This document shows positions 1 to 64,000 of a DNA stretch of 64,000 nucleotides, in pieces. The translations under genes were made by a program, and so were the position numbers. The first letter of the stretch is position 1. Every line of letters begins with the position of its first letter. The DNA lies in contig NZ_QFFG01000002.1 in the NCBI RefSeq assembly GCF_003129485.1, positions 62,001-126,000 on the forward strand, given 5' to 3'. A model generated the notes under the pieces. The model did no database searches and was not told the origin of the DNA. It saw only the letters and a list, made by a program, of their open reading frames with translations. Origin of the DNA: Polaribacter aquimarinus (GTDB lineage Bacteria > Bacteroidota > Bacteroidia > Flavobacteriales > Flavobacteriaceae).

Positions 1-794
1 GTAATGGGTTTAGAGTAGCCAATGTTTTTACAGAAGATCACGCTGCTTTAACTGGAGCAAGAGAAGTTGAGTTTGATGGTGAGCTGAATCCAGAAACATC
101 TTGGAATATAAATGTAAATTATGTTAAAAAATTATATCCAAATAACTCAATAATCACTTTAGATGCAAGCATATTTTACACCTATTTTGATAATAGGATT
201 TTACCAGATTATGATTCTGACCCAAATAAAATTATTTATGCTAATTTAGATGGACATTCAGTCTCTAAGGGTATCTCTTTAAATACGGACATTATATTTT
301 TAAATGGATTAGCCATTAATGCAGGTGCAACTTTAATGGATGTTTCTATCACAGAAAATGGAATAAAAACAAGACAACCCTTAACAGAGAGTTTTAGCGG
401 GGTCTGGTCTATTTCTTACAAATTTAATAATAACTTTAAAATCGATTACACAGGAAATATATACGGACCAATGCGATTACCCCTATTAAGTAACACAGAC
501 CCAAGATCTCCTCAATCTCCTTGGTTTAGCATTCAAAACATTCAACTATCTAAAAAATTTAGTAATTCTTGGGAAATTTATGGAGGTGTTAAAAACTTAT
601 TAAATTTTACTCCCGAAGCAAATAGTATTGCACGTTCTTTTGACCCTTTTGATAAACAAGTAGTTTTTGACACAAACGGACAAGTAATAGCAACACCAAA
701 CAATCCAAATGCTTTAACTTTTGACCCAACTTATGTTTATGCATCAAACCAGGGCATCCGAGGCTTTATAGGACTAAAATATGTTGTTTTTTAA
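1..794 (+). CDS. TonB-dependent outer-membrane receptor, C-terminal part
   Basis: The frame is already open at the left edge (reading from base 3) and stops at 792-794, so only the last 263 or so residues are seen. They alternate polar and hydrophobic residues in amphipathic strands rich in Tyr, Phe and Asn, and end in a Phe (GLKYVVF), as the closing strand of an outer-membrane beta-barrel does. The stretch NGFRVANVFTEDHAAL and the later ELNPETSWNINVNY resemble the barrel of flavobacterial TonB-dependent receptors. An in-frame ATG at 336 is internal and not a start. The plug domain and substrate clues lie outside the window, so the ligand is unknown. The gene converges on the small barrel gene on the other strand, with about 20 bases between the stops. 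Confidence 0.85.
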   Translation, partial: NGFRVANVFTEDHAALTGAREVEFDGELNPETSWNINVNYVKKLYPNNSIITLDASIFYTYFDNRILPDYDSDPNKIIYANLDGHSVSKGISLNTDIIFLNGLAINAGATLMDVSITENGIKTRQPLTESFSGVWSISYKFNNNFKIDYTGNIYGPMRLPLLSNTDPRSPQSPWFSIQNIQLSKKFSNSWEIYGGVKNLLNFTPEANSIARSFDPFDKQVVFDTNGQVIATPNNPNALTFDPTYVYASNQGIRGFIGLKYVVF

Positions 795-814
795 TTAAAA
801 AAAAAGAAGTGAAA

Positions 815-1405
815 TTAATTTTTAGAATTCCAAAGACGTTTTCTTTTAGAAGTTCTTATTTTACTTCTACCAGATGAACTTTCATTGTTTTTTGAGAGAG
901 AAAACCTATACACTAAGCCAGCTGTTCCGAAATTATGAGAACGTTGACTGGAAAATTTAGTTTCACTAAGTTTAAATAATATCTGCCCAGTTAATCCAAA
1001 TTTATCAGAAATCCAAAGTGTACCTCCTGCTCCTAGATTAATAGTTGGGGTTAGGTGTTTTGCAGCAATAAAGCTACCACCGACTGAAATGTAAGGTGAT
1101 ATCCTATTTCCTGAAGTACCAAAATCATATCTGGCTTCTCCATCAAAAGTTATGTATTTTTGAGTAGCTCCATTAGATGAAGAAATACTTCCTACAAAAG
1201 TTACGTTTTTAAACATATATCTTCCAACGGCAACTCTTGGAAATAATTCTAAATACCTAACTCCAACTGCAGAAGAATTTTCTGAAGAATAAAGTACAGA
1301 TGCAGACCCAAAGGCTAGAATCCATTTTTTTTCTTGATTTTGTGAAAATAGATTAACACAAAAAACAAAGAAAAAGATTACTAAAAGAGTACGATTTCTT
1401 TTCAT
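815..1405 (-). CDS. Small outer-membrane beta-barrel protein (OmpA-type barrel without peptidoglycan domain)
   Basis: A 196-residue protein with a signal peptide (MKRNRTLLVIFFFVFCVNLFSQ). About 150 residues of short amphipathic strands follow (FPRVAVGRYMF, FDGEARYDF, ISPYISVGGSF, LGAGGTLWI, FGTAGLVYRFSL), typical of an eight-stranded barrel. The reading frame stays open upstream to 1627, but that extension overlaps mfd and lacks signal-peptide character. The ATG at 1405 is preferred because a signal peptide begins there and a -7 box lies 45 bases upstream. The last strand is followed by a short, very basic tail (RSKIRTSKRKRLWNSKN) rather than an OmpA-C domain. Barrel identity is inferred from composition; the exact function is unknown. 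Confidence 0.7.
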   Translation of the reverse strand: MKRNRTLLVIFFFVFCVNLFSQNQEKKWILAFGSASVLYSSENSSAVGVRYLELFPRVAVGRYMFKNVTFVGSISSSNGATQKYITFDGEARYDFGTSGNRISPYISVGGSFIAAKHLTPTINLGAGGTLWISDKFGLTGQILFKLSETKFSSQRSHNFGTAGLVYRFSLSKNNESSSGRSKIRTSKRKRLWNSKN

Positions 1406-1450
1406 TGTTGCTAGGGGGTAAGGTTTAACAATATTAAAACTGTCGAAAAG

Positions 1451-1458
1451 CAAATATA
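1451..1458 (-). promoter_or_regulatory. -7 promoter box for the small barrel gene
   Basis: TATATTTG on the minus strand matches the Bacteroidota -7 consensus TAnnTTTG. It lies 45 bases upstream of the ATG at 1405. No clear TTG sits at -33. It supports the shorter start of the barrel gene and forms a divergent pair with the box at 1511. Confidence 0.55.
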
Positions 1459-1510
1459 TTGTATTCTTAAAGAAATCAAAATATATAATCGTTTTTTCTG
1501 TGTTAAGATT

Positions 1511-1518
1511 TACATTTG
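1511..1518 (+). promoter_or_regulatory. -7 promoter box for mfd
   Basis: TACATTTG matches TAnnTTTG and lies 16 bases before the TTG start of mfd at 1535. This gives a very short leader and supports that start codon. Confidence 0.55.
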
Positions 1519-1534
1519 CAAAAAACTTAAAAAG

Positions 1535-4500
1535 TTGAGTAAACAGAATGTTGTAAATCAATACCAAAAATCTGCAGATGTTTTGCAGATTATTAAACAA
1601 CTTCAACAAGAGAAAAACCATTTTCAAATTTCGAATTTGGTTGGATCCTCATTGTCTTTTGTAATTGCCGAAACTTTTAAAAAAACCGACAAACCCTACC
1701 TTTTTATACTTAACGATAAAGAAGAAGCAGCATATTACCTAAATGATTTAGAACAACTTTTAGGCGATAAAAATGTACTTTTTTATCCAGGTTCTTATAG
1801 AAGACCATATCAAATAGAAGAAACAGATAACGCCAATGTTTTATTAAGATCAGAGGTTTTAAACAGAATTAATTCTCGAAAAAAACCTGCCATCATTGTT
1901 ACGTATCCTACTGCTTTATTTGAAAAAGTAGTCACAAAAAAAGAGTTAGAAAAAAACACTTTAAAAGTTACAGTTGGTGAGAACTTGTCGCTTGATTTTG
2001 TAAATGAAGTTTTGTTTGAATACAAATTTAAACGTGTTGATTTTGTTACAGAACCCGGTGATTTTTCTGTAAGAGGCGGAATTATAGACGTATTTTCTTT
2101 TTCTAATGATGAACCTTACAGAATTGAATTTTTTGGCGATGAAATAGATAGCATTAGAACTTTCGATGTAGAAACACAATTATCAAAAGAGAAACTGAAA
2201 AAAGTTTCGATTATGCCCAATGTTGAAAATAAAACATTGCAAGAAAATCGTGAAAGCTTTATCAAATACATTTCTTCTAAAACAATCATTTTTGCAAAAA
2301 ATATAGATTTATTAGCTGGTAAGTTAGATAAATTTTACAAAAAAGCTGAAGATGCTTTTAAAGATTTATCCAAAGAAATTAAACATGCAAAGCCTAATGA
2401 ATTGTTTTGTAATGGCGATTATATAAAACAGCAAATACAAAATTTTACGTTAGTTGGTTTTGGAAGTACTCGCCATTCTGAACTTTCTTCTGAACTTCAT
2501 TCAATTAGTTTTAACGTAAAGCCCCAACCATCATTCAACAAACAATTTAATTTATTGATTGATGATTTGAACGAACATCACAAAGCTGGATTTACCAACT
2601 ATATTTTTTGTGCAAACGATCAACAAGCCAAACGCTTTCATGATATCTTTGATGATGCTGAACAAAAAGTTCATTTTAAAACTCTAGTATTTCCTTTATA
2701 CCAAGGTTTTGTAGATGTAAACACAAAATTAGTTTGTTATACAGATCATCAAATATTTGAACGCTATCATAAATTTCGATTAAAAAATGGATATGCAAAA
2801 AAACAAGCCATTACACTGCAAGAACTTAACAAACTTGAAATTGGAGATTATGTAACGCACATGGATCATGGAATTGGAAAGTTTGGTGGTTTGCAAAAAA
2901 TTGACGTTCAAGGCAAGAAACAAGAAGCCATAAAATTAGTTTATGGTGAACGTGATATTTTATACGTAAGCATTCACTCTTTACATAAAATCTCCAAGTT
3001 CAATGGCAAAGATGGGAAACCTCCTAAAATATACAAATTGGGTTCTGGAGCTTGGAAAAAAATCAAACAAAAAACCAAAGCTAGAGTTAAACATATTGCG
3101 TTTAATTTAATTCAATTGTATGCTAAAAGAAAATTACAAAAAGGATTTTCATTTGGTCCAGACACACATATGCAACATGAATTGGAAGGTAGTTTTATGT
3201 ACGAAGATACTCCAGATCAGTATACTGCCACACAAGATGTGAAAATAGATATGGAAAAAGAACAACCTATGGATAGGTTGGTTTGCGGTGATGTTGGTTT
3301 TGGTAAAACTGAAGTAGCTGTTAGAGCTGCTTTTAAAGCTGTTGACAATGGCAAACAAGTAGCTATTTTGGTTCCTACAACTATACTTGCTTTTCAACAT
3401 TACAAAACTTTTTCAGAAAGGTTAAAAAACTTTCCAATCAAGATTGATTATTTAAACCGTTTTAGAACAGCAAAACAAAAAACAGCTGCAATTGATGGTG
3501 TAAATGATGGTAGTGTAGATATTATTATTGGCACACATCAATTGACAAATCAACGAATAAAATTTAAAGATTTAGGTTTATTAATAATTGATGAAGAGCA
3601 AAAATTTGGTGTTGCTGTAAAAGATAAACTCAAAACTTTAAAAGAAAATGTTGATACACTTACATTAACTGCGACTCCAATTCCAAGAACTTTACAATTT
3701 AGTTTGATGGCTGCAAGAGATTTATCAGTTATCAAAACCCCTCCACCAAACAGACATCCTATAGAAAGTAATGTAATTCGCTTTTCTGAAGAAACTATTA
3801 GAGATGCCATTTCTTATGAAATTTCAAGAGGTGGACAAGTATTTTTTATTCATAATAGAATCGAAAACATCAAGGAAGTAGCTGGCTTATTACAAAGATT
3901 AATTCCATCAGCAAAAATTGGGATTGGTCATGGGCAAATGGAAGGCAAAAAATTAGAAGAATTAATGCTTTCTTTCATGAACAACGAGTTTGATGTTTTA
4001 GTATCTACAACTATTATAGAAAGTGGATTAGATGTGCCAAATGCCAACACTATTTTCATTAACAATGCAAATAATTTTGGTTTGAGTGATTTACATCAAA
4101 TGCGGGGTAGAGTTGGACGTTCCAACAAAAAAGCATTTTGTTACTTCATAACTCCTCCTTATCATATGATGACTGATGATGCTCGTAAACGTATTCAAGC
4201 ATTAGAGTTGTTTTCTGATTTAGGTAGTGGAATTAATATTGCCATGAAAGATTTAGAAATTCGTGGAGCAGGTGATTTATTAGGTGGTGAACAAAGTGGA
4301 TTTATTAATGATATTGGGTTTGACACCTATCAAAAAATATTACAAGAAGCTATTGAAGAACTTAAGGAAAGTGAGTTTAAAGAGCTGTATAAAACTGACA
4401 AATCTAAACCTAAAGAATTTGTAAAAGAGGTGCAGATTGATACTGATTTTGAAATTTTATTTCCCGATGACTATGTGAATTCTGTAACGGAACGTTTGAG

Positions 4501-4879
4501 TTTGTATGAAAAATTATCAGATATTGAATCAGAAGAAAAGTTGATGAAATTTGAAACTGAAATTGTTGATAGATTTGGGGAAATTCCAACACAAGTCGAA
4601 GATTTATTAGATTCTGTTCGTATAAAATGGTTAGCTAAAATATTAGGCTTAGAAAAAATCATTTTAAAACAAAAAAGAATGATTGGGTATTTTGTATCTA
4701 ACCAACAAAGTGATTTTTATCAAACAGATGCATTTACTAGAATGCTAAAATACGTTCAGCAAAACAGTAAAAGTTGTGTTATGAAAGAAAAACAAACCAA
4801 AAACGGATTGCGATTACTCATTACTTTTATTAAAATAGATACTATAAAAAAAGCATTAGAAATTCTACAAAAAATATAA
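1535..4879 (+). CDS. mfd: Transcription-repair coupling factor Mfd
   Basis: At 1114 residues this has normal Mfd length. It removes RNA polymerase stalled at DNA lesions and recruits UvrA. In order it shows a UvrB-like N-terminal module (residues about 40-350) and an RNA-polymerase-interacting CarD-like domain beginning near 430 (EIGDYVTHMDHGIGKF). A superfamily 2 translocase follows, with Walker A CGDVGFGKTE near 584, a DEEQKFGV box near 686, TLTATPIPRTL and the arginine-finger region QMRGRVGRS. A C-terminal TRCF domain ends the protein. The start is a TTG (SKQNVVNQYQ); no in-frame ATG lies nearby and a -7 box is 16 bases upstream. The EamA gene follows after a short gap. Recognition is certain; the TTG start is likely. 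Confidence 0.97.
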   Translation: MSKQNVVNQYQKSADVLQIIKQLQQEKNHFQISNLVGSSLSFVIAETFKKTDKPYLFILNDKEEAAYYLNDLEQLLGDKNVLFYPGSYRRPYQIEETDNANVLLRSEVLNRINSRKKPAIIVTYPTALFEKVVTKKELEKNTLKVTVGENLSLDFVNEVLFEYKFKRVDFVTEPGDFSVRGGIIDVFSFSNDEPYRIEFFGDEIDSIRTFDVETQLSKEKLKKVSIMPNVENKTLQENRESFIKYISSKTIIFAKNIDLLAGKLDKFYKKAEDAFKDLSKEIKHAKPNELFCNGDYIKQQIQNFTLVGFGSTRHSELSSELHSISFNVKPQPSFNKQFNLLIDDLNEHHKAGFTNYIFCANDQQAKRFHDIFDDAEQKVHFKTLVFPLYQGFVDVNTKLVCYTDHQIFERYHKFRLKNGYAKKQAITLQELNKLEIGDYVTHMDHGIGKFGGLQKIDVQGKKQEAIKLVYGERDILYVSIHSLHKISKFNGKDGKPPKIYKLGSGAWKKIKQKTKARVKHIAFNLIQLYAKRKLQKGFSFGPDTHMQHELEGSFMYEDTPDQYTATQDVKIDMEKEQPMDRLVCGDVGFGKTEVAVRAAFKAVDNGKQVAILVPTTILAFQHYKTFSERLKNFPIKIDYLNRFRTAKQKTAAIDGVNDGSVDIIIGTHQLTNQRIKFKDLGLLIIDEEQKFGVAVKDKLKTLKENVDTLTLTATPIPRTLQFSLMAARDLSVIKTPPPNRHPIESNVIRFSEETIRDAISYEISRGGQVFFIHNRIENIKEVAGLLQRLIPSAKIGIGHGQMEGKKLEELMLSFMNNEFDVLVSTTIIESGLDVPNANTIFINNANNFGLSDLHQMRGRVGRSNKKAFCYFITPPYHMMTDDARKRIQALELFSDLGSGINIAMKDLEIRGAGDLLGGEQSGFINDIGFDTYQKILQEAIEELKESEFKELYKTDKSKPKEFVKEVQIDTDFEILFPDDYVNSVTERLSLYEKLSDIESEEKLMKFETEIVDRFGEIPTQVEDLLDSVRIKWLAKILGLEKIILKQKRMIGYFVSNQQSDFYQTDAFTRMLKYVQQNSKSCVMKEKQTKNGLRLLITFIKIDTIKKALEILQKI

Positions 4880-4954
4880 TGTCTTAGCGAGTTTAATAAA
4901 TAATCTAATTTTTAGTGAGATTACTTTACTTTGTTCGCGATGACTCAAAAAATT

Positions 4955-5812
4955 ATGGAAAACAATCATATCAAAAATTTATCATTTTTACTTTTAGCTA
5001 CTCTATTTATTAGCACTTCTGGAGTTTTGGGAAAATATATTGCAATGCCTCCAGAAGCTATAATCTTATTTAGAGCATTATTTGCTGCAACTTTTATCTA
5101 TTTGTTTTGTAGAATTAAAAAAGTAAATCTAACTATTCACTCAAAAAAAGATAAAATCTCCTTTCTAATTAGTGGCTTTTTTATGGGAGCACATTGGGTT
5201 ACTTATTTTTACGCCTTAAAACTTTCTAATGTTGCTATTGGTATGCTATCTATGTTTACATTTCCTGTAATGACAGCCTTATTAGAACCCTTTTTCGCAA
5301 AACAAAAACTAAATATTATCCACGTTTTATTAGCTCTATTAGTTTTGGTTGGAGTTTACTTTTTAGTTCCTGATTTTTCTATTGAAAAAGATGAAGTGAA
5401 AGGTATTTTATTTGGTGTTTTTTCAGCATTATGCTACGCCTTAAGAAATTTAATTACAAAAAAAAATGTAACCAACTACAATAGTAGCGCTATTATGTTT
5501 TTTCAATTAATAATTGTTACCGTTTTACTGTTACCTGTTTTGTTTATTAGTGATATTTCTAATTTTGGAAGTCAGTTTCCATTTTTAGTATTGGTTGCAT
5601 TATTAACTACAGCAATAGGGCATACAATGCTAGTTAATTCGCTGCAGTATTTCTCAGTATCTACAGCAAGTATTATAGGAAGTATTCAGCCTATTTTCGG
5701 AATTATAATTGCTTATATCTTTATTAATGAAGTACCTCATAAAAATACTTTTATTGGAGGTAGTTTAATTTTATTAACTGTTGTTATTGAGAGTATTAGA
5801 AGTAAGAGATAA
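4955..5812 (+). CDS. EamA/DMT-family membrane transporter
   Basis: A very hydrophobic protein of about 285 residues with two homologous halves of five predicted membrane helices each, the drug/metabolite transporter fold. Telling segments are LFISTSGVLGKYI in helix 1, ALKLSNVAIGMLSMFTFPV (the EamA repeat 1 signature) and VSTASIIGSIQPIFGIIIAY (repeat 2). Members export amino acids or other metabolites across the inner membrane; the substrate cannot be told. The frame is open from a TTG at 4931 and an ATG at 4940. I chose the ATG at 4955 (MENNHIKNLSF) because it gives the usual short cytoplasmic N-terminus. It ends three bases before the convergent S41 gene. Confidence 0.85.
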   Translation: MENNHIKNLSFLLLATLFISTSGVLGKYIAMPPEAIILFRALFAATFIYLFCRIKKVNLTIHSKKDKISFLISGFFMGAHWVTYFYALKLSNVAIGMLSMFTFPVMTALLEPFFAKQKLNIIHVLLALLVLVGVYFLVPDFSIEKDEVKGILFGVFSALCYALRNLITKKNVTNYNSSAIMFFQLIIVTVLLLPVLFISDISNFGSQFPFLVLVALLTTAIGHTMLVNSLQYFSVSTASIIGSIQPIFGIIIAYIFINEVPHKNTFIGGSLILLTVVIESIRSKR

Positions 5813-5814
5813 AC

Positions 5815-6801
5815 TTATCTATTTTTAATCCAATCTGAAGCTACTTTTAAAGATTCTTTAGACAAACATGAAATATCAGGAGTTACTCCATCTTTTAATT
5901 TTTCTCTATTCTTATTAAGCATGTAAGAAGTAGCAACACCCAACAACGTTTTATCAGAAAAAGAATATAATTTAAGATTAGTTGTTAAGCCTGCAGTTTT
6001 TTCTCCAATAATTATTGAGCCTTCTTGAAACTTAAAAGATTCAGCAACAAACTCCCCCATACTCGCAGTATTTTGATTAACTAATACTACTATTGGTTTA
6101 TTTTTATTCTTCAATTCGTTTTTATCAATTAATTTCAATTTCTGATTGCCATAAGAATACACCCCTTTTATCAATTTATGTTCCAAATAGTTTCCATTTA
6201 TTTCTAATGAATAACCAATTATTGAGTCTTTATACAAATCTGATAATCCTAAAGAAATAGTACCTGCTAATCCACCTTTATTATTTCTTAAATCAATAAT
6301 CCAACCCGATAAATCTTTGTTTTTATCAAGATAATGAATTGCTTTTTGGATTTTTCTTGAATATAATAAACTTAAACTATCATTAGCAGCAAAACCTAAA
6401 ATTTTCATATAACCTATATCATCTCTAATAACTTTATGAGTTATTTTTGGAATTACAATAGAATCGTTTATTAAAAAATTTAATTTATGCTTTGATTTTC
6501 TTTTAGCGTAAAGAAAAAAACTATGTTCATCTTCAATTAAATAAAAAACATAATTTATTGCCTTAGTAACATCTATATTGGTTTTAAATACCGGAATGGA
6601 ATCAGTTACTTTTTTTTCAATTTTACTCCAATCAAAATTATCTTTTTCAATATGATTTTCTTTAATAATATTGTAAAAAACATAGAACGATTTTTTAAAA
6701 AAGTATTTTGAATTTTGTTTTAAGCAAGATGCAAAAATTACTATAAGAATAAAGAAACAGACTGTTTTTAATACTTTGCTACATTTTTTTAACAAAAACA
6801 T
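5815..6801 (-). CDS. S41-family peptidase-like lipoprotein
   Basis: This 328-residue protein begins with a lipoprotein signal peptide (lipobox FASC, Cys26), so it should be membrane-anchored outside the cytoplasm. The C-terminal half is an S41 (tail-specific protease) core: GWIIDLRNNKGG near 167-177, the nucleophile in NTASMGEF (Ser247) and the general base in GEKTAG (Lys268). No PDZ domain is visible, unlike the CtpA-type protease at 44265. This resembles the short S41 proteins common in Bacteroidota. Its start codon overlaps the stop codon of the kinase-like gene upstream by one base (TAATG), so translation is probably coupled. The cleavage target is unknown. Confidence 0.8.
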   Translation of the reverse strand: MFLLKKCSKVLKTVCFFILIVIFASCLKQNSKYFFKKSFYVFYNIIKENHIEKDNFDWSKIEKKVTDSIPVFKTNIDVTKAINYVFYLIEDEHSFFLYAKRKSKHKLNFLINDSIVIPKITHKVIRDDIGYMKILGFAANDSLSLLYSRKIQKAIHYLDKNKDLSGWIIDLRNNKGGLAGTISLGLSDLYKDSIIGYSLEINGNYLEHKLIKGVYSYGNQKLKLIDKNELKNKNKPIVVLVNQNTASMGEFVAESFKFQEGSIIIGEKTAGLTTNLKLYSFSDKTLLGVATSYMLNKNREKLKDGVTPDISCLSKESLKVASDWIKNR

Positions 6802-7868
6802 TAAAACAAATCTTTATTTCTAATATCTAAATAATTACGTTTTACAAATGCTAAAATAGTTTCTAAAACTTCACCCATTGATTTGCACTTTTTAAACTCT
6901 ACGTCTCCTACATAAGCAATTAAATCTTTTTTTAGTTGCTCAACATTTTCTGGACGTGAAATTGCATCTTTTTTCATACAATCGATAAGCATTTCTGTTC
7001 TATTGGGTGTTGTAATCATTCTTTTAGCAATAAAAGAGCGTTCTTCGATTTTATATTGTTCAATAGAACTGTTTTGTAATTTCCTACCAACCATTTCAAT
7101 AATTTTAAAATTTTCTTTCATAAATTGAAGGTTGTATACTTTTAGACTACCTTCATAAGATTGTTGATCAAAATCTATGGCTCTAATTTTATAAATAATT
7201 TTATCAAAATCATGAATAGGTGTTATAACATAATTGTAAGAACGCATGTCTCCTAATAACCGAATCATGCAACGTTCTTTAAACTTTACAAATTCTTTAG
7301 CAATTTGAGATTTTTCTGAAGACGAACATTCTGGAAGAATGTTATTGATAAAATCATCACCAGGAATTCCTGAAATATGCTCTTCTATTAATGTATCTTT
7401 ATATACCAAATAATTGATATTATATGGCGATAATAAATGTTCTAGCTCCAAACCATAAACACGCGAAGCATCAGCTTTTTTAATATAGAAATACGTAAAA
7501 TTATCATTTAAAATATTTCTAATTTTAATTCTAAAAGGCTTTGAGTTTCCAAAGGTACAGTAATCAATTGCATCTACATTTAAAAAAGGAATTGTACTAT
7601 CGTTACCATCAGAATGTAAAATGGTGTAGATTTTTTTAAGGCTTCTATCTATTTCTTTTCTGTCCCACTCAGAATAATATGTTCTTACCCAAAGAGTGTC
7701 TTCATCGTTCTTATCATATACAGAAACTGACCCTTGAAAACGTAATAAATCGTTGTACAAAATGCTAATTTTTGTACTCCTTTTATATTTGGTTAAAAAC
7801 GTATCAAGTTCTTTACTGATTGGAAAAGTAGGTTTCTTTTTTGATATTAACTTTTGATTTGTAGGCAT
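6801..7868 (-). CDS. Hypothetical protein with kinase-like (APH-type) motifs
   Basis: I do not recognise this 355-residue protein as a named family. It has no signal peptide or membrane segment, so it should be cytoplasmic. Residues about 125-240 look like a degenerate aminoglycoside-phosphotransferase/protein-kinase fold. There is a lysine-bearing strand (FYIKKADA, Lys130/131), a glutamate-containing helix (GLELEHLL), a hinge-like LIEEHISGIPGDDFI (160-174), a catalytic-loop-like GDMRSYNYVI (Asp207, Asn212) and a metal-binding-like AIDFD (Asp232, Asp234). The C-terminal 110 residues are helical. It is the first gene of a two-gene unit with the S41 lipoprotein. The kinase fold is my inference from motif order and spacing; the substrate is unknown. 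Confidence 0.6.
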   Translation of the reverse strand: MPTNQKLISKKKPTFPISKELDTFLTKYKRSTKISILYNDLLRFQGSVSVYDKNDEDTLWVRTYYSEWDRKEIDRSLKKIYTILHSDGNDSTIPFLNVDAIDYCTFGNSKPFRIKIRNILNDNFTYFYIKKADASRVYGLELEHLLSPYNINYLVYKDTLIEEHISGIPGDDFINNILPECSSSEKSQIAKEFVKFKERCMIRLLGDMRSYNYVITPIHDFDKIIYKIRAIDFDQQSYEGSLKVYNLQFMKENFKIIEMVGRKLQNSSIEQYKIEERSFIAKRMITTPNRTEMLIDCMKKDAISRPENVEQLKKDLIAYVGDVEFKKCKSMGEVLETILAFVKRNYLDIRNKDLF

Positions 7869-7904
7869 TCTTTGAAAATAGGTGTACTACAAAAATAAGG
7901 ATAT

Positions 7905-9005
7905 TTAGGCTATTTCAAACATCTTTCCTTGCAAAGGTTTTACAACTCCCTTAAGTTCCATTTTCAATAAAATAGAGGATAATTGAAAAATGGGGATATT
8001 ACATTCTAAGGAAATTACATCTAATAATTGCACACCTTTATCATGAAGCAAATTATAAATCTTTTGTTCATTTTCATTTAATTCTACAAATAATTGTTTT
8101 TGAATGGGTTTTGGTTTTTCTTGAATGTCCCAATTCAACATCTTTACAATATCAAATGCAGAATTTAATAAATGTGCTTTGTTATTTTTTATTAAATTAT
8201 TGCACCCTCTACTATATAAATCAGTTGTTCTACCTGGAACTGCAAATACATCTCTATTGTAAGAATTTGCAATGTCTGCAGTAACTAATGAACCTCCTTT
8301 TTCTGCTGATTCTATAATTATTGTTGCCTTAGAAATTCCTGCAACAATTCTATTTCTTTTTAAAAAATTTTCCCTTAAAGGTTTTTCTTCACTCCAAAAT
8401 TCTGTTAAAAAACCTCCATTTTCATTTACTTGATGAATATACTTCTTATGCACTTTAGGATAAATTTGCTCAAAACCATGTGCTAAAACAGCAATGGTTT
8501 GCAAATTGTTATCTATGGCAGCTTTGTGTGCGCAAATATCGACTCCGTAAGCAAAACCACTAACAATTATTGGATTGTATTGTACTAATTCTTTAATCAA
8601 ATCATTGCAAAAACTACGTCCGTAAGAACTTACATTTCTTGTACCAACAATTGAGATAATTTTGTTATTTGAAAAATCTAAATCCCCATCTTTAAACAAC
8701 AAAATTGGGCTATCTATACAGTTGTGAAGATTTGAAGGATAATCATCTTCTAAAAAATAAGAAAAAGCAATTTTTTTATCTTGAATATACTTTAATTCTT
8801 TTTCGGCTAATTGTATGTTTTTAGTATCAAAAAGATTTTTTAAAACGTGTGAACCTATTCCATTTATTTTTGATAAAATAGCAAGTTTTTCTTTAAAAAC
8901 CTGCTCAACATCACCTATGTTAACAATAAGTTTTTTGGCTAAAATATCACCAATAGCTTTACATTTTTGCAGTCTTAAAACAGCAAGTAACTTTTCTTCT
9001 TTCAT
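7905..9005 (-). CDS. dprA: DNA-processing protein DprA
   Basis: DprA binds single-stranded DNA and loads RecA during natural transformation. Of the 366 residues, the N-terminal part carries helix-hairpin-helix-like sequence (LSKINGIGSHVLKNLF). A Rossmann-like core follows with SIVGTRNVSSYGRSFC, SGFAYGVDICAHKAAI, VLAHGFEQIYPKVHKK and ATIIIESAEKGGSLVTADIA. A C-terminal winged helix (ENEQKIYNLLHDKGVQLLD) ends it. The frame is open from a TTG at 9032, but the ATG at 9005 starts the conserved sequence (KEEKLLAVLRLQKC). A 21-base hairpin lies directly before this ATG. It sits downstream of nothing co-directional within 100 bases, so it is probably transcribed alone or with the kinase-like gene. Confidence 0.95.
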   Translation of the reverse strand: MKEEKLLAVLRLQKCKAIGDILAKKLIVNIGDVEQVFKEKLAILSKINGIGSHVLKNLFDTKNIQLAEKELKYIQDKKIAFSYFLEDDYPSNLHNCIDSPILLFKDGDLDFSNNKIISIVGTRNVSSYGRSFCNDLIKELVQYNPIIVSGFAYGVDICAHKAAIDNNLQTIAVLAHGFEQIYPKVHKKYIHQVNENGGFLTEFWSEEKPLRENFLKRNRIVAGISKATIIIESAEKGGSLVTADIANSYNRDVFAVPGRTTDLYSRGCNNLIKNNKAHLLNSAFDIVKMLNWDIQEKPKPIQKQLFVELNENEQKIYNLLHDKGVQLLDVISLECNIPIFQLSSILLKMELKGVVKPLQGKMFEIA

Positions 9006-9026
9006 CTTGTAGCAATTGCTTACAAG
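9006..9026 (-). promoter_or_regulatory. Hairpin immediately upstream of the dprA start codon
   Basis: The arms CTTGTAGCAA and TTGC-T-TACAAG form an almost perfect palindrome whose end touches the ATG of dprA at 9005. In mRNA it would fold over the ribosome-binding region. Role inferred only; it could also be a protein-binding site. Confidence 0.35.
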
Positions 9027-9113
9027 ATACAAAAGTTAAAAGAATATTTTTTTTGAAAAGCTACTTACTGAACCATTATCGTTTTGATAAAAGAATTTTT
9101 AGTTGAGGGAAAT

Positions 9114-10541
9114 TTAGTTTACGATAATTTTTTTATGTATAATTCTATTTTTTAAATTGGTAATTTTTAAAAGATACATTCCTTTAGAAATTCCCTTTAA
9201 AGAAATGGTTTCTTGTTGTGAATTCAATATATTTTGTCCTTTTAAATTATATAAAGCAACATTTTTTATTTGAATTCCGCTTATAGTAATTTGATCAGAA
9301 GCAGGATTTGGATATAAATTGACTTTAGCCATAAATTTATCATCTATAGACAAGACTGAGTTAAAACTATACGCTCTAACACCCCCAAAGTCTTCTGTAC
9401 TTAAATTAAAATCTGAAGCTCCAGCTACTAAATTTCCATTTTTAACTTCTACAGAAGATCCTATATTATCACCAGAAACATCTCCAGTAATAGTAGTTCC
9501 AACCTGAGTCCAAGAACCATTATTGTATTTATACAATTGAATATAACCTTTGTTGTTATCCGCTACTCTTGAAGCGACTGAGACTAAGTTTCCCGTATTA
9601 TCTAAATTAGACGTCAAAATATCACTATTCATTCCAGTAATATCATTCCCTAATTGCATCCATTGCGTTCCGTTAAATTCATATACTTTAACAACTCCTT
9701 TTACTTTAAAAGATATTCTGTTTCCATCATCATTTATACTAACATTTGTTAATCTATCATTATCTGAAGCTCCAATAATATCAGAACCTACTTTATTCCA
9801 ACCTCCGCTTACAAAGTCGAAGACTCTTACTAAACCTTTGTTAACTCCACCAGAATCAAATCCTGATCCACTAGCTACTATTCTATTTCCGTCTTTACTA
9901 ATATCTACTGAATCACCAAAATTATCGTTAGCCATATCACCATCAATTTCACTACCCATTTGGTTCCAATTTGTACCATCGAAACTATACATTCTAATAT
10001 GACCATTACTAGCAAATTGATTACCAGTATTAGCATCATTAAAAATAGCTCCAACAATAATTTTTGTTCCATCACCGTTAATAGCAATTCTTCCTCCAAA
10101 AGTATCTCCATTAGTTTCTCCTACAATATCATTTCCTATTTGAACATATTGTCCTGATGAAAATTTAAATACTTTTACATAACCTGGGCCTGTATAATTC
10201 CCATCACCCAATTGCGTAGCTCCAACTGCAACTGTATTTCCTACTTCATTCATTGCAACTGCAACTCCAAAAGTATCGCCATCAGAATTTCCTAGCAAAT
10301 CGTTTCCTAATTTTACCCAATTGTTGTTTTGTAGGTTATAAATTCTTGCAAATCCTTTTTGATCTCCACTATATTGATATGGAGCAGAAGATATTAAATA
10401 ATCTCCATTATTATTAATAGATGCTTTTTGACCAAAATTTGCTTTTGCTTCAGAAAAAACAATTTTTGCACCAATTTGATCTTGAGAAAATGCATAAATT
10501 GTTAAAAATAATAATACGAATGTGTGTAATTGTGTTTTCAT
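9114..10541 (-). CDS. Secreted seven-repeat beta-propeller protein with T9SS sorting domain
   Basis: This 475-residue protein has a signal peptide (MKTQLHTFVLLFLTIYAFSQ). Seven repeats of about 55 residues follow, each opening like IGNDIVGETNGDTFG or a variant (IGAKIV, LGNDLLG, IGNDIVG, MGSEIDG, VGSDIIG, LGNDITG, VGTTITG) and then a strand such as VAMNEVGNTVAVGA. Seven repeats fit a seven-bladed propeller of the FG-GAP/integrin-alpha-like type. The last 75 residues (NLYPNPASDQITISG to KKIIVN) are a type A T9SS C-terminal sorting domain, so the protein should be exported across the outer membrane and attached to the surface or released. Ligand unknown. The LytTR regulator gene is the next gene upstream on the same strand. 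Confidence 0.85.
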   Translation of the reverse strand: MKTQLHTFVLLFLTIYAFSQDQIGAKIVFSEAKANFGQKASINNNGDYLISSAPYQYSGDQKGFARIYNLQNNNWVKLGNDLLGNSDGDTFGVAVAMNEVGNTVAVGATQLGDGNYTGPGYVKVFKFSSGQYVQIGNDIVGETNGDTFGGRIAINGDGTKIIVGAIFNDANTGNQFASNGHIRMYSFDGTNWNQMGSEIDGDMANDNFGDSVDISKDGNRIVASGSGFDSGGVNKGLVRVFDFVSGGWNKVGSDIIGASDNDRLTNVSINDDGNRISFKVKGVVKVYEFNGTQWMQLGNDITGMNSDILTSNLDNTGNLVSVASRVADNNKGYIQLYKYNNGSWTQVGTTITGDVSGDNIGSSVEVKNGNLVAGASDFNLSTEDFGGVRAYSFNSVLSIDDKFMAKVNLYPNPASDQITISGIQIKNVALYNLKGQNILNSQQETISLKGISKGMYLLKITNLKNRIIHKKIIVN

Positions 10542-10562
10542 AATTTAATGGTTTTTCATTAA

Positions 10563-10618
10563 AAGTATTTGAAAAACTTAATAAAATAAGGTTCTTGGGA
10601 CGAATGACAAGTATTTGA
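10563..10618. promoter_or_regulatory. Direct repeat AAGTATTTGA in the promoter region of the propeller gene
   Basis: The ten-base sequence AAGTATTTGA occurs at 10563-10572 and again at 10609-10618, 46 bases apart, in the 90-base gap between the LytTR regulator and the propeller gene. LytTR proteins usually bind spaced direct repeats, and the neighbouring gene encodes one. Operator function is inferred. Confidence 0.35.
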
Positions 10619-10631
10619 GTACGAATTACAA

Positions 10632-12386
10632 TTACACCTTTAAATTAGTTTTAAAAGTTCTAGAGACAGGAATTTCTATATTGGGTTCTAAAATAACTGA
10701 ATTGCTATTTATTACCTTAATAAAATTTTTATTTATAATATAAGATCGATGTGTTTTGATGAAATTTGGAGGCAATTGCTCTAAAACATTTTTTAAATGA
10801 TTTCTATCTAACATTTTTTTATCTTTATAATAATACTCAACATAATTTCTTTCTGCTTTTATATATTTAATATCATCTAAATAAATTTTTTGCTTATTAC
10901 TTAAAATGATGTTTTTCCTTTCAACTTTCTTTATAATTTCTTCTTTTTCCTCTTCAATTATTTTCGATTTTTTATCACTCTTTTTATATGCTTTAAAGTA
11001 ATAAAATAGAAAGGCTAATAAAATGAATGAAATAGCAATAATTGAAAACAAATTATTTTTAATTACTGAAAGTGTAGCACTTAAAGTTGAATTTTTTTCT
11101 TGAAGACTTTCTACCTCTTCTCTATATTTAATAATATTTACAAATGCCTCTTTTTGATTAGCAATTATTTGCTGTGTAATTCTGTTTGCATAGGTTTTGT
11201 ATTTGATACTTTTATTTTTATCAATGTCTATGTAGTGATTAGAAAGTGCATCATAACTAAAATACACATAATCTAAAAACTGAGTAGTATCTACTTGTTG
11301 CAAATTATTTTCTAATTTTTCTGCATAAAAAACTGCTGAATCTTTTTGATTACTCTTGGTAAAATAATCTAACAAGTAATTATGTACATTTAAAGCCACA
11401 AAAGATCTTTTGGTTTTATAAGCTACGGGTTTAAATTTTAAAGAATATAATCGATATGAAGTAAGATTATTAGTAGATTTTGCTATTTCACAAAGTTGTT
11501 CATATTTTGAAAAAACGATTCTTGCATTCAAACTATCACTAATAGAATTTAAAACATTTTCTCCTTTTTTATAACTCGTTTCGTGAATGTAAAACTTTGC
11601 TAGATATAATTTTGCGAAGGGTAAAATATCTAAAATATCATTCTCTATCATATAAATTTCAGCTTCTTTAGCTTTTTTTATTAATGGAATAACATCTTTA
11701 GACTTTATTGGTCTTGGAATTAGTTGATAAGAAATATCTAATTCTGTAATTTTTGCTGAGGCAACCTCTTTTGAATTATTGCTTTTTTTAGCATATTTAA
11801 TTTCTAGGTTATTATAATTTAATGCTTTTCCTAACTCTTTTCTATTTCTATGTAATAACGAAATTCTACCTACTAACTCTGTAATTATATCATATTTCTG
11901 AGTTGTTTTAATCTCTTCATAAAGATTTTTAAATTCTAACAATCCTTTTTCTGATGAAATTTTTCCTTGACGAATGCTATAATAAATTTCTCTGATTTTA
12001 AATTTCAGAAAATCATTATTAAGCTTAGAAATATTTTTCTCTTTAGCTAACTTTAATCCTTTTCTAAAAAAATAATACACAGTTGTTGTATCTTGTTTTA
12101 CAATAGCTGCATTAATTTTAGATGTAAAACTTCTGATAATTAATTTAGGAACCTTAGATTTTTCAGCATAAAAAACAGCAGAGTCTGCATATTTTTCTTG
12201 ATTTTCTGTTAATTTTAGTAAACCTGATTTTTGAGATAATTGGTTATACAAAATACTTCTAGTAGAATCGTATTTTGTTTTTTTTAATGCTTCTAATTTT
12301 TCTTGAATAACAGTGTTTTCTTCTATAGTTTGAGAATGTAAAGTAACATTCCATAACAGTAAGAAAAATATAAAATACCTTTTCAT
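10632..12386 (-). CDS. Membrane-anchored TPR/LytTR transcriptional regulator
   Basis: The 584 residues show an N-terminal signal peptide (MKRYFIFFLLLWNVTLHSQ), about 400 residues of helical TPR-like repeats outside the cytoplasm and one membrane helix at about 446-463 (LFSIIAISFILLAFLFYYF). A charged linker (470-492) and a cytoplasmic LytTR DNA-binding domain (about 495-584) follow, with DDIKYIKAERNYVEYYY and PPNFIKTHRSYIINKNFI. This layout is common in Bacteroidota one-component regulators that sense something in the periplasm and bind DNA directly. The T9SS propeller gene lies just downstream in the same orientation and is the obvious candidate target. The signal is unknown. Confidence 0.85.
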   Translation of the reverse strand: MKRYFIFFLLLWNVTLHSQTIEENTVIQEKLEALKKTKYDSTRSILYNQLSQKSGLLKLTENQEKYADSAVFYAEKSKVPKLIIRSFTSKINAAIVKQDTTTVYYFFRKGLKLAKEKNISKLNNDFLKFKIREIYYSIRQGKISSEKGLLEFKNLYEEIKTTQKYDIITELVGRISLLHRNRKELGKALNYNNLEIKYAKKSNNSKEVASAKITELDISYQLIPRPIKSKDVIPLIKKAKEAEIYMIENDILDILPFAKLYLAKFYIHETSYKKGENVLNSISDSLNARIVFSKYEQLCEIAKSTNNLTSYRLYSLKFKPVAYKTKRSFVALNVHNYLLDYFTKSNQKDSAVFYAEKLENNLQQVDTTQFLDYVYFSYDALSNHYIDIDKNKSIKYKTYANRITQQIIANQKEAFVNIIKYREEVESLQEKNSTLSATLSVIKNNLFSIIAISFILLAFLFYYFKAYKKSDKKSKIIEEEKEEIIKKVERKNIILSNKQKIYLDDIKYIKAERNYVEYYYKDKKMLDRNHLKNVLEQLPPNFIKTHRSYIINKNFIKVINSNSVILEPNIEIPVSRTFKTNLKV

Positions 12387-12491
12387 AGAAATTATTATTT
12401 AGCTAAAATAATGATTTTTAATTCTTTAAAAGTAAAACTTAAATTGTGAATAAATTATTTACAATTATTTAAAATGGTATTGCTATTTTTT

Positions 12492-12499
12492 TAATTTTG
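12492..12499 (+). promoter_or_regulatory. -7 promoter box very close to the SPOR gene start
   Basis: TAATTTTG fits TAnnTTTG and ends only five bases before the ATG at 12505. If used, the transcript would begin at or beside the start codon, giving a leaderless or near-leaderless mRNA. No -33 TTG at proper spacing is visible. Confidence 0.35.
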
Positions 12500-12504
12500 T
12501 TATA

Positions 12505-13416
12505 ATGACAATAGCGAATTACATAAACGATTTATTATACAGATATGACTGTGTAATTGTACCTGACTTTGGAGGTTTTGTAACCAATAGAGTTGGTGCA
12601 AAATTAGATAACTCATCTCATACCTTTTATCCACCTACTAAACAGATTTCATTTAACAGTCATCTAAAACATAACGATGGTTTATTAGCCAATTATATTG
12701 CCTCTTCAGAAAACATTTCTTTTGAAAAGGCTTCTACCGCTATATCTTTGTCAGTTATAAAATGGAAAAACGAAATTCAATCTAACACCATTCTAATTGA
12801 TAATTTAGGAAGTTTATCCTTGAACGAAGAAAAACAAATCATTTTTGATCCAAATTCTAAAGTTAATTATTTAACTGAATCATTTGGTTTAACATCTTTT
12901 AACTCTTCAGAAGTATCTAGATATAAACAAGAAGTAAAACCTTTAATTCCTGCTGTTCAAAAAGAAGACAAAAAAGGAATTCCTGTATTTATAAAATATG
13001 CTGCCACTGCTGCAATTTTATTAACATTAAGTTTCGTTGGCTATAATGGCTATCAAAATAATCAACACAAAAAAGTTTTAGCAGAACAAGAAAAAGCCTT
13101 AGAGAAAAAAATTCAAACAGCAACTTTTGTTATTTCTAATCCTTTACCTACAATCAACTTAAATGTTACTAAAGCACCACAAAAACCTTTTCATATAATT
13201 GCTGGGGCTTTTCAGTTTAAAGAAAATGCTGAAAAAAAAGTAAAGCAGTTAAGAGCAAAGGGTTTCGATGCTAAAATAATTGGAGTAAACAAATGGGGAT
13301 TAACTCAAGTAACTTTTAATAGTTACTCCAATAGAAGAGATGCAACCAACAACTTGTATAGAATTCAAGATACTGTTTCTGAAGATGCTTGGTTACTGAT
13401 TAAGAAATTAGACTAA
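12505..13416 (+). CDS. HU-CCDC81 and SPOR domain protein
   Basis: Residues 1-135 of this 303-residue protein match the two HU-like CCDC81 domains of Bacteroidota (ANYINDLLYRYDCVIVPDFGGFVTN, here split as YINDLLYRYDCVIVP then DFGGFV). A single membrane helix follows near 163-182 (YAATAAILLTLSFVGYNGY). The last 75 residues form a SPOR domain (FHIIAGAFQFKENAEKKV, then RAKGFDAKIIGVNKWGLTQV), which binds glycan strands of peptidoglycan lacking stem peptides. It should tie the inner membrane to the cell wall, probably at division sites. It starts a short plus-strand series with the thioesterase and MscS genes, though the thioesterase has its own box. Confidence 0.88.
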   Translation: MTIANYINDLLYRYDCVIVPDFGGFVTNRVGAKLDNSSHTFYPPTKQISFNSHLKHNDGLLANYIASSENISFEKASTAISLSVIKWKNEIQSNTILIDNLGSLSLNEEKQIIFDPNSKVNYLTESFGLTSFNSSEVSRYKQEVKPLIPAVQKEDKKGIPVFIKYAATAAILLTLSFVGYNGYQNNQHKKVLAEQEKALEKKIQTATFVISNPLPTINLNVTKAPQKPFHIIAGAFQFKENAEKKVKQLRAKGFDAKIIGVNKWGLTQVTFNSYSNRRDATNNLYRIQDTVSEDAWLLIKKLD

Positions 13417-13465
13417 TTTTTCTTTCTTTCTGTAGTTACATATTACTTTTATAATGAGTGATGCT

Positions 13466-13473
13466 TATCTTTG
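13466..13473 (+). promoter_or_regulatory. -7 promoter box for the thioesterase gene
   Basis: TATCTTTG fits TAnnTTTG and lies 15 bases before the ATG at 13489, a normal distance for flavobacterial promoters. Confidence 0.5.
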
Positions 13474-13488
13474 TAAAAATATTTTTTT

Positions 13489-13998
13489 ATGGAAGCAAAA
13501 ACCCCTAAAGAATCTTTAACGGTACTAACAGATTTAGTTTTACCTGGCGAAACCAATTATTTAGACAACCTTTTTGGTGGTGAATTATTAGCAAGAATGG
13601 ATAGAGCTTGTAGTATTGCTGCAAGAAGACACTCTAGAAGAATTGTAGTTACTGCTTCTGTAAACCATGTCGCATTTAACAAAGCCACTCCTGTTGGAAG
13701 CGTTGTAACTATAGAAGCAAAAGTATCAAGAGCTTTTAAATCTTCTATGGAAATTTATGTAGATGTTTGGATTGAGGACAGGCAATCAGGTTTAAGAACA
13801 AAAGTAAACGAAGGAATTTACACTTTTGTTGCTGTTGATGAAACCGGAAAACCAGTTGTGATTCCTCAAATAATACCAGAAACAGATTTAGAAAAAGAAC
13901 GTTTTGATGGAGCTCTAAGAAGAAAACAATTAAGTTTGGTCTTAGCCGGGAAATTAAATCCAAATGATGCTACTGCCTTAAAAGCATTATTTAGTTAA
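13489..13998 (+). CDS. Acyl-CoA thioesterase (hotdog fold)
   Basis: A 169-residue cytoplasmic protein of the hotdog-fold acyl-CoA hydrolase family (YciA/ACOT-like), which releases free acid and CoA from acyl-CoA. Family features are the central hotdog helix (NYLDNLFGGELLARMDRA) and the following strands VVTASVNHVAFNKATPVGSV and KSSMEIYVDVWIEDR. Length and layout match single-domain members that assemble as hexamers. The 30 residues after the fold (KERFDGALRRKQLSLVLAGK) are also typical. The MscS-like gene follows after ten bases and probably shares its transcript. Chain-length preference cannot be read from sequence. Confidence 0.9.
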   Translation: MEAKTPKESLTVLTDLVLPGETNYLDNLFGGELLARMDRACSIAARRHSRRIVVTASVNHVAFNKATPVGSVVTIEAKVSRAFKSSMEIYVDVWIEDRQSGLRTKVNEGIYTFVAVDETGKPVVIPQIIPETDLEKERFDGALRRKQLSLVLAGKLNPNDATALKALFS

Positions 13999-14008
13999 AT
14001 TTACAAGT

Positions 14009-14497
14009 ATGGAAATAGACAATCATAAATTAATTTATTCAATTGCAATATTAGTTGTTGCATTTTTAGTTCGTTTAATTATTTCTAGTTCTCTTCGAAA
14101 AATTCGTATAAAGTTTGGTTTTCAAAAATCGAGAATTGTAGCAATTAATAAAATTATTACCATTTTACTTTATGTAACTGCAATTACCATAATTGCATTT
14201 ATTTGGGGGGTAAGCGATGAGCAATTTCTATTATTTGTTTCTTCTTTTTTAACAGTTCTTGGAATTGCTTTTTTTGCACAGTGGTCTATTCTTTCTAATA
14301 TCACCGCTGGTGTAATTTTATTTGTAAATTATCCTGTAAAAATTGGTGACACCATAACTATTATGGAAAAAGACAACGATATTGTTGGTGAAATTAAAGA
14401 TATTGGTGCTTTTTTTATCACTTTACAAACTAAAAAAGGAGATTATATTAGTTTGCCAAATTCTCAAATTTTACAAAAAATGATAAGATTTAAATAA
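14009..14497 (+). CDS. Short MscS-family mechanosensitive channel
   Basis: At 162 residues this is much shorter than E. coli MscS (286). It keeps two or three membrane helices, ending in a Gly/Ala-rich pore-helix equivalent (FLTVLGIAFFAQWSILSNITAG), and the beta domain that follows (VNYPVKIGDTITIMEKDND, VGEIKDIGAFFITLQTKKGD). It lacks the C-terminal alpha/beta vestibule domain and stops just after the SLPNSQI motif. Such minimal MscS proteins occur in other Bacteroidota, so this looks complete rather than broken; the frame is intact. It should release solutes on hypo-osmotic shock. It follows the thioesterase gene closely and converges on the EnvC-like gene, leaving two bases between the stops. 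Confidence 0.85.
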   Translation: MEIDNHKLIYSIAILVVAFLVRLIISSSLRKIRIKFGFQKSRIVAINKIITILLYVTAITIIAFIWGVSDEQFLLFVSSFLTVLGIAFFAQWSILSNITAGVILFVNYPVKIGDTITIMEKDNDIVGEIKDIGAFFITLQTKKGDYISLPNSQILQKMIRFK

Positions 14498-14499
14498 AC

Positions 14500-15729
14500 T
14501 TATCTTTTTAACATCCAAGAGGCTGGATTTAATCGGGTTGTGTTTTTAAATAACACAAAAATAAGTTTTGTTTTGTTTGATATTTTGTCTGTAAATATTT
14601 CACCTAATCTTTGACCTGTTTTTATATTATCTCCTTTTTTAACATTTGTTTCTTCTAAATTATTATAAGAAGATATATAATTTCCATGTTGAATTAATAC
14701 ATTTTTCCTTCCTTCAGAACTTACCATAACATTCAATACTATTCCCTTAAAAATTGCTAAAGCATTGTTTCCTTTTTTTGTAACAATATGCAAACCTGTG
14801 CCATTAATTGTTATTCCTGGAAATGTAGGATGTGGTTGTTTACCAAAACGTCTTACTACTAAACCTTCTTCCACTGGCCAAGGCAATTTACCTTTATTCA
14901 ATTCAAATTTTGCAGCCAAAGCTTTGGCTTCTGGACTCAATAAAAACTCATTCTTTTTAGATGATTTCGATTTTAGTTTTGTTCTTGCTATTCTATTTGC
15001 TCTCGCAATTTCTGCTCTAATCAATTTATCTATTCTGGCCGTTAATTTTTTCTCGGCCTTCACTTTGTTCTGAAGTTCTTTTTTGTATTTATTCTCCTTC
15101 TTTTTTATAGTAGAAATTAACTTTTCCTGCTTTTTCTTATCGGTTTCTATTTCTGCTTTTTGCTTTTTTTCCGATAAAATTAAAGTATCTTTTACTCTCT
15201 TTTGATACAATAATGAGTCATTTAATTTTTGAATGATATTGGTTTGTAAAACAATTTCTTCTCCTTGTTTTTTACGAAATTTAGTATACTGTTTCATATA
15301 CTCCAATCGTTTATAGGCTTGATAAAAATTCTGAGAAGACAACAAAAACATTGTTTTACTTTGTTGAGACTTGCTCTTGTAAGATTTAAAAATCATATCT
15401 GCATAATCTTTTTTTAAATCTGCTAACTTTTTACCTAAATTTTTAATTTTAGTTTCATTATTTAAAATTTCTTTAGATAATATAGTAGCCTCAGAATTAA
15501 TTGTGGCAATTAATTTAACTCTAACATTAATCTTCTTATTAATGTCTTTTAAATCTTCGAGAGCGTTTTTTTCTTTCTTCTTCTCATTAAAAAGCAAGTT
15601 ATTTACCTGCTTCATTTCTAAATTCAATTTTTTACGTTGTGCTTCTAATTGCTTTCTGGTTTGTGCAGAAATAGAAAAAAAACCAATTGATAAAAATAAA
15701 ATTAATATGTAAAAACTTTTATTTGTCAT
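14500..15729 (-). CDS. EnvC-like murein hydrolase activator (degenerate M23/LytM)
   Basis: The 409 residues show a signal peptide (MTNKSFYILILFLSIGFFSISAQ, cleaved after AQ), a long coiled coil (about 25-255, rich in Lys, Glu and Leu heptads) and a C-terminal LytM/peptidase M23 fold from about 285. The zinc ligands of active M23 enzymes are missing: the first His-Asp motif reads GLHIVTKKG without the Asp, and the usual HxH strand reads KLIFVLFKN. That is the pattern of EnvC, which activates amidases rather than cutting peptidoglycan itself. The start codon overlaps the DUF4292 stop by one base, so it ends a four-gene envelope operon running from 18500 to 14500. Confidence 0.88.
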   Translation of the reverse strand: MTNKSFYILILFLSIGFFSISAQTRKQLEAQRKKLNLEMKQVNNLLFNEKKKEKNALEDLKDINKKINVRVKLIATINSEATILSKEILNNETKIKNLGKKLADLKKDYADMIFKSYKSKSQQSKTMFLLSSQNFYQAYKRLEYMKQYTKFRKKQGEEIVLQTNIIQKLNDSLLYQKRVKDTLILSEKKQKAEIETDKKKQEKLISTIKKKENKYKKELQNKVKAEKKLTARIDKLIRAEIARANRIARTKLKSKSSKKNEFLLSPEAKALAAKFELNKGKLPWPVEEGLVVRRFGKQPHPTFPGITINGTGLHIVTKKGNNALAIFKGIVLNVMVSSEGRKNVLIQHGNYISSYNNLEETNVKKGDNIKTGQRLGEIFTDKISNKTKLIFVLFKNTTRLNPASWMLKR

Positions 15730-16499
15730 TACAGCTTAATTTGTTTATATCCTTTGGGTATAGAAAAATTCGTGTCAAAATTAGTATCAAACACAACAGA
15801 CTTAAGAATAAAATCAATATTAGTAAATTTATTCGGTTGCTTCGCTTTTATTTTAATTTCTGATGGAAAAATAGTATTATCGACTACATCATAAGAAGGA
15901 TAAATAATATCTAAACGTTTATTTTTTTCTGCATCCACTATAGATTGTTTATCTAATTTGAAGTGCGAGGGATTTATGGTGAAGAAAATATTAAATAATT
16001 TTGCTTGTTTCTCAGGAGACAAAATATACGAGTTATCAGCAATAGTAACATTTTGTTTTACTTCTTTTACATTTAATAAAGATTGACCTAATAATAAATT
16101 TTGGAGCTGATTAAAATTAATATCTGTACCCAATAGTTTTTTTAACATGGTAAAATCACCTTCAAAATAGTTCTTAGCATAAGGAGAGTAATAACTCACA
16201 GATGTTGGTGTAATTTTAGCTTTAAAAATCGTAATAAATTTGGTTCCTTTTAACCAAATAATCTCATCCTTTTTCATTCTTAAGCTAACAGAAATACTCT
16301 GTTTTAGCTTTCCATTATTAAAATTAGCTTTTAATTTGGCATTTACCGTTTTTTTATCAAAATTAGAAGCTATATGTTTTCTTGCTACTTTTTTTGCAGA
16401 CATTTCTTTAGCAATACTACCAGAGCTCATTACATTTCTTTTGGTTTTACAGGAAGCAAAAACAATAAAAAAAACAATGAAATATTTTACAAACCTCAT
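15729..16499 (-). CDS. DUF4292 lipoprotein
   Basis: This 256-residue protein has a lipobox (VFASC, Cys17) after a short signal peptide, so it is an anchored lipoprotein. The mature part has the beta-rich character of DUF4292, a Bacteroidota family with a LolA/LolB-like look: strands such as KLKANFNNGKLKQSISVSL, EIIWLKGTKFITIFKAKITP and TSVSYYSPYAKNYFEGDF. In this phylum DUF4292 genes usually sit between a TPR gene and an EnvC-like gene, as here. A role in lipid or lipoprotein handling at the outer membrane is inference from fold resemblance only. Confidence 0.8.
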   Translation of the reverse strand: MRFVKYFIVFFIVFASCKTKRNVMSSGSIAKEMSAKKVARKHIASNFDKKTVNAKLKANFNNGKLKQSISVSLRMKKDEIIWLKGTKFITIFKAKITPTSVSYYSPYAKNYFEGDFTMLKKLLGTDINFNQLQNLLLGQSLLNVKEVKQNVTIADNSYILSPEKQAKLFNIFFTINPSHFKLDKQSIVDAEKNKRLDIIYPSYDVVDNTIFPSEIKIKAKQPNKFTNIDFILKSVVFDTNFDTNFSIPKGYKQIKL

Positions 16500-16502
16500 G
16501 TA

Positions 16503-17483
16503 TTAGATCTTTAGTTTTTTAAACTTTTCTTGATACTTTTTTTCTTCTTTACTATTTCCTAAACTTTTATAAGACTTTATCATTTCTTTATAAAAATCTC
16601 CTTCCATTTTGTCCTCAACTACAAAATCAATACCATTTTTTAAAGTAGTTAACGCTTTTTTATATTTTTTCTGATAATTTAATGCTTTTGCTTTCATCAA
16701 ATAAACATAGGGTTGAGCGGGAAAAAGCTCAATTCCTATAGTAGCATATTTTAATAATTCTTTGATATTATTGGCTGAATTCTTTAAAATTTGTTTTAAA
16801 ATAGGGTAAGATTTATTTGTTTTAAATTGATCTATTAATGGAGTTGTATCTTCTGTTTTTTCTTCTGATACTGATTTTCCTTTTCTTTTTTCTAAACTTT
16901 TTTTTATCCTTTTAAAATTTATTGGAAGTACATTTTCTGTTTCCATATCATCCATTAAAGAAATTGCTTTTTTATAATCTCTATTTTGCAAATATAACCT
17001 AAGTAAAAATTCTCTTTCTTTAGAATTTTTAAGCACCAATCTTTGTTGAACCTTTATCGCATCTCCAAAATCTCTTCTTTTAATATGAATTTTAATTAAA
17101 TGCTTTTGCATCCAAATATTATTTGGGTTTTTCTGCAAAGCTCTATTAATGTATTCTTTTGCAAGTACTGTTTTATTTAACTGAAGGTAGTTTTTTGAAA
17201 ACTCAAAAAAAACAGAGGCATCATTAGCTAAAATCTGATTACAACTCTCTAAATTTTCAAGAGCTTTTTGATAGTTTCCAATTGATTTATGAGATAAAGC
17301 TTTAAAAAAAAATTGTTGAAATTTTAATTCTTTTTCTTCAGTTAAATCTTTGGCTTCTGGAATGCTATCTTGAGCAAAACTATTATAAGAAAAGAGAATA
17401 TAAAACAAAGACAAAAGAGACAATTTTAAAATATAAAGTTGTCTCTCTTTTCTTATCTTTTGTTTCTTTATTCTGTAAATCAT
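16503..17483 (-). CDS. Secreted TPR-repeat protein
   Basis: The 326 residues begin with a basic stretch and a signal peptide ending in SFAQ. TPR-like helix pairs follow (for example SHKSIGNYQKALENLESCNQ, then VLAKEYINRALQKNPNNIWM and GIELFPAQPYVYLMKAKAL) and a charged linker near 197-212. It should be periplasmic and act as a scaffold. The spacing is three bases to the DUF4292 gene downstream and zero to the nucleotidyltransferase upstream, so all belong to one operon. Its partners are probably the envelope proteins beside it. Confidence 0.8.
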   Translation of the reverse strand: MIYRIKKQKIRKERQLYILKLSLLSLFYILFSYNSFAQDSIPEAKDLTEEKELKFQQFFFKALSHKSIGNYQKALENLESCNQILANDASVFFEFSKNYLQLNKTVLAKEYINRALQKNPNNIWMQKHLIKIHIKRRDFGDAIKVQQRLVLKNSKEREFLLRLYLQNRDYKKAISLMDDMETENVLPINFKRIKKSLEKRKGKSVSEEKTEDTTPLIDQFKTNKSYPILKQILKNSANNIKELLKYATIGIELFPAQPYVYLMKAKALNYQKKYKKALTTLKNGIDFVVEDKMEGDFYKEMIKSYKSLGNSKEEKKYQEKFKKLKI

Positions 17484-18500
17484 TTATATTAATTCTGTAT
17501 AATCACCAATACTTACAGAAGTATATTTACCATTATATTTTGCATGATTGCCTATCATAGCGTTATCTAAATCGGCATTTGAAATTTTAACGTTATTTTG
17601 AATTAATGAATTTACTATTGTAGAGTCTTCTATTAAACTATCTGCACCTATTGAAACAAAAGGGCCAATTTTTGAATTATTCAACACTACATTTTCTCCA
17701 ATATAACAAGGTTGTATGATTTCTGAGTTATTCAAAACCACATTATCAGCGACTAAATTATTCCCTGCTTCTTGTTCGAAAGCTAACACCTTTTTATTGG
17801 TATCTACTGTTGGGTCTTTTTTACCGCAATCCATCCAAGCATTTACTTTACCTGGAATAAATTTTGCACCTTGTTGCTTTAAAGATTCTAGAACGTTAGT
17901 TAATTGAAATTCTCCGTGCTCTTTTAAATCGTTATCAATTAAATATTTTATTTCCTCACGAACTTTATCACCATCTTTAAAATAATAAATCCCAATAATA
18001 GCCAAATCAGAAACAAATTCTTTAGGCTTTTCAACAAAATCTGTAATGTAACCCTCATTTAATTTAACCACACCAAAAGCACTTGGATCATCAACTTGTT
18101 TAACCCATATTGCTCCATCTGCATTAGCATCTAATTTAAAATCGGCTCTAAATAAAGTATCTGCAAAAGCAACAACACAAGGACCACTTAATGATTTTTC
18201 AGCGCAATAAATAGCGTGAGCAGTACCCAAAGCTTCTTCTTGCACATAAACTGAACCTTTGGCTCCTAATTTTTCAGCAATTTTAATCAATTTAGATGAT
18301 GTATCCGCAGGAAATCCTTTAGCAGAAGGCCCAATAATAAAAGCTATTTCTTCTATTTTTTGATTAACAACCGAAGTAATATCTTCTACTAGGCGTTGTA
18401 CAATTGGCTTTCCAGCTATTTCAGTTAATGGTTTAGGAACAGTTAATGTGTGAGGTCTTAAGCGAGACCCAATGCCCGCCATTGGTACTATTATTTTCAT
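17484..18500 (-). CDS. Sugar-phosphate nucleotidyltransferase with left-handed beta-helix tail
   Basis: The ATG at 18500 gives 338 residues that open directly with the nucleotide-binding signature (IIVPMAGIGSRLRPHTL, then PKPLTEIAGKPIVQ). The frame is open 39 bases further upstream, but that extension is not conserved-looking. Residues 1-240 are an NTP-transferase domain (VAFADTLF and WMDCGKKDPTVDTNK are visible), and 250-338 form a hexapeptide beta-helix (NNSEIIQPCYIGENVVLNN). It activates a sugar-1-phosphate with a nucleotide, probably UTP or dTTP; the exact sugar cannot be told. It leads the envelope operon that ends in the EnvC-like gene and is a different protein from RfbA at 39619. Confidence 0.88.
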   Translation of the reverse strand: MKIIVPMAGIGSRLRPHTLTVPKPLTEIAGKPIVQRLVEDITSVVNQKIEEIAFIIGPSAKGFPADTSSKLIKIAEKLGAKGSVYVQEEALGTAHAIYCAEKSLSGPCVVAFADTLFRADFKLDANADGAIWVKQVDDPSAFGVVKLNEGYITDFVEKPKEFVSDLAIIGIYYFKDGDKVREEIKYLIDNDLKEHGEFQLTNVLESLKQQGAKFIPGKVNAWMDCGKKDPTVDTNKKVLAFEQEAGNNLVADNVVLNNSEIIQPCYIGENVVLNNSKIGPFVSIGADSLIEDSTIVNSLIQNNVKISNADLDNAMIGNHAKYNGKYTSVSIGDYTELI

Positions 18501-18549
18501 ATCTTTTTTATTATCAATAATATGGGTGCAATATAGCATTAATATAGAG

Positions 18550-18641
18550 ATTCTAAAAATTTAGAATTACTAAAACTAACCATTTTTAGTGAGTTCACTC
18601 ACTGTTTTTGGGGATATAGAAATTTCACTGTTTTTGGGGAT
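18550..18641. repeat. Cluster of inverted and direct repeats in the 18.5-18.8 kb gap
   Basis: Three short repeats lie between the nucleotidyltransferase and the ABC-F gene. The first is an 18-base inverted repeat, ATTCTAAA-AA-TTTAGAAT (18550-18567). The second is a palindrome, AGTGAG-TTCA-CTCACT (18588-18603). The third is a 16-base perfect direct repeat, CACTGTTTTTGGGGAT, at 18600-18615 and 18626-18641, 26 bases apart. No ORF covers them. They could be operators, or the remains of a mobile or repetitive element; the sequence does not decide. Confidence 0.6.
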
Positions 18642-18735
18642 TGACAAGAGGTTATATTTACCCTATTTTTACAATATCATAGTTCCATTTAATTTTAAAT
18701 CCCCCTAAAATCTTCCCTATAAATTAAATGATATC

Positions 18736-18763
18736 AAAACCCAAGTTTAAGCTTGGGTTTTTT
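18736..18763 (+). terminator. Strong intrinsic terminator with no plus-strand gene before it
   Basis: The arms AAAACCCAAG (18736-18745) and CTTGGGTTTT (18752-18761) are perfect complements around a six-base loop, followed by more T. On the plus strand it lies 30 bases before the ABC-F gene, with no gene behind it to terminate. It may end a small RNA or act as a leader attenuator. Confidence 0.7.
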
Positions 18764-18792
18764 GTTTCTTTGTAAAAATTAAATTTATTTCT

Positions 18793-20655
18793 GTGAATTA
18801 TTTATCAATAGAAAGTATTTCTAAAGCTTATGGTGAACGTGTTTTATTTGAAGACATTTCCTTTGGAATTAATAAAGATCAAAAAGTAGCTTTTGTTGCC
18901 AAAAATGGAAGTGGAAAAACTTCCATTTTAAATATAATTGCAGGTTTAGATGTACCCGACTCTGGACAAGTTGTTAGTAGAAAGGGTATTTCTATTGCTT
19001 ATTTAGCTCAAAAAGATGATATAAACCCAAATTTAACCATCGAAGAAACCATTTTTGCTACTGATAATAAAATTCTCTCTATTGTTAATCAATATGAAAA
19101 AGCACTTAAAAACCCTGATGATGCAGATGCTTATCAAGTTGCTTTTGATTTGATGGATCAATACAATGCTTGGGATTTTGAAACGCAGTACAAACAAATT
19201 TTATCAAAATTAAAATTAGAAGACCTAACTTTAAAAGTAGGAAAACTATCTGGTGGACAAAGAAAACGTCTTTCTTTAGCCATCGTCTTAATTAATAAAC
19301 CCGATTTATTAATTCTTGATGAACCTACAAATCATTTAGATTTAGAAATGATAGAATGGTTGGAAGCATTTTTTGCCAAAGAAAAAATCACCCTTTTTAT
19401 GGTTACTCACGATCGTTATTTCTTAGAACGTGTTTGTAATGAAATTTTAGAATTAGATGAAGGAAAAATATATAAGTATAAAGGAAATTACTCGTATTAC
19501 CTTCAAAATAAAGAAGAGCGTTTAGCTTTAGAAGCAACAAATTTAGGTAAAGTTAAAAGTTTGTTTAAAAAAGAATTGGATTGGATGCGAAAGCAACCTA
19601 AAGCAAGAACAACAAAATCTAAATCTAGAACAGATGATTTTTACAAGATTAAAGAAAAAGCACATCAACGTAGAAAAGACCACCAAGTTCAACTAGAAAT
19701 TAATATGGAACGTTTAGGAAGCAAAATTTTAGAGCTTCATAAAGTCCATAAATCTTTTGGTGATTTAAAAATTTTGGATGGTTTTGACTATGTTTTTAAA
19801 CGTGGAGAACGTATTGGAATTATTGGTAAAAACGGAACAGGAAAATCATCATTTTTAAACATTATTACACAAACCTCTCCTATAGATGCTGGAAAAGTAA
19901 TTTTAGGTGAAACTGTAAAATTTGGATACTATACTCAAGCAGGAATAGAAATAAAAGAAGGACAAAAAGTAATTGAAGTCATAAAAGAATTTGGAGAAGA
20001 AATACCTTTAACAAAAGGGAGAAGAATATCTGCATCACAACTTTTAGAACGTTTTCTATTTGACAAAAAAAAACAATATGATTTTGTTGAAAAACTCTCT
20101 GGCGGTGAACAAAAAAGATTATACTTGTGTGCCGTTCTCATACAAAATCCAAATTTCTTGATTCTTGATGAGCCCACTAACGATTTAGATGTTGTTACAC
20201 TAAATGTACTAGAAAACTTCTTGTTAGATTATCCAGGAAACTTAATTGTTGTTTCTCACGACCGTTATTTTATGGATAAAATTGTCGATGCTCTTTTTGT
20301 TTTTAGAGGTAATGGAGTTGTAGAAAACTTTCCAGGAAATTATTCTGATTTTAGAACTTATGAAAGCTCTTATCCTTATGAAAAAGAAACTGTAAGCGAA
20401 GTCAAAATTGAAAAAGAAGAAAAGAAAACTTCTAAATCTAAACTAAGCTATAATGAAAAAAGGGAGTTTGGTGCTTTAGAAGCCGAAATAGAAAGACTTC
20501 AAAAAAAGAAACTAACTATTGAAACTCAATTTTTAAATGTTGAAATCGCTCCTGATGACATTGCCAAAAAATCTGAAGAATTACAAGAAATTATTAATAA
20601 TTTAGAACAAAAAGAAGAGCGTTGGTTTGAGCTTTCAATGAAAATGGAAGAGTAA
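18793..20655 (+). CDS. ABC-F family ATPase (Uup-type)
   Basis: A 620-residue protein with two ABC ATPase domains and no membrane segments, the ABC-F layout of ribosome-associated ATPases. Domain 1 has AKNGSGKTS near 36, LSGGQRKRLSLA and LLILDEPTNHLD. Domain 2 has GKNGTGKSS near 345, LSGGEQKRLYLC and FLILDEPTNDLD. The linker between them (about 245-300) is charged and helical. The C-terminal 80 residues form a coiled coil (EAEIERLQKKKLTIETQ), which points to Uup rather than EttA. Uup acts on ribosomes and influences mobile-element excision. The start is GTG (NYLSIESISKAYGERVLF); no ATG is nearby. A small broken membrane gene follows immediately. Confidence 0.95.
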   Translation: MNYLSIESISKAYGERVLFEDISFGINKDQKVAFVAKNGSGKTSILNIIAGLDVPDSGQVVSRKGISIAYLAQKDDINPNLTIEETIFATDNKILSIVNQYEKALKNPDDADAYQVAFDLMDQYNAWDFETQYKQILSKLKLEDLTLKVGKLSGGQRKRLSLAIVLINKPDLLILDEPTNHLDLEMIEWLEAFFAKEKITLFMVTHDRYFLERVCNEILELDEGKIYKYKGNYSYYLQNKEERLALEATNLGKVKSLFKKELDWMRKQPKARTTKSKSRTDDFYKIKEKAHQRRKDHQVQLEINMERLGSKILELHKVHKSFGDLKILDGFDYVFKRGERIGIIGKNGTGKSSFLNIITQTSPIDAGKVILGETVKFGYYTQAGIEIKEGQKVIEVIKEFGEEIPLTKGRRISASQLLERFLFDKKKQYDFVEKLSGGEQKRLYLCAVLIQNPNFLILDEPTNDLDVVTLNVLENFLLDYPGNLIVVSHDRYFMDKIVDALFVFRGNGVVENFPGNYSDFRTYESSYPYEKETVSEVKIEKEEKKTSKSKLSYNEKREFGALEAEIERLQKKKLTIETQFLNVEIAPDDIAKKSEELQEIINNLEQKEERWFELSMKMEE

Positions 20656-20656
20656 A

Positions 20657-20931
20657 ATGGATTTTTTTGCACTTTATCTATTAATTGGTTTAATTTTAGT
20701 TTTCCTTTTTCTATCAAAACTAAGATCAATAATAAAAATTTTACTATTTCTAACTTAATATATTTCTCCTCTTTAGTTTTTTTCAAAATTGATTGGTTTT
20801 TTAATGAAGAATTAAAAGATGGTAGAGTAACTGGGAAGATTTTTATTTTGTTCTATATCATCTTTCTTATAAGTATTAGTTTGATTCTTATTGTAAAAAA
20901 AATAATTAAAAAATCACCTTTTAAACCCTAA
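20657..20931 (+). pseudogene. Small membrane protein split by a frameshift
   Basis: An ATG one base after the ABC-F stop codon opens a very hydrophobic 33-codon frame (MDFFALYLLIGLILVFLFLS...) that stops at about 20758. The -1 frame has no stop from there to 20929-20931 and encodes another membrane-like stretch (FILFYIIFLISISLILIVKK) and a basic tail (IIKKSPFKP), but it has no ATG, GTG or TTG near its beginning. Joined, they make a sensible two-helix protein of about 91 residues. The shift must lie near 20700-20750, in A/T homopolymer sequence. A decayed gene, a sequencing error or programmed slippage all fit. The 3' end overlaps the exonuclease gene on the other strand by 11 bases. Confidence 0.45.
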
Positions 20932-21637
20932 CTATATCTTTTTCTTCTAACAATTCTTGATTATTAAAGCGCAATAAAATTTGAGCTACCGCAATTGTAT
21001 CTTTTTCACAATAATTAACGATTCTCTCTAAGTTTTTTTCTTCATAGTACACCATTGCAACTTCACTGCCATCTATATCATCTTTTGGTGACGGAATCCC
21101 TAAAATAGAAGTTAATAATTTAAGCGATGTATAGTGTTTATAATCTCCAAACTTCCATAGCTCTAAAGTATCAATATGAGGAACTTCCCAAGGTTTTTTA
21201 CCAATTAAATTAAGTTTTTTAGGCAGGTCTATTTGATGAATAATCATTCTTCTGGCTATGAATGGAAAATCAAATTCTTTTCCATTATGAGCACAAAGAA
21301 CATTACTTTTCTTTACAAAATGTTTATCTAATAAAATTTTAAAATCTGTAAGAATTTTGCGCTCGTCATCACCAAAAAAGGAAGTAATTCTTAATTGTTT
21401 TTTGTCTTTAATCGTAACAAAATAGCCAACAGAAATGCAAATAATTTTTCCAAACTCTGCCCAAATTCCTGCTCGATTATAAAAATCTTCAGCAGAAATA
21501 TCGTCCTTACGTTGATATTGTGTTTTTTTGCTAAAAAGTTGTTGAGTTTCTTTAGAAAGTTGATTCCAATTTTCTATTTCAGGTACTGTTTCAATATCCA
21601 AAAAAAGGACATCACTGAGATTTAATGATAGGTTCAT
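20921..21637 (-). CDS. 3'-5' exonuclease, DEDD family (PolB-like)
   Basis: The 238 residues match the ribonuclease H-like exonuclease domain found in the predicted PolB-related 3'-5' exonuclease family. The acidic motifs are in order: Exo I LFLDIETVP (Asp14, Glu16), Exo II AHNGKEFDFPFIARR, and Exo III NYCEKDTIAVAQI, where a Tyr precedes the last Asp by four residues as in DEDDy enzymes. It should remove 3' nucleotides in repair or RNA processing. There is no signal peptide. It is followed by no co-directional gene for several kilobases, so it is probably transcribed alone. Confidence 0.85.
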   Translation of the reverse strand: MNLSLNLSDVLFLDIETVPEIENWNQLSKETQQLFSKKTQYQRKDDISAEDFYNRAGIWAEFGKIICISVGYFVTIKDKKQLRITSFFGDDERKILTDFKILLDKHFVKKSNVLCAHNGKEFDFPFIARRMIIHQIDLPKKLNLIGKKPWEVPHIDTLELWKFGDYKHYTSLKLLTSILGIPSPKDDIDGSEVAMVYYEEKNLERIVNYCEKDTIAVAQILLRFNNQELLEEKDIVRV

Positions 21638-21678
21638 AGCATTATTATTTCTTTTTTTGAGGTAAGATAATAAAAATT

Positions 21679-21707
21679 AAAGAGCCTCGAAATTATCGAA
21701 GCTCTTT
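21679..21707. terminator. Bidirectional intrinsic terminator after the T9SS protein gene
   Basis: The arms AAAGAGCCTCGA and TCGAAGCTCTTT pair with one mismatch around AATTA and are flanked by A/T runs on both sides. It lies upstream of the exonuclease start and 24 bases from the stop of the large T9SS gene. It does not match the T9SS gene's transcript direction, whose 3' end is at 21731, unless read on the minus strand, where T-rich sequence follows. Confidence 0.6.
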
Positions 21708-21730
21708 TAAATCTATTTAATTTTAATAAT

Positions 21731-23923
21731 TTATTGAATTACTAATTTTTTAGTAGCAGTTTTACCATTTTCCTTTACTTGTAAAATATATACTCCAGAA
21801 TCTAACTCAGAGACATCAATATATTTCTTTGTTCCAGTAAAAATTGAAGACAATATTCTTTTTCCTAAAACATTAAAAATATGAACTTCTTTAGAATTAG
21901 AACTTAAACTTTTTAGGGTAAGTATATTATCTGTTACAGGGTTAGGGTATAATGCGAATCCATATGTAACATTATTATTAATTGATACTGTTGCATTAGA
22001 AGTAACCTCTTTCCACGAAGTTCCAATCCTTAATTCATCAAAATCTATAGTTGGTGTTTCAGAATCTGAATCTTGTCTTAAAAGAAACCTACCTATATTT
22101 GATGCCATTTCATTTCCTGTAGCTGTGACACTAGCGCTTTTTGCTGGAGGTGTATTTGTTCCAAAAGAACTTGCATCAGGAACTACCCATAAACTTGCAA
22201 CGTGATTACTAAAATCATAAGAAATAACTGCAAAAACCGGTTCAGCTAAATTTGCTGTAAAATTTCTGCTATATGCCACAGTGCTTGCTGTTCCGTTAAC
22301 GCTAACTCCTAATTGAAAAGTTAAACCTTCGTTTGTTCCTCCTGCTGTTGGATCTTTAACCCAAAGTCTCGTTTTAAAACTTCCAGATGCTTCAGTTAAA
22401 ACAGCAAAATAGCCACCATTTGCATTTGATTTAAAACCATCCATATTGGTTATGTGAAACAAGAAAGAAGCATAGACAACTCCGCTTGCTTTGCTTTCAA
22501 AACCAATAAAAGGATCACTTCCTTTACCATCTAACCTAACAAAATTACCTGTAGGATCAGGTAAATCATTAGATCCATAATAATTTCCTAAAATTGGATT
22601 GCCAAATCCATCATCATTCTTTATAACTTGAATATCATTTGTTGGATTTGATGTACTCGCGTCTTTCCATAAAGAATTAGAAATTAAATTTTGATTCTCT
22701 GAATAGGAAAATGTTTCGAATATCGGAAGCGGATTACATATTGGACTAGTAATATTTCTTGTAAAATCACAACTACTTTTACTTGCATCACCTATAACTT
22801 TTACAGTTATATTTGTACCTTCAGGTATTCCGCTTATAATTATAGATCCTGAAGAAGAAGAATTCGGATTATCACCAGCAATTACACCCACATTATTATC
22901 TTTATCATCTTTTGCCGTAATTGTATAGTTGGTACCTGTGTTTCCATCATTAAAACTCATTGAAACTGAATATGTATCAGTTTCTTTAGTTGATAAATCG
23001 CATGATGCTGTTGAATCCCCTAATTGAATAAGACACGGAAGTTCGACAGTAAAAGTAACAGAATCTGATACTGGAGAACTCAATGGGTTTCCAGAATTGT
23101 CAACCAACTCCATAAATACTGTATAAGAATTACCTGGTACAACTGTAATAACTTCATCAGCTACATTAAACTTATCTGCTTGAGCAACTCCATCAATTTT
23201 CCACTTGATATACCCATCTCCTGATCCATTTGCTGCAACATTAAAATTTGATACCCCAATTAAAAGACTAACATTAGTAGTTGCTGATAATTTAGTACCA
23301 TCAAGAGGAGAAGCTATTTTTAATGATGGTTTTGATGTTGCTGTCATTTTAAAAGTACCAAAAGGAACTAAAGATTTTAAGGTTGTTCCGCAAGTATTAT
23401 CTAAAAGGTTTTTAGCTCCTATTATCCAATTAGAAACATCAAATGTACCGGCATTTGGAGTTGCACCATCTTTTCTATAGTAGTAAGTGTCTTCGTGTTC
23501 CCATGGTTTACCAGAACCATCAACATTTTCTTCACCAAATCGATCTACAACTGTATTTGACGCATTGACTATTTGAAAAGCATCATCACCATTACTGCTA
23601 ATACCACTATTCTGAATTACATTGGTATTAATTCCAAATTCAAAATCAAATAATGTACTATCGTTAGTAACATAAGCAAAAGCGTCTGTTATTGTTCCTA
23701 AATTTGTTAAGCTAATATTAGAGGTATATCCACCACCATTAGACTGCCTTTGAAGCTTCCAATCTGTAAGATTTACAGTTCCGCTTACATAAATTTCAAC
23801 CGCTCTAGGTTTAGCACCAGTACAAGTAGCATCTACATATCCTGTTAAAAATACTTGCTGTGCAAAAGAAATTGAAAAAAAACTAAGCGTTAATAATAAA
23901 GTAAAAAAGTATTTTTTTTTCAT
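21731..23923 (-). CDS. Secreted LTD-like multidomain protein with T9SS sorting domain
   Basis: The 730 residues begin with a signal peptide (KKKYFFTLLLTLSFFSISFAQ, 20 or so residues). A lamin-tail-like domain follows (about 22-190: VFLTGYVDATCTGAKPRAVE, GISSNGDDAFQIVN, GKPWEHEDTYYYRKDG), then an Ig-like region (200-295), a second beta-rich region and a region near 415-640 that looks like a lectin-type jelly roll. The last 75 residues (ALYPNPVTDNILTLKS to TKKLVIQ) are a type A T9SS sorting domain, so export to the cell surface or medium is expected. No catalytic residues are recognised. LTD-like domains often accompany secreted nucleases or adhesins, but no nuclease domain is visible here. Confidence 0.82.
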   Translation of the reverse strand: MKKKYFFTLLLTLSFFSISFAQQVFLTGYVDATCTGAKPRAVEIYVSGTVNLTDWKLQRQSNGGGYTSNISLTNLGTITDAFAYVTNDSTLFDFEFGINTNVIQNSGISSNGDDAFQIVNASNTVVDRFGEENVDGSGKPWEHEDTYYYRKDGATPNAGTFDVSNWIIGAKNLLDNTCGTTLKSLVPFGTFKMTATSKPSLKIASPLDGTKLSATTNVSLLIGVSNFNVAANGSGDGYIKWKIDGVAQADKFNVADEVITVVPGNSYTVFMELVDNSGNPLSSPVSDSVTFTVELPCLIQLGDSTASCDLSTKETDTYSVSMSFNDGNTGTNYTITAKDDKDNNVGVIAGDNPNSSSSGSIIISGIPEGTNITVKVIGDASKSSCDFTRNITSPICNPLPIFETFSYSENQNLISNSLWKDASTSNPTNDIQVIKNDDGFGNPILGNYYGSNDLPDPTGNFVRLDGKGSDPFIGFESKASGVVYASFLFHITNMDGFKSNANGGYFAVLTEASGSFKTRLWVKDPTAGGTNEGLTFQLGVSVNGTASTVAYSRNFTANLAEPVFAVISYDFSNHVASLWVVPDASSFGTNTPPAKSASVTATGNEMASNIGRFLLRQDSDSETPTIDFDELRIGTSWKEVTSNATVSINNNVTYGFALYPNPVTDNILTLKSLSSNSKEVHIFNVLGKRILSSIFTGTKKYIDVSELDSGVYILQVKENGKTATKKLVIQ

Positions 23924-23993
23924 AAAAAAGAATTTAAGTTGATTATATAGGTAAATATAAGTAATTTTTGAGTTGATTTCTTATTGATATCTG

Positions 23994-24114
23994 ATTAACA
24001 AATGGTTAATTGCCAAAAAATTAAGTTATATTAATGTTAACCAAAGACTATAATGATTAAATGATTGTTAAGGAGTTGTTTTGATAGTATAATTATTACT
24101 ATTTTTGATGTTAA
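23994..24114. promoter_or_regulatory. GTTAA repeats upstream of the two-component genes
   Basis: GTTAA occurs on the plus strand at 24005, 24036, 24067 and 24110. The first three are exactly 31 bases apart, about three helical turns. The first also belongs to an inverted repeat, ATTAAC-AAATG-GTTAAT (23994-24010). OmpR/PhoB-type regulators bind spaced direct repeats, so autoregulation by the adjacent regulator is possible. This is inference. Confidence 0.35.
24076..24107 (+). promoter_or_regulatory. Promoter of the response regulator-kinase operon
   Basis: TTG (24076-24078), a 21-base spacer and TATTTTTG (24100-24107) fit the Bacteroidota consensus TTG/TAnnTTTG. It ends 25 bases before the ATG at 24133. 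Confidence 0.6.
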
Positions 24115-24132
24115 TCATATTTTAATCTGTTT

Positions 24133-24828
24133 ATGAATAAAAGAGATATTAAAATACTATTAGTAGATGACGAACCAGATATCTTAGAAATTGTAGGCTA
24201 TAACCTGAAAAGTGAAGGTTATCAAATTTTTACAGCTAACAATGGACAAAAAGCTATTAAATCTGCTAAAAAAAATATTCCTCATCTAATTTTATTAGAT
24301 ATTATGATGCCAGAGATGGACGGGATTGAGGCCTGCGAAAAAATTAGAAAAATAAAATCTTTAGAGAATGTTATTATTGCATTTTTAACTGCAAGAGGAG
24401 AAGACTACTCTCAAGTAGCTGGTTTTGAAGCTGGTGCAGATGATTATATTACCAAACCTATTAAACCAAAGGTTTTAGTTAGTAAAGTAAAATCTCTTTT
24501 ACGAAGGTTAAAAACTAAAAAAGAAGGTGAAGAAATTTTTAAAATTGGTGATATAGTTATCGATAGAGATGAATATGTTGTTTATAAAGCTGACAAAAAA
24601 ATATCACTCCCTAGAAAAGAATTTGAACTTTTTTCTCTTTTAACCTCTAAACCTGGTAAAGTATTTAAAAGAGAGGTAATTTTAGATACGGTTTGGGGCA
24701 ATGAAGTTGTAGTTGGTGGAAGAACAATTGATGTTCATATTAGAAAACTTAGAGAAAAAATTGGCGATAATCACTTTAAAACTATTAAAGGTGTAGGGTA
24801 TAAATTTGTCATAGAAGGAGCTGATTAA
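24133..24828 (+). CDS. OmpR/PhoB-family response regulator
   Basis: The 231 residues comprise a receiver domain (acidic pocket VDDEPD at 11-16, phospho-acceptor Asp56 in LLDIMMPEMDG, switch Thr in FLTARGED and Lys in YITKPIKP). A winged-helix DNA-binding domain occupies about 135-229, ending in RTIDVHIRKLREKIGD and TIKGVGYKF. It is the partner of the kinase that starts 13 bases after its stop. The pair resembles PhoB-PhoR of Bacteroidota, but no phosphate genes lie nearby, so the signal is open. GTTAA repeats upstream may be its own binding sites. Confidence 0.93.
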   Translation: MNKRDIKILLVDDEPDILEIVGYNLKSEGYQIFTANNGQKAIKSAKKNIPHLILLDIMMPEMDGIEACEKIRKIKSLENVIIAFLTARGEDYSQVAGFEAGADDYITKPIKPKVLVSKVKSLLRRLKTKKEGEEIFKIGDIVIDRDEYVVYKADKKISLPRKEFELFSLLTSKPGKVFKREVILDTVWGNEVVVGGRTIDVHIRKLREKIGDNHFKTIKGVGYKFVIEGAD

Positions 24829-24841
24829 TAGATTTACTTCA

Positions 24842-25882
24842 ATGAAATTTAGAAAAACATATTCATATGCAATTTGGTCTGCAGCTTATTTAACTCTTTT
24901 ATCAATTATAATTGCAGGAGTATCTTATTTTTTTATTGCTAAACATTCAGGAATTGGTGTAGTAATTATTTCTATTATAGCTTTATTTATTATATCTTTT
25001 TTTATAATTCAATATAGAGCAGAGCATTTCATTTACAGACGTTTAAAAAAGATTTATGACGATGTTTCTTTTTTAGATACCAAAGACTTGCGAAGCGATT
25101 CTGTGACAACAGACATTGATAAACTCTCTAAAAAAATGCAAAAATTTGTTGAGGGTAAAAGATTAGAAATAAAAAGTTTAACTGAAAGAGATTCTTTTAG
25201 AAGAGATTTTTTAGGAAACGTTGCACACGAGCTCAAAACTCCTTTATTTACTGTTCAAGGATATATATTAACTTTATTGGAAGGAGCTATTAATGATAAA
25301 CATATAAGAGCCAAATATTTACAAAGAGCTAACAAAGGTGTTGAACGATTAGTTGCTGTTATTAAAGATTTAGATATGATAGCCAAGTTAGAAACCGATG
25401 GTATGAAATTAAATATCGAAGTTTTTAATATTTTAGAAATTATTCAAAATGTTTTTGATTTGTTTGAAATGAGAGCAAAAAAAAGAAACATTACTTTGAA
25501 GTTTGATAGAATTTATGAATTCCCAGTTTTTGTAAGAGGCGATATTGAAAAAATAGAACAAGTAATAATTAACTTAGTCGTTAACTCAATTAAATATGGT
25601 AAGCCTAATGGCACTACAACAATTGCCGTCGATACTTATAATCAAAATAAATTCATTATCAAAGTAATTGATAATGGTGAAGGAATTAAACAACAATACT
25701 TATCACGTTTATTTGAACGATTTTACAGGGTAGATCAAAGTAGGTCTAGAGAACAAGGGGGCTCTGGTTTAGGATTATCTATTGTAAAACACATTGTAGA
25801 AGCTCATAATGAAACCATACTTTTAAAAAGTACTTTTGGAAAAGGGTCAGAGTTTTCTTTTACGCTTGAAAAGGCTAAATAA
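24842..25882 (+). CDS. Sensor histidine kinase, PhoR-like
   Basis: The 346 residues begin with two membrane helices (about 10-32 and 38-58) and only a handful of residues between them, so there is no sizeable external sensor domain. A HAMP-like linker leads to a HisKA domain with the phospho-accepting His129 in NVAHELKTPLFTV. The HATPase part shows the N box (NLVVNSIKYG), IDNGEGIK, the F box (LFERFYRVDQSR) and GGSGLGLSIVKH. With so little external sequence it probably senses the membrane, a cytoplasmic signal or a partner protein. It is transcribed with the response regulator. Its last 36 bases overlap the convergent glycosyltransferase gene. Confidence 0.92.
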   Translation: MKFRKTYSYAIWSAAYLTLLSIIIAGVSYFFIAKHSGIGVVIISIIALFIISFFIIQYRAEHFIYRRLKKIYDDVSFLDTKDLRSDSVTTDIDKLSKKMQKFVEGKRLEIKSLTERDSFRRDFLGNVAHELKTPLFTVQGYILTLLEGAINDKHIRAKYLQRANKGVERLVAVIKDLDMIAKLETDGMKLNIEVFNILEIIQNVFDLFEMRAKKRNITLKFDRIYEFPVFVRGDIEKIEQVIINLVVNSIKYGKPNGTTTIAVDTYNQNKFIIKVIDNGEGIKQQYLSRLFERFYRVDQSRSREQGGSGLGLSIVKHIVEAHNETILLKSTFGKGSEFSFTLEKAK

Positions 25883-26905
25883 ATCTTTACTTAATTTTGT
25901 TTCTTCAGATTTTAATCCATCATAATTATCAACCTCTAAAAGTTTTTCTTTTGAAAAACCTTTTAGAGTAGAAAAAGGTGCGATCTTCTTATTTTCCAAA
26001 TGCTTAGCTAAATATTCTTGTTCTGGTTGATTTTTGGTTGGAATAAAGAATACTTTTTTTTCCAAAACAGCTAAATCCATGATTGACGAATAACCAGATC
26101 TACAAACTATAATTTTACTTAAATTAAGTATTTTTTCAAGTTGGTTGGAAAGTAAATAATTGTAAAAAGTAATATTTTCTGAAACCCATTTTTTTTGCTC
26201 ATCTTCTACTTTTCCTAAAACAAAAACGATAGTTCTGGTATCATTTCTGAATTCTGAAATTAATCTGCTTTCTATTAGAGTTCTGTTAGGTTCTGGACCA
26301 GATAATAAAACCAAAATATCGATTTCTTTCTTGAAGTATTCTTTTTGAAATCGACTTAAGACACCTATGAATCTTACGTTCTTATATTTATTTATTGATG
26401 TTAATCTACCAGAAAACTCAGATCTTATATTGTCGGGTACCCAACACTCATCAAAATTTCTAATAATTTTTTGGTGGAAATAACTTGTAATAAAAGTCGA
26501 AAAACCTGAGAATACTTTTATTTGGTGAGTTAAATAAATGGATGGAACTTTATTACTGAAAACCCCAAATCTGTTATCAGAAATTATACCAACGACATCG
26601 TTATTTTTATCAATAAAATTTTGAATACGTTTTTTTTCTTGTTGAACAACTTTATAAATTCTTGGAAATTTTAAAAGTAATTTTAACTTTAAATTTTTTC
26701 CATAAGAAATTTGATATGATGGAAGTTCTAAAGACTCTAAATTAGGAAATTCCTGTTTTAAGAACTTTAAAGCCTGCCCATCTGAAGCTATTATTGGTTG
26801 AAAACCGTTTTCTAATAACGCATTAATAAGTGGCACGCAACGTGTTGCGTGACCTAAACCCCAGTTTAAAGGTGCGATTATTATTTTTTTGCTGATAGGT
26901 TTCAT
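25847..26905 (-). CDS. Glycosyltransferase, GT28/MurG-like
   Basis: A 352-residue GT-B fold protein. The N-terminal domain starts with KKIIIAPLNWGLGHATRCVP, the GlyGlyHis-type loop of UDP-sugar transferases such as MurG. The C-terminal donor-binding domain has VLLSGPEPNRTLIE near 200 and the diphosphate-binding IVCRSGYSSIMDLAVLEK, then PTKNQPEQEYLAKHLE, which resembles the P(T/A)xxNQ-EQ motif of this family. It should transfer a sugar from a nucleotide donor, perhaps UDP-GlcNAc or UDP-Gal, to a lipid or glycan. It is not in the polysaccharide operon: purD and a structured repeat separate them. Its 3' end overlaps the kinase gene by 36 bases. Confidence 0.8.
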   Translation of the reverse strand: MKPISKKIIIAPLNWGLGHATRCVPLINALLENGFQPIIASDGQALKFLKQEFPNLESLELPSYQISYGKNLKLKLLLKFPRIYKVVQQEKKRIQNFIDKNNDVVGIISDNRFGVFSNKVPSIYLTHQIKVFSGFSTFITSYFHQKIIRNFDECWVPDNIRSEFSGRLTSINKYKNVRFIGVLSRFQKEYFKKEIDILVLLSGPEPNRTLIESRLISEFRNDTRTIVFVLGKVEDEQKKWVSENITFYNYLLSNQLEKILNLSKIIVCRSGYSSIMDLAVLEKKVFFIPTKNQPEQEYLAKHLENKKIAPFSTLKGFSKEKLLEVDNYDGLKSEETKLSKDLFSLFKRKRKL

Positions 26906-26982
26906 TTTTATTTCAATTTAAATCTACCTATTTTTTAAATAATAACTTTTACAATAAGGGCAAAAAATTGGTTGTTAAATAA

Positions 26983-27061
26983 GCGTGTTAAGGATTGCAA
27001 TGACATCCTTTTTTTCTTTTTCTGAAAAAAAAGATATAATGGAAAGCCCATTAAAACGCCC
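26983..27061 (+). repeat. Structured repeat element, copy 1 (possible conserved RNA)
   Basis: This 79-base element lies between purD and the glycosyltransferase. It starts GCGTGTTAAGGATTG and ends GGAAAGCCC-ATTAAAACGCCC. The outer ends pair (GCGT/ACGC and TTAA/TTAA). GGAT-N9-ATCC forms a hairpin, a T-run/A-run stem (TTTTTTTC and GAAAAAAAA) makes the middle arm, and AATGG-AAAGC-CCATT (27038-27052) makes a third stem. Copy 2 at 55378-55491 shares the ends but has AACAG-AAAGC-CTGTT in that stem, a compensating change, and a different middle arm. The Flavo-1 RNA motif of flavobacteria is one known candidate family; I cannot test it here. The strand is uncertain. Confidence 0.6.
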
Positions 27062-27075
27062 AAATAAAAATACAA

Positions 27076-28350
27076 TTATGTTAAATCAAAACCAATATCT
27101 TTTCTATAATTCATTTTATCAAAATGAATCTTATCAATACTTCTATATGATTTTTCTAAAGCCTCTTCTATAGTATCACCAAAAGAGGTAATTGCCATAA
27201 CTCTACCCCCATTTGAAACTACCTTGTTATCTAAAATTGTAGTTCCTGCATGAAAAACAGAAGATTCTTTTACGTTTTCTAAGCCTGTAATTTCTTTATG
27301 TTTCTGATATGCCTCTGGATACCCTCCAGAAACTAACATTACTGTTGTTGCAGTTTTAGAAGTAACTTTAAAACTTTTTTCATCTAAATTTTGATTTGCA
27401 ACTCCATCAAACAACTCAAATAAATCTGATTCTATTCTTGGCAACACAACTTCGGTCTCTGGATCTCCCATTCTTACGTTATACTCTACCACAGATGGAT
27501 TACCATTATCGTTCATTAACCCAATAAAAATAAAACCTCTATAATCAATTCCGTCTTTTCTTAATCCTTCAATAGTAGGTTTTACCACCAATTCTTCTAC
27601 TTTATTTAAAAAAGCATCATCTGCAAATGGTACAGGAGAAATGGCTCCCATTCCTCCAGTATTTAAACCAGTATCTCCTTCGCCAATTCTTTTATAATCT
27701 TTAGCTGAAGGTAAAATTTTATAATTTTTACCGTCGGTTAACACAAAAACAGACAACTCAATTCCTTTTAAAAACTCTTCGATAACTACCGTTGACGATG
27801 CATCTCCAAATTTTTGATTGGAAACCATTTCTTTTAATTCTGCTTTAGCCTCTTTCAAAGAATTTAAAATTAGTACTCCTTTACCAGCTGCTAAACCATC
27901 TGCTTTTAAAACATAAGGAGGTTCTAAAGTTTCTAAGAATGCAAAGCCTTCAGTTAAGTTCTCTTTTGTAAAGGATTTGTATTTCGCTGTTGGCACATTA
28001 TGCTTTTGCATAAATTGTTTCGAAAAATCTTTACTTCCTTCTAAAGTTGCTCCATCTTTTTTAGGACCAATTACAGGAATGTTTTTTAAATCATCATCTG
28101 CCAAAAAGAAATCATGAACACCTGCCACTAAGGGTGCTTCTGGCCCAACAACAACCATATCTATTCTTTTTTCTAAGACTGTTGATTTAACAGCATTAAA
28201 ATCAGTTGGGTTGATATTAATATTGGTCGCTATTTTAGCTGTTCCAGCATTTCCTGGTGCTACAAAAAGTTGGTTTATTTTTTTGCTTTCAGTTAATTTT
28301 AAAGTAAAAGCATGTTCTCTACCTCCAGAGCCTAAAATAAGTACATTCAT
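27076..28350 (-). CDS. purD: Phosphoribosylamine-glycine ligase
   Basis: This 424-residue enzyme makes glycinamide ribonucleotide from phosphoribosylamine, glycine and ATP, the second step of purine synthesis. Recognition comes from the start MNVLILGSGGREHAF, the ATP-grasp sequence PPYVLKADGLAAGKGV, and the signatures NTGGMGAISP and YNVRMGDPETE. Length and domain order (PurK-like N-terminal, ATP-grasp, barrel-sandwich C-terminal) are normal. It has its own -7 box 21 bases before the ATG and no purine gene neighbours. The glycosyltransferase upstream at 28398 is in the same direction but separated by 47 bases that contain the promoter. Confidence 0.97.
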   Translation of the reverse strand: MNVLILGSGGREHAFTLKLTESKKINQLFVAPGNAGTAKIATNININPTDFNAVKSTVLEKRIDMVVVGPEAPLVAGVHDFFLADDDLKNIPVIGPKKDGATLEGSKDFSKQFMQKHNVPTAKYKSFTKENLTEGFAFLETLEPPYVLKADGLAAGKGVLILNSLKEAKAELKEMVSNQKFGDASSTVVIEEFLKGIELSVFVLTDGKNYKILPSAKDYKRIGEGDTGLNTGGMGAISPVPFADDAFLNKVEELVVKPTIEGLRKDGIDYRGFIFIGLMNDNGNPSVVEYNVRMGDPETEVVLPRIESDLFELFDGVANQNLDEKSFKVTSKTATTVMLVSGGYPEAYQKHKEITGLENVKESSVFHAGTTILDNKVVSNGGRVMAITSFGDTIEEALEKSYRSIDKIHFDKMNYRKDIGFDLT

Positions 28351-28371
28351 TGTGATTTCTTGTTATGACTG

Positions 28372-28379
28372 CAAATATA
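28372..28379 (-). promoter_or_regulatory. -7 promoter box for purD
   Basis: TATATTTG on the minus strand, 21 bases before the purD ATG at 28350, matches TAnnTTTG. It also marks the 3' limit of the polysaccharide locus. Confidence 0.55.
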
Positions 28380-28397
28380 TTTTAATTTATCTTGATA

Positions 28398-29135
28398 TTA
28401 GAATCCCCACTTTAAAAAATACTTTATTGCAGAAGAAAGGTGATAAAAAAATAGTTTTAAATGTTTTGAAGAACCTTTTTGATGTTGATGAATAATTTTA
28501 ACTTTAGGAAAATACAACTTCTTTTTTCCTAATTTGTCTATTTTTCTGCAAATATCAGCGTCTTCCATATATAGAAAATAGCGCTCATCAAAACCTTTTA
28601 AATTTTGTAAATCTTTTGTTTTAAATAACATAAAACAACCGTGAATAAAATCAGGATAAAACGGTTGTTCTAAATTTTTATTTCTATACTCGTTTTTAAA
28701 AACTTGTATTTTAAATATATTTAACCTTCTATTGATTAGGTCAAAAAAAGAAGGATGTCTTCTGCAAATATGTTGCAATTCTTTGTTTGGATAAATTACT
28801 TTTGGTGAAATAAAAGAAACATCAGGTTTATTTTCTAGTTCAAGTATTAAATCTGGAATCACATTAACAGAAAACTCAACATCAGGATTTAAAATTAAAT
28901 GAAATTTTGAATTTATTTTATTTAAAATCAAATTATGTGCACTACCGAAACCTATATTTTTTCCGACAAAAATATATTCAACATCATCATTTACATAAAT
29001 ATCTTTTAGAACATTTGTTTTGGAATTGTCTATTAAGTATAATTTTTTTTGATGTTGTATTTTTAAAAAAGAATCAATAGTTTTTCTAAGTATTTCTATG
29101 TCATTATTAAATAATACTATGGAAGCAGTTATCAT
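28398..29135 (-). CDS. Glycosyltransferase family 2, rhamnosyltransferase-like
   Basis: A 245-residue single-domain GT-A enzyme. It shows ITASIVLFNND at the start, the VGKNIGFGSAHNLIL motif, the metal-binding region in LILNPDVEF, and the acceptor-side FDERYFLYMEDADICRK. These features are those of WbbL-type enzymes that add rhamnose from dTDP-L-rhamnose to a lipid-linked sugar. RfbBAC in the same locus supports a dTDP-deoxyhexose donor, but the sugar is inferred. It is the last gene of the polysaccharide locus, two bases after the sugar-transferase gene. Confidence 0.85.
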   Translation of the reverse strand: MITASIVLFNNDIEILRKTIDSFLKIQHQKKLYLIDNSKTNVLKDIYVNDDVEYIFVGKNIGFGSAHNLILNKINSKFHLILNPDVEFSVNVIPDLILELENKPDVSFISPKVIYPNKELQHICRRHPSFFDLINRRLNIFKIQVFKNEYRNKNLEQPFYPDFIHGCFMLFKTKDLQNLKGFDERYFLYMEDADICRKIDKLGKKKLYFPKVKIIHQHQKGSSKHLKLFFYHLSSAIKYFLKWGF

Positions 29136-29136
29136 T

Positions 29137-30492
29137 TTAATAAGCTTTTTCTTCTCCTTTAAAAACGTTTAAAACAGTTTGAATAATAATTTTAATGTCT
29201 AAAAAAAATGACCAATTTTCTATATAAAAGATATCAAATCGAACTCTATTCTTTATGTCGGACTTCTTTTTTATTTCACCTCTATAACCACTAATTTGAG
29301 CTAAACCTGTAATTCCTGGTTTAACAATATGTCTTTTTAAATAATCTTCTACATCTTTTTGATATTCAAGAGATAAACTTTCTAAATGTGGTCTAGGTCC
29401 TACTACACTCATATCTCCCTTTAAAACATTAAAAAACTGTGGTAATTCATCCATACTTGTTTTTCTTAAGAAAGCACCAACTTTAGTAACTCTACTATCA
29501 TTTTTTGTAGCATGGACTTTGTCCGACATGTCATTAATTTTCATAGACCTGAACTTATAACAAACAAACTCTTCTCCATTTAAACCTTCTCTTTTTTGTT
29601 TAAAAATTAAAGGTCCTTTAGATTCTAGCTTTATTAAAACCCAAATAACAGGAATTAGCCAAGATAAAATAAAAAGAATTACAAGTATTGAAAAAACGAT
29701 ATCAAAAACTCTTTTTATATAGAAATTTTCAGCAAATTCAAAAGGCAGTTTATTGACATTCAATACCATTAGAGCATCATCGTAAAACTCAACACTTTGA
29801 TTTTTACTATACAACTCATTGGTATTTGGAATCAATTTTAATGCAATATTTTTTTCTATAGCAAACTTATTTATTTTTTTTATTTGTTCTTTACTTAACA
29901 CAGATAATGAACAATATATTTCATCTACAATAGTTTCTTCTGTAAAGTTATATACATCTTTAACAGTACCTAAATAGTGCTTATTTCTGCTTGTTCTATC
30001 TGAAAAAAAACCTAAATATTTATATCCTAAGTTAGATTTACTCTGAAAAAGGTTAATGATTTTTTTTGAAGAATCCCCGAAACCAACTACAATAGTTGTC
30101 CTAAAATTATTACCTAAAGACCTGTAAGTCTTTAATAAGAAAAAAGAAATGAATTTTAAAAAGCTAATACTCATAATAATTAGCGATAGAATTAAAAACT
30201 GGTTATGAACAATATCTCCTTCTCTAAAAATCCCAAAATAAGCAAAATAACCTAAGATAAATATTAAGAACTGTTTTCCTAAAAGTGTAAAAAGTCTTAA
30301 GAACCGAGTATACCTGTATACTTTATAGAAACCAAAAGTATAGGAAGTAATTAGCCAAAAAATAGAAATGTAAGATAAAAATGAAATATTAAGATATTGT
30401 TTATCATATATTAAATAAACAATTAAGTTTATTAAAAGAAGATCTAAAATTACTTGAAGAGGTCTTATAAAATGAGAATATCTTTTTTTCAA
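29137..30492 (-). CDS. Polyprenyl-phosphate sugar-1-phosphate transferase (WbaP/WcaJ type)
   Basis: The 451 residues show four N-terminal membrane helices (about 10-120), a soluble CoA-binding-like domain (TTIVVGFGDSSKKIINLF near 132), a further membrane segment (VFDIVFSILVILFILSWLIP) and the C-terminal catalytic domain. That domain shows FKQKREGLNGEEFVCYKFRSM, RKTSMDELPQFFNVLKGDMS and VGPRPHLE. This enzyme loads the first sugar phosphate onto undecaprenyl phosphate and so starts repeat-unit synthesis. The start is a TTG (KKRYSHFIRPLQ) with a -7 box 19 bases upstream. It therefore has its own promoter inside the locus, with the last GT2 gene behind it. Confidence 0.92.
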   Translation of the reverse strand: MKKRYSHFIRPLQVILDLLLINLIVYLIYDKQYLNISFLSYISIFWLITSYTFGFYKVYRYTRFLRLFTLLGKQFLIFILGYFAYFGIFREGDIVHNQFLILSLIIMSISFLKFISFFLLKTYRSLGNNFRTTIVVGFGDSSKKIINLFQSKSNLGYKYLGFFSDRTSRNKHYLGTVKDVYNFTEETIVDEIYCSLSVLSKEQIKKINKFAIEKNIALKLIPNTNELYSKNQSVEFYDDALMVLNVNKLPFEFAENFYIKRVFDIVFSILVILFILSWLIPVIWVLIKLESKGPLIFKQKREGLNGEEFVCYKFRSMKINDMSDKVHATKNDSRVTKVGAFLRKTSMDELPQFFNVLKGDMSVVGPRPHLESLSLEYQKDVEDYLKRHIVKPGITGLAQISGYRGEIKKKSDIKNRVRFDIFYIENWSFFLDIKIIIQTVLNVFKGEEKAY

Positions 30493-30511
30493 TCCAATAT
30501 TAAATTTAAAA

Positions 30512-30519
30512 CAAAGGTA
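30512..30519 (-). promoter_or_regulatory. -7 promoter box for the sugar-transferase gene
   Basis: TACCTTTG on the minus strand fits TAnnTTTG, 19 bases before the TTG start at 30492. It lies in the only gap (72 bases) within the 3' part of the polysaccharide locus. Confidence 0.5.
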
Positions 30520-30564
30520 TTAACTTTAAAATTAAATACATACTTGTTTATTTAAAGAAAACAG

Positions 30565-31731
30565 TTATTTCAAAACTTTATTAACCATTTCTTCAATTGT
30601 AAATATTTTTTTAGCAATCTTTTTTTGATGTTTAAAATCTATGTCTTTTTCTAAAATTTCTTGTAATTTAAAAACCATATCTGTTATATTCCAAGATGTA
30701 GTTACAAAATCTAACTTATGTTTTTTAAACAACTTGTGGAGTTCACTATTTTTATCTGTAATTAAAAAAACTTTACAATCTGAAGCTAATAAATTAGGAA
30801 GTTTAGATGGTAATGACCCTGCAGAGGTGCCTTCTTTTTGAGGTACTATTTGAACATCACTTCTTTTATATAATTCTTCTAGGTTTTCTCTTTTAACAAG
30901 AGAATGGAAAAATATTTTAGGATTATTATTGATTTTTTTTAGTTTCTTTATTTCTTCTCCATTAGAAAAAAAGTAAAAATCTAAATTATTAATCTTTTTA
31001 GAAGCTTCATTAAAAAATAACAATAACTTTTCAGGATTTTGTTTTTCACCTAAAGCTCCTGAATATACGATACTTTTCCTATTCTTATTAAAAAGTGCAC
31101 TTATATCTTCAGTAATTTTATCTTTAATTGTTATAAAAGGGTATTGAACCTCTAATTTCTCTTCTGTTAAATCATAAAGGTGCTTCGCTTTATCCTTCAT
31201 TTCTTTTGAAAGAAAAATTAACTTATCACAATTACGGTAACACTTTTTTTCTATTATGTGAATAAAATAATGAACAATTTTATTAATAAAACCTGTTTGA
31301 TTCTCGGAATAAATTTCTTGTAAATCATGAACCAAACCTGTTTTACGAATACTTTTATTTAGAAAAGGTAAAACGGTAAAAAAAGCAAAACTTGGAGGAA
31401 AAACAGGTATAACAATATCTACGCCTTTTTGGTACTTTGCAATTTTTCTTAAGATAAAAAAAGTAAAACTAAATTCTAAAATAATTCTTCTTATCAAGCT
31501 TTTTTTGGTAAAAGACAAGAAATTTCCTCCACGTATTATTTTAATTCCTTTTATTGTATCGTTACTCTTTTTAATTTTCCAGTTTGGGTAAAAAGGATGA
31601 TAACATAAAATAGTTACACAATGTCCATTTCTAGATAATGCAGTAGCAAAATCTGTATTAAACTTACCTGTGGATATTGGTTCTGGATAAAAAAAAGGGG
31701 AAATTATTAAAATATTTTTTTTTCTACTCAC
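30565..31731 (-). CDS. Glycosyltransferase family 4 (WbuB-like)
   Basis: This 388-residue GT-B enzyme opens with LIISPFFYPEPISTGKF, as in WbuB-type transferases that add amino sugars to lipid-linked glycans. The C-terminal domain has SIVYSGALGEKQNPEKLLLF near 218 and a donor-binding region, ELYKRSDVQIVPQKEGTSAG, with the SLPSKL motif following. It is cytoplasmic or peripheral at the membrane. Its start overlaps the acetyltransferase stop by eight bases, showing tight coupling. Donor and linkage cannot be told. Confidence 0.87.
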   Translation of the reverse strand: MSRKKNILIISPFFYPEPISTGKFNTDFATALSRNGHCVTILCYHPFYPNWKIKKSNDTIKGIKIIRGGNFLSFTKKSLIRRIILEFSFTFFILRKIAKYQKGVDIVIPVFPPSFAFFTVLPFLNKSIRKTGLVHDLQEIYSENQTGFINKIVHYFIHIIEKKCYRNCDKLIFLSKEMKDKAKHLYDLTEEKLEVQYPFITIKDKITEDISALFNKNRKSIVYSGALGEKQNPEKLLLFFNEASKKINNLDFYFFSNGEEIKKLKKINNNPKIFFHSLVKRENLEELYKRSDVQIVPQKEGTSAGSLPSKLPNLLASDCKVFLITDKNSELHKLFKKHKLDFVTTSWNITDMVFKLQEILEKDIDFKHQKKIAKKIFTIEEMVNKVLK

Positions 31732-32281
31732 TAATTCTTTCTCTTATAATTTTAGCCGGAGTTCCTATACAAACTTTGTTAGATGGCAAATCTTTGTAAA
31801 CGCTACTTCTCGAACCAACAACAGTACCTTCTTTAATGGTAACACCCGGAGCAACAAAAACATCTGTTGCCAACCAGCATTGATCTTGAATTGTTATTTT
31901 TTTTACAAAAATAGGGAAATTAGGTTTTAAATAATCATGAGAACCTGTACATAAATAAGACTTTTGGGAAATAACTACGTTTTTACCTATTTCTATTTCT
32001 CCTAAAGAATATAAATTAACCTCATCTCCAATCCAAGAAAAATCTCCAATAGAAATTTTCCAAGGATATGTTACTCTAACTGTGGGTCTAATAATAACAT
32101 TTTTGCCAATTTTTGCACCAAAAAGCCTGAGTAAGAAATTTCTAAAACCATACATAAACTGAGGTGAATTTCTAAAAAAAACACCTTGTATAATCCACCA
32201 TAATTGAACTACAAAAGCATTTCTACCTCTGAAATTAGTGGGTAAATTAAATTTGTTTAATTCTTGTATTTCTTTGCTCAT
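31724..32281 (-). CDS. Hexapeptide-repeat sugar O-acetyltransferase (WcaF-like)
   Basis: This 185-residue protein matches the WcaF-type acetyltransferases of exopolysaccharide loci, which move acetyl from acetyl-CoA to a sugar hydroxyl. It has an N-terminal aromatic helix (AFVVQLWWIIQGVFFRNSP), then left-handed beta-helix repeats (KIGKNVIIRPTVRVTYPWKI, VVISQKSYLCTGSHDY) and a C-terminal coil with VAPGVTIKEGTVVGSRSSV. The likely catalytic His is in GSHDY. Its start lies 35 bases inside the end of the Wzy-like gene. It predicts O-acetylation of the polysaccharide. Confidence 0.88.
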   Translation of the reverse strand: MSKEIQELNKFNLPTNFRGRNAFVVQLWWIIQGVFFRNSPQFMYGFRNFLLRLFGAKIGKNVIIRPTVRVTYPWKISIGDFSWIGDEVNLYSLGEIEIGKNVVISQKSYLCTGSHDYLKPNFPIFVKKITIQDQCWLATDVFVAPGVTIKEGTVVGSRSSVYKDLPSNKVCIGTPAKIIRERISE

Positions 32282-33470
32282 TTATAAAAATAAAAATTGC
32301 TGTAAAATAACAAAATAAAAACACACCATAATGCCTAGACAAGTAATTTTCAGTTAAATTAACAAGTATAAACTGAATAAAGATAAATAAATACAGTAAA
32401 GTACTTTTTATCTTAATAAAAAGATAAAATAAAAAAATAAAAAAAATTAACAGATAAATCCAGCCCCCGTATAGAAGCATATGAAAATAATAGTTATGAG
32501 TGTTATAAATATTTAATTTGTAAAAATTACTATCGTTTGTTTCTTCATAACAATCATTTAATTCTTTTTGCAAAGAATCACCGTAACCCCAAAAAGGCAA
32601 TTTTTCCATTAAAAAGACATTGCACTTGTATATAGCTACTCTTGTATTCGTTGAGTTGTAATAATTTCCCACAATGGGTTTATTAATATGATTTTTAATC
32701 TCTATAAATCTTTTATTTACAACATCTAACTTAAAAACATAAAGAAAGCTTAAAGATATTACAACAAAGATTAATGTTTTGTATATTTTTTTTTCTATTC
32801 TTTTATTTAAGCTAAGAATAATAAAAGAAAATAGTGTTAATAACATAATAATAATTATAACCCTAGAGCTAAAAAGTAAAATAAAAAAGATTGATAAAGA
32901 AAAGTTAATAGTATGTAATACTCTGTTTTTAGAATAGTTAAAAAGTGAGATAGTAATGCTAAATAATAAAAAAGAACTAAAATAAGTAGGGTGCATTTCC
33001 TTTAAATAATTAGCAGTTACAAACTCTCTAAAAAATGGAATATTCTCATTACTTATATCTAATAACCTAATAATGTGATTGCTTTTTAAAAAAACTACCA
33101 AGTAAATTATACATTGTAATAATGTAGATATCTGAAACACAACCAGACTTTTAAGTATATTCTTTATTGTAATGAAATAGGGTTTAAAAAAAATAATTAA
33201 TGGAAAAACAAGAAACGGCACCCCTAATAAAACTGTTTTTTCGTTAAAACTTTTAGAAAAAACTTCATGGAATAAGAATAAAAAAAAGGGTATCGTTAAA
33301 AATAAATATTTTCTTAAGTCTTTAATTTTAAATTTACTTTTGTAAATAGCTGGAATACTAAAAATCGTAAAAATTATTACAGCAATAGAACTTATATTAG
33401 GTTTTAATAATGGTAAGGTCATTATTAAATAAAAAAGAAAAATTATTATTTTTTTATAGAGTTTACTCAT
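32247..33470 (-). CDS. O-antigen ligase/polymerase family membrane protein (Wzy-like, first of two)
   Basis: The 407 residues are almost entirely membrane helices, about ten to twelve, with one larger external loop (about 255-310: FIEIKNHINKPIVGNYYNST). That loop is followed by FWGYGDSLQKELNDCY and a His-containing NTHNYYFHMLLYGG, the typical Wzy_C sequence of the O-antigen ligase/polymerase family (WaaL/Wzy). A second member lies at 34535, so one may polymerise repeat units and the other ligate, or act on another glycan. It overlaps both neighbours. Confidence 0.8.
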   Translation of the reverse strand: MSKLYKKIIIFLFYLIMTLPLLKPNISSIAVIIFTIFSIPAIYKSKFKIKDLRKYLFLTIPFFLFLFHEVFSKSFNEKTVLLGVPFLVFPLIIFFKPYFITIKNILKSLVVFQISTLLQCIIYLVVFLKSNHIIRLLDISNENIPFFREFVTANYLKEMHPTYFSSFLLFSITISLFNYSKNRVLHTINFSLSIFFILLFSSRVIIIIMLLTLFSFIILSLNKRIEKKIYKTLIFVVISLSFLYVFKLDVVNKRFIEIKNHINKPIVGNYYNSTNTRVAIYKCNVFLMEKLPFWGYGDSLQKELNDCYEETNDSNFYKLNIYNTHNYYFHMLLYGGWIYLLIFFIFLFYLFIKIKSTLLYLFIFIQFILVNLTENYLSRHYGVFLFCYFTAIFIFINEQRNTRIKQI

Positions 33471-34557
33471 GTATACATTTTTTGTAAAGTTTTTTCCAAT
33501 CTTTAAATCTTAATGACCATGAATAATTCTTAACAACAAAATTATAAAGCTTTTCCCCGTTTTTATTTCTTTGACTAATTGACCAGCTTAGAACTTCTTT
33601 AAGCACATCTGATAATTCATTAACATTAGGGTTAATTAATCTACCACCATTTGAATTCCAATCCATTTTAAGACCTGTTTGAAAAGTTGTTATTACTGGA
33701 GTTTTTAATATTCCAGCCTCTAGATTAACCATTCCTATTACTTCTGAATAGGAAGGAGCAACTAAAACGAAAGCATTTTTTATTAAATCTATTTTTTCTT
33801 TTCCTTTTACCATTCCTAAAAATTCAACTTTACCTTCTAGTTTTAAACTATTAATTAATAATTTTAAACTTTTTTGATAATCATTCAACTTTCCGGCAAT
33901 AACTATTTTAAAATCGCTATTATTCAATTTAGAAAAAGACTTTAAAAGTAAATCAATTCCTTTCTTTTCATCTAACCTCCCTAAATATAGAATGTAATTT
34001 ACATCATCTTTTATATTAAACTGTTCCTTTTCTTCACAAGAAATCTCTTCTATTAAATTAGGAATTTCAATAACATTATTATTTTTAAATAATGATTGTA
34101 GATTCGTTTTCTCTAAAGGAGTAATTGCATGTAATAATTTTGCTCTTGAAAATACTTTTTTGGTAAGAAGATTAAAATACAATTTTTTTTTCAATTTCCC
34201 TTTTTCCCATAACCATGGTTCATACATACCATGAATACTTACTATAAATGGTATATCGTTTTTTATACAAAACTTTGATGCTATATATTGAGGATACATC
34301 CAAACTCCGTGTATGTGAACAACATCAAAATTATATTTTTCTTTTAAAGAATTTAATTTAACCTCCCATTCTTTCGAATACAGCCACGGACTATTATTAG
34401 TATTTACAATAAAGATATTATCGCCTAACTCTTCTTTAGCAGACAATATATATGAAGTAAAGTTTTCTTTATTTAAATAATAATTTAAATCTTTAATAAC
34501 TGTTCTTAGACCTCCACTTTCAAGAGAAAAATCCTCAACTACATGTAATATCTTCAT
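33463..34557 (-). CDS. Glycosyltransferase family 4
   Basis: A 364-residue GT-B enzyme. The N-terminal domain has ILHVVEDFSLESGGLRTVI and FDVVHIHGVWMYPQYIAS. The C-terminal GT1-type domain has YILYLGRLDEKKGIDLLL and the E-x7-E donor site LVAPSYSEVIGMVNLEAGI. It would extend the lipid-linked repeat unit in the cytoplasm. It overlaps the upstream polymerase gene by 23 bases and the downstream one by eight. No clue to its sugar. Confidence 0.9.
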   Translation of the reverse strand: MKILHVVEDFSLESGGLRTVIKDLNYYLNKENFTSYILSAKEELGDNIFIVNTNNSPWLYSKEWEVKLNSLKEKYNFDVVHIHGVWMYPQYIASKFCIKNDIPFIVSIHGMYEPWLWEKGKLKKKLYFNLLTKKVFSRAKLLHAITPLEKTNLQSLFKNNNVIEIPNLIEEISCEEKEQFNIKDDVNYILYLGRLDEKKGIDLLLKSFSKLNNSDFKIVIAGKLNDYQKSLKLLINSLKLEGKVEFLGMVKGKEKIDLIKNAFVLVAPSYSEVIGMVNLEAGILKTPVITTFQTGLKMDWNSNGGRLINPNVNELSDVLKEVLSWSISQRNKNGEKLYNFVVKNYSWSLRFKDWKKLYKKCIHE

Positions 34558-35722
34558 TTGTGTTTTTTATAAAAATTATTAAAAAAAAATAAAACTCAGG
34601 TGGAAAATAATGACCTTCTCTTAATAATTTTGAAAATAGATAAAAGAAACTACTCTGTTGAAATATCTTTTTATCATCCCTAAAAATATTATAACTTCTC
34701 CTAATAAAATAGAAAATCATTAAAATTCCGAAGAATCCAAAATCTGCAATCATTCTTAAAAATAAAGAATTTGCATCTGTTCTATTAATCTTAGATTGTT
34801 TTAATTTAATTAAATATTTTGGAGGTGATAGTTTTTCATAATATTTATCATACTCATGTTTATAAGATCCTAATCCTGTACCAATAGGTTTATGAATAAA
34901 TATCTGTTGGGCTATAAAAAAATTACTTAAAAAAGCATACGTACTTAAGTTAGTGTAATTTTTAAATTTCCCTGTATAAGTAGCCTTAAAAGATTCTTGA
35001 GTCTGTTTTAATCTTCGAACTACAGTGTTACTCTCATTTTCTGTTATTTTATTATTCCATTTTGAACTTAAATAAAAAGCACCTGTTAATACTATAACTA
35101 CTACTAAAATAGAATACTTTAAAAAATATTTAATTTTTATCAAAGGAATGATTAAAATTAAAAACAATCCAATAAAACCAACTGAAGACTTAGACAAAAA
35201 AATTGTAATAACAATTACTCCTAATTTTAAATACTCTCTTTTTCTCAAGAAAAAATATGTAGCAGGCAACATAATTGCGGCATAGTGAGCTGGTTCTGAT
35301 AAAATACCATTTAATCTATTATAGGTAAAAACATTTATCCCCAAATAAAACATTGGTATTGAGATAATAGCAATGAAAAAAGAAAGTTTTAAATATTCAT
35401 CTACAAGAACATTAACTTTAAAAATTTTAATAAGATTATAAAAATAGACACTACTAATACTAATACCTAAAACTTGAGCAATTAATGATTGAATTGGATT
35501 CTGAAATACTAAGTAACAAAAAAGTCCGTGAGCTATAAAAAAGGAAAATAAGACAATTATATTTTTATTTACAGTTACTTTGTATTTGTATGAAATTAGA
35601 AAGAAATTGGAAATAAGAATTAAATAAAAAAGTTTTAAATCTATAATATAATGAAAACTAAAATCTTCAGTAAATATTGCAAAAACACTGCTAGTAATTA
35701 AATATTTATCGAGTAATTTCAT
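34535..35722 (-). CDS. O-antigen polymerase-like membrane protein (Wzy-like, second)
   Basis: The 395 residues have about ten membrane helices and an extended loop near 205-290. That region carries GTGLGSYKHEYDKYYEKLSP and, before it, PAHYAAIMLPATYFFLRKRE, both typical of polysaccharide polymerases (Wzy/EpsG/O-antigen ligase superfamily). The sequence is poorly conserved, as usual for Wzy. It would join repeat units on the periplasmic side after Wzx flips them. It overlaps the GT2 gene upstream by 17 bases. Confidence 0.78.
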   Translation of the reverse strand: MKLLDKYLITSSVFAIFTEDFSFHYIIDLKLFYLILISNFFLISYKYKVTVNKNIIVLFSFFIAHGLFCYLVFQNPIQSLIAQVLGISISSVYFYNLIKIFKVNVLVDEYLKLSFFIAIISIPMFYLGINVFTYNRLNGILSEPAHYAAIMLPATYFFLRKREYLKLGVIVITIFLSKSSVGFIGLFLILIIPLIKIKYFLKYSILVVVIVLTGAFYLSSKWNNKITENESNTVVRRLKQTQESFKATYTGKFKNYTNLSTYAFLSNFFIAQQIFIHKPIGTGLGSYKHEYDKYYEKLSPPKYLIKLKQSKINRTDANSLFLRMIADFGFFGILMIFYFIRRSYNIFRDDKKIFQQSSFFYLFSKLLREGHYFPPEFYFFLIIFIKNTNEDITCS

Positions 35723-36467
35723 TAATTATAGTTTTTATTCTGTACTTAACTATCCAAATATAAAAATCTATTTTAGAAGTAATCTTACTTTGCGATTTAG
35801 TATCAATTTTTACGTTTGTGGTTTCTTTATATACTTCGATAATATTATCATTACTTATACCACCATCTCCCATAACGGCAGTAACTTTATCAAACCAATG
35901 GCTTTTTAATTTTTTATTAGCTCTTAGTAATAACTCGTAATCTCCAGCAATTTTATAATTTTCGTTGAACAACCCATATTTTTTAAAATACTTTATATTG
36001 TGAAAAGCTCCAACATGGGCTATATTCATTTTTTTCCTAAAAGTTTTCCAAGTCCAAATATCTCTTATTATTTTTCTATCTTTAACCTCTACATTAGAAT
36101 AAACTAAGTCTATATCTTGTTTTATTTTAAAAATTTCTTTTGAATAATTTTCCAAAGCATTTGAAAGATAAAAATCATCAGAACCTAAAAAGGAAACCCA
36201 TTTTCCAGTTGCTTTTTTGACTCCTTTATTAAAAGCATGATAAATACCTTTGTCTTTTTCTGAAATCCATGTAAAATAAATTTCTTTTCTTTTAAATTCT
36301 TTTTCAAAAGATTTTATAATCTCTAGAGTTTTATCTGTCGATTTTCCATCTATAATAATATATTCAAAATTTTGAAAAGATTGATTTAAAAGAGACTCTA
36401 TAGTTCTTTTAATTGTCTTTTCTGAATTGAAAGATACAGTAATAACACTAAACAGTGTTTTATCCAT
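35706..36467 (-). CDS. Glycosyltransferase family 2 (WcaA-like)
   Basis: A complete 253-residue GT-A enzyme: FSVITVSFNSEKTIKRTI, the nucleotide-binding YIIIDGKSTDKTLEI, the region KDKGIYHAFNKGVKKATGKW, the metal-binding FLGSDDFYL and the later HVGAFHNIKYFKKYG. The C-terminal helices are amphipathic. Its first 55 residues are about 60% identical to those of the fossil gene directly upstream (36460-36837), showing that the two GT2 genes arose by duplication or recombination. It is coupled to both neighbours by overlaps. Confidence 0.9.
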   Translation of the reverse strand: MDKTLFSVITVSFNSEKTIKRTIESLLNQSFQNFEYIIIDGKSTDKTLEIIKSFEKEFKRKEIYFTWISEKDKGIYHAFNKGVKKATGKWVSFLGSDDFYLSNALENYSKEIFKIKQDIDLVYSNVEVKDRKIIRDIWTWKTFRKKMNIAHVGAFHNIKYFKKYGLFNENYKIAGDYELLLRANKKLKSHWFDKVTAVMGDGGISNDNIIEVYKETTNVKIDTKSQSKITSKIDFYIWIVKYRIKTIINEITR

Positions 36468-36837
36468 TTAAACTGGTATTAGTTTTAAAAAAAATACCAT
36501 CTACTTGAAGTAATTTACCACTATTCTGATCATAAAAACCATTTTCTAAACTACATAACTCAAATCCTAATTTTTTCATATACAGCAACATATCTAAATA
36601 TAACATTTCGTCTTGATACAATTCTTCTATGGACATTTCAACTTCAATTCCTTTTTGTTTAAACTTATCATTAAAAGATTTAATAATTTCTAATGTGTTA
36701 TCTGTTGAGTTACCATAAACAATAATATACTCGAAATTTTTAATTGATTGATTTAGAACAGATTTAATCGTCTTTCCAATTGTTTTAGAACTATTATAAC
36801 TAACTGTTACTACAGATAATAAATCACTATTTATCAT
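36460..36837 (-). pseudogene. Chimeric fossil: GT2 N-terminus joined to FkbM methyltransferase C-terminus
   Basis: This 125-residue frame has two unrelated halves. Residues 1-64 are the start of a family 2 glycosyltransferase (LSVVTVSYNSSKTIGKTI, FEYIIVYGNSTDNTLEII). From about 65 the sequence is the end of an FkbM methyltransferase (VEMSIEELYQDEMLYLDM, then LENGFYDQNSGKLLQVDGIF). Neither catalytic core is present. The GT2 aspartate of the xDGxSTD motif has become YGN, as expected after loss of function. The simplest origin is an in-frame deletion that removed most of two neighbouring genes. The frame still overlaps the next gene by eight bases, so it may survive as a translational coupler. 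Confidence 0.75.
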
Positions 36838-36863
36838 TTCAATTTAGCCTAAAACATTAAAAT

Positions 36864-37649
36864 TTACTCAAACCATATCTTTGGTAATACTTGTGTTTGA
36901 TTTTCTGGTACACAGTCTGAATCTAACTTATGAGGAAAACTATTTACAGCTTTTAATTTAGAACGTATTCTATCTTTTCTTATAAAAGTAAATTCTGCTA
37001 ACGGAGGGATCTCTACACCAGATACACTTATGTTCTTTGCTGTATTATTAGGATGAATATGAACGCAAATATGATTTTCCAATAATTTATTAAAAACTGA
37101 AGAAGCTACATTATAATAAAACTTATTAAATAATTTATCTAAATCATGAAATTCAATAACAATTATTCTACACTTGTCTAATAGGTTTTTAGACATACTT
37201 AAAATATTAATAAATTCATCACCTTCAATATCCATCTGAAGCAACAAATCTGAATCTTCTTTTAAATTACTTTTAGAAACCCATTCTTCCATTGTAATTA
37301 AATCATCATTAGAAATTGCACCTACAAATTTATCTAAAAAAGAAAATTTATCTGGTATATCTTTAGCTTCTACTGTTTTATCTGCAACAAATATTTTCAT
37401 TCCTTTTTGATAACAATCTTCTTCAAATTGAAGCTTATTATCGCAACCTGGAGAAAAACAGGCTTCTATATTTTCTAAATCATTGGGCACTAAATAACCA
37501 CTATCTCCTTCTGCACCAAGTCTAATCAAATCTATTCCTACATAGTGAGGTTTAAGTTTTTTTATTAAACTTATAACTTCTTCTTTAGAGGTAGCATTAG
37601 ATAGATTAAACCCTAATGAATTGATAATTTTTTTTGCACTCGCTTTCAT
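36864..37649 (-). CDS. FkbM-family methyltransferase-like protein
   Basis: This 261-residue protein lacks membrane segments. The core DLLLQMDIEGDEFINI (near 130) and IIVIEFHDLDKLF match the SAM-binding-adjacent part of FkbM-type O-methyltransferases, and RLGAEGDSGYLVPNDL near 43 fits the start of the fold. It would methylate a hydroxyl of a sugar in the repeat unit. It ends differently from the FkbM tail in the neighbouring fossil, so that tail came from another, lost gene. It lies seven bases downstream of wzx. The methyltransferase role is from family resemblance. Confidence 0.75.
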   Translation of the reverse strand: MKASAKKIINSLGFNLSNATSKEEVISLIKKLKPHYVGIDLIRLGAEGDSGYLVPNDLENIEACFSPGCDNKLQFEEDCYQKGMKIFVADKTVEAKDIPDKFSFLDKFVGAISNDDLITMEEWVSKSNLKEDSDLLLQMDIEGDEFINILSMSKNLLDKCRIIVIEFHDLDKLFNKFYYNVASSVFNKLLENHICVHIHPNNTAKNISVSGVEIPPLAEFTFIRKDRIRSKLKAVNSFPHKLDSDCVPENQTQVLPKIWFE

Positions 37650-37655
37650 AACCTT

Positions 37656-39020
37656 TTACAATATATTATAAAACAAAGAAAAAGATATAACTCCAGATAT
37701 AAAAATAATTGCGTAATTTTTATAATTATTAGTCAATCGAAGTAATTTTTGGGTTCTATAATGATAAATAAAAGACATTATTAAATATACAATTAAAAAA
37801 GAAGAAATTACTAAATACAAATTAGTATTGGAAGAAAGTATGTATATACTAGAAATTAAAATGCAAGAAGTTAAGCACCCTAAAAGAAATAATTCTTTTA
37901 TTTTACCTAATCCTAAAAGAAAATAATAAGGAATAATTGTTGTTGAAATAACTGGTAAAATACATATAAACAGCTTTATATACTTTTCTGCTTTTCTATA
38001 CTCTTCTTCTCCTAACCATAATTCAAATATAAAATCGCTAGTTATTAGTAGCAAAACTGTTAATACAGCACTAATAAATAATAATACAAAAGAACTTTTT
38101 TTATAAACTAACAACATTTTATCAGAAATACCATTAAACGATATTTTTGGAAATAACCAAGAAACTGACGATGACACCAACATATGCAATTGATTAAAGA
38201 TGCTAACACCAATACCATAATAGGCTAATGTTTTTAAATCAAATAACCCAACTACAATCCATTTATCTGCTTGTGAAGTTAAAAGGGTTACAATACTCAT
38301 TGCCCAAACCCACATACTAAATTTAAAAAAATCTTTTAAACAACTCCATTTACTATGCACAAAAAAAGATATATCATTATACCATTTTTTACACATAAAT
38401 GAATGGAAAACAAAATAAAACAAAGAAAATAGTAAAGTAAATTTATAAACCTCTATTAAGTCTTTTAAGTAGATTACAACAACTATTTGAACAGAATACT
38501 TAATTAATTTAGAAAATAGTGTCATTTTTAAGGCTCTATCAAACCTTTCATAACCTTTATGAAGTCCATTAAAATTTTGTTCAAATAAATCTATTAAAAA
38601 GACAGGAATCGCAAAATAAACAACATTTTTAAAAATCTCATAATTAACATTCTCAGTAAAATAAGAAGTTATACTATTTAAAAATGGAAAAATTATAATG
38701 ATAAGAATTATAGATACTGTAAGTTGAAATAAAAAAATAGTACTTGTAAACTCTTTTATTTTTTCTGTTTTATTTTCTCCTCTATAACCAGAAATAAACT
38801 TGGTAACTGTAAAATTACCTCCCAAATTAAACATACTAACTAATACAGAAAAACTCTGTATTAAAATATAAATACCATATTTCTCTGCTCCTAAAAGATT
38901 TAAAAATATTGGATAAGATATTATTACAAATAAAAGTGTACTAGAAGCCTCTGATATTGTAAAAAAAGAGTTTCGTAAAGATTTTGATTTTAATAAGTTA
39001 ATTAATTTAAATTTCATCAA
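37656..39020 (-). CDS. wzx: Oligosaccharide flippase (Wzx/MATE-like)
   Basis: The 454 residues contain twelve or more membrane helices in the polysaccharide-transport/MOP superfamily pattern. Family-like stretches are FLNLLGAEKYGIYILIQSFS, NLGGNFTVTKFISGYRGE and DKWIVVGLFDLKTLAYYGIG. It should flip the undecaprenyl-diphosphate-linked repeat unit to the periplasmic face for the Wzy proteins. The start at 39020 is the first ATG after rfbC and leaves a 44-base gap. Confidence 0.88.
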   Translation of the reverse strand: MMKFKLINLLKSKSLRNSFFTISEASSTLLFVIISYPIFLNLLGAEKYGIYILIQSFSVLVSMFNLGGNFTVTKFISGYRGENKTEKIKEFTSTIFLFQLTVSIILIIIIFPFLNSITSYFTENVNYEIFKNVVYFAIPVFLIDLFEQNFNGLHKGYERFDRALKMTLFSKLIKYSVQIVVVIYLKDLIEVYKFTLLFSLFYFVFHSFMCKKWYNDISFFVHSKWSCLKDFFKFSMWVWAMSIVTLLTSQADKWIVVGLFDLKTLAYYGIGVSIFNQLHMLVSSSVSWLFPKISFNGISDKMLLVYKKSSFVLLFISAVLTVLLLITSDFIFELWLGEEEYRKAEKYIKLFICILPVISTTIIPYYFLLGLGKIKELFLLGCLTSCILISSIYILSSNTNLYLVISSFLIVYLIMSFIYHYRTQKLLRLTNNYKNYAIIFISGVISFSLFYNIL

Positions 39021-39064
39021 ACTAAATATTTTTTTCTCTCATAAACATTATTGAACTCTAAATT

Positions 39065-39619
39065 TTATTTAATTTGAAAATTAAAATCTTTAAAAGATGG
39101 TAGTTTCTTATCCTTTTCAGATAAAATAACATCATTTTCAACAATTTTCCAATCAATTTTTAAATCAGAATCATTAAAAACCACCCCATCTTCAGCCGCT
39201 GGAAAGTAATAATTATCGCACTTATAATTTACTTTCGTTTTATCTTGTAAAACAGAAAAACCATGAAGAAAACCTCTTGGTATAAAAAGCTGATAATTGT
39301 TTTCTGCTGATAAAATTTGAGAAAAAGTTTCACCAAAAGTAGGAGAATCAATTCGAGCATCTACAACAACATCTAATATCGCACCATGTACAACTCTAAC
39401 TAACTTGGCTTGACTAAATTGTCCTTTTTGCATATGTAATCCTCTAACAACACCGTAATTGGAAATAGATTCATTTTCTAAAACAAAATCTACCTTTTGT
39501 TTGATGGCTTCTTCAAATTCTTTCTTATTAAAATTTAAAATAAACGCACCTCTATGATCTTCAATTTTTTTTGGCTGCAGTAAGTAGCAACCTTCTAATG
39601 ATGTTTTTTTTATTAACAT
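39065..39619 (-). CDS. rfbC: dTDP-4-dehydrorhamnose 3,5-epimerase
   Basis: The 184 residues make a single cupin fold that converts dTDP-4-keto-6-deoxyglucose to dTDP-4-keto-L-rhamnose. The family motifs are PKKIEDHRGAFILNF, NYGVVRGLHMQKGQFSQAK (catalytic His in RGLH), VVHGAILDVVVDAR and FIPRGFLHGFSVL. The usual RGLHYQ reads RGLHMQ here. The start overlaps the rfbA stop by one base. The last enzyme of the pathway (RfbD) is not in this window. Confidence 0.95.
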   Translation of the reverse strand: MLIKKTSLEGCYLLQPKKIEDHRGAFILNFNKKEFEEAIKQKVDFVLENESISNYGVVRGLHMQKGQFSQAKLVRVVHGAILDVVVDARIDSPTFGETFSQILSAENNYQLFIPRGFLHGFSVLQDKTKVNYKCDNYYFPAAEDGVVFNDSDLKIDWKIVENDVILSEKDKKLPSFKDFNFQIK

Positions 39620-40473
39620 TAAATCTCTAATAAATTATTTCCATAACCACTTTTTAACAACTTTTTTGCCAAACCTTGCATTTGTTTTTTTGGAATAAAT
39701 CCTGATCTGTAGGCAGCTTCTTCTAGTGAACCTATTTTTAGTCCTTGTCTTTGTTCAATCGCTTGTACAAACTGACCAGCCTGCATTAACGAATCAAATG
39801 TACCTGTATCTAACCAAGCTATTCCCCTATCTAAAATGGTAACTTTTAATTCGCCTTTTTTTAGATATTCTTTATTTATGTCTGTTATTTCTAGTTCACC
39901 TCTATCACTAGGTTTAATATTTTTTGCTATTTCGATAACAGAATTTTCATAAAAATAAATTCCAGGAACCGCATAGTTCGATTTTGGTTTTGTAGGCTTT
40001 TCTTCAATAGAAATAGCTTTAAAATCCACATCAAATTCAACAACTCCATACCTTTCTGGATCTGTTACATGATAAGCATAAACAACACCACCTTTCGGTT
40101 TAAGATTATTTCTTAGTAATCGTGGTAGTCCAGATCCATAAAAAATATTATCTCCAAGTATCAAAGCAACATCATCTTTTCCAATAAATTTTTCTCCAAT
40201 TAAAAATGCTTCTGCTAAACCTTTAGGTTCTTTTTGTTGCGCATATTCAAAGCTACATCCAAATTTTTCTCCATCTCCTAATAACCTTTTAAACAAAGGT
40301 AAATCTTGTGGTGTTGAAATAATTAATATTTCATTTATTCCTGCCAATATTAAAACTGAAATAGGATAATAAATCATTGGTTTGTCATAAACTGGCATCA
40401 ATTGCTTACTTACTGCTAAAGTAAGAGGATGCAACCTTGTTCCAGAACCTCCTGCTAATACTATTCCTTTCAT
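39619..40473 (-). CDS. rfbA: Glucose-1-phosphate thymidylyltransferase
   Basis: A 284-residue enzyme that makes dTDP-glucose from dTTP and glucose-1-phosphate. It opens with [18 protein letters not shown] and [17 protein letters not shown], and has [34 protein letters not shown] and [15 protein letters not shown]. Length and motifs are exactly those of RmlA. It overlaps the rfbB stop by four bases (ATGA-type) and rfbC by one, so the three are translationally coupled. Confidence 0.97.
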
Positions 40474-41483
40474 ATACTTTTGTATTTATTTAAATACCAC
40501 TGAATGGTTTTTAATATTCCAGTTTCAAAATTTTCATCTGCCCTCCAACTTAATTCTTTTTGAATTTTAGAAGCATTAATAGCATATCTAAAATCATGTC
40601 CCGGTCTATCTTTAACAAAAGAAATTTGATTTTTATACGAATTTTCTTTTGGAAGTATTTTATCTAAAATTTCACAAACTTTATTAGCAATATATAAATT
40701 ATCTCTTTCGTTTTCACCTCCAATATTATACGTTTCTCCTAATTCGCCTTTTTGGTAAACTAACTCAATCCCTTTGCAATGGTCTAATACATACAACCAA
40801 TCTCTAATGTTTTTTCCATCACCATAAATGGGTATCTCTTTTCCAGAAATCGCTTTTCTAATAATAGTTGGTATTAACTTCTCGTTATGTTGTTTTGGCC
40901 CATAGTTATTAGAACAATTTGTAGTTATTACATTTAACCCGTAGGTATGAAAATAACTTCTCACCATAAAATCTGAAGAAGCTTTTGAAGCGCTATAAGG
41001 ACTATTTGGTGCATAGGGTGTTGTTTCGGTAAACAACCCCGTCTTTCCTAAAGTTCCATAAACTTCGTCTGTTGATACATGAAGAAATCTCGATTTTTCA
41101 AATCCTTTTTTGAAGATATTTGGGGCACTCATCCAATATTTTTTTGCTACGTCTAAAAGATTAAATGTTCCAAAAACGTTAGTTTTTATAAATGCATCTG
41201 GATTTTTAATCGAATTATCAACATGAGATTCAGCAGCAAAATGGATTACTCCAGATATACTATTTTTTTGGAATATATCTTCTAACAACTCTCTATCACA
41301 AATATCTCCTTTAACAAAACTATAATTAGAATTCGTTACAATTTCTTTTAAGTTATTCAAATCTCCTGCATAAGTTAGGGCATCTAAATTAACAATCTTG
41401 CAATCTCTATTCTTTTCTAAGAAAAAAGGGATAAAATTAGAACCTATAAAACCAGCTCCTCCGGTGATAAGAATTGTTTGCAT
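40470..41483 (-). CDS. rfbB: dTDP-glucose 4,6-dehydratase
   Basis: This 337-residue extended short-chain dehydrogenase has the NAD-binding [14 protein letters not shown] at residues 4-17. It also has [12 protein letters not shown], the catalytic [10 protein letters not shown] and the Tyr-x3-Lys site [13 protein letters not shown]. It forms dTDP-4-keto-6-deoxyglucose, the branch point for rhamnose and other deoxysugars. It is the first biosynthetic gene of the locus, three bases after the Wzz-like gene. Confidence 0.97.
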
Positions 41484-41485
41484 TC

Positions 41486-42523
41486 TTAATTCTTATAATT
41501 ATTCAAGTAATTATTTAATTTTTTAAGCAACAAGAATAAAATAATTAAACCTGCCCCTAAAAAAGCTAATAAAAAACTATAGTTTTTTGTAACTCCTTTT
41601 ATTTCATAACCAATAGGTTGAAAGTTAGATATTATATTAATTACTTCATATTTTTCTGATTTATCTTCTACAATTTCTTCGATGTCATCATTGATATCTT
41701 TGTTTGTTTTAAATAACTCTAATTCTTTGGTTGTTCTTTTTTCACCTCCTAAATCAATACTTGTTCCGTTAGATTCTTTTTTTGCCTCCTCAATCATGAC
41801 TTGCATATAGACTTTTCTTAAAGAATCTATTTGAGTTAGATTTACTCTTAATAAAGAATCTGTTCTATTAAGGTTTTCATTTGTTAATTCCTTAATTCTG
41901 TTAAAGTATGAATTCTGAACTACTGATGATATAATAACCTCATCTAAACTTTTAAAAATATCATTTTTCTCTGCAATGACAGTGATTTTATGAACTTTAT
42001 AATCATATTCAGAAAATGAAGACTTAAAATCATCGTAATTATAACTTTTCACAGTTGTAGTGTCTACTTCTAAAATAAAATCATTGTAAGAATTAATTAT
42101 ATCATTTTCTGTTGCTATTGGCTCGATAGTAAATTTCTTTAAGCTTTTTGCTGTTAAAGTATCTAGTTTAAAAGTAGTTGCAAGCTCTAAAGTTCTTTTT
42201 TGTTTAACTAAATCATTATAATAATTTATGTTATTATATAACTGTCTTGCGCTCTTAAAATTTGGACTTACTAGTAAATCAGATCCAAAAGTATCATTAG
42301 TTCTTATTTCTAAGAATAAACCAATTCCTGCACCAATAACTGCAGCAATCCCAATTTTAATAATATTTGCTCTTAAAAAAATTAAAATTGAAATTATGAA
42401 GTGAAAAACACTTTTAAAAACATTTCCAATAAAGTTAAAAAAATTCTTAAATCCTTTACCAATAATTACAAATATAGAGCCTAATTCTACTTCTTCTTCG
42501 TTGTTTTTTTGTTTTGTTGACAT
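41486..42523 (-). CDS. Wzz-like chain-length determinant protein
   Basis: The 345 residues carry two membrane helices, near 52-72 (IIKIGIAAVIGAGIGLFLEI) and 318-336 (YSFLLAFLGAGLIILFLLL), and between them a periplasmic, coiled-coil-rich domain (about 200-245). That is the layout of Wzz/PCP proteins, which set polysaccharide chain length with Wzy. The unusual 45-residue cytoplasmic N-terminus (acidic, then aromatic GKGFKNFFNFIGNVFKSVFH) is typical of Bacteroidota relatives. As the first gene of the polysaccharide locus it lies 28 bases after the DUF6909 gene and may share its promoter. Confidence 0.75.
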   Translation of the reverse strand: MSTKQKNNEEEVELGSIFVIIGKGFKNFFNFIGNVFKSVFHFIISILIFLRANIIKIGIAAVIGAGIGLFLEIRTNDTFGSDLLVSPNFKSARQLYNNINYYNDLVKQKRTLELATTFKLDTLTAKSLKKFTIEPIATENDIINSYNDFILEVDTTTVKSYNYDDFKSSFSEYDYKVHKITVIAEKNDIFKSLDEVIISSVVQNSYFNRIKELTNENLNRTDSLLRVNLTQIDSLRKVYMQVMIEEAKKESNGTSIDLGGEKRTTKELELFKTNKDINDDIEEIVEDKSEKYEVINIISNFQPIGYEIKGVTKNYSFLLAFLGAGLIILFLLLKKLNNYLNNYKN

Positions 42524-42551
42524 TGGTTATAGTTTGGTTATAAAATCTGTT

Positions 42552-44237
42552 TTAAACTGTTAAAATTTGCTCTAATATTTTTTGAGTAATGGCATAAGTT
42601 GGCGTTACTCCTGTCATCCCTAACCCGCCTGAAGCTAATGTTGCTCCAGTTTCTAAAGGGTTATCTGAAGCGTAATACGCATATCTTACTTTTACATCTT
42701 CAGAAATATTTCCTCTAATTTTAGAAGCAGATTGTATGGCTTTTTGGTAATGAGCTCCTTCCATTTCTAATCCAATAACATTCCAAGTAGAATCATGGAA
42801 AAACTTCAATAAATCTTTATTTTGAAGCGATGTTCCTAAAACAGAAATCATAGATCCATCAAAAACTTGCACACCAAAACCTTCTAAATCTTCTTTAGAT
42901 AACTCATTTTTGAAAGGATAATTGTCTGCAGTACCCTCAAAAATATGCGAAGAAGGAATCATTATATCTCCTTTTCCACCTTCTAAAATACCTGCTTTAC
43001 CCATTATAGAAATAGATTTCACATCTAAATGATTCTTTTTCTTACTGTTCTTATAAGGTTTAAGCAACTCGTCCATTGTCTCATAAGCTTGCTCTCCAAA
43101 AGCGTAATCCATTACAATAATAACTGGGTTTTCTTTCACAGAATTTATTTTCTCAAATGGAGATTTTTCGAAATTAATTTTATCTGTATCAATTATTTGA
43201 ACATTAATATTTGTCCCTGAAGTATCTTTAATGTAAATCAAACCATTTTCTGACGCATACTCTTTAACTGCTTTTTGCAATGGTTTACTGTCTGAATTGC
43301 TTAATAGTTGATACAGTTCAAAACCCTTATTTGTTTCTGCCTCTTTTGGTAATGCATTATGTGCATAAATAGAATTTAAAACACTATGCATATTAGCACT
43401 AATAATATGAATTGGTCTTTTTAAAAGCTTATGCTCTTTTAAAGATTTTTTAATATTATGCGCCCAAATATCACCATAAATATGATGTCCAATTTCTTCA
43501 ATTAAAACTGAGCTGAACGTTATTTTACGTTTTTTATTCTCTAAAACTTCATTAATCGCTAATTTACCTAACCAATAAATTAATTGGAAAAATCGATCTT
43601 GATTATCTTTAGTAGAAAACGCCTTATGAATATTTAAAACTTCATCAAAAGTTCTTCCTAAAATATTACTTAGATGAGCAATGGCAATTTCTCTCTCTTC
43701 TTCAGAAATTTCTTTGTGATGAATAACAATATCTTCTAAATATTTCCATTCTCTTATAAAATCGCAACCGTCACTAACAGTTACTCTTTTCTGAATTTTG
43801 TGTGATTCGATAAATAAGAACGTTAAATGTGTGAGAATATCATAGATTTCAGAACGACCTCTTGTAATCTCAATATTCATTTGGTCTTTGTCAATTCTGT
43901 AACAATTTCTTCTTCTTTTAGGCGGAATAATAGTCTCGAAATGAGAATTTTTATATCCCTCATCTGTAGTTAAACTAATAAACTGACATTCTTCAATACC
44001 TCTAGGTAGCCTTTCTATAACATAAATTAAACCGTTTAATTCTATTTTGTCCTCTGCAATAGAACCATAAATTTCTGGTCGAAGTAATAATAAAGATTTT
44101 CTTAAAGTTTCTCCTGAAACTCCCATAGGCTTATAAAACCCTCTACTAAATAAATGTCGCATAGAAATGTATAGTTTTTCTATGGAATTTCTCGATTCTT
44201 GAGCTCGAGTTCTATCAATTTTTTTAAGTTTAGCCAT
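42552..44237 (-). CDS. DUF6909-like protein with nucleoside-phosphorylase-like C-terminus
   Basis: The 561 residues lack signal or membrane segments. The N-terminal 240 residues are helical and basic at the very start (KLKKIDRTRAQESRN). The C-terminal half resembles the purine nucleoside phosphorylase/MTA-SAH nucleosidase fold. It shows SISIMGKAGILEGGKGDIMI near 405-425, an EMEG motif (GLEMEGAHY, 491-494) and an SD motif (YYASDNPLETG, near 524), in the order and spacing of the catalytic Glu and Asp of MTAN. I believe the family is DUF6909 of Bacteroidota. Substrate unknown; a nucleosidase role is inference. It has a -7 box 16 bases upstream. Confidence 0.7.
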   Translation of the reverse strand: MAKLKKIDRTRAQESRNSIEKLYISMRHLFSRGFYKPMGVSGETLRKSLLLLRPEIYGSIAEDKIELNGLIYVIERLPRGIEECQFISLTTDEGYKNSHFETIIPPKRRRNCYRIDKDQMNIEITRGRSEIYDILTHLTFLFIESHKIQKRVTVSDGCDFIREWKYLEDIVIHHKEISEEEREIAIAHLSNILGRTFDEVLNIHKAFSTKDNQDRFFQLIYWLGKLAINEVLENKKRKITFSSVLIEEIGHHIYGDIWAHNIKKSLKEHKLLKRPIHIISANMHSVLNSIYAHNALPKEAETNKGFELYQLLSNSDSKPLQKAVKEYASENGLIYIKDTSGTNINVQIIDTDKINFEKSPFEKINSVKENPVIIVMDYAFGEQAYETMDELLKPYKNSKKKNHLDVKSISIMGKAGILEGGKGDIMIPSSHIFEGTADNYPFKNELSKEDLEGFGVQVFDGSMISVLGTSLQNKDLLKFFHDSTWNVIGLEMEGAHYQKAIQSASKIRGNISEDVKVRYAYYASDNPLETGATLASGGLGMTGVTPTYAITQKILEQILTV

Positions 44238-44253
44238 TCTAAAATTTGGGTTA

Positions 44254-44261
44254 CAAAGATA
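44254..44261 (-). promoter_or_regulatory. -7 promoter box for the DUF6909 gene and possibly the polysaccharide locus
   Basis: TATCTTTG on the minus strand fits TAnnTTTG, 16 bases before the ATG at 44237. No other box is obvious before the Wzz-like gene, so this may also drive the polysaccharide locus. Confidence 0.5.
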
Positions 44262-44264
44262 AAA

Positions 44265-45893
44265 CTATTTAGCAGATAGCAAATCTTTATATTTAGCCTG
44301 ATTCTGTAGTAATTTTAAGGCTTCTTTTATCGTATTATCATTCTTTATATTATGTTTATAAACCCCTTCTTTATAAAAATATCTTTTTAAAATCTCTTCT
44401 TCTATAGCCTTGTATATAATATCCTTATTTTTTGAAATTTCCTCAATTTTTATATCAAATAATTTCTCTTGTATTTTCTTATACTCTTTTGAGATTTTTT
44501 CAGTTTTAGAAATTTTATAAGCTTCTTTAAACATTTTTTCTTGTTGGGTTACAAAAGTGGTGTCTGTTTTTAAATAATTAGTAAACTTTTTAAAATCTGA
44601 ATCTTGAAACTTAAAATTTTCTGGAGAACCTAATTCTGAATTCGAGTAAAAATACTGTGTTACAAAATTAAAAATAGCCTTTGACTGCAGTAATTTACTT
44701 GTAGCTTTTGTTCTTTTAGATTCATTGATAATTACATCAGGTAAAACACCTCCACCATCGTAAACTGTTCTTCCGTTAGCAGTTTTAAATTCATGAATTC
44801 CTTGATCAGAAAACTTAGGGACTGTTCCATCTTTTTTTCTATTTGCATAATCCAATTCTTGAATACATCTTCCACTTGGTGTATAATATTTAGAAATGGT
44901 TATTTTTAATTGAGTTCCATAAGTTAATTCTCGGTAGCGCTGAACCAACCCCTTACCAAAAGAACGTTTCCCCATAATTACAGCTCTATCGTAATCTTGC
45001 AAAGAACCACTTACGATTTCTGAAGCTGACGCAGAACGACCGTTCACTAAAACCACAATCGGAATTTCTAAATCTAAAGGCTTATTGGTACTCCTATAAG
45101 TATTGCTCCATTTTTTTACTTTCGCTTTTGTACTCACTATTTTTTTTCCTCTTGGTAAGAAAAAATTAGAAATATTAATAGACTCTAATAAGGATCCTCC
45201 TGGGTTTGAACGTAAATCAAACACCAACTTTTTCATACCTTTTTTTTTAAGTTTTTTAAAAGCTTTTTTTACTTGAGATGACGCTTTATTATTAAAACGT
45301 GTTAAAACGATATATCCTGTTTCTTCATCTATCATTTCTGCAAAAGGAACTGGATTTACAACTACTTTATCTCTAGTAATTTCTTTCTTTAGGATTTTAC
45401 CCTGTCTATCAACATCAACAGAAAACTTACTATTTGGTGTCCCTTTTAAATACATTGAAAGCTGCTCTCTCTCCATATTTTTAATAGATTGTCCATCTAT
45501 AGAAATCACCATATCACCAGCTTTTAAACCAGCTTTATCTGCAGAAAAACCTTTATAAACCTCTCTAATTTGAATTCCTTTTTTTGTGTAATACACAGAA
45601 ACACCGATACCTCCATACTCACCTTCTCTTCGAATTCGTGCATCTTCTACATCTTGTTCATTATAAAAATTGGTATATGGATCTAGGTCTTTTAAGGTGT
45701 TTTTAATCGCTTTATCAGTCAATTCTGCTGGATTAATTTCATCCACATAATACATATTCAATTCTTTGAATAATGTATTATAAATCTCAATTTGTTTTGC
45801 AACTTCAAAGAATTTAGATTTGAAAGAAAACGATAAAAAAATTGTTCCGACCAAAAGAACCAATATCGTTTTTTTAGAAATATTAATTTTCAT
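44265..45893 (-). CDS. C-terminal processing peptidase (CtpA, S41 family)
   Basis: A 542-residue periplasmic serine protease. After an N-terminal signal anchor (TILVLLVGTIFLSFSF) it has a helical segment, a PDZ domain (about 92-170, GEYGGIGVSVYYTKKG and GLKAGDMVISIDG) and the S41 core. The catalytic dyad is Ser289 in NGRSASASEI and Lys314 in SFGKGLVQ, 25 apart as in Prc. A C-terminal helical region of about 150 residues follows. It trims or degrades envelope proteins from the C-terminus. Its start lies inside the end of rnpA by 11 bases, an arrangement I know from other Flavobacteriaceae. Confidence 0.94.
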   Translation of the reverse strand: MKINISKKTILVLLVGTIFLSFSFKSKFFEVAKQIEIYNTLFKELNMYYVDEINPAELTDKAIKNTLKDLDPYTNFYNEQDVEDARIRREGEYGGIGVSVYYTKKGIQIREVYKGFSADKAGLKAGDMVISIDGQSIKNMEREQLSMYLKGTPNSKFSVDVDRQGKILKKEITRDKVVVNPVPFAEMIDEETGYIVLTRFNNKASSQVKKAFKKLKKKGMKKLVFDLRSNPGGSLLESINISNFFLPRGKKIVSTKAKVKKWSNTYRSTNKPLDLEIPIVVLVNGRSASASEIVSGSLQDYDRAVIMGKRSFGKGLVQRYRELTYGTQLKITISKYYTPSGRCIQELDYANRKKDGTVPKFSDQGIHEFKTANGRTVYDGGGVLPDVIINESKRTKATSKLLQSKAIFNFVTQYFYSNSELGSPENFKFQDSDFKKFTNYLKTDTTFVTQQEKMFKEAYKISKTEKISKEYKKIQEKLFDIKIEEISKNKDIIYKAIEEEILKRYFYKEGVYKHNIKNDNTIKEALKLLQNQAKYKDLLSAK

Positions 45894-46272
45894 CTTTAGT
45901 ATGTTTTGTTTCCATTATAAATAAGGTCAATAGTTTTTCCATTTTTAAAAAAAGCTCATCATAGTTCCACTCTTCTTTCCCAATATACGAAATCATAAAA
46001 ACATAAGGTTTATCTAGATTATGATAAACAATTGCTTTCTGCAAACGATAACACTCTCGCATTAATCTTTTAATTCGATTTCTATGAACCGCCAGTTTAA
46101 AGTTTCTTTTAGGAACAGAAACACCAACTTGAGCGGGGAATTTTGAAGTATGTTCTGTCTGCAAAAAAATCATTCTTAACGGAAAAGCTTTTACAGAATT
46201 CCCTTCTTGATATAATTTTTCAATGAGTTTTCTACTCTTTAAACGTTCCTCTTTTCCTAAAGTATGCTTCAT
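45883..46272 (-). CDS. rnpA: Ribonuclease P protein component
   Basis: The 129 residues form the basic protein subunit of RNase P, which helps the RNA subunit trim tRNA 5' ends. The RNR-type signature VHRNRIKRLMRECYRLQK (near 78-95) and VGVSVPKRNFKLAVHRN are diagnostic. In many bacteria rpmH lies directly upstream; here the upstream gene is a divergent acyl-CoA dehydrogenase and rpmH is absent. The -7 box ends only five bases before the ATG, suggesting a very short leader. Confidence 0.95.
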   Translation of the reverse strand: MKHTLGKEERLKSRKLIEKLYQEGNSVKAFPLRMIFLQTEHTSKFPAQVGVSVPKRNFKLAVHRNRIKRLMRECYRLQKAIVYHNLDKPYVFMISYIGKEEWNYDELFLKMEKLLTLFIMETKHTKDEN

Positions 46273-46277
46273 TATTA

Positions 46278-46285
46278 CAAACTTA
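46278..46285 (-). promoter_or_regulatory. -7 promoter box almost touching the rnpA start
   Basis: TAAGTTTG on the minus strand fits TAnnTTTG and lies five bases before the rnpA ATG at 46272. It implies a leaderless or nearly leaderless transcript, as for the SPOR gene at 12505. Confidence 0.4.
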
Positions 46286-46358
46286 ACAGAAAACTATTAC
46301 TTTTTAACGTTTTCTAAAGCATAACTTTAAAAAAGTTCCTTATTTTTAATTGTTATAA

Positions 46359-46391
46359 TTGTTTAATTACAAACAATTATATTTATTTTTG
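46359..46391 (+). promoter_or_regulatory. Promoter of the acyl-CoA dehydrogenase gene
   Basis: TTG (46359-46361), a 22-base spacer and TATTTTTG (46384-46391) fit the TTG/TAnnTTTG consensus. The box ends 20 bases before the ATG at 46412. Confidence 0.6.
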
Positions 46392-46411
46392 TTTAAAATA
46401 AAACTATTTTA

Positions 46412-47590
46412 ATGAAGCAAGATTTATTCCAAGCGCCAGATTATTATAATTTAGATGATTTATTAACTGAAGAACACAAGTTGGTTAGAGATGCTGCTCG
46501 AGATTGGGTAAAACGTGATGTTTCACCAATTATCGAAGAATATGCCCAAAAAGCAGAATTCCCAACACAAATTATAAATTGTTTGGCAGAAATTGGTGCT
46601 TTTGGGCCCTATATTCCTGAGGAATATGGAGGGGCAGGTTTAGATCAAATTTCTTACGGATTAATTATGCAAGAAATCGAACGAGGAGATTCTGGAGTAA
46701 GATCTACTGCTTCTGTTCAATCATCATTAGTAATGTATCCTATTTTTAAATACGGAACAGAAGAACAACGCAAAAAATATTTACCAAAATTAGCTTCTGG
46801 AGAATGGATGGGTTGCTTTGGTTTAACTGAACCTAATCACGGTTCTAATCCTGGAGGAATGGAAACCAAGTTTAAAGATATGGGAGACCATTATCTTTTA
46901 AATGGGGCAAAAATGTGGATTTCTAATGCACCATTCGCACAAATTGCCGTAGTTTGGGCCAAAAATGAAGAAGGAAGAATTCACGGTTTAATTGTAGAAC
47001 GTGGTATGAAAGGTTTTTCTACTCCGGAAACACACAATAAATGGTCTTTGCGAGCTTCTGCTACTGGAGAACTTATTTTTGACAATGTAAAAGTGCCTAA
47101 AGAAAACTTATTACCTAATAAATCTGGCCTTGGAGCACCTTTAGGGTGTTTAGATTCTGCACGTTTTGGAATTGCTTGGGGTGCTATTGGTGCGGCTATG
47201 GATTGTTATGATACCGCCTTGCGTTACTGTAAAGAACGTAAACAGTTTGGTAAACCCATTGGTCAGTTTCAATTGCAACAGAAAAAATTAGCAGAAATGA
47301 TTACCGAAATTACAAAAGCACAATTGTTAGCTTGGAGATTAGGTGTTTTAAGAAATGAAGGAAAAGCAACCTCTGCTCAAATTTCTATGGCGAAACGTAA
47401 TAATGTAAACATGGCAATAAACATTGCTAGAGAAGCTAGACAAATGTTAGGGGGAATGGGTATATCTGGAGAATATTCAATTATGCGTCATATGATGAAT
47501 TTAGAAAGCGTTATTACTTACGAAGGTACTCATGATATTCATTTATTAATTACAGGATTTGATGTTACTGGTTTAAATGCATTTAAATAA
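46412..47590 (+). CDS. Acyl-CoA dehydrogenase, glutaryl-CoA dehydrogenase-like
   Basis: The 392-residue FAD enzyme oxidises an acyl-CoA at the alpha-beta bond. Features include GVRSTASVQSSLVMYPIFKY (the substrate-side region of glutaryl-CoA dehydrogenases, with the Arg of VRS), CFGLTEPNHGSNPGGMET (FAD binding), KMWISNAPFAQIAVVWA and RKQFGKPIGQFQLQQKK. The catalytic Glu is in ITYEGTHDIHLL near 376. Likely pathway: lysine/tryptophan breakdown, though related enzymes act on other acyl-CoAs. No partner genes such as etfAB lie nearby. It has its own promoter. Confidence 0.92.
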   Translation: MKQDLFQAPDYYNLDDLLTEEHKLVRDAARDWVKRDVSPIIEEYAQKAEFPTQIINCLAEIGAFGPYIPEEYGGAGLDQISYGLIMQEIERGDSGVRSTASVQSSLVMYPIFKYGTEEQRKKYLPKLASGEWMGCFGLTEPNHGSNPGGMETKFKDMGDHYLLNGAKMWISNAPFAQIAVVWAKNEEGRIHGLIVERGMKGFSTPETHNKWSLRASATGELIFDNVKVPKENLLPNKSGLGAPLGCLDSARFGIAWGAIGAAMDCYDTALRYCKERKQFGKPIGQFQLQQKKLAEMITEITKAQLLAWRLGVLRNEGKATSAQISMAKRNNVNMAINIAREARQMLGGMGISGEYSIMRHMMNLESVITYEGTHDIHLLITGFDVTGLNAFK

Positions 47591-47695
47591 AACACACCTT
47601 TAAACACTGATTAACAATAAATTAATCTTCTAAATCGTATTCGTAGATTCTTTAATAACATGACATTTGACAGCTTTTTTACAAGCTCTGTGTAA

Positions 47696-47703
47696 TAGTT
47701 TTG
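47696..47703 (+). promoter_or_regulatory. -7 promoter box for the PEP carboxykinase-like gene
   Basis: TAGTTTTG fits TAnnTTTG, 37 bases before the ATG at 47741. A TTGACA at 47667-47672 lies 26 bases upstream from the box, slightly farther than usual for the -33 element. Confidence 0.5.
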
Positions 47704-47740
47704 TAGTAGAAATTATTCTATTAACATTAAGCGAAGCGTC

Positions 47741-50700
47741 ATGCAAGAATCAAGAAAAGACATAATACAGTTTACCAACCTGCAACTAGCAGCATTAGGT
47801 GAACCAACTTTTAAAGACAAAGCACAAAGTAAAACCCAGTTTTGTAATCCTAAATTTCAAGAGCTTACTGGTGGATTAATAAAAAGTATTCAAGAAAAAT
47901 CTCGTTTATTGGCAGACCATCATTGTCCTGCCGATAAAAGAATTCAAAATTTTATTAATGATTATTTAAAAGATATCGATTTTAATAAATCCTATAGAAT
48001 TCCTAATAACACATTAATATTATCAAAAAAAGGGCAAGCTCGAGAAACAAGTTTACCGCCAGATGGAAATTCTTTCAAAAGCGATTTGGTAAACTCAAAA
48101 CGATTAAAACAAGGTATCCTAAACAATCCTTTACATGATAAGAGAACTACTAAAGGTACTTTTCATATTGTAGAGGGTAGTTTACCAGTACCATTAGATA
48201 AAAAAGAAGTTCCTAAAATTGTATTAGCACATTTTATTCATGCTGCTTTTAATGCTCCTGACGATTTAAAAGTCCTCCCTTTTACAGATAGTCAAACAGA
48301 CAAAGCCAAAGTAATGGTTTCTATGTTATTAAGACCAACAGTTTGTCCGGAAGTAAAAGGAATTATACCAAAAAAATCTCTAGAAGTTCGCTTCTTTGCT
48401 CCAGGAAATTTAGTTAGTAATTTAGATTTTGTAGAAAATATTTTTGGTAATGCTGGCGATCCTACAATTGCTCAAAATGATGCAGCTCTTGATACAGATC
48501 ATTGGACAGGTCATACAGGATGTATTATTTTAGCTCCTCATCTAAAAGAATTAAAGAAAAAAGAGGTTGGTTTACCACATTTTGATGATGCTACAGAACG
48601 TCAACGTAAAGACGGAATGTGTTGGAAAAATGAAAACGAATTATACAATGATGGTGGCGCATTTAAAATTACATGTAGGGATGAGCGTGGGGTTGTAATA
48701 ACTTTAATCGCAGACAATTACTACGGATACTCTAAAAAAGAAATCAAAACACAAATCAGTTACTCTGCTAATCTATTTGGTTTAGTGGAAGAGGAACATG
48801 CTGGTGGAGCTATTGCTTATGCAAGACGTGTAATGGGTGATACTGTTAATGGTAAAGATTACTTTAGATACTATGGTTTAGATCACACTTTTGAAGAAGT
48901 AAAATCTTTACTAGCTGATAAAATTGATGTAAAACCAGAAAATTATGCAGTAGATAAAAAATATCCTAATGTGGTCTATATTCCAGAAACTGCATATTTT
49001 GATATCAATAAAAACTGTATTTCTTGGGATTTTAATGGGAAAGAACAAAAATTAATCTTATCTCCTTTTAAAACTTATATCCATCCATCAGGAAACAAAT
49101 TAAGATTAGAAAAACATCCTCAAAATAAATTATGGCGAATTGTAGAAACATTTCCGGAAGGAGTTTTCTGTCATAAACCATGTACCGTTTCTGGTGGTGG
49201 TAAATCTGAGATTTCTAAATCGATGCAAAATGCAATTACATACAGCAATTTTAACATTCATAATTTAGAAGAAGATTTTAAGAAAGCTGATGAAATTATA
49301 GAGTTTAATTACTCTACTAGATGGAAAGATAAAACAATTGACAGACCTGAATCTAGATCATTTTTAAGTGAAAAAAGAACTTTAGGTTCTGTTGTTAAAT
49401 TATTAACCCCATCAGAAGAAAATTCAGATGAATTTAATGAATTTGTCAGTAATATTCCTGTTCACGTTCGTTCTTTGGTACTACTTGTAAAACGTATGTT
49501 TAGACAAGCTCATGGAGCAAATTTGAATTGGAAAGATATGATGTCTGTAGAAATTATAAATGGAGTTGAGGGTACTTCTTTAAGATATAATAACAACCCA
49601 GTAGTGGGAAGTTATGTTCGTATTGGGTTCAACCAAAAAGGAAATTGGATGTTGAACAAATTACGTTCCGATTTTTCTGCAAGTGAAAAAATCCAGACAG
49701 AAGATGATATTACCGCGTCTATTACTTTACCAAGAAATCAATTTAAAAATTTAAATCCTGAATTTAACAATCCAAGTGTAAAAGTATTGACAAACTGTGA
49801 AGCGCATTTATTTCAAAGACCGGATGAAGCTATTGTAAGAGGGTATGATAAAGGGGCAGAATTAGATATTATTTCTGATGGAAGATTCTTAACCAACTAT
49901 GAAATGTTAACCAAACAAGATGCAATTGACATTTATGAAGATACCATCAATTTTGATAAATACACAGAACCTGTTAAAGATTTTATTTTAGAAATAATTA
50001 ATAGTGATGATGACAATATTCAGTTTGTTTTACCATCCCATCCAAGAATTATTGAAGATGGTTTACCTACCAAAAACCCGCGTTATTTAGAACCAAACAG
50101 GTTCCACAGAGAAATAGAAGCTTCTTACATCTCTGATATTGGAGTTCGATTACGTAGAAAGATTCAACCAGAAAACCCTGTAATTCATGTAGTGAATGCG
50201 GTTTTACCAGGAAGAAGAAATAATCCTGTAGATAAAGCAAACGGAATTAGACCTTTAGCGGTTTATAATCCTATCCATTATCAAGAAGCTCCAGAATTAT
50301 TTATGGACTTTGTATGCAGTTTAACTGGTAAATCACCATCAACAACTGGGGCAGGTACTGAAGGAGCTTTAACAAAAGCACCATTTAATATGTTAACGCC
50401 AACATCAGATTTAAATAACGCTTTATTGTCACATATTTTAACAGAATCTAACGGTTTTAGCACTGCAGCAGGCTATGTTGGTGCTGAAAATAAAATTGAC
50501 CATGATGTAAGTTTATTGATTCCTGAAATATGGGCAAGAATGACTCCAGAAGATAGAGACCCTAAAAACTTAATTGCCAATGGTTCTCTTGAAAAATTAG
50601 AAGATTTTGAGTATGAAGGGCAAAAAGTTTTAGCAAGTAGATTAGGGTACAGAATAACAAAAAAATTCGATTTATACTGCTTAAATAGAATTTTTGACGA

Positions 50701-51196
50701 ACCAACTGCAGTATTTAGCGAGCGAATGTTAAAACCTGAATTACAAGGTTTAGAAGACTATGTAGATGGTATTAATAATATTGTAGAAGCACAACAAAAA
50801 GTAGCCTTAAATTATTTTGAAGATGGTAGTGTAGAAGGTGCCATACCTCCATTAAAAATATTACTACATATCATGGCTTACGGAGAGTTTGAAGGTAAAG
50901 AAATTAGTGAACCTGAGTTAAGAAAGTATTTTAATAGAGACTATGTATTAAATAGCGATTGGTATCAAGAGCGTTTAAAACTTAAACAACAGAAAGATTT
51001 GGCTTTCTATGATGCTCAAATTAACTATTTAGAAGACTTTATTAGCAAACCAAACAATATAGAATTGGTTAATGAAATGGATATTAATAAGCGTTTAGAC
51101 GAAGTTAAAACACATTACAAAGAAGTTGCTTCTGAAACTTATTTAAAAAGCTTAATTGGTACAATTGGTGCAGATCCATTATTTAAAAAAGTGTAA
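47741..51196 (+). CDS. Probable diphosphate-dependent phosphoenolpyruvate carboxykinase
   Basis: The 1151 residues have no signal peptide or membrane segment. Size and several motifs fit the PPi-type PEP carboxykinases described from Propionibacterium and Entamoeba (about 1,100-1,200 residues), which interconvert oxaloacetate plus PPi with PEP, CO2 and Pi. A P-loop-like CTVSGGGKSEISKSMQ (Ser484 to Glu490) corresponds to the phosphate-binding loop of PEP carboxykinases. Other conserved-looking blocks are DTDHWTGHTGCIILAPHL (251-268), VEEEHAGGAIAYARRVMGD (349-367) and TTGAGTEGALTKAPFNML. It would serve gluconeogenesis or PEP-oxaloacetate exchange in the cytoplasm. I place it by memory of the family, not by alignment. 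A terminator follows at 51266. Confidence 0.65.
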   Translation: MQESRKDIIQFTNLQLAALGEPTFKDKAQSKTQFCNPKFQELTGGLIKSIQEKSRLLADHHCPADKRIQNFINDYLKDIDFNKSYRIPNNTLILSKKGQARETSLPPDGNSFKSDLVNSKRLKQGILNNPLHDKRTTKGTFHIVEGSLPVPLDKKEVPKIVLAHFIHAAFNAPDDLKVLPFTDSQTDKAKVMVSMLLRPTVCPEVKGIIPKKSLEVRFFAPGNLVSNLDFVENIFGNAGDPTIAQNDAALDTDHWTGHTGCIILAPHLKELKKKEVGLPHFDDATERQRKDGMCWKNENELYNDGGAFKITCRDERGVVITLIADNYYGYSKKEIKTQISYSANLFGLVEEEHAGGAIAYARRVMGDTVNGKDYFRYYGLDHTFEEVKSLLADKIDVKPENYAVDKKYPNVVYIPETAYFDINKNCISWDFNGKEQKLILSPFKTYIHPSGNKLRLEKHPQNKLWRIVETFPEGVFCHKPCTVSGGGKSEISKSMQNAITYSNFNIHNLEEDFKKADEIIEFNYSTRWKDKTIDRPESRSFLSEKRTLGSVVKLLTPSEENSDEFNEFVSNIPVHVRSLVLLVKRMFRQAHGANLNWKDMMSVEIINGVEGTSLRYNNNPVVGSYVRIGFNQKGNWMLNKLRSDFSASEKIQTEDDITASITLPRNQFKNLNPEFNNPSVKVLTNCEAHLFQRPDEAIVRGYDKGAELDIISDGRFLTNYEMLTKQDAIDIYEDTINFDKYTEPVKDFILEIINSDDDNIQFVLPSHPRIIEDGLPTKNPRYLEPNRFHREIEASYISDIGVRLRRKIQPENPVIHVVNAVLPGRRNNPVDKANGIRPLAVYNPIHYQEAPELFMDFVCSLTGKSPSTTGAGTEGALTKAPFNMLTPTSDLNNALLSHILTESNGFSTAAGYVGAENKIDHDVSLLIPEIWARMTPEDRDPKNLIANGSLEKLEDFEYEGQKVLASRLGYRITKKFDLYCLNRIFDEPTAVFSERMLKPELQGLEDYVDGINNIVEAQQKVALNYFEDGSVEGAIPPLKILLHIMAYGEFEGKEISEPELRKYFNRDYVLNSDWYQERLKLKQQKDLAFYDAQINYLEDFISKPNNIELVNEMDINKRLDEVKTHYKEVASETYLKSLIGTIGADPLFKKV

Positions 51197-51265
51197 TCTC
51201 AAATAAATTAGAAAATTATTGAATAACATAATTTAGTAGAATAGTAAGTTTAAATATGATGAAAG

Positions 51266-51297
51266 CTGATATAAATTTTCATTTATATCAGTTTTTT
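51266..51297 (+). terminator. Intrinsic terminator of the PEP carboxykinase-like gene
   Basis: A perfect ten-base stem, CTGATATAAA (51266-51275) and TTTATATCAG (51282-51291), with loop TTTTCA, is followed by six T. It lies 70 bases after the stop codon and separates this gene from the convergent island. Confidence 0.8.
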
Positions 51298-51314
51298 CAT
51301 TAGACTAAAAAACA

Positions 51315-51491
51315 TTAAGAAGCTTTTTGAAGCAAAATATTTGGGCATCGCTTACAGTTGATGCCTTTTTTCTTGTATTTATTACAACATTTACTTTTAG
51401 GTTTTATACAATTTGAATTACAAACACTATCACAAACAGAAACGTCTGATAGAGAAATAGTGGGTTTTGTATTTGTATAAAAAACAATCAT
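51315..51491 (-). CDS. Small cysteine-rich protein (58 residues)
   Basis: A short minus-strand frame opens with an ATG at 51491 and stops at 51315-51317. The 58 residues include seven cysteines (20, 24, 28, 35, 36, 46, 49), spaced as CDSVCNSNC, SKCCNKYKKKG and NCKRCPN, among many lysines. This suggests a metal-binding or disulfide-bonded small protein. A TATATTTG box lies 17 bases before the start, which argues for a real gene. I do not recognise the family. Its N-terminus (IVFYTNTKPTISLSDVS) is not a clear signal peptide. It borders the metal/RND island and is the first feature after the terminator of the plus-strand gene. Confidence 0.6.
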   Translation of the reverse strand: MIVFYTNTKPTISLSDVSVCDSVCNSNCIKPKSKCCNKYKKKGINCKRCPNILLQKAS

Positions 51492-51508
51492 TTATAAAAA
51501 ATATTTTG

Positions 51509-51516
51509 CAAATATA
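51509..51516 (-). promoter_or_regulatory. -7 promoter box for the small cysteine-rich gene
   Basis: TATATTTG on the minus strand matches TAnnTTTG, 17 bases before the ATG at 51491. It lies outside the RND operon, after that operon's terminator. Confidence 0.5.
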
Positions 51517-51567
51517 ATTGTTTATTTAGAATAAATAAAAATAAAAAAGGTGATATTTTAAAATATC

Positions 51568-51608
51568 AAAAGAGGTTGCTTTTTTTAAAAAGACATCCTC
51601 TTTTTTTA
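51568..51608. terminator. Intrinsic terminator at the end of the RND operon
   Basis: AAAAGAGG-TTG-CTTTTT pairs with AAAAAG-ACA-TCCTCTTTT across a short A/T loop, with mismatches in the middle, and T runs follow on both strands. A perfect palindrome, GATATTTTAAAATATC (51552-51567), abuts it. It stops the minus-strand operon that ends in the DUF2892 gene. Confidence 0.65.
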
Positions 51609-51618
51609 AGAACAATTA

Positions 51619-51804
51619 TTATTTTTTAACTCCTAATTTTATCAAAATAACTTCTAACAAACACCATTTTGTAAAGGCAGATTGTAACATATTTAAACCA
51701 ATAAACACACCAAACCATAACCAATTTATGTTTACATAATACGTTAAAACAACGCTTAACAGAACCATTACTCCTACAATTACTCTAAAATATGTATTTA
51801 ACAT
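51619..51804 (-). CDS. DUF2892 (YgaP-like) small membrane protein
   Basis: A 61-residue protein with two membrane helices (YFRVIVGVMVLLSVVLTYY and WLWFGVFIGLNMLQSAF) and the ending TKWCLLEVILIKLGVKK. These match DUF2892, the membrane domain also found behind the rhodanese of YgaP. The Cys after the second helix (TKWCLLE) is conserved in this family as I know it. It is the last gene of the RND operon, 19 bases after the PII-like gene. A link to sulfur or persulfide handling is suggested only by the YgaP relation. Confidence 0.8.
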   Translation of the reverse strand: MLNTYFRVIVGVMVLLSVVLTYYVNINWLWFGVFIGLNMLQSAFTKWCLLEVILIKLGVKK

Positions 51805-51823
51805 CTTTATTTATTTTTTAAGT

Positions 51824-52129
51824 TTATATATATCTTTCTATTGGAACTACAATTGCTTTTAACGGATTGTTAGTTTCTAAATTATTATTGAATTCTTCAA
51901 TCAAAACAAACAAACCATCAATCTTTTCTTTATTAGTAAATGAAAAAAACATCGTAGATTCGTTTCCACTTTTTCCTGCAGAAAACCAATTAGAAGCCAT
52001 TAAAACTGAAGGAACATTCTTATATCCATCAATATCTGAACTACTAAAGTTTTCAATATTTGCTTTTTTAAATATTTCTAAAACCTCTTTTTCATACTCT
52101 TCTACTACAGTAACTAAAACTAATTTCAT
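51824..52129 (-). CDS. PII/CutA-like small protein in the RND operon
   Basis: The 101 residues show a ferredoxin-like pattern: strand (MKLVLVTVVE), helix (YEKEVLEIFKKANI), strand (FSSSDIDGYK), loop, strand (STMFFSFTN), helix (EKIDGLFVLIEEFNNNL), strand (PLKAIVVPIERYI). This is the order and length of PII/CutA-type proteins. Small PII-like proteins (for example DUF3240) accompany some RND efflux operons. The T-loop of classical PII is represented only by a short segment (NVPSVLMASNWFSAGKSGNE). It lies 38 bases after the RND permease stop. The fold is inferred; the ligand is unknown. Confidence 0.6.
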   Translation of the reverse strand: MKLVLVTVVEEYEKEVLEIFKKANIENFSSSDIDGYKNVPSVLMASNWFSAGKSGNESTMFFSFTNKEKIDGLFVLIEEFNNNLETNNPLKAIVVPIERYI

Positions 52130-52167
52130 TGTTTAATTTTTTGAATTATTTTAAGTGTAACCAAAAA

Positions 52168-55100
52168 CTATTTATAATTTTTCTTTTCAATCATATAATA
52201 CACCAAAGGCACAACTAACAATGTAAATACTGTTGACACAATAGTTCCGCCCATTAATGAGATTGCCAATCCTTGAAAAATAGGATCAAATAAAATTACA
52301 AAGGCACCAATTACAACAGTACCTGCTGTTAATAAAATTGGAGTTGTTCTAACAGCACCTGCTTCTATTGCTGCTTGTTTTAATGGCACTCCTTCAGAGG
52401 TTCTTAAGTTGATAAAATCAATTAATAAAACCGAATTTCTTACCATAATTCCTGCTAATGCAATCATTCCAATAAAGGATGTTGCTGTGAAGAAAGCCCC
52501 CATCATCCAGTGTCCTAAAATAATTCCTATTAACGATAATGGTATAGCAACCATCATTACCACTGGTGCTTTAAAGTTTTGAAACCAACCTACAATTAAA
52601 ATATAAATTAAGATAATGGCTCCTAAAAACGCGATTCCTAAATCTCTAAAAACCTCTAGAGTAATTTGCCATTCTCCATCCCATTTTACAGTATAATCGT
52701 CTTCAAAATCTGGCTGACCTAAATACATTTCGTTAATTTTATAACCTTCTGGAAGTTCAATTTTGTTCAATTTTTCTTCCATTCCTAAAATTGCATAAGC
52801 AGGACTTTCTAATTTTCCAGCCATATCTGCCATTACATAAACCACACGTTTTTGGTTTTTTCTAAAGATACTTTTAGCTGCAATTGATTCTTTAATTTCT
52901 ACTAAATCTGCAATCGGAATCATTGTTCCCTTTTTAGATTTTACTTTTAATTGAGAAATATCAGAAATAGTAGATTTTTCTTTTTCATCTAAACTCAACA
53001 CCAAACCAACCTGATTTACAGCTGCTTCATCATATAAAGTTGTAATTGCTCTGTTAGACAAAGCCATATTCATTGTATAAGCAATTTGTTGTGGAGCAAC
53101 ACCATATAACATTGCTTTTTCTTTGTTTATTTCAAATTGATATTCTTTTTGATCATCTTCTACCATCCAATCTATATCTACAACATCATCTGTATTTTTA
53201 AGAATATCTTGAACATTATTGGCAATTTCAATTTGCTTTTCATAATCAGGACCATAAACCTCAGCAACAATCGTAGATAATACTGGTGGTCCAGGTGGAA
53301 CCTCTACTAACTTAACATTTGCATTGTACTTTTTAGCTATTTTTTGAATTTCTGGTCTTAGTAATTTTGCAATTCCATGACTCTGAATAGAACGTTCTCC
53401 TTTATCAACCAAATTCACTTGAATATCTGCCATATTAGAACCTCCACGTAAATCGTAATGACGCACTAATCCATTAAAAGTTATAGGAGCAGAAGTACCT
53501 ACATAATTTTGATAATTTACCACTTCTGGTCTTGTAGATAAATACTGAGCAATTTCTTGAGTAACAACTCCTGTTCTTTCTAATGTGGTTCCTTCTGGCA
53601 TATCAATTACCACCTGAAACTCATTTTTATTATCAAATGGCAACATTTTTACAGCAACAGAATTGGTGACAAATAATGCCATAGTTGCCATTAATAATAA
53701 AAATGTTCCTCCTAAAAATAACCATCTTTTTGTTCCGTTTTCTAATAATGGTCTTTCTAATTTATTATAAATTCTATAAATTAAAGTTTCTTCTAAAGGC
53801 TTTTCTTTTTTCTCCTCAGCTCCTTTTTTATCTTTTTCTCTTAAGAAAATATAACCTAAATAAGGTGTAATTGTTAAGGCTACAAACAAAGATAAAATCA
53901 TTGCAATTGATGCTCCAATTGGCATTGGTGCCATATAAGGCCCCATTAAACCAGATACAAAAGCCATTGGTAAAACTGACGCAATTACTGTAAATGTTGC
54001 TAAAATTGTTGGGTTACCAACTTCATTAATTGCATACAATGCAGCTTGTTTAAAAGGCAAACGTTTCATTTTAAAATGCCTATGCATATTTTCTGCAATA
54101 ATAATGGAATCATCAACCACAATACCTGTTACAAAAACCAACGCAAAAAGTGTAATTCTATTTAAGGTATAATCTAACATGTAGTAACTTAATAAAGTTA
54201 AAGCAAACGTAATTGGTACAGATAAAAACACAACCAATCCTCCTCTCCAACCCATTGCTAACATTACCACAAGTGTAACTGCAAAAATAGAACCAATAAG
54301 GTGTAATAATAATTCTGACACTTTATGAGATGCAGTTTCACCATAATTTCTAGTTACTTCTACATGTACATCATCAGGAATTAAAGTTGTTTTTAAATGA
54401 TCTACTTTATCTAAAATAACTTCTGCAATTTTCATGGCATCTGCTCCTTTTCTTTTTGCTACAGAAATAGTAACTGCTGGATATTCTGATTTATAATCAG
54501 CAGATTTTTCACTTGCTTTTCCAAATCCTAAAGACACATAATTTTGTGGAACTTCTGGTCCATCAACAATTGTTGCAATCTGTTTTAAATAAATAGGCTG
54601 ATTTTGTTGCACACCAACTACCAAATTTTCTACATCTGTTACAGAAGCTAAAAACTTACCTGTGTTAACCAAAAACTCAGTATCATTTTTATCAAAACTA
54701 CCAGATGTTAATTGGGTATTATTGGCTTTTATCATATCAGAAACAGATAAGAAATCCAATCCACTAGCAGCTAATTTGTCTTTGTCTAAAACCACTCTTA
54801 ACTGACGATTTCTTCCTCCAATTTTATGGGTAATAGAAACGTCGTTTACCTTTTTAATTTCGGTTTCTAATTCTTGCGCCATTTGGCTTAATTGATAATC
54901 ATTGTAGTTTTCACTCCACAATGTTAAACCTAACATTGGTACATCATCAATTGCACGTGTTTTAACTAACGGAAGTGTAACACCTTGTGGCATTTGATCC
55001 ATATGTTTGTTAATTTCGTTGTATAATTTTACAAACGAACGCTCAATATCTTCGCCCACATAAAACTGAACAATAACCATTGCTTTTTCGTTCATAGAAG

Positions 55101-55362
55101 TAGAATACACATACTCTACACCTTTAATATTCGAAATTAATTTCTCTAAAGGTTTTACAACTCTATTTTCAATTTCTGTAGGACTCGCTCCAGGATAACC
55201 CACAAAAATATCTGCCATTGGCACATCTATTTGCGGCTCTTCTTCTCTTGGTATTAAAAACGAACTGTACACACCAATCACCATAAAAACGATCATTAGC
55301 AACACTGTTAATTTAGAGCTTATAAAGACTTTTGCAATTTTTCCAGCTAAACCTTCTTTCAT
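52168..55362 (-). CDS. RND-family efflux permease (HAE-like)
   Basis: A 1064-residue inner-membrane pump driven by protons. It has twelve membrane helices with two large periplasmic loops, opening with SSKLTVLLMIVFMVIGVYSS and IPREEEPQIDVPMADIFV, and has the loop motif YPGASPTEIENRVVKPLE. Helix 4 carries the paired aspartates GIVVDDSIIIAEN of drug-type (HAE) pumps. Metal-type CusA/CzcA proteins usually have a different sequence here, so a drug, lipid or small-molecule substrate is more likely than a metal ion. The gene follows the adaptor gene in one operon, but a structured repeat of about 110 bases lies between them. A PII-like gene and DUF2892 follow. Confidence 0.93.
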   Translation of the reverse strand: MKEGLAGKIAKVFISSKLTVLLMIVFMVIGVYSSFLIPREEEPQIDVPMADIFVGYPGASPTEIENRVVKPLEKLISNIKGVEYVYSTSMNEKAMVIVQFYVGEDIERSFVKLYNEINKHMDQMPQGVTLPLVKTRAIDDVPMLGLTLWSENYNDYQLSQMAQELETEIKKVNDVSITHKIGGRNRQLRVVLDKDKLAASGLDFLSVSDMIKANNTQLTSGSFDKNDTEFLVNTGKFLASVTDVENLVVGVQQNQPIYLKQIATIVDGPEVPQNYVSLGFGKASEKSADYKSEYPAVTISVAKRKGADAMKIAEVILDKVDHLKTTLIPDDVHVEVTRNYGETASHKVSELLLHLIGSIFAVTLVVMLAMGWRGGLVVFLSVPITFALTLLSYYMLDYTLNRITLFALVFVTGIVVDDSIIIAENMHRHFKMKRLPFKQAALYAINEVGNPTILATFTVIASVLPMAFVSGLMGPYMAPMPIGASIAMILSLFVALTITPYLGYIFLREKDKKGAEEKKEKPLEETLIYRIYNKLERPLLENGTKRWLFLGGTFLLLMATMALFVTNSVAVKMLPFDNKNEFQVVIDMPEGTTLERTGVVTQEIAQYLSTRPEVVNYQNYVGTSAPITFNGLVRHYDLRGGSNMADIQVNLVDKGERSIQSHGIAKLLRPEIQKIAKKYNANVKLVEVPPGPPVLSTIVAEVYGPDYEKQIEIANNVQDILKNTDDVVDIDWMVEDDQKEYQFEINKEKAMLYGVAPQQIAYTMNMALSNRAITTLYDEAAVNQVGLVLSLDEKEKSTISDISQLKVKSKKGTMIPIADLVEIKESIAAKSIFRKNQKRVVYVMADMAGKLESPAYAILGMEEKLNKIELPEGYKINEMYLGQPDFEDDYTVKWDGEWQITLEVFRDLGIAFLGAIILIYILIVGWFQNFKAPVVMMVAIPLSLIGIILGHWMMGAFFTATSFIGMIALAGIMVRNSVLLIDFINLRTSEGVPLKQAAIEAGAVRTTPILLTAGTVVIGAFVILFDPIFQGLAISLMGGTIVSTVFTLLVVPLVYYMIEKKNYK

Positions 55363-55377
55363 ATCTTTTCTATTTTT

Positions 55378-55491
55378 GGGCGTTTTAACAGGCTTTCTGT
55401 TTCAATCTTTTTATTTGTTCTCGATACAAATTTGCAAAGGCAAATTCACTCGAACTGACATAAAAAGGATTTCCACGTCAATCCTTAACGC
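55378..55491 (-). repeat. Structured repeat element, copy 2, within the RND operon
   Basis: Read on the minus strand, this 114-base element begins GCGTTAAGGATTG and ends CAGAAAGCCTGTTAAAACGCCC, as copy 1 at 26983-27061 does with small changes. AACAG-AAAGC-CTGTT (55387-55401 on the plus strand) replaces AATGG-AAAGC-CCATT, keeping the five pairs. AAGGATT-N8-AATCCTT is the first hairpin. The middle arm holds an extra palindrome, absent from copy 1: GTTCTCGA and TCGAAC around AATTTGC-AAAG-GCAAATT (55416-55456). It lies ten bases downstream of the adaptor stop and 15 bases before the permease start. A fold in the mRNA could change permease expression relative to the adaptor. Confidence 0.65.
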
Positions 55492-55501
55492 AACTAATTA
55501 G

Positions 55502-56581
55502 TTATTGAATTGTAATTTTAGCACCATTATATAATTTTCCCTCAGCAGAAAGTATATAAGATTCTGAGGTAGATAAACCAGATAATACCTCTACTTGATT
55601 ACCATAAGTTCTTCCTAAACGCAACCATCTTAATAAAGCTGTTTTGCTTTGACTTACTGTATAAACACCAGATAATTGTCCGTTTTTAACAAGAGCTTCT
55701 GTTGGTATTAGAACCATAGATGAAGAAGCAGATTTTTCAACAGGAAATTGAACTGTAGAAAACATTCCAGACAAAATAGAAGCGTTTGTTTTTGCCAAAT
55801 CAATTTTTACTAAAAACTGCCCTCCTGTGTTTTTAGCAGAACTACTTACTTCACTTACTTTACCTTTTATTGTTTTGTTAATAGATTTTACCAACACATT
55901 AACTTCAGTTCCGTTTTTAATTTTAGAAATTTCAGATTCTGGTACCATTGCAATTACTTCAAAATCTTTAGGAGTTTCTATACTAATTAAAGGCATTCCA
56001 GGATTTGCCATATCTCCATTATCAATATTTTTACTTGTAATTACACCGCTAAAAGGTGCAGTAATATTACTGTATGTAAATTGTGCGTTAATTTCGTTTT
56101 TCATTTGTTTAGCAGTTTCTAAACCAGCTTTTGCCATTTCGAAATTAACAGTCATATCTTCCATTTCTTTTTTAGAAATACTACTGCTTGCAAATAAATT
56201 TTTATAACGTTTGTAATTTTTTTCTGCATTATTAAATGCAGTTTGTGCTTGGGCAATTCCTGCATTAACTTGTGCTTTTTTTGCTTCTAAATCGCTATTA
56301 TTTATAGAAACTAATAACTGACCTTTGTTAACTTTATCGCCAACATTTACATGAACTTTGGTTACAAAACCCATCATTCTTGTACTTAAATCTGCACTAT
56401 TAGAAGCTTGTATTTTTCCACTTACAGACAAAAACGGATTGTTACTGTTTTCTGTAATATTACTTACTGTAACTTTAATTGCTGGTGTATTATCAACTTC
56501 AGCTTTTTTGTCTTCACTACCACAACTTGTAATAAACAATGATGCAGCTATAAACGATATTATGTAGATATATTTTTTCAT
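55502..56581 (-). CDS. RND efflux periplasmic adaptor (membrane fusion) lipoprotein
   Basis: The 359 residues have a lipobox (FITSC, Cys20) and then the adaptor order. A barrel-sandwich half (GFVTKVHVNVGDKVNKGQLL) comes first, then an alpha-helical hairpin (about 95-175, AQTAFNNAEKNYKRYKNLF), the second lipoyl half (ITAPFSGVITSKNIDNGDMA) and beta-barrel and membrane-proximal domains. It bridges the permease and TolC-like channel in the periplasm. It starts ten bases after the TolC-like gene, so both are on one transcript. Confidence 0.93.
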   Translation of the reverse strand: MKKYIYIISFIAASLFITSCGSEDKKAEVDNTPAIKVTVSNITENSNNPFLSVSGKIQASNSADLSTRMMGFVTKVHVNVGDKVNKGQLLVSINNSDLEAKKAQVNAGIAQAQTAFNNAEKNYKRYKNLFASSSISKKEMEDMTVNFEMAKAGLETAKQMKNEINAQFTYSNITAPFSGVITSKNIDNGDMANPGMPLISIETPKDFEVIAMVPESEISKIKNGTEVNVLVKSINKTIKGKVSEVSSSAKNTGGQFLVKIDLAKTNASILSGMFSTVQFPVEKSASSSMVLIPTEALVKNGQLSGVYTVSQSKTALLRWLRLGRTYGNQVEVLSGLSTSESYILSAEGKLYNGAKITIQ

Positions 56582-56590
56582 TTTAATGGA

Positions 56591-57901
56591 TTATTCTTTG
56601 GTTAAAAATTCTAAATAAATTTGGGTAAAATTGTACTCAAAAATTGTTTGATTGTATTCTAATTGTTTTTGTAAAAACTTTGTTTCTGCTTGTAACAAAT
56701 CTGAAGTTTTTTCTAGACCTTCTTTAAATCTGTTTTTTCTAATTCTTAAAGATTCTTTAGATTGTTCTACGGCTAAACTTGTTAACTCTAATTTGTTTTT
56801 TGCATCTATTAACTGACGTTTTACTTTGTTTAATTCTAAATTACTTTTAGATATATATTGATTGTATTCTAACTTAGATTTTTCTAATTCAGCTTTACTT
56901 TTTTGAGCTTTTCCAAAACGTTTTGAACCTTGAAAAATATCCCAACTTAGTTGCGCTCCAATTAAATAACCATTAGCTCCACCCTGAAATATTTTATTGT
57001 CATACATTTCATAACTTCCAAAAGCATTTAATCTTGGTAAAAAAGCCATTTTATCTGCTTTATTCATTTGCTCATAAGCTTTAGAAGCTAAATGCATTGC
57101 TTTAATATCTGATCTATTTTCAGAAATTCTTTTATCATCAATATTTAGAGTAGAAATTGTTAAGCTTTCTGAAGGTTTGTATACAACATAGTCTTTATCA
57201 TTCATTAAAAAAGACAAATAATTTGAAGCATTTTGCACATTACTTTTAGCTGTATGTAACTGGTTTTTAATTTCTGTTACTCTAACATCAACATTTAAAA
57301 TATCTGCTCTTTGTAAATACCCTTGTTTAAAACTATTGTTTGCCATTTCTTTATTAGCATTCGCAGTTTCTAATGCTTTTTCTAAAACATTAACAGCTTT
57401 ATAAGCTAATTGCAATTGCATATATGCTTTTTCTACTTCAAAAACCAAGTAATCTTGTATTCTTTCAGTTTTTAAAGACATAGCTTCCATTTTAGATTTA
57501 GCTGCTTTTCTTTTATAAAGACCATCTAGATTAATAAGAGGTTGCTGTATTTCTATTTTTGTTGCAAAATTTTGTGTTTGTTCTGGGTTATTTAACAATG
57601 AAGGATTAAAATCATTCTGGGTTAAAATTCCTTGATTTAATATAGATCCAAATGCCATTAAAGGGTTTGTTGTAGAAATACCTGTATGACTTGCAGTTAT
57701 ATTTGGTAAAAAAACAGCATTGGTCTGTTTGTAATCTGCTTTGGCAGCATTAAACGCTTCTTTAGAAATTTTTAAGGATAAGTTATTGTTAGCAATTTTA
57801 GATAAAACCTCATATTTTTCAATCGAAATTATTTCTTGTGCACTCAATTGTTTAGAAAACAATAACACAATTATAAGTATGCTTTTTACTATTTTTTTCA
57901 T
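56591..57901 (-). CDS. TolC-family outer-membrane efflux channel
   Basis: The 436-residue protein has a signal peptide (IVKSILIIVLLFSKQLSAQ) and two repeats of the outer-membrane efflux family with long helices (LQLAYKAVNVLEKALETANA; SLRIRKNRFKEGLEKTSDLL). Strand regions such as GYLIGAQLSWDIFQGSKRF mark the barrel part. It is the first gene of the operon TolC-adaptor-permease-PII-like-DUF2892. Its promoter has a -7 box at 57921 and the shared palindrome at 57951. Confidence 0.92.
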   Translation of the reverse strand: MKKIVKSILIIVLLFSKQLSAQEIISIEKYEVLSKIANNNLSLKISKEAFNAAKADYKQTNAVFLPNITASHTGISTTNPLMAFGSILNQGILTQNDFNPSLLNNPEQTQNFATKIEIQQPLINLDGLYKRKAAKSKMEAMSLKTERIQDYLVFEVEKAYMQLQLAYKAVNVLEKALETANANKEMANNSFKQGYLQRADILNVDVRVTEIKNQLHTAKSNVQNASNYLSFLMNDKDYVVYKPSESLTISTLNIDDKRISENRSDIKAMHLASKAYEQMNKADKMAFLPRLNAFGSYEMYDNKIFQGGANGYLIGAQLSWDIFQGSKRFGKAQKSKAELEKSKLEYNQYISKSNLELNKVKRQLIDAKNKLELTSLAVEQSKESLRIRKNRFKEGLEKTSDLLQAETKFLQKQLEYNQTIFEYNFTQIYLEFLTKE

Positions 57902-57920
57902 CTATTTAATTTTAACAATG

Positions 57921-57928
57921 CAAAACTA
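57921..57928 (-). promoter_or_regulatory. -7 promoter box of the efflux operon
   Basis: TAGTTTTG on the minus strand matches TAnnTTTG, 19 bases before the ATG at 57901. The palindrome at 57951-57964 begins 22 bases upstream, where the -33 element would be. Confidence 0.6.
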
Positions 57929-57950
57929 AATTGAATAAACTCTATTTTAA

Positions 57951-57964
57951 GTAACATTAGTTAC
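57951..57964. promoter_or_regulatory. Operator palindrome GTAAC-N4-GTTAC at the efflux promoter
   Basis: GTAAC-ATTA-GTTAC with the flank TAA before it. It begins 22 bases upstream of the TAGTTTTG box. The same palindrome, with the same TAA flank, lies at 58719-58732 between two further promoters of the island. The half-sites and the four-base gap resemble sites of the CRP/FNR superfamily, and the centre lies roughly 40 bases from the expected transcript start. Role inferred. Confidence 0.65.
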
Positions 57965-57969
57965 CAAAG

Positions 57970-58006
57970 AAAAAGCACTTAAATCTTTATTATTTAAGTG
58001 CTTTTT
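57970..58006. terminator. Strong intrinsic terminator after the DUF2202 gene
   Basis: The arms AAAAAGCACTTAAAT (57970-57984) and ATTTAAGTGCTTTTT (57992-58006) pair perfectly over 15 bases with a seven-base loop. On the minus strand it ends the DUF2202 transcript 22 bases after its stop and isolates the efflux promoter. Confidence 0.8.
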
Positions 58007-58028
58007 TAATTAACCTGAAAATCTAAAC

Positions 58029-58661
58029 TTAATTACATTTTTCTTGACTACTATTTAAAATGTTATTATAAGCGTCTTGTGTTATAAATTTTGGTGTGTA
58101 TGTACCACCTTTTTTTTCTAAACTCTTTATAAAACTTCTCAAATGATTTCTTGAGCCACATATCAAATTCTGATAGACTTTTATAAGTGTATTATTTTTA
58201 GTTAGAGAAACATAAGTTTCTAAATCTTTTATATCTAAATCTTCTATAGTTGCGCCTATTTTTAAAGCCTCAATAACACTTTTTGTTCCATCTATTTTAA
58301 AGGTATCATAAAGGGTTTGTAATTCTGGATTGTTAAAAACTCCTTCTGGTAAAATGGTATACGAAAGTTTGTATTGTTTTAATAGATTTTCAATTGCATT
58401 CATATGAGATTGTTCACTATTTTTAATATTTGCAAACTGATTTAAGTTCCATTTTTCATGTAGATACTTATAGGTATCTCTTGCTAATTTTTCTTCTTCT
58501 AACATAAACAATAAAGCCTCAGAATCTTCTTGTATAATGGTTACATTTTCTTCTGTAACATCTACTATAAATTCATCTTCAATGTCTTTAGAACATGCAT
58601 TTGCAATCAGTATCAATAAGATAAATGTAAATAGGTACTGTATTTTATTTTTTGCTTTCAT
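58029..58661 (-). CDS. DUF2202 ferritin-like lipoprotein
   Basis: This 210-residue protein has a lipoprotein signal peptide with lipobox NAC (Cys23). The rest is helical and matches DUF2202, a ferritin-like four-helix family: EEEKLARDTYKYLHEKW (near 55-71), then KNSEQSHMNAIENLLKQY, each with Glu and His that could bind a metal. The ending has CGSRNHLRSFIKSLEK. Members are often attached to the envelope in Bacteria and Archaea; a metal or oxidative role is suggested by the ferritin-like fold only. A -7-like box TACCTTTA lies 27 bases upstream, and the shared operator 22 bases further. Confidence 0.85.
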   Translation of the reverse strand: MKAKNKIQYLFTFILLILIANACSKDIEDEFIVDVTEENVTIIQEDSEALLFMLEEEKLARDTYKYLHEKWNLNQFANIKNSEQSHMNAIENLLKQYKLSYTILPEGVFNNPELQTLYDTFKIDGTKSVIEALKIGATIEDLDIKDLETYVSLTKNNTLIKVYQNLICGSRNHLRSFIKSLEKKGGTYTPKFITQDAYNNILNSSQEKCN

Positions 58662-58688
58662 AATTACTAAAATTTAAAATTCTCTCTA

Positions 58689-58696
58689 TAAAGGTA
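58689..58696 (-). promoter_or_regulatory. -7-like promoter box of the DUF2202 gene
   Basis: TACCTTTA on the minus strand differs from TAnnTTTG in the last base. It lies 27 bases before the ATG at 58661, and the operator at 58719 begins 22 bases upstream, the same distance as at the efflux promoter. Confidence 0.45.
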
Positions 58697-58718
58697 TTAT
58701 AAAAAAAAGAGGTAATAA

Positions 58719-58732
58719 GTAACCTAAGTTAC
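58719..58732. promoter_or_regulatory. Operator palindrome GTAAC-N4-GTTAC between DUF2202 and the copper-receptor operon
   Basis: GTAAC-CTAA-GTTAC, with the TAA flank also seen at 57951-57964. It sits between divergent promoters: 22 bases from TACCTTTA on the minus strand and 23 bases from TATATTTG on the plus strand. One site can therefore act on both genes at the -33 position. No regulator gene is in the island. Confidence 0.65.
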
Positions 58733-58755
58733 ACTACTAATCCATTTTTGAAACT

Positions 58756-58763
58756 TATATTTG
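58756..58763 (+). promoter_or_regulatory. -7 promoter box for the small Cys-motif gene and copper receptor
   Basis: TATATTTG matches TAnnTTTG and ends 36 bases before the TTG at 58800. The operator ends 23 bases upstream. The box itself overlaps the first codons of the longer open frame starting at 58761, which argues against that longer start. Confidence 0.6.
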
Positions 58764-58799
58764 TATTTTAATTGTCACTTAGACAAAACATTATATTTA

Positions 58800-59186
58800 T
58801 TGGTTTTTATATCCAAAAATAAAACCCTTTTTTACACTATTTTTTTAAGTAGTCTTATATTATATAATATGTTAAAAGTTTCTTTTACATATTTATATTA
58901 TACTCTAGACCCTATTGGTTTTATTGAAGAATTATGTGAAAATAAGGACCAACCAGAATTGCAATGTAATGGAAAATGTCATTTAAAAAAAGTAACAGAA
59001 AGCAGCCAAAGCTCTGATAAAATTCCTCTTCAACCTAATGATTTTAAAGACATTTTACTACATCAGCATACAACTTTAGAAATTCATTTTGAGCAAAAAC
59101 CTACCTCTCAAAAAACAGTTTTTAGTTATCAGAATTATTACAAATACTTAATAAGTAATTCTAGTTTTCACCCTCCACGAGTTTAG
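58800..59186 (+). CDS. Small membrane-anchored protein with Cys motif, upstream of the TonB receptor
   Basis: From a TTG at 58800 this gives 128 residues. It has a hydrophobic segment (LFYTIFLSSLILYNMLKV), then a conserved-looking motif around ELCENKDQPELQCNGKCHL with Cys46, Cys56 and Cys60, then a His- and Gln-containing tail (LLHQHTTLEIHFEQ). I recall flavobacterial proteins with this layout (one helix, then C..P.L.C.GKC.L) near TonB receptors, but no function is known. The frame is open from 58761, and ATG 58869 would cut off the helix. The Cys triplet could bind a metal and hand it on or sense it. The receptor gene follows after 75 bases. Confidence 0.65.
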   Translation: MVFISKNKTLFYTIFLSSLILYNMLKVSFTYLYYTLDPIGFIEELCENKDQPELQCNGKCHLKKVTESSQSSDKIPLQPNDFKDILLHQHTTLEIHFEQKPTSQKTVFSYQNYYKYLISNSSFHPPRV

Positions 59187-59261
59187 TTTTTTTTTAAAAT
59201 AAAAAATCTCTTATTAAAAAAATAAGGGGATATAATCTTATAAAAAACTAAAAATTTTAAA

Positions 59262-61337
59262 ATGAAAACAATTTTTAGTGTGCTTTTATGCGCACTTATC
59301 TCTACTTTATCTTTTTCTCAAGAAATTAAAAAAGATACCGTAAAGAGAGTAAAATTAGATGAAGTAATCATCACAGGCAAAATAAAAATAGATCCTATAC
59401 ATGCTATTATTTCTAATAGATATGATAAAAATATTGTTCAGCCAAAAAACGTTGCAGACTTATTTAATACTATCAATGGTTTTTCTGTTATAAAGAGAGG
59501 TAATTACGCCATAGACCCCTCTTTTAGAGGAAGTCAGTATGAGCAATTAAACATTCAATATGATGGTGGTACCAAAGCAATGCATGCTTGTCCTAATAGG
59601 ATGGATCCTATTACTACGCATATTATTCCAGAAGAAATTTCTAAAATAGAAATTATAAAAGGACCATATACAGTACGTTATGGAGCAACTTTTGGTGGAA
59701 TTGTAAATATGGTTTCTAAAAAAGCGAATTATTTAGAAAATGGATTTCACGGAAAATTTTCTTCTGGTTTTGAAACCAATGGAAATTCTACTTTAAAGAT
59801 GTTACAATTACAGTATATAAAAGACAAATATGATATAGTAGGAAATTTCGGTTATCGAGATTTTGGAAATTATGAAGATGGTGATGGTACAAAAATACCA
59901 TCTTCATTTTTAAGCACAGATTACGGTATAAAAGTCGGATATAGTTTTACAGATTTTGAAAGGTTACAATTCCATTGGAGACAATCTTTTGGACGAGATG
60001 TTTTACATGCTGGTTTGCCTATGGATACTGAATATGACAATAGCAGTATCGCTTCTATAGATTATAAAAAATCGAATATTTCAAGAAAATTAAATAGCAT
60101 TTCTGCCAAAGCATATTATAGTTATGTAGACCATTTAATGACAAATACAAACAGACCTTCTTTTATGATGATGGAAGCCTCTTCTGCTGTAGAAGCAACC
60201 ACAATAGGTGGAAAAATAGAACTGTATTGGCAAGCTTCTAAAAATGTAGATATTTTTTCTGGTGTAGATGCTATGCTAATAAGTAGAGATGGTGGTAGAA
60301 GACGTTTGGTAAAAATAATGAACGGAAATACATTACCAACACCAAGAGAGTTTAATGATAAAGTTTGGCAAGATTCTTATGTAAATGATTTTGGGTTATT
60401 TACAGAAGCAAAATGGTTGTTTACAGAAAACACTTTGTTTACTACGGGTATAAGATATGATAGGATAATTTCTGACATCAAAGACCCAGAAGCAGATTTC
60501 GCAGCACTGTATAACTTAGAAAAAAGAACCGAAAATAATGTTAGCACAACAGTTTCATTAAAAAAAGTTATTTCTAAAAATCTTACTCTAGAAGCTGCTT
60601 TTGGTAGAGGAGTAAGATCTGCAAATATGATTGAGCGATATATTAATAACTTTAATGTTGGGCAAGATCCTTATGAATATATTGGTAACCCAAATTTAAA
60701 AGCAGAAATTAACAACCAATTTGAAATTGGTTTTAAAGCAAAAAACACTAAAAACAGTATTAAATATGCTGCTTCTGTGTATTATTCTGATTTAGAAAAC
60801 TTTATTGTGGGTATTGTAGATGCAACCAAAACCAGAAAGTTTATGCCAACTAAACCACCTTTAAATCCAAAAGTGTTTCAAAATTTAGAAAACACTTACA
60901 GAACAGGTTTTGAAGCTAGTTTTGAAACTGCCCTAACTAATGATTACTATTTTAAATCTGAAATGGCTTTTGTGTACGCTAAAAATAAAGATTTAAATGA
61001 GTCTTTGCCTTTAACACCACCATTTAATACAAGAATAATTTTAGGAACAAACAAAGAAAAATATTGGGCCAATGTACACTACAATATTACCAGTTCACAA
61101 AATGAAATTGCCCAAAGTTTTGGAGAAACAAGAACGGATGGTTACCAAACTATTGATATTCGTTTTGGTTTTAAACCTTTTAAAAATGCAAATTTAGGCT
61201 TTGCTGCTATAAATATTTTTGATAAAACGTATAACAATCATTTAAACTTTAGTTTTACCAATCAAGCTAATTTTGGTAGGGTACCTATAAATGAACCAGG
61301 AAGGAATCTTACAGCATTTTTTCAGTATAATTTTTAA
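59262..61337 (+). CDS. TonB-dependent copper receptor (OprC/NosA-like)
   Basis: A 691-residue outer-membrane receptor with a signal peptide (MKTIFSVLLCALISTLSFSQ). It has a short TonB box-like region (KLDEVIITGK), a plug domain (NIVQPKNVADLFNTINGFSV to ISKIEIIKGPYTVRYGATFG) and a barrel ending NLTAFFQYNF. The plug contains CPNRM (Cys110, Met114) and the barrel YVDHLMTN (His291, Met293). The copper importer OprC of Pseudomonas binds copper with CxxxM and HxM (as known: Cys143, Met147, His323, Met325). The intervals, 176 there and 177 here, are nearly identical. Copper uptake through this protein is therefore likely. It follows the small Cys protein and ends at a terminator. Confidence 0.9.
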   Translation: MKTIFSVLLCALISTLSFSQEIKKDTVKRVKLDEVIITGKIKIDPIHAIISNRYDKNIVQPKNVADLFNTINGFSVIKRGNYAIDPSFRGSQYEQLNIQYDGGTKAMHACPNRMDPITTHIIPEEISKIEIIKGPYTVRYGATFGGIVNMVSKKANYLENGFHGKFSSGFETNGNSTLKMLQLQYIKDKYDIVGNFGYRDFGNYEDGDGTKIPSSFLSTDYGIKVGYSFTDFERLQFHWRQSFGRDVLHAGLPMDTEYDNSSIASIDYKKSNISRKLNSISAKAYYSYVDHLMTNTNRPSFMMMEASSAVEATTIGGKIELYWQASKNVDIFSGVDAMLISRDGGRRRLVKIMNGNTLPTPREFNDKVWQDSYVNDFGLFTEAKWLFTENTLFTTGIRYDRIISDIKDPEADFAALYNLEKRTENNVSTTVSLKKVISKNLTLEAAFGRGVRSANMIERYINNFNVGQDPYEYIGNPNLKAEINNQFEIGFKAKNTKNSIKYAASVYYSDLENFIVGIVDATKTRKFMPTKPPLNPKVFQNLENTYRTGFEASFETALTNDYYFKSEMAFVYAKNKDLNESLPLTPPFNTRIILGTNKEKYWANVHYNITSSQNEIAQSFGETRTDGYQTIDIRFGFKPFKNANLGFAAINIFDKTYNNHLNFSFTNQANFGRVPINEPGRNLTAFFQYNF

Positions 61338-61340
61338 TAA

Positions 61341-61368
61341 AAAAAGAGCTTTTAAAGCTCTTTTTTTA
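61341..61368. terminator. Bidirectional intrinsic terminator
   Basis: AAAAAGAGCTTT and AAAGCTCTTTTT are perfect complements with one base between, and A/T runs flank both sides. It lies between the stops of the copper receptor and the convergent methyltransferase and serves both. Confidence 0.8.
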
Positions 61369-61953
61369 TTACTTTTTTAGAAGTCGAACAAATAGCTCCA
61401 TACCTTGTCTGTTATAATATGAATTATAACAATGTTCTATATAAATTGGATTAAAATAAGGTTCAAAATAAGATAAATATTCTGTTTTATTACCACCAAA
61501 TGGCGGATGATCTTCATTTAATACTGTATTAAATAGCACTCCAACTAATTTCCCATTAGGCTTTAAAATGGAATGCATTTTGGCTGCATATTTTGCTCTT
61601 AATTTAGGGTTTATTGCACAGAAAAAAGTCTGTTCAATAATCAAATCAAATGTGTTATCTAAGTCAAAAAAATTGGCATGTAATATTTGATTTTCTGAAA
61701 AATTTGGAACTCTAAATTTTAAGTTTTCTAAAGGTTGTTTGGCTATATCTATTACATAAACATTTTTAAATCCTTGTTGAAAAAGGTATTCAGCTTCATA
61801 AGAATTACCTCCTCCAGGAATTAATATTTTTAAATCTTTATTAGTTAGTTGATTAAAGTAAGTTTTTAAAGGAGGAGAAATTTCTCCCAAATCCCATCCT
61901 ATTTTATTCGTTTTGTACTTATTTTCCCAAAATTTATCGTTTAAATTCAACAT
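61369..61953 (-). CDS. TPMT-family SAM-dependent methyltransferase
   Basis: The ATG at 61953 gives 194 residues starting LNLNDKFWENKYKTNKIGWD, the usual N-terminus of thiopurine-methyltransferase-like enzymes. The SAM site is KILIPGGGNSYEAEYLFQQG and the next motif VYVIDIAKQPLENL, then FDLIIEQTFFCAIN and KPNGKLVGVLFNT. TPMT-like proteins of bacteria methylate thiols, selenols or tellurite. The frame is open upstream to 61992, but the extension is not conserved-looking. It stands alone on the minus strand, divergent from nadA. The physiological substrate is unknown. Confidence 0.88.
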   Translation of the reverse strand: MLNLNDKFWENKYKTNKIGWDLGEISPPLKTYFNQLTNKDLKILIPGGGNSYEAEYLFQQGFKNVYVIDIAKQPLENLKFRVPNFSENQILHANFFDLDNTFDLIIEQTFFCAINPKLRAKYAAKMHSILKPNGKLVGVLFNTVLNEDHPPFGGNKTEYLSYFEPYFNPIYIEHCYNSYYNRQGMELFVRLLKK

Positions 61954-62019
61954 TTCTAATGATATAGTTATAATTTTATAGAATAACTGCAATCATTTCC
62001 CTACCAAAAAAATAGGAAT

Positions 62020-62027
62020 TATATTTG
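62020..62027 (+). promoter_or_regulatory. -7 promoter box of nadAB
   Basis: TATATTTG matches TAnnTTTG, 27 bases before the nadA ATG at 62055. No -33 TTG at the proper distance and no NAD-regulator palindrome are obvious. Confidence 0.5.
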
Positions 62028-62054
62028 CAGTTCAGTCCAAAATAAATACTTTTT

Positions 62055-63050
62055 ATGGAAACTTTAGACACTGCAAAAGAAAAACTTACAGAAAAAGGTT
62101 TTTTAGATATTGAAACTCCAAAGATTAATTATGTTGAAGAAATTCTAAGGTTAAAAAAGGAGAAAAATGCAGTGCTTTTAGCACACTATTATCAAATTGA
62201 TGAAATTCAAGAAATTGCCGATTTTGTTGGCGATAGTTTAGCTTTAGCACAACAGGCTGCTAAAACGGAAGCTGATATCATTGTGTTTGCAGGAGTTCAT
62301 TTTATGGCAGAAACTGCTAAAATTTTAAATCCGACTAAAAAAGTATTATTACCAGATTTGTTAGCGGGTTGCTCCTTAGCAGATTCTTGTCCTCCAGAAA
62401 AATTTTCTGAATTTAAAAAGAAGCACCCTAATCATAAAGTGGTTACATATATCAACTGTTCTGCAGAAATAAAAGCGTTAAGTGATATAGTATGTACCTC
62501 TTCTAATGCAAAAAAAATAATTGACTCTTTTCCAGAAGATCAACCTATTATTTTTGCTCCAGATAGAAATTTAGGTGATTATTTAAACAAAGAAACTGGT
62601 AGAGATATGTTACTTTGGGATGGAGCTTGTATGGTTCACGAAGCATTTTCTATGGAAAAATTGATTGATTTGTATAAAGAACATCCAGATGCAGAATTAA
62701 TTGCGCATCCTGAATCTGAAGCGCATATGCTTAAAGTTGCCAAATATATTGGCTCTACTTCTGGGTTATTAAATCACGTAAAAAACAGTAAAAAAGAGAA
62801 GTTTATTGTAGCTACTGAAGCAGGAATTTTGTTTCAAATGATGCAAGAAAATCCCGATAAAACAATTATTCCTGCACCTGCAAAAGAAGACAATACTTGT
62901 GCTTGTAGCGAATGTGCTTATATGAAAATGAATACTTTAAAAAAGCTATATTTATGCTTAAAGTATGAATTACCAGACATTGAAGTTGATGCGGAGTTAT
63001 GCAAAAAAGCAATTATACCCATCAACAGAATGTTAGCGCTATCTAAATAG
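62055..63050 (+). CDS. nadA: Quinolinate synthase A
   Basis: A 331-residue iron-sulfur enzyme that condenses iminoaspartate with dihydroxyacetone phosphate to quinolinate in NAD synthesis. Diagnostic parts are [43 protein letters not shown] (first cluster Cys, Cys106), [10 protein letters not shown] and the C-terminal [14 protein letters not shown]. The cysteines for a [4Fe-4S] cluster are all present. nadB follows after three bases and supplies iminoaspartate, so the two enzymes act in succession from one transcript. Confidence 0.97.
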
Positions 63051-63053
63051 TTT

Positions 63054-64000
63054 ATGCAACCTGAAACAAAAATAACTACTACAGACTTTTTAGTAATTGG
63101 TTCTGGAATTGCAGGATTAACTTTTGCCTTAAAAACAGCTACAAAGTTTACCAATGCAAAAATTACCATTATTACTAAAGATGAACAAAGTGAATCTAAC
63201 ACTAAGTATGCACAAGGTGGAATTGCTTCTGTTTATGATAAAACTGTAGACAGTTTTGAGCAACATATTGAAGACACTTTAATTGCTGGTGATGGTTTGT
63301 GTGATGAAGAAGTGGTGAGAATGGTTGTAGAAAGTGCTCCTGATAGATTACAAGAATTAATTGAATGGGGTACAAAGTTTGATAAAAATAAAGAAGGTGA
63401 TTATGATTTGGGGCGCGAAGGTGGTCATTCTCAAAATCGAATTTTACATCATACAGATATTACTGGAGCAGAAATAGAACGTGCTTTATTGGCACAAGTG
63501 AATGTGTTGCCAAATATTGATTTTTTAACACATCATTATGCCATTGACTTGATTACTGAACATCAAGTAAAACAAAAAAGAACCAAAAGAAACAGTAAAA
63601 TTTCTTGTTTTGGCGCTTATGTTTTAGACGTAAAAAAATCTAAAGTAAAAACCTTTGTAAGTAAATTTACCATTTTAGCTTCTGGTGGAAATGGGCAAGT
63701 TTATGAAACCACAACTAACCCTGTGGTCGCTACTGGAGATGGAATTGGAATTGCTTATAGAGCCAAAGCAGAAATTTCTGAAATGGAATTTATTCAATTT
63801 CACCCTACAGCTTTATACAACCCTGGAGAATATCCAGCTTTTTTAATCTCTGAGGCAGTTAGAGGTTTTGGTGCTAAATTAAGAGATTACAATGGTGATT
63901 TCTTTATGCACAAATATGATGTAAGAGAAGAGTTGGCCTCTAGAGATATCGTTGCTAGGGCAATTGACAACGAATTAAAAAAGAGTGGAAAACCTCATTT
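63054..64000 (+). CDS. nadB: L-aspartate oxidase, N-terminal part
   Basis: The frame starts with ATG at 63054, three bases after the nadA stop, and runs past the right edge, so about 315 of roughly 520 residues are seen. The FAD-binding site is DFLVIGSGIAGLTFALK, and family signatures are YAQGGIASVYDKT, GREGGHSQNRILHHTDITG, ILASGGNGQVYETTTNP and EFIQFHPTALYN. It oxidises aspartate to iminoaspartate, the first step of de novo NAD synthesis, and passes it to NadA. The right end is cut by the window, not truncated in the genome. Confidence 0.96.
   Translation, partial: MQPETKITTTDFLVIGSGIAGLTFALKTATKFTNAKITIITKDEQSESNTKYAQGGIASVYDKTVDSFEQHIEDTLIAGDGLCDEEVVRMVVESAPDRLQELIEWGTKFDKNKEGDYDLGREGGHSQNRILHHTDITGAEIERALLAQVNVLPNIDFLTHHYAIDLITEHQVKQKRTKRNSKISCFGAYVLDVKKSKVKTFVSKFTILASGGNGQVYETTTNPVVATGDGIGIAYRAKAEISEMEFIQFHPTALYNPGEYPAFLISEAVRGFGAKLRDYNGDFFMHKYDVREELASRDIVARAIDNELKKSGKPH

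Follow-up and report, generated by a model that had tools for sequence, protein, structure and literature searches.

Two copies of a folded intergenic element lie in the window, by which we mean the whole stretch of 64,000 nucleotides of Polaribacter aquimarinus DNA analysed here. Copy 1 (26983..27061, + strand) is located between purD (upstream, on the - strand) and a glycosyltransferase-like gene and is antisense to both, with 14 nt between its right end and the purD stop codon. Copy 2 (55378..55491, - strand) separates hlyD-like and acrB-like efflux genes, runs in the same sense as both and lies 10 nt past the hlyD stop codon. Both copies are thus found 10-14 nt past a stop codon, in opposite orientations. 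An initial reading made from the sequence only had located these two elements by their common ends, GCG..TTAAGGATTG and TTAAAACGCCC, and had described their opposite relation to neighbouring transcription; both descriptions hold, copy 1 being antisense and copy 2 sense, each between co-directional genes.

The same reading had proposed a possible match to a flavobacterial motif, Flavo-1 (Rfam RF01705; Weinberg 2010, PMC2864571), which Rfam types as 'Gene; sRNA'. An Rfam search gave 47.7 bits for copy 1 (match 26992-27048, +) and 49.9 bits for copy 2 (match 55499-55382, -), both over the gathering cut-off of 42, and it is near certain that the two elements belong to this family. The Rfam covariance search of the genome, which had been suggested as a check, returned 24 matches at E <= 0.001 in the whole assembly, 19 of them above the cut-off, so that the description as a 'two-copy' element is true of the window only. 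By a simple ORF call all these matches lie between genes, with one exception overlapping an opposite-strand ORF of 112 codons, which is perhaps no gene.

Anatomy and covariation of the element

The consensus of the conserved shell was drawn from 122 distinct cores. Its Watson-Crick helices are short and alternate with G-A-rich 3x3 loops of the form GNA/GNA: from outside in come 3 bp, A.G and 2 bp, then a first 3x3 loop (GNA/GNA), 2 further bp, another 3x3 loop (GGA/GNA or GRC/AYA) and AUC/GAU; the innermost parts are a T-run/A-run stem and then a free tip. The arms of this shell are GATTGCAATGACATCCTTT (5', 26993..27011) and AAAGATATAATGGAAAGC (3', 27030..27047) on the + strand in copy 1, and GATTGACGTGGAAATCCTTT (5', 55464..55483) and AAAGATTGAAACAGAAAGC (3', 55392..55410) on the - strand in copy 2. 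The outer ends of Polaribacter copies are of two types: [GCAAACAAGTY]TAGCCC..GGAAATAGCTTC, and GCGTTA..AACGCCC, to which a side hairpin ACC..GGT is often added. Both window copies present the GCGTTA..TTAAAACGCCC end-type, and its A-rich tail in copy 1 (AACGCCC-AAATAAAA; 27062..27069, +) is common to orthologues and other copies. Some copies of the family have an alternative inner core, TTTGAGCTC../..GCGAG. Both strands of both window copies fold better than shuffled sequences.

The evidence for covariation in the long Flavo-1 helix is overwhelming. Among 52 distinct cores, 98.8% of cells are paired, 122 cells are doubly changed from the commonest pair (41 +/- 10 after shuffling), and the covariation score is 0.562, against 0.166 when shuffled and at most 0.143 when slid. 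Watson-Crick pairs make up 829 of 854 cells (512 expected after shuffling), with 12 G-U and 5 A-C. The patterns used to gather the cores hold the inner part of each arm fixed, so these are counts for intact copies. At the locus of copy 2, 99.3% of cells pair among 23 distinct orthologues, and four pairs show double changes. The sequence-only reading was right that the element covaries but had picked the wrong stem, AATGG/CCATT in copy 1 and AACAG/CTGTT in copy 2. CTGTT hardly varies, and only 3 of 29 arms pair fully; considered as a family feature, this stem pairs no better than with shuffled partners (p = 0.41; 29 distinct 3' arms of the same end-type). The variation of AACGG, AATGG and AACAG comes from their pairing with the 5' arm. 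The hairpin AATGG-AAAGC-CCATT (27038..27052, +) is a local alternative, present also in minimum-energy folds, which the family does not conserve.

Rewriting of the element at fixed sites

The view of a conserved shell around a variable insert is confirmed between related species at orthologous sites. The exchanged tip of copy 2 (55416..55460, -) is a separate palindromic repeat, TGTCAGTTCGAGTGA..TCGAGAACA, which forms the tip in 6 of the 24 copies of this genome (copy 2 and five others). We observed that this palindrome is a repeat in its own right. Polaribacter sp. Z022, the nearest named relative of the window's HlyD (97% identity), has TTTTTTTGCTGCCATTTATGGCAAAAAAAG in its place, the rest of the element being almost identical, so the middle hairpin is indeed exchangeable, as had been supposed. 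Because Z022 keeps the short tip, the exchange in copy 2 is recent. By its named relatives, the window's HlyD puts this genome in Polaribacter.

The hlyD-acrB junction carries the shell in 17 of the 27 Polaribacter genomes having that junction, with at least five unrelated tips. Bizionia, Tenacibaculum, Winogradskyella, Yeosuana and Flavobacterium frigoris have the shell there too, and passage of the operon from one genus to another may contribute to these shared copies. Most genomes have a short GCTGCCATTTATGGCA hairpin as the tip; in others its place is taken by an insert with TACTGAACTTGTTTCAGTA, by a CATTACGAGGAGTG repeat or by a TACTGAGCGAAGTCGAAG one, and the TGTCAGTTCGAG palindrome is found in this genome and in Tenacibaculum. 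The shell at this junction is 84-92% identical, against 49-67% at fourfold sites, and for genome pairs whose HlyD proteins are 70-75% identical the values are 89% and 52%, respectively. Judged from these values, the junction's shell is under purifying selection. The distance from element to stop codon differs widely among species. The hlyD-acrB spacers without Flavo-1 (L128, L129, L130, L131, L134, L354, L366, L373) frequently hold another hairpin, CCCTTTCCTTTGGAAAGGG or CCCCTTTGGGGA, as if some hairpin were wanted or tolerated there. For copy 1, orthologues follow purD in 8 further Polaribacter genomes, and in three others (G001, G043, G046) purD abuts the next gene directly at this site.

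Comparison of two sister Polaribacter species, G034 and G037, revealed at least 29 sites matching on both flanks, several of which had their inner core replaced while both outer ends were kept (e.g., G034:4043388 and G037:3122562). Of 16 apparently unique G034 sites that we examined, most are matched by a shell at the corresponding position in G037 or in a further genome, G040, either with an exchanged core or with a repeat, CTTTCGACTNCGCTCAAGATAAAYTCC, in the internal loops; a few counterparts are empty or hold another hairpin. In these three genomes CTTTCGACTNCGCTCAAGATAAAYTCC stands exactly where an internal loop would have GGA (3' arm) or GGC (5' arm) (L105, L305, L311, L317, L323, L327, L329, L331, L336, L337, L339). 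In 800 kb sampled regardless of Flavo-1 it occurs 5 times, 4 of them in Flavo-1 loops (three scored automatically and one, L305, by eye). Together, these comparisons showed that Flavo-1 is rewritten in place by swaps of hairpin segments nested in one another (tip, inner core, side hairpin) and that other palindromic repeats land at its tip and in its two internal loops. The shell is selected at the level of structure; the tip can be replaced, as can the inner core over longer times.

Placement, range and mobility

In G034 and G037, none of the copies tested lies inside a gene; divergent junctions are depleted of unique copies (7/79 vs 55/241, p = 0.005) and convergent junctions enriched for them (22/79 vs 33/241, p = 0.006). 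In three Polaribacter samples the right end is at most 15 nt from the stop codon of the gene to the element's right in 16 of 31, 9 of 22 and 11 of 22 cases, where random placement predicts 4.3, 2.8 and 4.2, respectively. Flavobacterium shows no such crowding (5 observed vs 4.5 expected) and this, together with the variable distance at hlyD-acrB, makes proximity to a stop codon no general requirement. Relative to co-directional neighbours, Polaribacter copies (the best ones from other genomes) strongly prefer the antisense orientation, with 4 in sense and 24 in antisense; Flavobacterium shows no such bias (12 and 13, respectively). The unique loci of G034 and G037 are biased with respect to the replication strand (59 to 26, p = 4e-4, about 70:30), a bias absent in Flavobacterium G228 (15 to 14). 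On account of this absence and of a skew too weak to resolve the matter in Polaribacter G001, we do not rely on it as a sign of a DNA-level process. In G034 and G037 it may result from how genes are oriented or from what happens to hairpins in lagging-strand DNA. An apparent frame-locking of stop codons to the element was put down to a minimal-gap mode and duplicated orthologues.

Copy number within Polaribacter ranges from 0 to over 60, with 24 to 69 intergenic copies in the genomes examined closely. Since 7 of 47 good Polaribacter genomes have no match, the element is dispensable. Matches occur in at least 60 of 392 Bacteroidota genomes, mostly Flavobacteriaceae, a lower bound owing to strict filters. 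Three exact Flavo-1 patterns had no match in 2.9 million viral contigs, and blastn found none in phages and plasmids; a palindromic control repeat was recovered in 52 viral stretches, a contrast which is suggestive only, the Flavo-1 patterns being longer. Mobilisation by a RAYT/Y1 transposase was considered and discarded, as Flavo-1 and Y1 are not associated across 60 Polaribacter genomes, and the copy-rich genomes G001, G008, G021, G029 and G054 gave no match to Y1 (PF01797). The genome's single Y1-family (RAYT-like) gene (positions 1430-2080 of L025, G000:C1:765322-768654) has a palindrome of its own on its flanks, CCTTTCAGGTTTTAAAAACCTGAAAGG / CCCTTCAGGTTTTGAAAACCTGAAGGG, and is a REP system separate from Flavo-1.

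Interpretation and comparison with known systems

These data show Flavo-1 to be a hairpin dispersed over the chromosome between genes, with a folded shell under selection, and long retained at particular gene junctions. Our preferred account, which we advance tentatively and by analogy, is that it is a REP-like folded element acting in cis beside gene ends and not a trans-acting small RNA. It would work at gene ends as a hairpin, about 8-15 nt from the stop codon and able to fold on either strand, that most likely impedes ribosomes on their way off the stop codon and/or nucleases that break down the message; the outcome would be a tuning of the gene just upstream, in which the tip would play no part. 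The nearest functional analogy would be a REP close to a stop codon: in E. coli, stop-proximal REPs lower translation of the upstream gene (PMC12306157). New copies could possibly arise through a single-stranded DNA route. Counting against this account are the antisense preference in Polaribacter, unexpected for a hairpin indifferent to strand, the lack of crowding near stop codons in Flavobacterium and the Polaribacter genomes without any match.

The main rival is a selfish hairpin repeat bringing no benefit to the host, which spreads, perhaps as folded single-stranded DNA handled by some enzyme, settles where it is least harmful and is rewritten by ectopic exchange. We regard it as a possible explanation, though not a probable one. 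Swings in copy number between 0 and more than 60 among genomes of one genus, the avoidance of divergent promoters, the in-place exchange with other repeats targeting the element, and the scarcity of wobble pairs, unusual in an RNA helix, are all in its favour, but the shell is strongly conserved per site over genus and family distances, like orthologues rather than paralogues, many copy-rich genomes have no Y1 transposase, and the searches of phages, plasmids and viral contigs found no copy. A more far-reaching reading appears rather unlikely to us as a whole: Flavo-1 would be no RNA gene but a modular chromosomal hairpin repeat, its nested segments would be exchanged as units between sites at the internal loops, its GNA/GNA loops would be precise landing sites for other palindromic repeats, and all this would proceed via a non-Y1 enzyme on folded single-stranded DNA. 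The sequence-only reading had left the choice between a structured RNA and a small mobile repeat, and the outcome is mixed, since strong structural selection at fixed sites agrees with the former, whereas repeat-like swings in copy number, an orientation that is not constant across genera and rewriting in place agree with the latter.

Within that choice, a trans-acting small RNA family, as listed in Rfam, is the least supported option and seems improbable. The strongly covarying structure fits it, and G-U slightly outnumbers A-C where positions pair, which points to folding of the + strand; however, the dozens of scattered copies have no constant relation to transcription, copy 2 sits within an operon-like gene pair, and placement and free orientation across genera speak against it. 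The published transcriptome of F. psychrophilum likewise revealed no consistent relation: some Flavo-1 hits coincide with transcribed regions, in sense or in antisense, and many with none (PMC9723704). That the elements are intrinsic or bidirectional transcription terminators is very improbable: the enrichment at convergent junctions and the many copies close behind a stop codon would suit such a role, but the T-run lies inside the stem and not after it, an ordinary terminator-like hairpin belonging to the neighbouring gene comes before several copies, and copy 2 separates two co-directional genes of one transport system. The outer AAGCTA/TAGCTT stem proposed for the TAGCC end-type, the commonest one, which together with a T-run would have formed a terminator, fails the shuffle test (p = 0.98), and the initial opinion that the element is not a terminator thus stands.

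Since 2010 Flavo-1 has stood in the lists as a structured RNA with no function attached to it, and the comparative evidence now supplies properties open to test: a shell under selection, tips of no apparent consequence, a post-gene placement in Polaribacter and in-place cassette exchange. The hlyD-acrB junction, which several genera conserve, is a named locus suited to functional tests. If the REP-like account is true, many of the sRNAs annotated in flavobacterial genomes would be mislabelled.

The elements share with the published Flavo-1, a short motif typed as sRNA, their arms, internal loops and taxonomic range, but differ from it by the outer end-types (TAGCC..GGAAATAGC, and GCGTTA..AACGCCC, partly with the side hairpin ACC..GGT), the alternative inner core (..TTTGAGCTC..GCGAG..) and the freely exchanged tips. 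Like REP and BIME sequences (PMC2817692), they are dispersed chromosomal intergenic hairpins with compensatory changes, found near stop codons in both orientations and serving as insertion sites for other elements. Unlike REPs with RAYT, they have no GT(A/G)G head, their hairpin feet being TAGCC or GCGTTA, and no association with a Y1 transposase, the genome's own Y1-family gene being flanked by a different palindrome; since Y1 is absent from many copy-rich genomes, Flavo-1 elements are not classical REPs. Finally, their exchanged tips and loop inserts are themselves MITE-like and nested palindromic repeats of flavobacteria, whereas Flavo-1 differs from such repeats in having internal loops instead of plain terminal inverted repeats and in being kept by structural selection at fixed sites.
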